Shown here in pieces: positions 1-20,477 of a stretch of DNA of 20,477 bases. The notes under the pieces were generated by a model, which worked only from the letters and a program-made list of their open reading frames with translations, was not told where the DNA came from and ran no database searches. The first letter of the stretch is position 1, and every line of letters begins with the position of its first letter. The position numbers were made by a program, and so were the translations under genes. The stretch spans positions 1 through 20,477 of the forward strand of contig DAIBYH010000001.1 of NCBI GenBank assembly GCA_027424065.1, in the 5' to 3' direction. The stretch is from Candidatus Parcubacteria bacterium (lineage in GTDB: Bacteria; Patescibacteriota; Minisyncoccia; UBA6257; 2-01-FULL-56-20).

Positions 1-891
1 AAGACCGAGGAGGATGTCCGATGGGCCGTCCGGGAGGCAGCCGAGAACAACCTTCCTGTCTTCGTTCTCGGCGGCGGAACGAATCTCCTGCTTGATGACC
101 GCGGCGTACGCGGCCTGGTCCTCAAGATCGGCATCTCCGACATAAAAACAAAAGGGCTCCTGCTCTCCGCCGGAGCAGGCACTTCCATGGACCGTCTTGC
201 CGTCTTCGCGGCAAAACATTCGCTTGCCGGACTGGAATGGGCCGGCGGCCTTCCCGGCACGCTCGGCGGCGCGGTCCGCGGCAATGCCGGCTGCTTCGGC
301 GGCGAGATCAAGGATGCCATCCGGAGCGTGCGGAGCGTGCGGATAGCGACCGGCCGCATCATCATTCGCAGCGCGAAGAAATGCCGCTTCGGCTACCGCG
401 ACAGCGTTTTCAAGCGCCGCCCCGGCGAGATCATTATCAGTGCAACTTTCCGGATGCGGCCGGGAGCATCCAGGGAACTTTCCGCAAAGCTCCGCGCGGA
501 ACGAAAATGGCGCGCAGAACATCATCCCCTGGAATATCCGAGCGCCGGCAGCGTCTTCAAGAATGTGCCGCTCGCGCGGATCGCAAAACCCGGGAGTCCG
601 CGCTACCGCCGCGCATTGAAGGACGGCGCCATCACGTATCGCGGATCCCGTTTCTCCGTGAAAACCGACCCCGCACCCGTCATTGCCGCCGCAAAGCTTA
701 TCGGAGAAAGCGGGCTTCAGGGCGCACGGCGGGGCGGCGCCCTGGTCTCCCCGAAGCATACGAACTTCGTCGTAAACGCAGGCGGAGCGACGGCGAAGGA
801 CGTCCGCGGGCTTATCGCGCGCATCAAGGCAACGGTCCACCGAAAATTCGGGATCACGCTCGAGGAGGAAATCCAGGTTGTTTCGTGGTAA
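1..891 (+). CDS. murB: UDP-N-acetylenolpyruvoylglucosamine reductase, 5' partial
   Basis: MurB carries out the NADPH-dependent reduction of UDP-GlcNAc-enolpyruvate to UDP-MurNAc, the second committed step of cytoplasmic peptidoglycan precursor synthesis. The frame is open from base 1, so the start codon lies upstream; 296 codons are visible and probably only a few N-terminal residues are missing. Visible motifs are the FAD-binding GGGTNLL (residues about 24-30 of the visible part), GGLPGTLGGAVRGNAG (about 82-97), YRDSVFK (about 132-138), and EYPSAGSVFKN with the catalytic Ser proton donor (about residue 184). A Glu-rich end, LEEEIQVV, carries the likely catalytic Glu. The SAGSVFKN form matches the shorter type II (Bacillus-like) enzymes. 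The gene ends with TAA 32 nt before hpf and probably forms an operon with the next two genes. An internal ATG at 187 is not the start, because the FAD loop lies upstream of it. Confidence 0.95.
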   Translation, partial: KTEEDVRWAVREAAENNLPVFVLGGGTNLLLDDRGVRGLVLKIGISDIKTKGLLLSAGAGTSMDRLAVFAAKHSLAGLEWAGGLPGTLGGAVRGNAGCFGGEIKDAIRSVRSVRIATGRIIIRSAKKCRFGYRDSVFKRRPGEIIISATFRMRPGASRELSAKLRAERKWRAEHHPLEYPSAGSVFKNVPLARIAKPGSPRYRRALKDGAITYRGSRFSVKTDPAPVIAAAKLIGESGLQGARRGGALVSPKHTNFVVNAGGATAKDVRGLIARIKATVHRKFGITLEEEIQVVSW

Positions 892-923
892 TATGAAAAA
901 AAGGTCACTGCATCATCACGATC

Positions 924-1247
924 ATGAACATCATCACGAAAACCGACATTGAACTTACGCCGTCGCTCGCATCGTACCTTGAAAAGAAATTCTCGCAGCT
1001 CGATAAATTTGTCGCGGCCGTCGCGAAAATGAATCCCTCAGAACTGAAGATCGAGATCAAGCGCACCACGAAGCACCATCGCAAAGGCGACGTATATCAC
1101 GTCGTCGCGGCATTCCGCACCGCAAAGGTCAGTCTTCGCGCCGACGCAGAAGCGGACGACGTTCTCGCCGCCATTGACGCCGCGAAGGATACGCTCCGGA
1201 AAGAGATCGAGAACTATAAAGAATATGAGGACGAGAAATCGAAATAG
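924..1247 (+). CDS. hpf: Ribosome hibernation-promoting factor / RaiA family, short form
   Basis: This 107-aa protein has the single beta-alpha-beta-beta-beta-alpha fold sequence of the S30AE/RaiA family. It begins MNIITKTDIELTPSLASYLEKK, has the central IEIKRTTKHHRKGDVYHVVAAF segment in two pieces, and ends in a charged helix with an acidic/basic tail. Family members bind the decoding region of the 30S subunit and silence ribosomes during stress or slow growth. The length corresponds to the short HPF or YfiA type; the C-terminal dimerisation domain of long HPF is absent, so 100S dimers would need another partner if they form. It lies 32 nt after murB and 5 nt before the RodZ-like gene. I see no Shine-Dalgarno before the ATG. 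Fold and family are clear; assignment to HPF rather than RaiA is not. Confidence 0.88.
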   Translation: MNIITKTDIELTPSLASYLEKKFSQLDKFVAAVAKMNPSELKIEIKRTTKHHRKGDVYHVVAAFRTAKVSLRADAEADDVLAAIDAAKDTLRKEIENYKEYEDEKSK

Positions 1248-1252
1248 CACCC

Positions 1253-1960
1253 ATGGAGACCGAAGATACAACGCTTGAACTTTTTTTGCGCGACCGCATC
1301 AAGGATAAAGGGATCACCCTGAAAAAACTTTCGGACCTTTCCGGCGTCTCGATCAATCACATCGAGAACATGCTGCGGGGCGACTTCGAACACGTTCCTC
1401 CGATGCCCTATTTCCGCGGCTACCTGATCCGCATCGGCGCCGTGCTCGATTTCGACGGAGAGGCCTGGTGGCTCAAGATCAAACGGGAAGAGGGCGTGCG
1501 CAAGTCCGGACCGACGGACGCGCTTCCCCGCAACCGGTTCGCCCGCACCTCCCGCGCGCGGTCGCTCGTGATCTGGGGGACCGCCGCCGTGTTTCTCGTG
1601 CTCATCCTGATCCTTGCCCTGCCGCATATTGTCGGCGAACCAGGGATCACGATCGCTGTTCCGGGCAGCAATCCCTATGCGACCACCTCCGATACCATCG
1701 TCATCCAGGGCACGGCGAAAAACGCCGACTCGGTCTATGTGAACGGCGACGAAGCGACCATTGCGAGCGACGGCTCTTGGCAGCAGACGGTCCTTCTCCA
1801 GGGCGGCATGAACACATTCGATATTTCAGCGAAAAAATTCCTCGGCGGCACGGCAAATCTCGTTGAACAGATCATCTATAATCCGCCGGCGATAACGACC
1901 CCCGCAACCTCCACGCAACCCACCGCAACAACGACGCCGGCAACCAGCACAAAGCCATAA
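1253..1960 (+). CDS. RodZ-like HTH and single-pass membrane protein with Ig-like domain
   Basis: The 235-aa protein has an N-terminal helix-turn-helix region (about residues 8-75, including LKKLSDLSGVSINHIENMLRG and a PYFRGYLIRIG segment). A basic linker follows, then one transmembrane helix (about 104-125, VIWGTAAVFLVLILILALP). An extracytoplasmic Ig-like beta domain spans about 130-209, and a low-complexity Thr/Pro/Ala/Ser tail (about 210-235) ends it. The order HTH - TM - beta domain is that of RodZ, which links MreB to the envelope; the outer domain looks more like the bacterial Ig-like folds of Patescibacteria than the classical RodZ C-terminal domain. It is the last gene of the murB-hpf unit, starting 5 nt after hpf, which suits a cell-wall role. 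The start ATG is followed directly by the HTH region. No Shine-Dalgarno is visible. The exact function is inferred. Confidence 0.75.
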   Translation: METEDTTLELFLRDRIKDKGITLKKLSDLSGVSINHIENMLRGDFEHVPPMPYFRGYLIRIGAVLDFDGEAWWLKIKREEGVRKSGPTDALPRNRFARTSRARSLVIWGTAAVFLVLILILALPHIVGEPGITIAVPGSNPYATTSDTIVIQGTAKNADSVYVNGDEATIASDGSWQQTVLLQGGMNTFDISAKKFLGGTANLVEQIIYNPPAITTPATSTQPTATTTPATSTKP

Positions 1961-2041
1961 AAACTCCTCGGCAAGCTTGGTGTCATACAGAGTCCTTCGA
2001 CGAGGCTCAGGATAAACTTCGCGAAGCATCCTTTCCTCTCG

Positions 2042-2070
2042 GTCATCCCGAGACGGAGCCGAGGGATGAC
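2042..2070. repeat. REP-like inverted repeat
   Basis: GTCATCCC and GGGATGAC form an 8-bp perfect inverted repeat around a 13-nt purine-rich centre. The same kind of element (GTCATnCCGA...TCGGnATGAC) recurs in this window near 5775-5825, 6442-6496 and 15157-15183, always between genes. The surrounding spacer (1961-2090) also carries the phrase CTCGGCAAGCTTGG, echoed near 15250 (CTCGGCAAACTTGG). It resembles the short palindromic repeats scattered in many Patescibacteria genomes. Confidence 0.75.
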
Positions 2071-2091
2071 AGGAAAACATTGTCATGCAGC

Positions 2092-2119
2092 GTCCCGCCG
2101 CTGAGGCGGAGACTTTTTT
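2092..2119 (+). terminator. Intrinsic terminator after the murB-hpf-RodZ-like genes
   Basis: GTCCCGCC and GGCGGAGAC pair (8 bp with one bulged A) around a GCTGA loop and run directly into TTTTTT. It lies 130 nt after the RodZ-like stop and upstream of the recA promoter, so it would insulate recA. Confidence 0.75.
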
Positions 2120-2164
2120 GCTTCCGAGAGCCCATTTTTCTTCATATTTTTTTAATGACTTCTC

Positions 2165-2173
2165 TGGTATAAT
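2165..2173 (+). promoter_or_regulatory. Extended -10 promoter of recA, leaderless start
   Basis: TGGTATAAT is a perfect extended -10 box. It ends 6 nt before the recA ATG, so transcription should begin at or within a base of the start codon. No convincing -35 and no Shine-Dalgarno are present. I see no LexA-type (SOS) operator in the 60 nt upstream, though a lineage-specific one could be missed. Confidence 0.8.
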
Positions 2174-2179
2174 TGGGCT

Positions 2180-3274
2180 ATGAAAAATACCAAAAAGGCG
2201 AAGGGTAGCGGAAAAGAGAAATCCTCTTCGGCAAAAGAAGGGCACGCGGTGAGCGATAAGCAGTTGAACGATCTTCTCTCTTCTCTCCAGGAAAAGTTCG
2301 GGGAGGGATCCATTATGCGGCTCGGCGAGGTCAGCAAGGTGGACGTCTCGGTCGTCCCTACGGGATCATTCTCGCTCGACCTTGCGCTTGGCGTGGGCGG
2401 CCTGCCGCGCGGCAGGATCGTGGAGATCTTTGGCCCGGAATCGAGCGGTAAGACAACGCTCGCCCTGAACGTCGTCGCCCAGGCTCAGAAGATGGGCGGC
2501 AAGGCGGCATTTATCGATGCCGAGCACGCCATGGACCCGGAATATGCAAAGAAGCTCGGCGTCGACGTGAATGAGCTCCTGATCTCCCAGCCGGACAGCG
2601 GCGAGGAAGCACTGAATATCCTGGAAAGCCTCGTGCGTTCGGGTATGATCGCGGTCGTGGTCGTGGATTCCGTTGCAGCACTGACGCCGAAGGCCGAACT
2701 TGAGGGAGAGATGGGAGAGCAGCACGTGGGCCGCCAGGCGCGCATGATGGGCCAGGCGCTCCGGAAACTCACCGCGATCGCCGCCGGAACGCAAACGATG
2801 GTCATTTTTATCAACCAGATCCGCATGAAGATCGGCGTGATGTTCGGAAACCCCGAGACAACGCCGGGCGGGCGGGCACTTCCCTTTGCGGCATCCGTAC
2901 GCATTGATATTCGCCGCATCGCACAGGTAAAGAAAGGCGAAAATATCATCGGAAATCGCGTTAAGGCAAAAGTGGTTAAAAATAAGGTCGCCGCGCCGTT
3001 CAAATCGGCTGAATTCGATATTCTCTTCAGCCAGGGCATCTCCTATGAAAGCGACGTCCTGAACGCCGCCGTCAATCGCGGCGTCGTCAAAAAAGCCGGA
3101 TCCAGTTTCTCTTTTGAGAGCGAAAAATTGGGCGTCGGATTTGATGCGGCGCGTCTCAAGCTCAAAGAAAATCCCGAACTGATGGGCCGGATCAAGGAAA
3201 AGATCGTTGCATCGCTCGACTCCGGAGAAGGAGAATCCGGAGCGGAAGGAGGCGACGCCGCGGACGCCGAATAA
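2180..3274 (+). CDS. recA: RecA recombinase
   Basis: RecA forms filaments on single-stranded DNA and catalyses ATP-dependent strand exchange; in most bacteria it also triggers LexA cleavage. The 364-aa protein has a Lys/Ser-rich N-terminal extension (about residues 1-25), Walker A GPESSGKT (85-92), Walker B VVVVDSV (about 159-165) and the L2-region motif [11 protein letters not shown]. The C-terminal tail is acidic and Gly-rich, as in other RecA proteins. In the interface helix the usual GGxALKFYASVR reads [12 protein letters not shown], so two commonly conserved residues (Lys and Tyr) are replaced by Pro and Ala while the Phe remains. It is a single-gene unit, with its own promoter directly at the ATG and a bidirectional terminator just after the stop. 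Confidence 0.97.
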
Positions 3275-3282
3275 GGAATGAC

Positions 3283-3310
3283 AATAAATCCCGCCTTGGC
3301 GGGATTTATT
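3283..3310. terminator. Bidirectional terminator between recA and orf90
   Basis: AATAAATCCCGCC and GGCGGGATTTATT form a 13-bp perfect stem with a TT centre, with A- and T-rich flanks on both sides. It serves convergent recA (+) and the 90-aa gene (-); the TAA stop of the minus-strand gene lies inside the stem. Confidence 0.85.
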
Positions 3311-3578
3311 TCTTGAGCACCAACTGATTCACGAAATACAGCGCTATCGCGAGAATAATGAGAGCCAGTACGATGATCGCGATCGTCATCATGAGTCCGG
3401 CTGCGGCGTGCGGTTTTTTTTCGGATGCCGCAGCGATCTTCACGTTCTGATACTTCGGCAGTCCGCCGCCGCTCTGCGCGATGGAGGCGAGATCGGACTT
3501 CAGCGTCCGCACCTTCACCTCCTGCGGCGGAGGCGGTGCGGTCGGAAGCACCTGGGATGCGAGATCGGTATTGGCCAT
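3306..3578 (-). CDS. Small C-terminally anchored membrane protein, unknown function
   Basis: The 90-aa product begins MANTDLASQ, has a Pro-rich patch (PTAPPPP), a short polar region, and one hydrophobic helix near the C-terminus (about residues 59-83) followed by VLKK. It is therefore a single-pass protein with most of its mass on one side of the membrane. I do not recognise a family. The start is set by the promoter: an extended -10 box TGGTACACT ends 6 nt before this ATG, whereas an in-frame ATG 27 nt further upstream would lie outside the predicted transcript. The gene follows pnp on the same strand but has its own promoter, and it ends in the terminator shared with recA. Confidence 0.7.
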   Translation of the reverse strand: MANTDLASQVLPTAPPPPQEVKVRTLKSDLASIAQSGGGLPKYQNVKIAAASEKKPHAAAGLMMTIAIIVLALIILAIALYFVNQLVLKK

Positions 3579-3584
3579 ATCCCC

Positions 3585-3593
3585 AGTGTACCA
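3585..3593 (-). promoter_or_regulatory. Extended -10 promoter of the 90-aa gene
   Basis: On the minus strand TGGTACACT is followed by 6 nt (GGGGAT) and the ATG. This is the same leaderless geometry as recA. There is no clear -35. Confidence 0.7.
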
Positions 3594-3635
3594 CAGATCG
3601 CGCAACGCGCCCCAGAACCCGCCTCAAAACGAGCT

Positions 3636-5744
3636 CTACGACTCGGCAAGCTGCTTGATGGAGAGCCTGACCTTGCCGTCCTCGGAGCTGATGACCTTCG
3701 CCCTGACAAAATCGCCCAGCTTCACGACGTCTTCCACATTCTTCACGAAGCCGTTCCTGAGTTCCGAAACATGGATCATGCCGTCCTTGCCTCCGCCGAG
3801 GTCAACGATCGCGCCGAACTCCAGGATCTTGACGATATTCCCTTCGACGACGTCCCCCACCTTGAACTCACGCGTGAGAGCCGCGATCGCCGTTGCGGCC
3901 GCGGCCACCTTCGCATGATCGGTGCCGGAAACGAATACGCCGCCGTCCTCTTCGACGTCAATGCCGGAAAGCGAATACTTCTCCACAAGACCGTTGATGG
4001 TCTTGCCGCCGGGTCCGATCAGGAGCCCGATCTTCTCCACCGGGATCCGAAGCTGCTGAATGGCCGGAACGAACGGCGAAAGTTCCTTGCGGGGTTCGGG
4101 CAACGTCGCCGAGAGCACCTTCAGGATCTCAAGCCGCGCCTTGCGGGTCTGCGCGAACGCCTTTTCGAGGATCTCGATCGTCAGACCATCCACCTTCACG
4201 TCCATCTGCATGCCGGTCACGCCGTCAACGGTTCCCGCGATCTTCAGATCCATGTCGCCGTGGTGGTCTTCGGGACCCTGAATGTCGGTCAATACTTTAT
4301 AGTTCGTAACGTCGCTCATCATGAGTCCCATGGCAACGCCGGCAACGAGCTTCTTCAACGGAACGCCCGCATCCATCATGGAGAGCGATGCGGCACAGAT
4401 GGTCGCCTGCGATGAAGAACCGTTGGACGACATGATCTCCGAAACGACGCGGATCGTGTACGGAAACTCTTCCTTGCTCGGAATGAGCCGTTCAAGCGAC
4501 TTGCGCGCCAGATTACCGTGACCGATCTCGCGCCGGCCCGGCCCGCGGAAGTTGCCGATCTCGCCGACCGAGAACGGCGGGAAATTGTAGTGCAGCATGA
4601 AGCGCCGTTTCCCGTTCGTTTCCATGGTCTCGATAAGCTGTTCCGCGCCCGGCGCCGCGAGGGTTGTCACGGCGAGCGCCTGCGTGTTACCGCGGCGGAA
4701 GAGCGACGATCCATGCGTGCGCGAGAACAATCCGACCTCTGCATCGAGCGGACGAAGCTCGTCGAGCTTTCGGCCGTCCGGACGGCGCTCATGTTCAAGA
4801 ACGTTCTTGTGCACGAGATCGTTGATGGCGTCCTCAAAGAGAAAATCAACGGCCTTCCAGTTCACTTTCTTGCCTTGATCCTCGAAGGTCTCCTTGACGT
4901 GGAGATTGAGCGCGGTCTTCAGTTTTCCGATCTCGCTCTGCTGCTCCATCTTCGTCGGATGATATACCGCAGCCTCAAGCTTGCCGTCAATGAACGATGT
5001 GACGGCGGCAACGAGCTCCGGATCGGGCTCCGCAAGCGCAACCACGGCTTTTTCCTTGCCGATCTCCTTGCGGATACGCTCCTGGAAATCAACCAGCTGA
5101 TTCACGGCCTCCTGGGCCTTCTTGAATCCCGAAATGACATCTTCCTCCCGGGCATCCAGACCGCCGAGCTCGATCATGTTGATCCTGTCTTTTGAGCCGG
5201 AAACGAACGCGTCAAAGATCGGCAAATTGGCCGCTACATAGGAATTGTCAGGGTTGATCTTGAAGCCGTCCTGCCATGAGGCAATGCGAACGCCGGCGAC
5301 CGGACCGTTCCACGGGATATCCGAGATAAGGAGCGCCGTTGACGCACCTATGAGTCCCACGAACTCCGGATCGTTCTCTTCGTCGATCTGAAGCACGGTC
5401 ATGACGACCTGGATCTCGCGGCGCATACGGTCATTAAAGAGCGGGCGGATCGTACGGTCCACGAGCCGTCCTGCAAGGACCGCCTCTTCGGACGCCTTGC
5501 CCTCGCGGCGCACGTAGCGGCTGCCGATGATCTTTCCTGAAGCATAGAAACGCTCTTCGTAATCCACCTTCAGTGGCATATAGTCGATATCCGCATCACG
5601 CCGCCCCATGACGACGGTCGCGAGAACTACCGTCTCGCCATACTTTGCGAGAACTGCGGCGTTCGCCTGTTCAGCGAGCTCCGAGATCTCGAGCGTCAGT
5701 TTCTTTCCTGCAATATCTATCGAAAATTCTTTTTTGTTTCTCAT
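3636..5744 (-). CDS. pnp: Polyribonucleotide nucleotidyltransferase (PNPase)
   Basis: PNPase degrades RNA 3' to 5' by phosphorolysis. The 702-aa protein has the full domain order: an RNase PH-like domain, an all-helical domain, and a second PH domain with PPFSVGEIGNFRGPGRREIGHG (written here as the family motif), MSSNGSSSQATICAASL and the metal-site stretch EDHHGDMDLKIAGT. A KH domain follows (about 567-624, GPGG at 577-580) and then an S1 domain (about 625-702). Nothing essential appears to be missing. I chose the ATG at 5744 (MRNKKEFSIDIAGKK) because homologues begin at that point; the ORF opens 11 codons earlier with sequence lying in an intergenic repeat. It follows rpsO and a NYN-domain gene on the same strand, matching the common rpsO-pnp order with one insertion. 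Confidence 0.96.
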   Translation of the reverse strand: MRNKKEFSIDIAGKKLTLEISELAEQANAAVLAKYGETVVLATVVMGRRDADIDYMPLKVDYEERFYASGKIIGSRYVRREGKASEEAVLAGRLVDRTIRPLFNDRMRREIQVVMTVLQIDEENDPEFVGLIGASTALLISDIPWNGPVAGVRIASWQDGFKINPDNSYVAANLPIFDAFVSGSKDRINMIELGGLDAREEDVISGFKKAQEAVNQLVDFQERIRKEIGKEKAVVALAEPDPELVAAVTSFIDGKLEAAVYHPTKMEQQSEIGKLKTALNLHVKETFEDQGKKVNWKAVDFLFEDAINDLVHKNVLEHERRPDGRKLDELRPLDAEVGLFSRTHGSSLFRRGNTQALAVTTLAAPGAEQLIETMETNGKRRFMLHYNFPPFSVGEIGNFRGPGRREIGHGNLARKSLERLIPSKEEFPYTIRVVSEIMSSNGSSSQATICAASLSMMDAGVPLKKLVAGVAMGLMMSDVTNYKVLTDIQGPEDHHGDMDLKIAGTVDGVTGMQMDVKVDGLTIEILEKAFAQTRKARLEILKVLSATLPEPRKELSPFVPAIQQLRIPVEKIGLLIGPGGKTINGLVEKYSLSGIDVEEDGGVFVSGTDHAKVAAAATAIAALTREFKVGDVVEGNIVKILEFGAIVDLGGGKDGMIHVSELRNGFVKNVEDVVKLGDFVRAKVISSEDGKVRLSIKQLAES

Positions 5745-5779
5745 AAATGATTGATGAATAATGGTGTCCGTTGCCATCC

Positions 5780-5818
5780 CGAACTCTGCGAAAGCCGCAT
5801 CAGTTCGCGCAGAGTTCG
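5780..5818. repeat. Inverted repeat in the pnp leader
   Basis: CGAACTCTGCG and CGCAGAGTTCG form an 11-bp perfect stem with a 17-nt loop between the NYN-domain gene and pnp. It has no T-tract, so it is not a good terminator. It could be an RNase processing site in the rpsO-pnp transcript, as known for the E. coli rpsO-pnp spacer. It is also flanked by CATCCC and AAATGAC like the REP-like repeats of this window. Confidence 0.65.
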
Positions 5819-5838
5819 AAATGACAACAACGGTTTAT

Positions 5839-6411
5839 TTACTTTCTTGCGCGGATCTTCATGATCGCCCGGGGAATATCCTCGACGCTCACGAAACGGT
5901 CCGCGGCCTCCTGCAATTTTGCCGATGCGCTCCGCCGGAATGCGGCGACCTCGACCATGCGCCCGGCTCCCCACTTCAGATAATCGATCAACGGAAGAAA
6001 GTCCCCGTCGCCCGTCACAAGAATGACGACGTCGAGCGACGATGCCATGCGGATCGCATCAACCGCCATGCCGACGTCCCAGTCCGCCTTTTTCGCTCCG
6101 TCGGCCCAGATCTGCAGATCCTTCATGCGCAGTTCGAGGCCGGCCTTCTCGAGCGCCTCAAAGAAGGAACTTTCCGCCGACGCTTCGCTGGTCGCAGTCT
6201 GTTTCGGCCGGGTAGCGGGAATGTCAACGACGCCCTCGCTCTTCACGACGTAGGCAAGCGCCCGGATCAGCTGCCGTTCACCGACGAGGTGCCGGATCAG
6301 CTCCTCATAGTTCACCCTCCCGTGATACAGATTTTTCGCGGAATGGTAGAGATTCTGCACGTCAACAAAAATACCGACCCGTTGATTGGGATATTGTGCT
6401 GGAGATTTCAT
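5839..6411 (-). CDS. NYN/LabA-like PIN-superfamily protein, probable ribonuclease
   Basis: The 190-aa protein shows the NYN (DUF88/LabA) pattern. An N-terminal strand ends in acidic FVDVQNLYH. The middle has KKADWDVGMAVDAIRMA, then the strand VVILVTGDGDFLPLIDYL, a Gly-rich turn and VEVAAF. The conserved Asp residues (FVD, DWD, GDGD) are those that bind metal in PIN-like nucleases, so RNase activity is likely but the substrate is unknown. The ATG at 6411 (MKSPAQYPNQRVGIF) starts just before the domain; the longer reading frame upstream is translated REP-like repeat. Sitting between rpsO and pnp, it is well placed for a role in RNA turnover or ribosome quality control. Confidence 0.82.
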   Translation of the reverse strand: MKSPAQYPNQRVGIFVDVQNLYHSAKNLYHGRVNYEELIRHLVGERQLIRALAYVVKSEGVVDIPATRPKQTATSEASAESSFFEALEKAGLELRMKDLQIWADGAKKADWDVGMAVDAIRMASSLDVVILVTGDGDFLPLIDYLKWGAGRMVEVAAFRRSASAKLQEAADRFVSVEDIPRAIMKIRARK

Positions 6412-6441
6412 GTGATAGTGATGACTCGCGCGAGGCGGACC

Positions 6442-6496
6442 GTCATCTCGAGCTTTATGCAGGATCCCGCGGATCCCGCGCAAGGCTCGGAATGAC
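6442..6496. repeat. REP-like inverted repeat between the NYN gene and rpsO
   Basis: GTCATCTCGAGC and GCTCGGAATGAC are the imperfect outer arms of a 55-nt element. Its centre has two copies of GGATCCCGCG in tandem. It belongs to the same GTCAT...ATGAC family as the copies near 2042 and 15157. Confidence 0.7.
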
Positions 6497-6534
6497 AACT
6501 CTCCGCCTGGTAAGGTTATAAGGTTCGACGTTTG

Positions 6535-6801
6535 CTACCGCTTGAGATCAAGCTTCTTGATGATCTTTTCATACGCGGACGGCTCCTTCTTCTTGAGATA
6601 GGTCAAGAGCTTTCTGCGGCTCGAGACCATTTTCAGGAGACCGCGGCGGGAATGATTGTCCTTTGGGTTCTTCTTGAGGTGCGCCGCAAGCTCGTCGATC
6701 TGGCGCGAAACCAGGGCGACCTGCACATCGGCGGAACCCGTATCTTTCTCGTGTTTCTGGAATTCTCCCGCAATGCGGGACTTCACTCGTTTGGTAAGCA
6801 T
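6535..6801 (-). CDS. rpsO: 30S ribosomal protein S15
   Basis: The 88-aa protein is a standard-length S15. It has the internal segments DTGSADVQVALVSRQIDEL, HLKKNPKDNHSRRGLLKMV and RRKLLTYLKKKEPSAYEKI that cover the rRNA-binding helices. S15 binds 16S rRNA early in assembly of the 30S platform. It is the first gene of a minus-strand unit continuing to the NYN gene and pnp. The start is fixed by an excellent promoter whose -10 ends 6 nt before the ATG; there is no Shine-Dalgarno. Confidence 0.97.
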   Translation of the reverse strand: MLTKRVKSRIAGEFQKHEKDTGSADVQVALVSRQIDELAAHLKKNPKDNHSRRGLLKMVSSRRKLLTYLKKKEPSAYEKIIKKLDLKR

Positions 6802-6807
6802 GTTCGT

Positions 6808-6836
6808 ATAATACAGGATATTGCGGAAAATTGCAA
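6808..6836 (-). promoter_or_regulatory. rpsO promoter, leaderless
   Basis: On the minus strand TTGCAA, a 17-nt spacer and TATTAT are followed by 6 nt and the ATG. The -35 box starts at the base directly after the tatD stop codon, so the promoter fills the whole 35-nt gap between the two genes. Confidence 0.85.
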
Positions 6837-7700
6837 CTATTCCGCGGAAATACCGAAAATCCGTTCCGCATTTTGACGGATCTGAAGCGCCATTTCCTCC
6901 CCGGAAAGACCCTTCAGAGCGGCAAGCCGCTGGACCACGTGGATCACATAAGCCGGCTCATTCCGCTTTCCCCGGCAGGGTACCGGTGCAACGTACGGAG
7001 CATCGGTCTCCGAAAGGATCCTGTCCGGCGGCAAAAAACCGATCAATTCGTCATAGTCCCCCGCCGTCCTTCCCTTTCTCGGCGGAAAGGTCACGGCACC
7101 GCCGAATGTAAAGGAAAAACCGAGCTCTAAAAGCTGCCGTGCGTCCTCAATAGTCCCCGTGAAGAAATGGATGACGCCCGGAGCGGGCAGCGCAGACAAA
7201 GTTGCGCGATGGTCCTTCAGGATGCCGATCAGCTCGGGGAATGCCGCGCGGCAATGAACGACCAGCGGCTTTCGCACCTCTGCAGCAAGGGCGATCTGGG
7301 CGAGGAATGCGTCGGTCTGACGCCGGACCTCCGCGACCCGATCGGCCCCCTCGCTCATATGAAAAAAGTCGAGTCCGCACTCCCCGATGGCGACGGTCTT
7401 CGGATCGTGCGCCAATTCCCGATAGTACGCCGCATCAAAGATTTCTCCCTGCGAATCATCTCCGCCCAGCTCGTCCGCATCGGCGAACGAAGGACCGGTA
7501 TGCGTCGGATGCAGTCCGACGGCGGCAAAAACACCCTCATGTGCGCGGGCAAGATCCACGGCGGCACGGGAGGTCGTACGCTCCGTCCCCGCATTGATGA
7601 ACCGAACCCCCGCATCCCGCGCGCGCCGGATCACGTCGTCGCGATCGGCGTCAAAGGCCGCAAATTGGACATGCGTATGTGCGTCAAAAAAAGTATCCAT
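6837..7700 (-). CDS. tatD: TatD family metal-dependent hydrolase / DNase
   Basis: The 287-aa amidohydrolase-fold protein has the full TatD metal set: FFDAHTHVQF (HxH) at the N-terminus, GECGLDFF with the metal-bridging Glu, PLVVHCRAA, IHFFTGT, and LSETDAPYVAP with the catalytic Asp near the C-terminus. Family members are 3'-5' exonucleases acting on DNA or RNA, and some have other hydrolase activities. The ATG at 7700 overlaps the TGA of the preceding gene by one base (TGATG), which suggests translational coupling. A GTG one codon earlier is an alternative start. The stop abuts the rpsO -35 box. Confidence 0.92.
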   Translation of the reverse strand: MDTFFDAHTHVQFAAFDADRDDVIRRARDAGVRFINAGTERTTSRAAVDLARAHEGVFAAVGLHPTHTGPSFADADELGGDDSQGEIFDAAYYRELAHDPKTVAIGECGLDFFHMSEGADRVAEVRRQTDAFLAQIALAAEVRKPLVVHCRAAFPELIGILKDHRATLSALPAPGVIHFFTGTIEDARQLLELGFSFTFGGAVTFPPRKGRTAGDYDELIGFLPPDRILSETDAPYVAPVPCRGKRNEPAYVIHVVQRLAALKGLSGEEMALQIRQNAERIFGISAE

Positions 7701-8047
7701 CACTGCGATGCCCCGTCAAAGTCCTCCCGGTCATCCGAAACATCCTTGATATCCTTCAGATCGAATCCGGCGCGGCGTTCCTTTTCGCGCTCTTCGGCAG
7801 TGGCCTTCCGCAGGCCGACGCTCACTGCGTTGTCGAATTTGAGCGCGACAACCTTCACGCGGCGAAGCAGCTTCACCAACATGCCATTCAGGGCGATATC
7901 TATCTTCTCCGGCAACTTCGATCTTGCCCAGCGATCGAGAAATGTTTCCTTAGTCCCTGCTTCTTCGGCAACGCGCGGCAACGCGCGCACCATGACATAG
8001 AGCATGGCGCCGATGGCAAGCAGGAGCAATATCGTGAAAATATACAT
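7700..8047 (-). CDS. Small N-terminally anchored membrane protein, unknown function
   Basis: The 115-aa product starts with one hydrophobic helix (about residues 3-23, IFTILLLLAIGAMLYVMVRAL). A soluble, basic then acidic region follows, containing KLLRRVKVVALKFDNAVS and a charged C-terminus (EEREKERRAGFDLKDIKDVSDD). I do not recognise a named family; the layout is that of the small membrane proteins common in Patescibacteria. It starts a two-gene unit with tatD, overlapping it at TGATG. The start is supported by an extended -10 box (TGTTATACT) ending 7 nt before the ATG. Confidence 0.72.
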   Translation of the reverse strand: MYIFTILLLLAIGAMLYVMVRALPRVAEEAGTKETFLDRWARSKLPEKIDIALNGMLVKLLRRVKVVALKFDNAVSVGLRKATAEEREKERRAGFDLKDIKDVSDDREDFDGASQ

Positions 8048-8054
8048 CTTTGAC

Positions 8055-8063
8055 AGTATAACA
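8055..8063 (-). promoter_or_regulatory. Extended -10 promoter of the orf115-tatD unit
   Basis: On the minus strand TGTTATACT is followed by 7 nt (GTCAAAG) and the ATG. There is no clear -35 and no Shine-Dalgarno, so a leaderless transcript is predicted. Confidence 0.72.
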
Positions 8064-8097
8064 ATCGCGCTGATTTTGGGAAAGCTGCCCTGATAGC

Positions 8098-8120
8098 AAA
8101 AACCCCTCCGGCCGGAAGGG
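8098..8120 (-). terminator. Intrinsic terminator after rpsB-tsf
   Basis: On the minus strand CCCTTCCGG and CCGGAGGGG pair (GC-rich, one U-G pair) and run into TTTTT. It sits 25 nt after the tsf stop. Confidence 0.8.
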
Positions 8121-8145
8121 TCATGGGCAGGATTTTAGACGGATT

Positions 8146-8601
8146 CTACGCCTCCATGCGGGAGAACTCCTTGATGGCAACTTTTTCTCCTGTCTTTGCG
8201 ATGACCTCGTTCACGAGATCCTGGATCGTCCTTGACTCATCCTTGATATACGGCTGGGCAAGCAGTTCCTCGACATCCTTCGGTCCCGCTGCCGCGATCT
8301 GCATGGTAAGCTCGTGCGCCAGCTCCTGGAACGGCTCCGAACGGACGACGAAATCCGTCTCTGCGCGAAGATTCAACAGAACGCCGATGCGGCCGTTATG
8401 GAGATAGGAACGGATAAGTCCCGCACCCGTCTCGCGATCGGCACGCTTCTCGGCCTTGGAAAAACCTTTTTCGCGAATGATCGCAATTGCTTTATCAAAA
8501 TCGCCGGACGACTCCTGGAGGGCCCGGAAACAATCCATAACGCCCGCCCCGGTAACTTCCCGGAGCTTCTGTACCGCCTCCGATGAATTCTTGTCTGCCA
8601 T
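8146..8601 (-). CDS. tsf: Elongation factor Ts, short form
   Basis: EF-Ts exchanges GDP for GTP on EF-Tu. The 151-aa protein has the N-terminal UBA-like domain with VTGAGVMDCFRAL (family TGAGMMDCKKAL), a helical linker, and the core stretch HNGRIGVLLNLRAETDFVVRS (here broken as HNGRIGVLLNL and AETDFVVRSEPF) that contacts the EF-Tu G domain. It then ends after one core subdomain. Typical bacterial EF-Ts is about 280-300 aa and the Thermus type about 196 aa, so this is among the shortest forms: the second core subdomain and the coiled coil are missing. The reading frame is intact, so it is a compact version and not a broken gene. It starts 5 nt after rpsB, the usual rpsB-tsf order, and ends before a terminator. 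Confidence 0.94.
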   Translation of the reverse strand: MADKNSSEAVQKLREVTGAGVMDCFRALQESSGDFDKAIAIIREKGFSKAEKRADRETGAGLIRSYLHNGRIGVLLNLRAETDFVVRSEPFQELAHELTMQIAAAGPKDVEELLAQPYIKDESRTIQDLVNEVIAKTGEKVAIKEFSRMEA

Positions 8602-8606
8602 GAAAA

Positions 8607-9380
8607 TTATTCTTTGGATGACGCTTCTTCTTTGACCTCCTGCGCCTTTGCCGTCGCGCGTTCGGCGATCCCCTCCCGAATGGCCTTTTCCACGTTCCCG
8701 AGGAACCAGGAAACGCTCATGCGGGCCTTATCATTGCCGGGAACCAGATAATCGATGACGTCCGGATCCGCATCAACATTAGCATATGCGACAACCGGTA
8801 TATTCCTGATATTCGCTTCGCGGACCGCGGTAATGTGGAGATTCGGATCGACCACGACGAGAAGATCCGGTTCGCGCGGCATCGCCTCCAGGCCGCCCAT
8901 CAGCTCTTCGAGGCGCTTCACTTCGCGCTCCATTTCAAGACGCTCCTTCTTTGTATACTTCTCAAGAGCTCCGGAGGCGAGGTCCGCACGCAGCTTACGG
9001 AGATGCTCCACGCGGCGGCTTATGATCTTGAAATTCGTGAGCGTTCCGCCGACCCAGCGCAGCATGACGTACGGCAGCGAAAACTCTTTGGCGAGCCGCT
9101 CAATGCCGGAATCGGCAGCGGGCGAGGTTCCCACAAGGAGCGGCATGCCGCCGTGACGAACCTTCTCCTTAATGAAGCCCATCGCCTTTTCGAGGTGCTC
9201 TCCGGTCTTCTGAAGATTGATGATCTCAATACCGCCGCGGTTCGAGAGCACGAACTCGCGCATCTTCGGATTCGTCTTGCTTTTCTTGCGTCCGTAAAAA
9301 ACGCCCGCATCGATCATCTCGCGGGATCCCTCGGCGGGATAGACGCTCTCCTGTTTTTCCGTCGTCATATCGTTCGACAT
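8607..9380 (-). CDS. rpsB: 30S ribosomal protein S2
   Basis: The 257-aa protein has the S2 signatures FYGRKKSKTNPKM, NLQKTGEHLEKA, VGTSPAADSGIERLAKE, MLRWVGGTLTNFKII, and PDLLVVVDPNLHITAVREAN followed by IPVVAYANVDADPD. S2 binds late to the 30S head-body junction and, with S1, helps mRNA binding. The start chosen is MSNDM at 9380. The frame continues upstream for 38 codons, but that would run into tRNA-Glu and beyond a good promoter (TTGCAT-17-TATACT) whose -10 ends 10 nt before this ATG. An alternative start is MTTEK, four codons later. The first gene of the rpsB-tsf operon. Confidence 0.95.
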   Translation of the reverse strand: MSNDMTTEKQESVYPAEGSREMIDAGVFYGRKKSKTNPKMREFVLSNRGGIEIINLQKTGEHLEKAMGFIKEKVRHGGMPLLVGTSPAADSGIERLAKEFSLPYVMLRWVGGTLTNFKIISRRVEHLRKLRADLASGALEKYTKKERLEMEREVKRLEELMGGLEAMPREPDLLVVVDPNLHITAVREANIRNIPVVAYANVDADPDVIDYLVPGNDKARMSVSWFLGNVEKAIREGIAERATAKAQEVKEEASSKE

Positions 9381-9390
9381 TATGGAACAG

Positions 9391-9419
9391 AGTATAGCAG
9401 ATACGGCCTCCGAATGCAA
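9391..9419 (-). promoter_or_regulatory. rpsB-tsf promoter
   Basis: On the minus strand TTGCAT, a 17-nt spacer and TATACT with an upstream TG (TGCTATACT) are followed by 10 nt and the ATG. The predicted leader is only a few bases. Confidence 0.8.
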
Positions 9420-9437
9420 CTGGAACGGCCGGCGAGG

Positions 9438-9466
9438 TTGCGGAAGTGTCGAAAATTCATTATGCT
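9438..9466 (+). promoter_or_regulatory. tRNA-Glu promoter
   Basis: TTGCGG, a 17-nt spacer and TATGCT lie 20 nt before the mature 5' end of tRNA-Glu. The promoter is divergent from that of rpsB. Confidence 0.6.
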
Positions 9467-9486
9467 CACAGAGAACTTTCACCGGC

Positions 9487-9561
9487 GCCGCCATCGTCTA
9501 GCCCGGTCCAGGACATCGCCCTTTCACGGCGGTAACGCGGGTTCAAATCCCGCTGGCGGTA
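9487..9561 (+). tRNA. tRNA-Glu (UUC)
   Basis: A complete cloverleaf can be drawn. The acceptor GCCGCCA pairs with TGGCGGT, and the discriminator is A. The D arm GTCT...GGAC follows, then the anticodon stem TCGCC/GGCGG with loop CTTTCAC (anticodon TTC). The T arm is GCGGG/CCCGC with loop TTCAAAT. CCA is not encoded (the next bases are CGA). It reads GAA and GAG codons. Confidence 0.95.
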
Positions 9562-9620
9562 CGATAACGTTTTCTCAATATCCCGCAGCGGGATTCGAAA
9601 GCACGAAAAATAACTCTTGC

Positions 9621-9663
9621 AAAATAAATAGCGGGTCGGAGGCTTCGGCTCCGACCCGCTTTG
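9621..9663. terminator. Strong hairpin between tRNA-Glu and the 133-aa gene
   Basis: AGCGGGTCGGAG and CTCCGACCCGCT form a 12-bp perfect stem with a GCTTCGG loop. On the minus strand it is followed by ATTTATTTT, making it the likely terminator of the 133-aa gene. On the plus strand the T-tract is poor, but it could still end readthrough from tRNA-Glu. Confidence 0.75.
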
Positions 9664-9676
9664 GGTACTGTTGCTT

Positions 9677-10078
9677 TTAGTTTTTGTCCAGGTAGATTAC
9701 AGGGATGGTGACCTCAAGGAAGTTTGCCTCGTAGAACGAGGTGACTGCCTTGCTCATCAATTCAAAAAAGTTGAAGGGTAGCCTGATGAATCTCAGGACG
9801 TCGCAGATGTCATCGCCGCGATCGCCTATGCGCCCATCAGCTTTGCACCACATTGCTTTTTCTACCATCTTGCTCACTTTGGCAAAATCTTTCCGATCTT
9901 TGTCCTCGCTGCACAGCAAGAGGTAGGGTCCCTTGGGATGGCGGGGAACATGGACGGCCGTATAGCGTTTCCCGGCCTTACTGGTAAATTTCACCCAAAC
10001 GGGTCCTATCTCCAGATCTGAGATCTTCAGATGAGGCAGGTCTCGAGATGTAATATTTTCAAGGGCTGTGGCTGACAT
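9677..10078 (-). CDS. Hypothetical protein of 133 aa with its own promoter and Shine-Dalgarno
   Basis: I do not recognise the family. The product is soluble, with no signal peptide or membrane helix. It has an N-terminal region containing LPHLKISDLEIGPVWVKF, a basic stretch GKRYTAVHVPRHPKGPYLLLC, a Lys/Asp-rich middle (SEDKDRKDFAKVSKMVEKA) and a hydrophobic C-terminal third (RFIRLPFNFFELM). The beta-rich start and PRHPKG segment could form a small ligand- or nucleic-acid-binding fold, but that is speculation. It is a stand-alone gene. Unlike most genes here it has an AGGAG Shine-Dalgarno 7 nt before ATG, a leader of roughly 35 nt, and a TTGACT-17-TATAAA promoter almost identical to that of the lipoprotein gene at 14607-15026. 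Confidence 0.8.
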   Translation of the reverse strand: MSATALENITSRDLPHLKISDLEIGPVWVKFTSKAGKRYTAVHVPRHPKGPYLLLCSEDKDRKDFAKVSKMVEKAMWCKADGRIGDRGDDICDVLRFIRLPFNFFELMSKAVTSFYEANFLEVTIPVIYLDKN

Positions 10079-10085
10079 TTTCTGT

Positions 10086-10148
10086 CTCCTGGTTGAAATT
10101 GAAAACCTGTACCGATTTTTTTATAACAGAAAGATAGGAAAAAGTCAA
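10086..10148 (-). promoter_or_regulatory. Promoter, leader and Shine-Dalgarno of the 133-aa gene
   Basis: On the minus strand TTGACT (10143-10148), a 17-nt spacer and TATAAA (10120-10125) are followed by a leader ending in AGGAG (10086-10090), 7 nt before the ATG. The leader contains an imperfect dyad centred on GTAC (AAAATCGGTACAGGTTTT), a possible operator. Confidence 0.82.
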
Positions 10149-10187
10149 TACAACGTTTTTACCCCGCCGTAGCTGATCTTTTCGTTC

Positions 10188-11423
10188 TCAGCGGATAACG
10201 CCCCCGCCGATCATCTCCGGATATTTCCCGCGCGCAGCATAACAAACCGCCGATTGTCCGGGCGCCACGAATCTCTGCGGCTCGGCAAAACGCAGCACGG
10301 CGATTCCCCTTTCCCTGATCGTGAGCAATGCCTTCGCAAGCGGCTGGCGATAACGGACCCGCGCCTTTACCGGAATGGCCGTTCCGGCCGGATACCGGCG
10401 AAGGAATGTCTGGTCGATCACATGAAAATCGGCGAGCTCTATTTCACTGCGGTAGAGCGCCGGATGATCGCTCCCTTCAGCGAGAACGACGGTATTCGTC
10501 GCAGCATCCTTTCCGGCGACATAGAACGGTTTTCGCGCCGTTCTTCCGGATTTCGGAAATGCGAAATCAGCGGCAATGTGCCGTTCGCCGATCGTGTAGA
10601 ACTCCGAACCATAGTGTTCGCCGATCGCCTCGCCCTCCACGGTGCGGAGCGCGCCGCGATGTTCGGGTATGTGCTGTTTTAAAAAATCAAAAAGGTCCAC
10701 CATGCCGAGAAAACAGATTCCCTGGGAATCCTTCTTCTCCGCCGTCGGCAATCCCCCCTTCCGCGCGATCTCGCGGATCTCGGGCTTCCGATGATCGCCG
10801 ATCGGAAACAGGCAATGCTGCAGATCAGCAGATGCGAGCGTCCAGAGAAAATAGGACTGGTCCTTTTTTTCGTCTTTCGCCGAGAACAGCTTGCCGTCCT
10901 TCAGGCGGACGTAGTGCCCGGTCGCGACGTAATCCGCCCCCATGGCGCGCGCGCGGTCAAAAAAGAGACCGAATTTGATCTCCTTGTTGCACATGACGTC
11001 GGGATTCGGCGTGATGCCGTTCCGGTAGCCGTCGATCATGTATTGCACCACGCGCTTTTTATATTCCTCTTCGAAATCCCAAACATAGAACGGAATGCCG
11101 ATCCGCTCCGCGGCACGGCGCGCATCCTGCGCATCGCGCTCCGCGCACCCGTCCAGATTGTAGGAACGAATGAAGACGCCGACCGTATCATAGCCGCGTT
11201 TTTTAAGCAGCAAGGCCGCAACGGAGCTATCCACCCCTCCGGACATACCGACAAAAACAAGCTTTGATTTTTCAGAAACGCTGGCTCGGCCCGCGGAGCT
11301 GCTGCGGCGAAGGCGGACTTGCCCCGCGAAGCCCTTTGGGCGAAGTGAGGCTTGCCCCGCGGAGCCCTTTGGGCGAAGTGGGGACATACCGACAAAAACC
11401 ATTGGTTTTGACCTCTTTTTCAT
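10188..11423 (-). CDS. mnmA: tRNA 2-thiouridylase MnmA with an N-terminal repeat insertion
   Basis: MnmA adenylates and thiolates U34 of tRNA-Glu, -Gln and -Lys. The 411-aa reading frame has the PP-loop SGGVDSS (residues 61-67), the catalytic Cys in NPDVMCNKEIKFG (Cys145), GHYVR, and the second Cys in DSQGICFLG (Cys237), followed by the C-terminal beta-barrel region. Family members are about 350-370 aa; the excess is at the N-terminus. Residues 7-14 (PMVFVGMS) are a second copy of 55-61 (LVFVGMS), with three in-frame 11-residue repeats (LRPKGSAGQ-like) between them. Translation may start at 11423, or nearer the second copy; I keep the longer start because it opens with MKKRSK before the first copy. 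I see no clear -10 or Shine-Dalgarno there. Its substrate tRNA-Glu(UUC) is encoded nearby. Confidence 0.93.
   Translation of the reverse strand: MKKRSKPMVFVGMSPLRPKGSAGQASLRPKGFAGQVRLRRSSSAGRASVSEKSKLVFVGMSGGVDSSVAALLLKKRGYDTVGVFIRSYNLDGCAERDAQDARRAAERIGIPFYVWDFEEEYKKRVVQYMIDGYRNGITPNPDVMCNKEIKFGLFFDRARAMGADYVATGHYVRLKDGKLFSAKDEKKDQSYFLWTLASADLQHCLFPIGDHRKPEIREIARKGGLPTAEKKDSQGICFLGMVDLFDFLKQHIPEHRGALRTVEGEAIGEHYGSEFYTIGERHIAADFAFPKSGRTARKPFYVAGKDAATNTVVLAEGSDHPALYRSEIELADFHVIDQTFLRRYPAGTAIPVKARVRYRQPLAKALLTIRERGIAVLRFAEPQRFVAPGQSAVCYAARGKYPEMIGGGVIR
11241..11399. repeat. Insertion in mnmA: 33-bp tandem repeats between 18-bp direct repeats
   Basis: GGACATACCGACAAAAAC occurs at 11241-11258 and 11382-11399, exactly 141 bp (47 codons) apart. 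Between them lie three units with a 33-bp period beginning near 11285, 11318 and 11351; the last two are nearly identical (CTTGCCCCGCG(A/G)AGCCC). The period and total are multiples of three, so the mnmA frame is kept. Confidence 0.85.
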
Positions 11424-11488
11424 AGGGTTAATTCTCTGCCTTGTCCCTTTCTTTTATCTTACGCCTCCCGCGAGCGCAAGCGGAAACG

Positions 11489-11510
11489 AAAAACCCGGGC
11501 AGCGCCCGGG
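11489..11510 (-). terminator. Intrinsic terminator of efp
   Basis: On the minus strand CCCGGGC, GCT and GCCCGGG form a 7-bp GC stem followed directly by TTTTT, 24 nt after the efp stop. Confidence 0.88.
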
Positions 11511-11533
11511 AGAACCGCACGGCCGGACGCGAG

Positions 11534-12097
11534 CTATACCCGCTCTACGTATTCGCCGGTCTGCGTATTGATGCGGATCGTCTCGCCCTCGTTGATGAAC
11601 AGCGGGACATTCACTTTCGCACCGCCCTCGATGGTGACCTGCTTGGTCCCGCCCTGGGCCGTGTTGCCGCGGATCGCCGGAGGCGCCTCGACAACCTTGA
11701 ACTCCATCTTGATGGGAATATCCACCTTGATGACCTTGTCATCGAACACCATGGTCATCACCTTTGTATTCGGTTTCAAAAAACGTCCCTGATTGCCAAG
11801 AAGCTCGGTGTCCAACGCAAATCGATTCCGGGGATTTCCCTCTTCATGGAACCAGTACTCTCCCTTGCTCTCATAGATGAACATCGCGCTCTTCCGCTCG
11901 ATCTCCGCCTCCTCAAAAAAATCGCTTGCCTGGAAGTTGCGGTCAAGGATCTTCCCCGTGATCAGGTTGCGGATCTTGGTCTGCACGACGGCCTTCCGCT
12001 GCTGCATACGGAGAAAATGCGTCTCGAGCACCTCATAGGGCGCTCCGTCCATAATAAACAAAACTCCTTTCGTAAGGTCGGTATAGGCAAGTGACAT
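11534..12097 (-). CDS. efp: Elongation factor P
   Basis: EF-P enters the ribosomal E site and rescues stalls at consecutive prolines. The 187-aa protein has the three beta-barrel domains and the usual length. Recognisable stretches are MDGAPYEVLETHF, QTKIRNLITGKIL, FALDTELLGNQG, VVEAPPAIRGNTAQGGTKQ and the C-terminal FINEGETIRINTQTGEYVERV. The tip loop that normally reads PGKG, carrying the modified Lys34 of E. coli, is MQQRK here (residues 31-35). The modified position is Gln33 with Arg34/Lys35 beside it. It is a single-gene unit with its own promoter and terminator, starting near-leaderless (-10 ends 9 nt before ATG). Confidence 0.95.
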   Translation of the reverse strand: MSLAYTDLTKGVLFIMDGAPYEVLETHFLRMQQRKAVVQTKIRNLITGKILDRNFQASDFFEEAEIERKSAMFIYESKGEYWFHEEGNPRNRFALDTELLGNQGRFLKPNTKVMTMVFDDKVIKVDIPIKMEFKVVEAPPAIRGNTAQGGTKQVTIEGGAKVNVPLFINEGETIRINTQTGEYVERV

Positions 12098-12106
12098 AGC
12101 AGCACC

Positions 12107-12135
12107 ATAATACCAAAAAGGCTGTCGGGGTGCAA
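12107..12135 (-). promoter_or_regulatory. efp promoter embedded in the upstream terminator
   Basis: On the minus strand TTGCAC, a 17-nt spacer and TATTAT (extended by TGG) precede the efp ATG by 9 nt. The -35 box lies in the loop of the khpA terminator hairpin and the spacer contains its T-tract. Confidence 0.72.
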
Positions 12136-12147
12136 CCCGACAGCCTT
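12115..12147 (-). terminator. Intrinsic terminator of lepA-khpA
   Basis: On the minus strand GGCTGTCGGG and CCCGACAGCC form a 10-bp perfect stem with a TTGCAC-containing loop, followed by TTTTT, 22 nt after the khpA stop. Confidence 0.9.
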
Positions 12148-12169
12148 CGGATACTGAACCGTCCGGATC

Positions 12170-12469
12170 CTATGCCTCGACCGAAGACTCCGGGCGCGGA
12201 CCGCGCATGCCGCCTTCCGGCTCCTCGATCTTCAGATTAACGCGGGCATTGTTCTTGACGCCAACGATCTTAAGGAGTGACCGGATCGCCTTCGCGGTCG
12301 TGCCCTGTCGGCCGACCACCTGGCCCATATCGAGAGCGTTCACGCGGAGCGTGAGCAGCACTCCCATTTCATCGACCTTGCGGTCGACATTCACATCATC
12401 CGGATGATCGACCAGCGATTTTACGAGATATTCAAGGAATTCCTGGTCTGTCGTCTGCGAATTCGTCAT
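12170..12469 (-). CDS. khpA: KH-domain RNA-binding protein KhpA
   Basis: The 99-aa protein is a single KH domain of the KhpA/YlqC type. It starts MTNSQTTDQEFLEYLVKSLVDHPDDVNV, continues with a strand VLLTLRVNALDMGQVVG, and has the RNA-binding GxxG loop as GRQG in VVGRQGTTAKAIRSLL. A Pro/Gly-rich tail follows. KhpA partners with KhpB in Firmicutes and binds many RNAs, with effects on cell division; in many genomes it sits beside rpsP. The ATG at 12469 was chosen because homologues begin there. The frame is open for 80 more codons upstream, but that part runs through a palindromic repeat and the end of lepA. It lies 146 nt downstream of lepA on the same strand and ends before a strong terminator. 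Confidence 0.9.
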   Translation of the reverse strand: MTNSQTTDQEFLEYLVKSLVDHPDDVNVDRKVDEMGVLLTLRVNALDMGQVVGRQGTTAKAIRSLLKIVGVKNNARVNLKIEEPEGGMRGPRPESSVEA

Positions 12470-12565
12470 TTCTTTCGGTATCAGATTTTCAGTTTCGACC
12501 TTTGCGCGGCAACGACAAGGTGACACAGCCATTATTGCGGATCTCCCGAAAAAAGCAACTGGGCC

Positions 12566-12596
12566 GAAGTCGGACATCGCGGCGATGTCCGACTTC
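12566..12596. repeat. 31-bp palindrome, copy 1
   Basis: GAAGTCGGACATCGC, one G, and GCGATGTCCGACTTC form a perfect 15-bp inverted repeat. The same 31 bp recur at 19975-20005 and 20304-20334. This copy lies in the lepA-khpA spacer, without the flanking sequence shared by the other two. It has no T-tract. Confidence 0.95.
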
Positions 12597-12615
12597 AACA
12601 CAAGGCCGAGAGAGG

Positions 12616-14475
12616 CTACTTCTTCAAGATCTCGCGGAACACTTCCGGAGAAAGCTCCACGCGCGCCGTGCTCTGCAGGCGCTCTTTGCCACGCTGCTGC
12701 TTTCGCCACAACTTCATCTTTCGGGTGCGATCGCCGCCGTTCTTTCCGAAATTGCCGAGCTCTTTCTTCATGGCAGTGATCGTTTCGCGCGCGATGATGC
12801 GGCCGAGCGAGCGCGCCTGGATCGCCTGCGAAAACTGCTCCTTCGGCAGAAGCTCTTTCAGGCGCTCTACGGTCTTCCGCCCTTCGGACTCAAGGTCCTT
12901 CCGGGGAACGATCCGGGTCAGCGCCGGAACCACTTCGTTCACGATGAGGATCTCCAGCTTTTCAACCTCCGACTCGCGCTCGTCGGCGACCTCGTAAGTG
13001 AACGAGGCATAGCCCTGCGACACCGATTTCAGGCGGTCATCAAAATCGCGGATCAGCTCGCGGAGCGGCATCATTGCCTCGATGAGAAGACTCTCGCCGA
13101 TGGCGGAAACATGCACCACTTCAATATCAAAGACCGTTTGGAGACCGAGCACGGAGCTCAGATATTCCTTCGGGGCCAGGATTTCAAGTGCCACGATCGG
13201 CTCCCACACCTTTTCGGGATGGTCCGGAAAATCCTGCGGCTGTTTGATGGTGCTCGTCACTCCCTGGTTCCGAACCCGATATGCGATGGACGGAAAGCTT
13301 GTGAGAAATTCAAGATGATATTCCCGCGTGAGCCGGCTCGCCGTGATCTCGAAATGAAGCTGCCCCAGAAAACCGACCTTCAGGCCGCGGCCGAGCGCTT
13401 CGTTCGCATCCGGCTCAAAGGCAAGCGCGGCATCGTTCAGACGCAGCTTTTCAAAGGCACGCTTGAGATCGTCGAATTTCGTCGCGCCGTCGGGATAGAA
13501 CGATATGAAAACGACCGGGCCCGGTTCGCGGTAGCCCGGCAACGCCAATTTTTCCGATTCGCGGATCGGCGCATCGGCAGTAACGCCGGCAATGACGGTA
13601 TCGCCGATCTTCACGAGCGCCGGATCCTTGAGGCCTGTCGCAATGTAGCCGATCTCGCCGCGCATGATCTCCGGAGCAACCTGCAGGTCCGGCGAAAAGT
13701 AGCCGACCTCCTTCGGCTTGAACCGCGCGCCGGACGCGATGAATTCCATATCCTCAACGCGGAACGATCCGTCGAACGAGCGGACGAAGGCGATGATCCC
13801 TTTGTGATCATCATAGAGCGAATCAAAAACAAGTGCGCGCGATATGCCCGCAGGGACCGCAGCTGAAGAAGCGGCTCCCGCGCCCACCTTCGGCGCTCCG
13901 GGTGGCGGAACCATGCGAACCACGGCATCCAGAAGCTCGCGCGCGCCGGCGCCGGTCTTTGCGGAAACGCGGAAGACGCTTTCCTTAGGAACGCCGAGAA
14001 GCTCCGACGTCGCAGCAACGATATCTTCGATATGCGCCGCAGGAAGGTCTATCTTGTTCACGGCCGGGATGATGACGAGGCCCGCCTTTTGTGCTGCACG
14101 AAGATTGGAGAGCGTCTGCGCCTGGATCCCCTTGGTCCCGTCGATCAGGAGAATGGCTCCTTCGACGGCCGCGAGCGCGCGCGATACTTCGTAAGAAAAA
14201 TCCGAATGTCCCGGCGTGTCGATCAGATTGAGAATAAATTTATTTTTCTGATCGCTGATCGCTGATCGCTGATCATCCTGAACTGCATACCGCATGCGTA
14301 CCGGCGCCATCTTGATCGTGATGCCGCGTTCGCGCTCGAGCGGAAGCCGATCCAAATACTGGGCGCGCATGGAACGTTCCGGTACGGTTCCGGTGATCTC
14401 TAAAAACCGGTCTGCCAGCGTGGACTTTCCGGAATCAATATGCGCAATAATGACGAAGTTCCTGATGTTTTCCAT
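12616..14475 (-). CDS. lepA: Translation factor LepA / EF4
   Basis: LepA is a ribosome-binding GTPase related to EF-G, linked to back-translocation and 30S biogenesis. The 619-aa protein covers all domains: G1 AHIDSGKST (residues 11-19), G3 DTPGH (86-90), G4 NKID, domains II and III, and the LepA-specific C-terminal part (PRKDLESEGRKTVERLK, ARETITAMKKELG, GGDRTRKMKLWRKQQRGKERL). Two oddities are seen. G1 has Ser where LepA usually has His (AHIDHGKST), and about 12 extra residues (QDDQRSAISDQK) coded by a 7-bp tandem repeat sit between switch I and G3. The start MENIRNFVII matches homologues; the frame runs 51 codons further upstream without family similarity. It precedes khpA. Confidence 0.95.
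   Translation of the reverse strand: MENIRNFVIIAHIDSGKSTLADRFLEITGTVPERSMRAQYLDRLPLERERGITIKMAPVRMRYAVQDDQRSAISDQKNKFILNLIDTPGHSDFSYEVSRALAAVEGAILLIDGTKGIQAQTLSNLRAAQKAGLVIIPAVNKIDLPAAHIEDIVAATSELLGVPKESVFRVSAKTGAGARELLDAVVRMVPPPGAPKVGAGAASSAAVPAGISRALVFDSLYDDHKGIIAFVRSFDGSFRVEDMEFIASGARFKPKEVGYFSPDLQVAPEIMRGEIGYIATGLKDPALVKIGDTVIAGVTADAPIRESEKLALPGYREPGPVVFISFYPDGATKFDDLKRAFEKLRLNDAALAFEPDANEALGRGLKVGFLGQLHFEITASRLTREYHLEFLTSFPSIAYRVRNQGVTSTIKQPQDFPDHPEKVWEPIVALEILAPKEYLSSVLGLQTVFDIEVVHVSAIGESLLIEAMMPLRELIRDFDDRLKSVSQGYASFTYEVADERESEVEKLEILIVNEVVPALTRIVPRKDLESEGRKTVERLKELLPKEQFSQAIQARSLGRIIARETITAMKKELGNFGKNGGDRTRKMKLWRKQQRGKERLQSTARVELSPEVFREILKK
14248..14274. repeat. 7-bp tandem repeat inside lepA
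   Basis: CTGATCG is repeated three times plus six bases (27 bp), coding for residues D68-Q76 of LepA. Three units make 21 bp, so the frame is kept; gain or loss of one unit would break it. Confidence 0.9.
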
Positions 14476-14548
14476 GTCGTTCAAAATTCCCGGCATTCCG
14501 CGGACCGGGCTCCGCCATGGCCACAGCATACCCCAGGGAAAAACAAAT

Positions 14549-14583
14549 AAAAAGGGCGCGTCCGGAGATCCGGAAGCGCCCTT
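14549..14583 (-). terminator. Intrinsic terminator of the lipoprotein gene
   Basis: On the minus strand GGGCGC/GCGCCC and TCCGG/CCGGA form a long stem with one internal mismatch, followed by TTTTT. It lies 24 nt after the lipoprotein stop, between it and lepA. Confidence 0.88.
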
Positions 14584-14606
14584 TGTCGCGAAAGATCTCG
14601 CGGCGG

Positions 14607-15026
14607 TCAGTGCAGGCCATGCATGCAATCGCAGACCTGGGCGACCGCTTTCTTTGCGACTGCTTCGGCGGAAGACTGGAAGTACTGGTCCTCCTTCTTC
14701 TCATCGCCGAAATACGCCCTGGCCGGCTTGCTGCCATCCACGAGGCTCGCGGCGGCAGCGATACTGCCATTGTCGGCGCTGAAGTTCAGCGCCACAAGGC
14801 GGCCATCCTGGAATTCGGCCGATCCGGTGAACGTTGCGCCATCGGGCGAACTCCGTGCGCCGCGCGCATAGAGTTCGTGGAGGATGGCATCCTCGACAAA
14901 TCCGTTGCGATCACCGTCGATCGTAACCTCCTTCACCTTCAGACCCGAGAGATCGCACCGCGCAGGCTTCTTGTGCCCGCAACCGACGACCAGCATCAGC
15001 GCAATGCACGCCGCAAAAACCTTCAT
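14607..15026 (-). CDS. Putative lipoprotein of unknown function
   Basis: The 139-aa product has a textbook lipoprotein signal peptide: MK, a hydrophobic core (VFAACIALMLVV) and lipobox VVGC with the lipidated Cys at residue 16. The mature part is small, polar and beta-like. It contains VKEVTIDGDRNGFVEDAIL, FTGSAEFQDGRLVALNFSAD and a Cys-containing end (VCDCMHGLH), so with the Cys in PARCDL a disulfide or metal site is possible. I do not recognise a family. It is a single-gene unit with a strong TTGACT-17-TATAAA promoter, a long leader with a GGCCGGCC-centred palindrome, a strong AGGAGG Shine-Dalgarno 5 nt before the ATG, and its own terminator. This style matches the 133-aa gene at 9677-10078 and not the housekeeping genes. 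Confidence 0.85.
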   Translation of the reverse strand: MKVFAACIALMLVVGCGHKKPARCDLSGLKVKEVTIDGDRNGFVEDAILHELYARGARSSPDGATFTGSAEFQDGRLVALNFSADNGSIAAAASLVDGSKPARAYFGDEKKEDQYFQSSAEAVAKKAVAQVCDCMHGLH

Positions 15027-15031
15027 GACTT

Positions 15032-15108
15032 CCTCCTCTCCGGTTTTTTATGTGGCCGGCCACAAATTATCCGGTTTAATTTATAACCTAAAAATTGATA
15101 AAAGTCAA
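15032..15108 (-). promoter_or_regulatory. Promoter, leader and Shine-Dalgarno of the lipoprotein gene
   Basis: On the minus strand TTGACT (15103-15108), a 17-nt spacer and TATAAA (15080-15085) are followed by a leader of about 45 nt and AGGAGG (15032-15037), 5 nt before the ATG. The -35 region ATTGACTTTT and the -10 GTTATAAA are shared with the 133-aa gene. Confidence 0.85.
15051..15064. promoter_or_regulatory. Perfect palindrome in the lipoprotein leader, possible operator
   Basis: TGTGGCCGGCCACA is a 14-bp perfect palindrome between the -10 box and the Shine-Dalgarno. It could be a repressor site just downstream of the transcription start, or an mRNA hairpin. No regulator is identifiable in the window. 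Confidence 0.55.
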
Positions 15109-15156
15109 TGATTCGTGCGGCATGAAGCGGGCGAGAGGGGCCACGTCCGCCCCTTT

Positions 15157-15290
15157 GTCATTCCGAGGCTGAGCCGAGGAATCCTGTCCGTGGACAAAAG
15201 AAAAGATGCTTCGCTGCGCTCTGCATGACAGGAAAAACGGGAAGGGATCCCTCGGCAAACTTGGGATGGCAACGCTTCACAGACGCCCCC
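15157..15290. repeat. REP-like repeat spacer between the lipoprotein and DUF4012 genes
   Basis: GTCATTCCGAGG...CCGAGGAATCCTG (15157-15186) is the inverted-repeat family of this window. It is followed by GTCCGTGGAC (an 8-10 bp dyad) and by CTCGGCAAACTTGG, which echoes the spacer after the RodZ-like gene. No ORF of note or clear terminator lies in 15110-15294. Confidence 0.6.
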
Positions 15291-15294
15291 TCCC

Positions 15295-17400
15295 CTATTG
15301 CTGCGATCCGGGGATCTTTTCGAGGGTAAGATCCACGACCATGCGGCCCGGCATCGTGCTTGACTGGTAGGTCCACGACGGCAGATTCGTTTCCGCAAAC
15401 TCATAGCCGAGCGGCGCATCCACCTCGAAGGAATAGTTCCGGTTTGTCCCGGGCTGCCGCTCGAAAACGAACTGATACGCGACGCCCGGTGCGGGCGGCG
15501 TGAACGCCTGGTGCGCATATTCGAATGAAAGCTTCGTTTCGGCGCCCGGACCGACAACCGACCAGGTTGCAAACACCATCTTCCCGTTCTCCTGATGCTC
15601 CGTCACGGCAGGATAACTGAAGAGCGGTTGGGCGCCGGCCTCGAGCGAAGACACCAGCGGATCGGTGGTATAACCGTTCGCTGCATAGTTCGTCTTCGGC
15701 ACGATCCGCAAAGAAACGCCGCCGCTCTCATTCGTCAGCATGCCATCTGGCGGAACAAAGATCTGGAGGTAGACCTGATTCTTCACGCGATACCACCAAT
15801 ACGGACTGGTATTGGCGCCGTTCTTCCGATCGATCAAGAGATTGTCCGTCATTGTTCCGTCCGCGCCGATCTGATCGCTCCAGGTGATATTTTCCGTGAC
15901 GGCGTAATCCGACTTCCCGCCGTTCACGTTCGCATCAACAACAGCAAGGTAATCTCCGTTGAAATTCTGCGGCAGCGCATAGACGTCGCCCGCTGCGCCG
16001 ACCGTCTTCAGGAAACTTTCTATGTCGGGATTGCTTGCGTATGCCATGATGTCGCGCTCGCCGACCCAGCTCTCGGCCATGCCAATGATCGCCTGCTTTT
16101 CCGCCTCCGTGAGAGACGAAAGCTTCGCAGAAAGCTGCGTCATGAGATCGCGGAGGATCTTCTTCGGATAGGTCGCCGACGAGGCCTGGCCCGCCTGCAC
16201 GATCTTCTGGATCTCCGGCATGAAATTGCTCGACGTGAACGCGGTCTTCGTACTGGAGACGGTGATCGGGCCGGTCACTGAAAGCAGGTCCTGGATCACC
16301 TTCGGCGAAACAGCGATGGCGGCGTCGAAGTACGGTGCAGCGGACGATGCCGCCGGAGACGAGCTCGCGGAAAGCGCCGTGCCGCTCGCCATATAAAGAC
16401 CGGATTCGTTGAAGAACGCGAGCGTCTTGGATGCGGAGGTCGGGAAGTCAAAGAACCAATTCGCGTTGTCAGGCAGCCAGCGGACAACTTCAAGCTGGAG
16501 CGGCTTCGGAGGAACGATCTTCGGCGCGAAGGTCGCATCGACGTCCGTAACATCGTGGACCGAGACATTCGTCACGGCGCCATTTTCGATCGTCACGTCT
16601 GCGTAGCTTCCGAGAAAACCGCCCGTCGGCCGGAGCTCCGAAGGATTCTGAAGCATCACGAGAATGTGATGCGGCGAAGAGGACGATATCCACGGGATGA
16701 ACGCGTCCAGAAATTTCTGCGTGATCTCCGATTGCGTCTGCAGCGCAAGATAATTTCCGCCCTGCGCGAGCATTGAACCGAACAGGGGTAACCCGGAGGA
16801 GATCTTGCCCGCATCGGTATTAATGGCGGCAAGCGTTGACCGGAGCAGTTTGAGGTGAGACACGAATTCCGGGCCCGACGAGCCCTGCCAGATGCCGAAC
16901 ACGTCCTGCTCCAGCGTGGCGATCTGCTGCGAAAGCTGAATAAATTGCCGGGTCACGTCAGTGAACGCCGTCACCGTTCCGGCGCCGCCCTGATAGAGGA
17001 AATCAAGCCACCCCGCGAGAGATCCCAGGCCGTTTGCGTCCTCCGAAAGCAAAGAAAATTTCTGTTCGGCGAGCACTGGATTCCCGCTCGTGAGCGCCGC
17101 GACGCCGGCGCGAAAAAGATCCGCCTGATCGGAGAGAGTTCGGGAAACCTTCTGGCGAAGCAGGAAGAACGATACCGCGAAACCGCCGACAAAAAGAATA
17201 ATGAGACCAAGGACGCCCCACCAAATATGCCGAGGGAGCGCCGAGCGCCCTTCCTCGATCCGTTCATGGCGCCGTATGGACGACGCGGAAAGATTTTTGA
17301 AAAATCCCTTTTCCGGAACCAGATTTACCTCCTTCATCTTTTCCGGGGGCAACGGAACAGGAACGTTCTTTTTTTTCTTGCGAGGGAACATCGCTCTCAT
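15295..17400 (-). CDS. DUF4012 membrane protein
   Basis: The 701-aa protein has a basic cytoplasmic N-terminus (PRKKKKNV), the short motif MKEVNLVPEKGFF, one transmembrane helix (about residues 58-82, IWWGVLGLIILFVGGFAVSF), and a large extracytoplasmic part. This carries the DUF4012 hallmark NPSELRPTGGFLGSYA and downstream VHDVTDVD and PDNANWFFDFPTSA segments. The family is common in Patescibacteria and Gram-positives, often near polysaccharide or cell-surface genes; its biochemical role is not established. Start at 17400 (MRAMF) or two codons later (MFPRK); neither has a Shine-Dalgarno. It lies next to a cytidylyltransferase and a flippase, which suits a surface-glycan locus. Confidence 0.9.
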   Translation of the reverse strand: MRAMFPRKKKKNVPVPLPPEKMKEVNLVPEKGFFKNLSASSIRRHERIEEGRSALPRHIWWGVLGLIILFVGGFAVSFFLLRQKVSRTLSDQADLFRAGVAALTSGNPVLAEQKFSLLSEDANGLGSLAGWLDFLYQGGAGTVTAFTDVTRQFIQLSQQIATLEQDVFGIWQGSSGPEFVSHLKLLRSTLAAINTDAGKISSGLPLFGSMLAQGGNYLALQTQSEITQKFLDAFIPWISSSSPHHILVMLQNPSELRPTGGFLGSYADVTIENGAVTNVSVHDVTDVDATFAPKIVPPKPLQLEVVRWLPDNANWFFDFPTSASKTLAFFNESGLYMASGTALSASSSPAASSAAPYFDAAIAVSPKVIQDLLSVTGPITVSSTKTAFTSSNFMPEIQKIVQAGQASSATYPKKILRDLMTQLSAKLSSLTEAEKQAIIGMAESWVGERDIMAYASNPDIESFLKTVGAAGDVYALPQNFNGDYLAVVDANVNGGKSDYAVTENITWSDQIGADGTMTDNLLIDRKNGANTSPYWWYRVKNQVYLQIFVPPDGMLTNESGGVSLRIVPKTNYAANGYTTDPLVSSLEAGAQPLFSYPAVTEHQENGKMVFATWSVVGPGAETKLSFEYAHQAFTPPAPGVAYQFVFERQPGTNRNYSFEVDAPLGYEFAETNLPSWTYQSSTMPGRMVVDLTLEKIPGSQQ

Positions 17401-17440
17401 CTTACGGCCTTACGGCATTATTGTCATCCCGAAAAGATCC

Positions 17441-17605
17441 GAAAACCCCTCCTATCCTCCCCTAAGATAAGGGGAGGAATTCTCCTCCCTTTCAAGGGAG
17501 GAGCGAGAGGAGGGGTCTCTTCACGAGGCCCTATTTCTTCGGTCTCACCAAGAGGAGAGAATTTCCCCTCCCTTTCGAGGGAGGGGTCAGGGGAGGAGGG
17601 GCTTT
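17441..17605. repeat. C/T-rich inverted repeats, cluster 1
   Basis: This stretch holds several hairpin-forming phrases built on CCCCTCC/GGAGGGG: CCTCCCCTAAGATAAGGGGAGG, CTCCTCCCTTTCAAGGGAGGAG and CCCCTCCCTTTCGAGGGAGGGG (given as motifs, imperfect in places), plus GGTCAGGGGAGGAGGGG. Its left end overlaps the last codons of the cytidylyltransferase-like gene, coding for KKPLLP. Related clusters flank the flippase at 18150-18222 and 19754-19886. Confidence 0.8.
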
Positions 17606-18111
17606 TTCCTTCCCCGGCGGGAGCCCTTCTTTTTTCGTGCCGCGTTTTTTTTCGTGACCCGGGCGACATAATCCGCCAGAAGCCACGAACTTGACTGCAC
17701 CTTTCCGCCATCGCCGACATTGAAGATCATCTCGCAGCCGATCTCGTTGCAGAGCGGCACTTCGGGAATATTATCCAGTTTCCGGTCGCCGCCGTTCGCA
17801 AAGATGTCCGGCCGCAACTCCGCAAGCTCGCGGCACACGCTCATGTCGCTCGGCCGCATCCCGTGCTCCGTGAGAACCACCCGGTCCACGACAGCAAGCG
17901 CTTCGATCACCTCTTTGCGTTCTTCCTCGGGCATGAAAATATTGATCTTCTTTGCGCGCAGCCAATTGTCATTGTTCAGGATCACAACAAGCTCGTCGCC
18001 GAGCGCCTTTGCTTCGCGGAACATCCTGACATGGCCGACGTGGATGGGATCAAATCCCCCGCTCACCGCCACGACCACCTTTTTCTTCTTTGGAACGATC
18101 TTTTTCTTCAT
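17587..18111 (-). CDS. Cytidylyltransferase-like nucleotidyltransferase
   Basis: The 174-aa protein has the HxGH nucleotidyltransferase fold: SGGFDPIHVGHVRMFREAKALGD (motif HVGH, residues 24-27), ILNNDNW, RPDIFANGGDR, and QSSSWLLADYV in place of the usual ISTT/SSTxI motif. It resembles the TagD/GCT1 (glycerol-3-phosphate cytidylyltransferase) and HldE/RfaE C-terminal families, which make CDP- or ADP-activated precursors for surface polymers. The substrate cannot be told from sequence alone. A very basic C-terminus (KKKGSRRGRKKPLLP) is partly coded by the adjacent repeat. It is transcribed alone or with DUF4012 downstream; the promoter is an extended -10 box TGTTATAAT ending 6 nt before the ATG (leaderless). 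Confidence 0.85.
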   Translation of the reverse strand: MKKKIVPKKKKVVVAVSGGFDPIHVGHVRMFREAKALGDELVVILNNDNWLRAKKINIFMPEEERKEVIEALAVVDRVVLTEHGMRPSDMSVCRELAELRPDIFANGGDRKLDNIPEVPLCNEIGCEMIFNVGDGGKVQSSSWLLADYVARVTKKNAARKKKGSRRGRKKPLLP

Positions 18112-18117
18112 AGGATG

Positions 18118-18126
18118 ATTATAACA
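18118..18126 (-). promoter_or_regulatory. Extended -10 promoter of the cytidylyltransferase gene
   Basis: On the minus strand TGTTATAAT is followed by 6 nt (CATCCT) and the ATG. A perfect extended -10 with leaderless geometry. Confidence 0.8.
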
Positions 18127-18149
18127 ATTTCTCCTGCCAAAGGCGGGGC

Positions 18150-18222
18150 CACCTCCTCTAACTCCTCCTTAGAAAAGGAGGAGAATCCCTCCCCTCTCTG
18201 AGGGGAGGTTAGGAGGGGTCAA
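18150..18222. repeat. C/T-rich inverted repeats, cluster 2
   Basis: CTCCTCCTT/AAGGAGGAG and CCCTCCCCTC/GAGGGGAGG form two adjacent hairpins, nested inside a longer imperfect pair (CCACCTCCTCTAAC / GTTAGGAGGGG). The cluster lies between the divergent promoters of the cytidylyltransferase gene and the flippase. Confidence 0.8.
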
Positions 18223-18227
18223 GAACA

Positions 18228-18256
18228 ATGACAATATAAGCATTTTCGGCTATCCT
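18228..18256 (+). promoter_or_regulatory. Flippase promoter, leaderless
   Basis: ATGACA, a 17-nt spacer and TATCCT precede the ATG by 7 nt. There is no Shine-Dalgarno. Confidence 0.68.
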
Positions 18257-18263
18257 TAACGTC

Positions 18264-19748
18264 ATGTGGAGGCGCGTAAAGTCGTTCCTTTTGGAGAATA
18301 AGAGCTCCAAGCAGACGGTGGCAAAGAACACCGTCTGGCTTTCCATCTCAAATTACGGCGGACGGCTCATCAAAGCGGCTATCGTCATCTACGGCGCCCG
18401 CGCGCTTGATACTGCAGGCTACGGCGTGTTCTCATACGCCCTCACGCTCGCCGGCTTCCTGTCGCTTTTCCTCGATCCGGGGATCAACTCCATCCTCATG
18501 CGCGAGACCGCGAAGGCCTCCGAGGAGGAGCGGATGAAGGTGCTCTCCACGACCTTCGTCATGAAGGCCGCTCTCGTCATATTCGGCATCGCGGTCATCA
18601 TCTTCGTCGCTCCCTTCTTTTCCACGCTCCCCGGCGCCGCTGCACTTCTGCCCCTCGTCGCCCTCATTCTCTCCTTTGATACCTTCCGCGGCTTCTTCAC
18701 GGCCCTAATGGACGCCCGCGAAAAAATGGAATGGGACGCAGGGGTCAACCTGCTCACCAATCTCGCCATCGTCGTCTTCGGCTTCATCTTCCTCGCCCTG
18801 CACCCGACGGCGAAATCATTCACCTGGGCCTATACGCTCGGTACCGGCATCGGCGCGCTCGCCGCATTTCTCATCGTCTTCCCGTACCTCAAAAAATCCC
18901 TGTCCTATTTCTCGTCCGAGCTCATCGGCCCCATCGTCCGTTCCGCTTGGCCGTTCGCCGTCATCGGCGCGCTCGGCATCCTCCTCACGAACACCGACAT
19001 CCTGATCATCAGCTGGATGCGCTCCGCCTCCGAGGTCGGCATCTACTCGGCCGTCATCCGCATCGTCCAGATCCTCTATATCGTTCCCGGCATCGTCCAG
19101 ACCGCAACGCTCCCCGTTTTCGCGCGGCTCGCCAAGAAGGACAATGAACGCTTCCGCGCCGGATTTGAGCGAACGCTCGGATTCATTTTCCTTTCATCGG
19201 TACCCCTCGCGCTTGGCGGCTTCGTGCTTGGCACCCAGGTCATGACGCTCATTTTCGGCAGCGCCTATGCCACGGGCGGCATGGCGCTCAAAGTGCTCAT
19301 GGTCAGCATGATCTTTGATTTCCCCGCCTCCATCATCGCCGCGGCGGTCTTCGCCTATGACCATCAAAAGGGACTCATCATCTCTTCGGCCATCGCCGGC
19401 GTGGCGAACGTCGCCTTTGACCTTATTCTGATCCCCCGCTTCGGCATCACGGGATCCGCCTTCGCAACGCTCGGCGCGCAGATACTTTCCAACTGGTACC
19501 TGTGGCACATGATGAACAAGATCAATCACTTCACCGTCCTGCGCCGCGTCCGGAAGATCGTGCTGGCTGGCGCCGTGATGGGCGTCCTGAGCATTCTCTT
19601 CTCTGTCATTCACGTAAATGTACTTGTGAACGTGGCCCTGAGCGCCGGCGCGTACTTCGCGATCCTCGCAATGCTCCGCGAACCGCTGCTTGCCGAAATG
19701 AAATCCATCGTCAAAAGCGCATCAACCTCCGCGACGGTGACGGCGTAA
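18264..19748 (+). CDS. Wzx-type polysaccharide flippase (MOP superfamily)
   Basis: The 494-aa protein is strongly hydrophobic throughout, with about 12-14 membrane helices. It begins with the MOP/Wzx signature KNTVWLSISNYGGRLIKAAIVIYGARALDTAGYGVFSYAL (short pieces NTVWLSISNYGGR and ALDTAGYGVFSYAL), followed by DPGINSILMRE. The middle has TNTDILIISW and IYSAVIRIVQILYIVP, typical of this family. Members move undecaprenyl-linked oligosaccharide units from the inner to the outer face of the cytoplasmic membrane. Its neighbours (cytidylyltransferase, DUF4012 and a probable glycosyltransferase) agree with a surface-glycan locus. It is a single-gene unit with its own leaderless promoter, and it is bracketed by C/T-rich repeat clusters. 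Confidence 0.9.
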   Translation: MWRRVKSFLLENKSSKQTVAKNTVWLSISNYGGRLIKAAIVIYGARALDTAGYGVFSYALTLAGFLSLFLDPGINSILMRETAKASEEERMKVLSTTFVMKAALVIFGIAVIIFVAPFFSTLPGAAALLPLVALILSFDTFRGFFTALMDAREKMEWDAGVNLLTNLAIVVFGFIFLALHPTAKSFTWAYTLGTGIGALAAFLIVFPYLKKSLSYFSSELIGPIVRSAWPFAVIGALGILLTNTDILIISWMRSASEVGIYSAVIRIVQILYIVPGIVQTATLPVFARLAKKDNERFRAGFERTLGFIFLSSVPLALGGFVLGTQVMTLIFGSAYATGGMALKVLMVSMIFDFPASIIAAAVFAYDHQKGLIISSAIAGVANVAFDLILIPRFGITGSAFATLGAQILSNWYLWHMMNKINHFTVLRRVRKIVLAGAVMGVLSILFSVIHVNVLVNVALSAGAYFAILAMLREPLLAEMKSIVKSASTSATVTA

Positions 19749-19753
19749 GAGAG

Positions 19754-19886
19754 CCCTCCCCTGACCCCTCCCTCGAAAGGGAAGGGGGAAATTCCCCTTT
19801 TTTCCAAGGGCTCGCCGCTCTGGCGAAGCGAGGTTGGGAGCTAAATTCCCTCCCCTTTTCCAAGGGGAGGTGAGGAGGGGTCAGGT
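19754..19886. repeat. C/T-rich inverted repeats, cluster 3
   Basis: The outer arms CTGACCCCTCC and GGAGGGGTCAG are inverted about 100 bp apart. Inside lie CCCTCCC..GGGAAGGGGG, TCGCCGCTCTGGCGA and CCCTCCCCTTTTCC/GGGGAGG hairpins. It follows the flippase stop by a few bases and may serve as its terminator, though no clean hairpin plus T-tract stands out. Confidence 0.8.
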
Positions 19887-19939
19887 AAGATTCCCCTCCG
19901 TCGTCCTCCGCGGAGGCGAACATCTGCTCCCCTTCCGTT

Positions 19940-19961
19940 ATGGTCCGCGAAGACGGACCAT
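19940..19961. repeat. Hairpin downstream of the tRNA
   Basis: ATGGTCCG and CGGACCAT pair around CGAAGA (8-bp perfect stem). It directly abuts the 49-bp repeat unit at 19962 and is not found beside the other copies. Confidence 0.7.
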
Positions 19962-20010
19962 CCGTGCTTCTGCCGAAGTCGGACATCGCGGCGATGTCCG
20001 ACTTCAACCC
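19962..20010. repeat. 49-bp direct repeat with 31-bp palindrome, copy 2
   Basis: CCGTGCTTCTGCC, the 31-bp palindrome (19975-20005) and AACCC. It is identical over 49 bp to 20291-20339 and in the same orientation; the two copies bracket the tRNA and the candidate small RNA. Confidence 0.95.
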
Positions 20011-20027
20011 TCTCTTTCGCGCCCGCG

Positions 20028-20099
20028 TGGACCCTGCGGGATTCGAACCCGTATCGTCGGGTTGGTAAGACCGACATCCTACCGTTAGACGAAGGGCCC
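20028..20099 (-). tRNA. tRNA with atypical anticodon arm, isotype uncertain (Val UAC by standard numbering)
   Basis: The 72-nt cloverleaf reads: acceptor GGGCCCT/AGGGTCC with one G-U pair; D arm GTCT/GGAT with A14, A15, G18G19 and A21 in place; T arm CGGG/CCCG with loop TTCGAAT; discriminator A; no encoded CCA. The anticodon arm is odd. TCGGT faces ACCCG(A), which leaves either a C28-C42 mismatch or a bulged C. The standard 7-nt loop is CTTACCA, giving anticodon UAC with C at position 37, where a purine is expected. An 8-nt loop CTTACCAA with a UACC quartet, or an ACC (Gly) reading, is also possible; A73 argues against Gly. An extended -10 promoter lies 20 nt upstream. It could be a working tRNA-Val, a specialised tRNA or a decaying copy. 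Confidence 0.75.
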
Positions 20100-20118
20100 G
20101 TATCACGCGGGCTCAAAA

Positions 20119-20127
20119 ACTATAACA
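20119..20127 (-). promoter_or_regulatory. Extended -10 promoter of the atypical tRNA
   Basis: On the minus strand TGTTATAGT ends about 20 nt before the mature tRNA 5' end. The -35 is weak. It lies downstream of the terminator of the candidate small RNA, so the two RNAs would be transcribed separately. Confidence 0.6.
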
Positions 20128-20151
20128 ACGTCAGATTAAAATATCTTAAAC

Positions 20152-20178
20152 AAAAACGGCCCCTAAGGAGCCGTTTTT
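20152..20178 (-). terminator. Intrinsic terminator of the candidate small RNA
   Basis: AAAAACGGC and GCCGTTTTT form a 9-bp perfect stem, with TTTTT at the end on the minus strand. The symmetric flanks would allow termination in either direction. Confidence 0.85.
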
Positions 20179-20225
20179 GCACCAACCCGACGATATTCAT
20201 CCTGCGATCACAGGATGTCGGTCTT
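20152..20225 (-). ncRNA. Candidate 74-nt small RNA with permuted complements of the tRNA anticodon arm
   Basis: The unit is defined by a TTGACA-16-TATCAT promoter with the predicted start at about 20225 and an intrinsic terminator ending at 20152. The RNA begins with AAGACCGACATCCT, the exact 14-nt complement of tRNA positions 21-34. A hairpin CATCCTG-TGATCG-CAGGATG overlaps it, and then comes TATCGTCGGGTTGGT, the exact 15-nt complement of tRNA positions 35-49. The terminator hairpin follows two bases later. The two complements are contiguous in the tRNA but in swapped order here, so the RNA cannot form one continuous antisense duplex. Each arm can pair separately, bringing the RNA 5' end next to the end of the second arm. 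ACCGAC/GTCGG pairing inside the RNA is also possible. No ORF is present. Expression and function are unproven. Confidence 0.6.
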
Positions 20226-20232
20226 CAAGGTT

Positions 20233-20260
20233 ATGATATATCTTAGCCTGACCATGTCAA
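20233..20260 (-). promoter_or_regulatory. Promoter of the candidate small RNA
   Basis: On the minus strand a consensus TTGACA (20255-20260), a 16-nt spacer and TATCAT (20233-20238) place the start 7-8 nt downstream, at the first base of the tRNA-complementary arm. Confidence 0.68.
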
Positions 20261-20290
20261 ATCAGCTTTAATCCTTTTTTAATTCCATAG

Positions 20291-20339
20291 CCGTGCTTCT
20301 GCCGAAGTCGGACATCGCGGCGATGTCCGACTTCAACCC
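20291..20339. repeat. 49-bp direct repeat with 31-bp palindrome, copy 3
   Basis: Identical to 19962-20010 over 49 bp; the palindrome is at 20304-20334. It lies 18 nt downstream of the glycosyltransferase stop. Confidence 0.95.
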
Positions 20340-20357
20340 CTGGCGGAGCAAGGAATA

Positions 20358-20477
20358 TCAGGCGGTGTCCGTCCCCAAAAGATATCTCTTCATTCCCTCC
20401 AAAAACCGTTCTTTCGTGAATCGCTCCGCGACCGCACGCAGCGCGTTCTCTGAAAACTTCCGGTATTTATCTTTGTC
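20358..20477 (-). CDS. Probable glycosyltransferase, C-terminal fragment
   Basis: Only the last 39 codons and the TGA stop are inside the window; the rest lies beyond base 20477. The visible end, KYRKFSENALRAVAERFTKE followed by RFLEGMKRYLLG, has the pattern of the closing helices of GT4-type (GT-B fold) glycosyltransferases, where an Ala/Arg-rich helix is followed by FTKERFLEGMKRYL. The locus (flippase, cytidylyltransferase, DUF4012) agrees. The fragment is too short to be sure of the family. Confidence 0.55.
   Translation of the reverse strand, partial: DKDKYRKFSENALRAVAERFTKERFLEGMKRYLLGTDTA

Follow-up and report, generated by a model that had tools for sequence, protein, structure and literature searches.

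All-RNA toxin-antitoxin pairs, classed as type VIII, include SdsR/RyeA and CreTA, and the CreT toxins of two haloarchaea act by tRNA sequestration (PMC9424990; PMC9458426). The locus described here resembles these pairs, as they are outlined in those reports, in that two small RNAs lie at one place and one of them likely silences the other. In the outlines given there, SdsR is encoded inside RyeA on the opposite strand and CreA acts through Cascade, whereas the present genes follow one another in tandem, with a permuted antisense and a tRNA-like RNA as its target. Type VIII pairs are the nearest described systems in proposed manner of action.

Classical cis-encoded antisense RNAs have covarying partners, pair from a loop and are encoded opposite their target. 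The small RNA (sRNA) of the present locus shares with them antisense pairing, covarying partners and probably a start of pairing at a loop, and differs in lying beside its target, not opposite it, and in being permuted (only genome G523 has a colinear form). In T-box riboswitches a leader RNA pairs with the anticodon arm of a tRNA, a likeness to the pairing proposed here; a T-box reading was rejected on the grounds that there was no Rfam T-box match at the loci scanned and that the sRNA precedes a tRNA-like gene with a likely promoter of its own. In H/ACA RNAs the 5′ guide binds on the 3′ side of the target site, and this reading was also rejected, the opposite arm order being favoured in 29/29 pairs. 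Two short guide arms around a hairpin, as in the sRNA, are a feature of H/ACA, box C/D and TIGR dual-spacer guides (PMC12045711). TIGR-Tas systems have a guide array with a Nop-domain protein; they differ from the module loci, where no array or recurring neighbour protein was seen (75 flanking ORFs scanned).

The window, by which we mean the whole 20,477-nucleotide stretch analysed, comes from a Candidatus Parcubacteria bacterium (contig DAIBYH010000001.1). The bacteria of its host group are small and for the most part uncultured, and little is known of their RNA biology. The locus has what looks like a two-RNA system present in many Parcubacteria-type bacteria and previously unnamed, in which one RNA would hold the other in check. 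The first gene of this module probably encodes a short antisense RNA, and the second, downstream and with a likely promoter of its own, a tRNA-like RNA (Table 1).

Table 1. Predicted features of the two-gene RNA module in the window
Feature	Position	Strand	Basis
Predicted antisense sRNA (arm 1, inner hairpin, arm 2, terminator)	~20226-20151	minus	sequence; covarying relatives
sRNA promoter P1: UP-like TTAAAAAAGGATTAAA 20267-20282, -35 TTGACA 20255-20260, -10 TATCAT 20233-20238	20233..20282	minus	sequence
Arm 1 AAGACCGACATCCT, complement of tRNA-like nt 20-33	20212..20225	minus	exact match; covariation
Inner hairpin ATCCTG-TGATCG-CAGGAT	20199..20216	minus	fold; covarying hairpin in relatives
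Third segment GGATGAA, can pair with tRNA-like nt 7-13 (20087-20093)	20196..20202	minus	register by eye
Arm 2 TATCGTCGGGTTGGT, complement of tRNA-like nt 34-48	20181..20195	minus	exact match; covariation
sRNA intrinsic terminator (hairpin 20179-20151)	20148..20179	minus	fold, sequence; covarying stem in relatives
Extended -10 TGTTATAGT, likely promoter P2 of tRNA-like RNA	20119..20127	minus	inferred from sequence
Leader GCCCGCGTG, complementary to trailer 20021-20029	20104..20112	minus	sequence
Alanine-type tRNA-like RNA (ARAGORN: tRNA-Val(TAC))	20028..20099	minus	ARAGORN, identity elements, comparison with the genome's tRNAs
Trailer CACGCGGGC pairing with leader; overlaps last 2 nt of tRNA-like RNA	20021..20029	minus	sequence

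The sRNA is predicted to start at about 20226, with arm 1, hairpin, arm 2 and terminator following the promoter in that order, and 51 nt separate its terminator stem from the start of the tRNA-like gene. The initial annotation of this DNA had proposed a small RNA gene with two arms, 16 nt apart, that are exact complements of stretches of the neighbouring tRNA gene and pair with it in permuted order. This proposal is upheld, including the swapped order of the arms; the tRNA stretches that it numbered 21-34 and 35-49 are nt 20-33 and 34-48 in plain numbering. The break does lie inside the anticodon, as had been claimed, TAC being nt 33-35 and the arms splitting between 33 and 34. The proposed TTGACA-16-TATCAT promoter is also present (20260-20233), matching the consensus at 11 of 12 -35/-10 positions and preceded by the UP-like element. 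The terminator, described there as perfect, has a hairpin that both inspection by eye and the fold show to be near-perfect, but it was absent from a simple terminator scan.

The same annotation had called the matches unlikely by chance, and this judgement stands: about 1.6e-4 matches are expected for a single 14-mer in the space considered (equal base frequencies), and two such matches together with a promoter are far rarer. A rearrangement could perhaps yield inverted pieces of a tRNA gene, so that the locus would be a decayed inverted duplication without function, or else a product of chance. Covariation in many separate modules refutes both, and we give them practically no weight.

More loci were found in genome G001, of the same genus, and in the family genomes G012 and G006. 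In a scan of 38 family genomes the UP/-35 pattern (at most 2 mismatches) turned up at 80 places, spread over 13 genomes; only part of these places are this sRNA, and the reversed control gave a single place. The sRNA model R1, built from 20 sRNA genes, gave matches at E<=0.001 in 16/244 genomes of the order, non-members included. The pair model R2, built from 17 complete pairs, included the arms as sequence and not as pairs. At E<=0.001 it matched in 239/244 genomes of the order, mostly at apparent ordinary tRNAs, and E<=1e-13 was therefore used afterwards; this gave matches in 29/383 class genomes and 2/379 in a phylum-wide sample (the window's genome is counted in both). The tRNA-like model R3 at E<=1e-16 gave 44 hits in 33/373 class genomes. 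An exact pattern found eight loci in named genomes: two in Azambacteria, two in one Sungiibacteriota genome, one each in Yanofskybacteria and Harrisonbacteria, and two in further MAGs. These four named groups are Parcubacteria-type Patescibacteria. By eye, all eight have an antisense gene upstream; they repeat modules already in the sample and are not extra evidence. Two candidates, L147 and L148, were rejected as family members by eye.

Both partners look like RNA genes, since their structures covary: the hairpin and terminator stem of the sRNA do so among relatives, as do the acceptor, D, anticodon and T stems in 48 aligned tRNA-likes. Among the loci scanned, Rfam gave only RF00005 (generic tRNA) at thresholds and otherwise weak chance matches. 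There was no recurring neighbour protein among 75 of 93 flanking ORFs at 30 loci, the commonest Pfam family occurring in 4 members (among 25 of 62 families listed). Three exact patterns of the module had no match in IMG/VR, and the window's module had no blastn match in phages or plasmids, searches that divergent copies would escape. At one locus (L197, G366:C17) there are two near-identical copies of the module 1,027 bases apart with a protein gene between them, either a duplication or an assembly artefact. At another (L267, G259:C25) the inner sRNA hairpin is much longer and both arms still match the tRNA-like RNA, so hairpin length seems free.

The arms change in step with the tRNA-like RNA. 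Among the first 18 pairs, of which G001e is without a T arm, the mean duplex energy is -38.7 kcal/mol for partners and -18.4 for the remaining combinations. All 18 show the permuted order, and none of 100000 random assignments attains the sum observed. By row the partner ranks first in 14/18 cases, by column in 17/18; the window's ortholog accounts for one of the four row misses, and in the other three similar arms of other genomes are preferred. In the arm columns 85.1% of cells are paired, compared with 64.9% when shuffled and 33-52% when slid. A blind set, the 29 distinct of 31 R2 hits (R2 having no arm pairs in the model), behaves in the same way, with means of -34.3 for partners and -14.7 for others. 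Here the partner is best in row in 25/29 cases and in column in 24/29, and in all 29 the permuted arrangement is favoured over the swapped one.

For 56 modules from 40 genomes the permuted duplex reaches -35.9 kcal/mol with partners against about -16 with non-partners, and the partner is best in 46/56 rows and 46/56 columns across all genomes. Arms drifting without matching changes in the tRNA had been named beforehand as evidence against the pairing. The arms withstand this check, and within its own genome the partner gives the best energy in 56/56 cases. Among non-partner energies, 121/3080 reach the value of the weakest partner, and pairing with non-partners is not weaker within a genome than between genomes (-18.4 vs -15.6), so selection for orthogonal pairs is not supported. 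Five further tests give -33 to -44; among them, L213 repeats the module of L256, and for L268 a non-partner (-34.1) does as well as the partner (-33.4). Counting pairs without gaps was discarded as a partner test, being too permissive to separate partners. In the window the sRNA duplex reaches -53.1 with its own tRNA-like RNA, against -27.6 for the best of 27 ordinary tRNAs.

The tRNA-like RNA carries alanine identity elements. G3.U70 is found in 44 of the 48 aligned tRNA-likes (A-U in three, G-C in one) and A73 in 46. The outermost anticodon pair is broken in 21/48. The anticodon loop is mostly of 9 nt by eye, and the triplet within it varies (UGC, CGC, UGA, UGG, UAC and others), that of the window being UAC. 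A hairpin and T run follow the tRNA-like gene in 27/31 hits. At the elbow, position 55 of the T loop covaries with position 18 of the D loop: U55 goes with G18 in 10 and G55 with A18 in 35, with three exceptions; from this paired switch the L-shape seems to be under selection. The elbow switch from G18/U55 to A18/G55 is in itself covariation of a tertiary contact.

A G3-U70 pair moved into other tRNAs turns them into alanine acceptors, as reported in PMC6515474. The ordinary tRNA-Ala genes of the window's genome have G3.U70 and an acceptor similar to that of the tRNA-like RNA, while its ordinary tRNA-Val genes have G3-C70. The initial annotation had treated the partner as a working tRNA. A tRNA-Val role is not borne out for this alanine-type extra, whose 'anticodon' varies among relatives and beside which a separate ordinary tRNA-Val(TAC) gene (68.6 bits) exists elsewhere in the genome, as do tRNA-Ala genes. 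That ordinary gene and the G3.U70 versus G3-C70 difference rule out a part as the normal or only decoder of GUA. From its sequence the RNA appears to be an extra tRNA-like with alanine identity elements, descended from tRNA-Ala, and the module would be the first RNA pair known to us with an alanine tRNA-like target. It is also a warning that some annotated 'extra tRNAs' in such genomes may not be decoders.

Alanine identity and a division into two pieces might suggest a tmRNA substitute or a two-piece tmRNA. tmRNA, its two-piece form included, does have a tRNA-like RNA with an alanine identity pair (PMC3985003; PMC6515474). Unlike tmRNA as described in these sources, the window-type RNA is about 72 nt long and includes a D stem, an anticodon arm and a variable anticodon, and an ordinary tmRNA is present besides. 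The tRNA-likes gave only weak tmRNA matches under the cut-off, as ordinary tRNAs do, with real tmRNA elsewhere in the genomes. Since ordinary tmRNA is found over the cut-off in 35/38 family genomes, the window's own included, we consider a tmRNA role highly improbable.

Selection on alanine identity and on the cloverleaf would also fit a useful alanine donor, for instance in non-ribosomal alanine transfer, whose level the sRNA tunes or whose anticodon arm it keeps off ribosomes. The variable anticodon, which suggests that the tRNA-like RNA does not decode, also speaks for a donor. Its patchy distribution (33/373 class genomes), the lack of a recurring neighbour family and the retention of the sRNA where the tRNA-like RNA is lost (see below) argue against this explanation, which we regard as unlikely.

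Comparison reveals three covarying complementarities between the two RNAs. Across the class set, the sRNA hairpin has a 3′ strand (AAACTACGGGC) that can pair with tRNA-like nt 3-13. This third segment has 87.4% of cells paired, against 82.8% shuffled and 27-49% slid; its pairing is largely conserved sequence, and two of five covariation measures are not above shuffles. Its energies are -14.0 for partners, -11.1 for others and -4.6 for shuffled strands (0/20000 permutations), and it is weak in the window (-7.3) and stronger in many relatives. The leader (CGTGGAYCC) of the tRNA-like gene has a complementary run of at least 7 with the 3′ acceptor strand in 39/48 tRNA-likes, compared with 4.5% of shuffled leaders; the window is among the 9/48 with a shorter run. 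In the leader columns 79.2% of cells are paired, 22-43% when slid and 76.6% when shuffled.

The arms and third segment are antisense, in order, to about nt 33-20, 13-3 and 48-34, which makes the layout a circular permutation of a plain antisense. The sRNA thus appears to be antisense, in circularly permuted form, to the 5′ two-thirds of the tRNA-like RNA. We know of no earlier antisense RNA in which the complement of the target is circularly permuted. Among the titles and abstract openings of the open-licence literature searched, there was no trace of this RNA pair or of a permuted antisense as a principle.

The permuted order would let both arm helices end near the tRNA body, as judged from the topology, and could therefore serve a lasting complex of the two RNAs, with side-by-side helices on a folded tRNA body and a cellular task. 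The stems of both RNAs are kept by covariation and the elbow covaries too. The third segment, however, would open the tRNA body by pairing with the acceptor/D strand, and sRNAs persist without a tRNA-like partner. Moreover, in G523 the permuted antisense is replaced by a colinear one: its tRNA-like gene has no sRNA upstream, and the gene downstream, with promoter and terminator by eye, is antisense through 14 nt against tRNA-like nt 29-42 and 12 nt against nt 13-24 (whole duplex -63.9 kcal/mol). We judge a structural complex of this kind improbable. G523 is the only colinear case among the modules seen, and as its antisense is directed at the same kind of RNA, the constant feature seems to be antisense pairing and not the padlock order. 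The padlock geometry of the initial annotation is thus not essential.

Loss of the two genes is one-sided. Every one of the 44 R3 hits in the 373 class genomes has an antisense partner, which is permuted and lies upstream in 43 cases and is colinear and lies downstream in one. The tRNA-likes used to build R3 had partners themselves, which biases this count. The fairer figure is therefore that for tRNA-likes that R3 added to the pair hits, 8/8 with a partner, three from the 40-genome set and five from class genomes; in one of them (L270 in G506) the 3′ acceptor end is damaged. In the 40 genomes, chosen for sRNA or pair hits, 52 R3 matches of at least 64 bits are among the matches listed. Below them come a gap and then, from 61.6 bits down, presumed ordinary tRNAs (not each checked); among the matches listed, one true tRNA-like (G001:C2) falls below the gap, at 60.9 bits. 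In the window's family all 15 tRNA-likes have a partner, and by eye 9/24 sRNAs of at least 60 bits have no intact tRNA-like RNA behind them; the 24 are the 26 R1 hits less L058 and L092, set aside by eye as another sRNA kind. This is the pattern that would be expected of an antidote outliving its target, with the target not kept without the antidote. sRNAs lacking a partner could also mean that the sRNA regulates other RNAs and that the tRNA-like RNA titrates it. Outside the tip, however, no arm sequence is common to the lineages that could serve outside targets, and neither alanine identity nor an elbow or cloverleaf would be needed in a sponge, so we think this very unlikely. At one partnerless sRNA (L052, 1042 onward; G001:C7:16114) a different unusual tRNA-like follows, and by eye the arms do not match it.

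The explanation we favour, by a modest degree, is antisense sequestration of an alanine tRNA-like RNA, probably as an all-RNA toxin-antitoxin-like pair. Sequestration itself is likely on the sequence evidence, and a toxin-antitoxin consequence is the leading but unproven interpretation. Blocking or sequestering the tRNA is the only role listed in the initial annotation that fits; guiding cleavage or modification finds no support. We infer that the sRNA binds in the cell, with first contact probably at the anticodon loop, from where pairing would spread and open the anticodon arm, the D stem and the 5′ strand of the acceptor. In most relatives the freed 3′ acceptor strand could then pair with the leader. 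The opened RNA would be unable to mature, to be charged with alanine or to enter the ribosome, whereas the free RNA would presumably be alanylated and could mis-decode or block translation. The energy balance is a point against this mechanism: some 37 kcal/mol would be needed to open the two RNAs (means 25.3 and 12.0) and about 48 gained, with loop and tertiary costs still to be added.

More tentatively, and with slightly less than an even chance in our view, the module may be an all-RNA addiction or control module of the Parcubacteria group, in which an RNA derived from tRNA-Ala harms translation when free, the permuted antisense unfolds it and the leader takes the freed 3′ acceptor strand. 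We count against the preferred sequestration explanation that copies were not found in the phage, virus and plasmid searches above, where an addiction module might be expected. The strong non-partner energies, the lack of weaker non-partner pairing within genomes and the weak third segment of the window count against it too. The module is scattered through its host group with no recurring neighbour protein, and the covarying pair is testable in E. coli.

Other RNAs lie behind the same type of UP-element promoter. A second, larger structured-looking RNA, of 130-170 nt by eye, was seen at L046 (two copies), L044, L077, L079 and L103, so that G006 and G017 have two each and G033 and G007 one each; at the gathering threshold Rfam gave no match to it. 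At L056, L095 and L098 there is a third small RNA kind (CATGCTCGCGGG...GGCGGGCAT), also without an Rfam match. Short sRNAs with the promoter and a terminator and without the arm pattern occur at L080, L082, L088, L058 and L092, some of which may be diverged antisense genes. In the window the module is flanked on both sides by exact 48-nt direct repeats containing a GAAGTCGGACATCGC palindrome (19962-20009 and 20291-20338), and a further copy of this palindrome lies at 12566.
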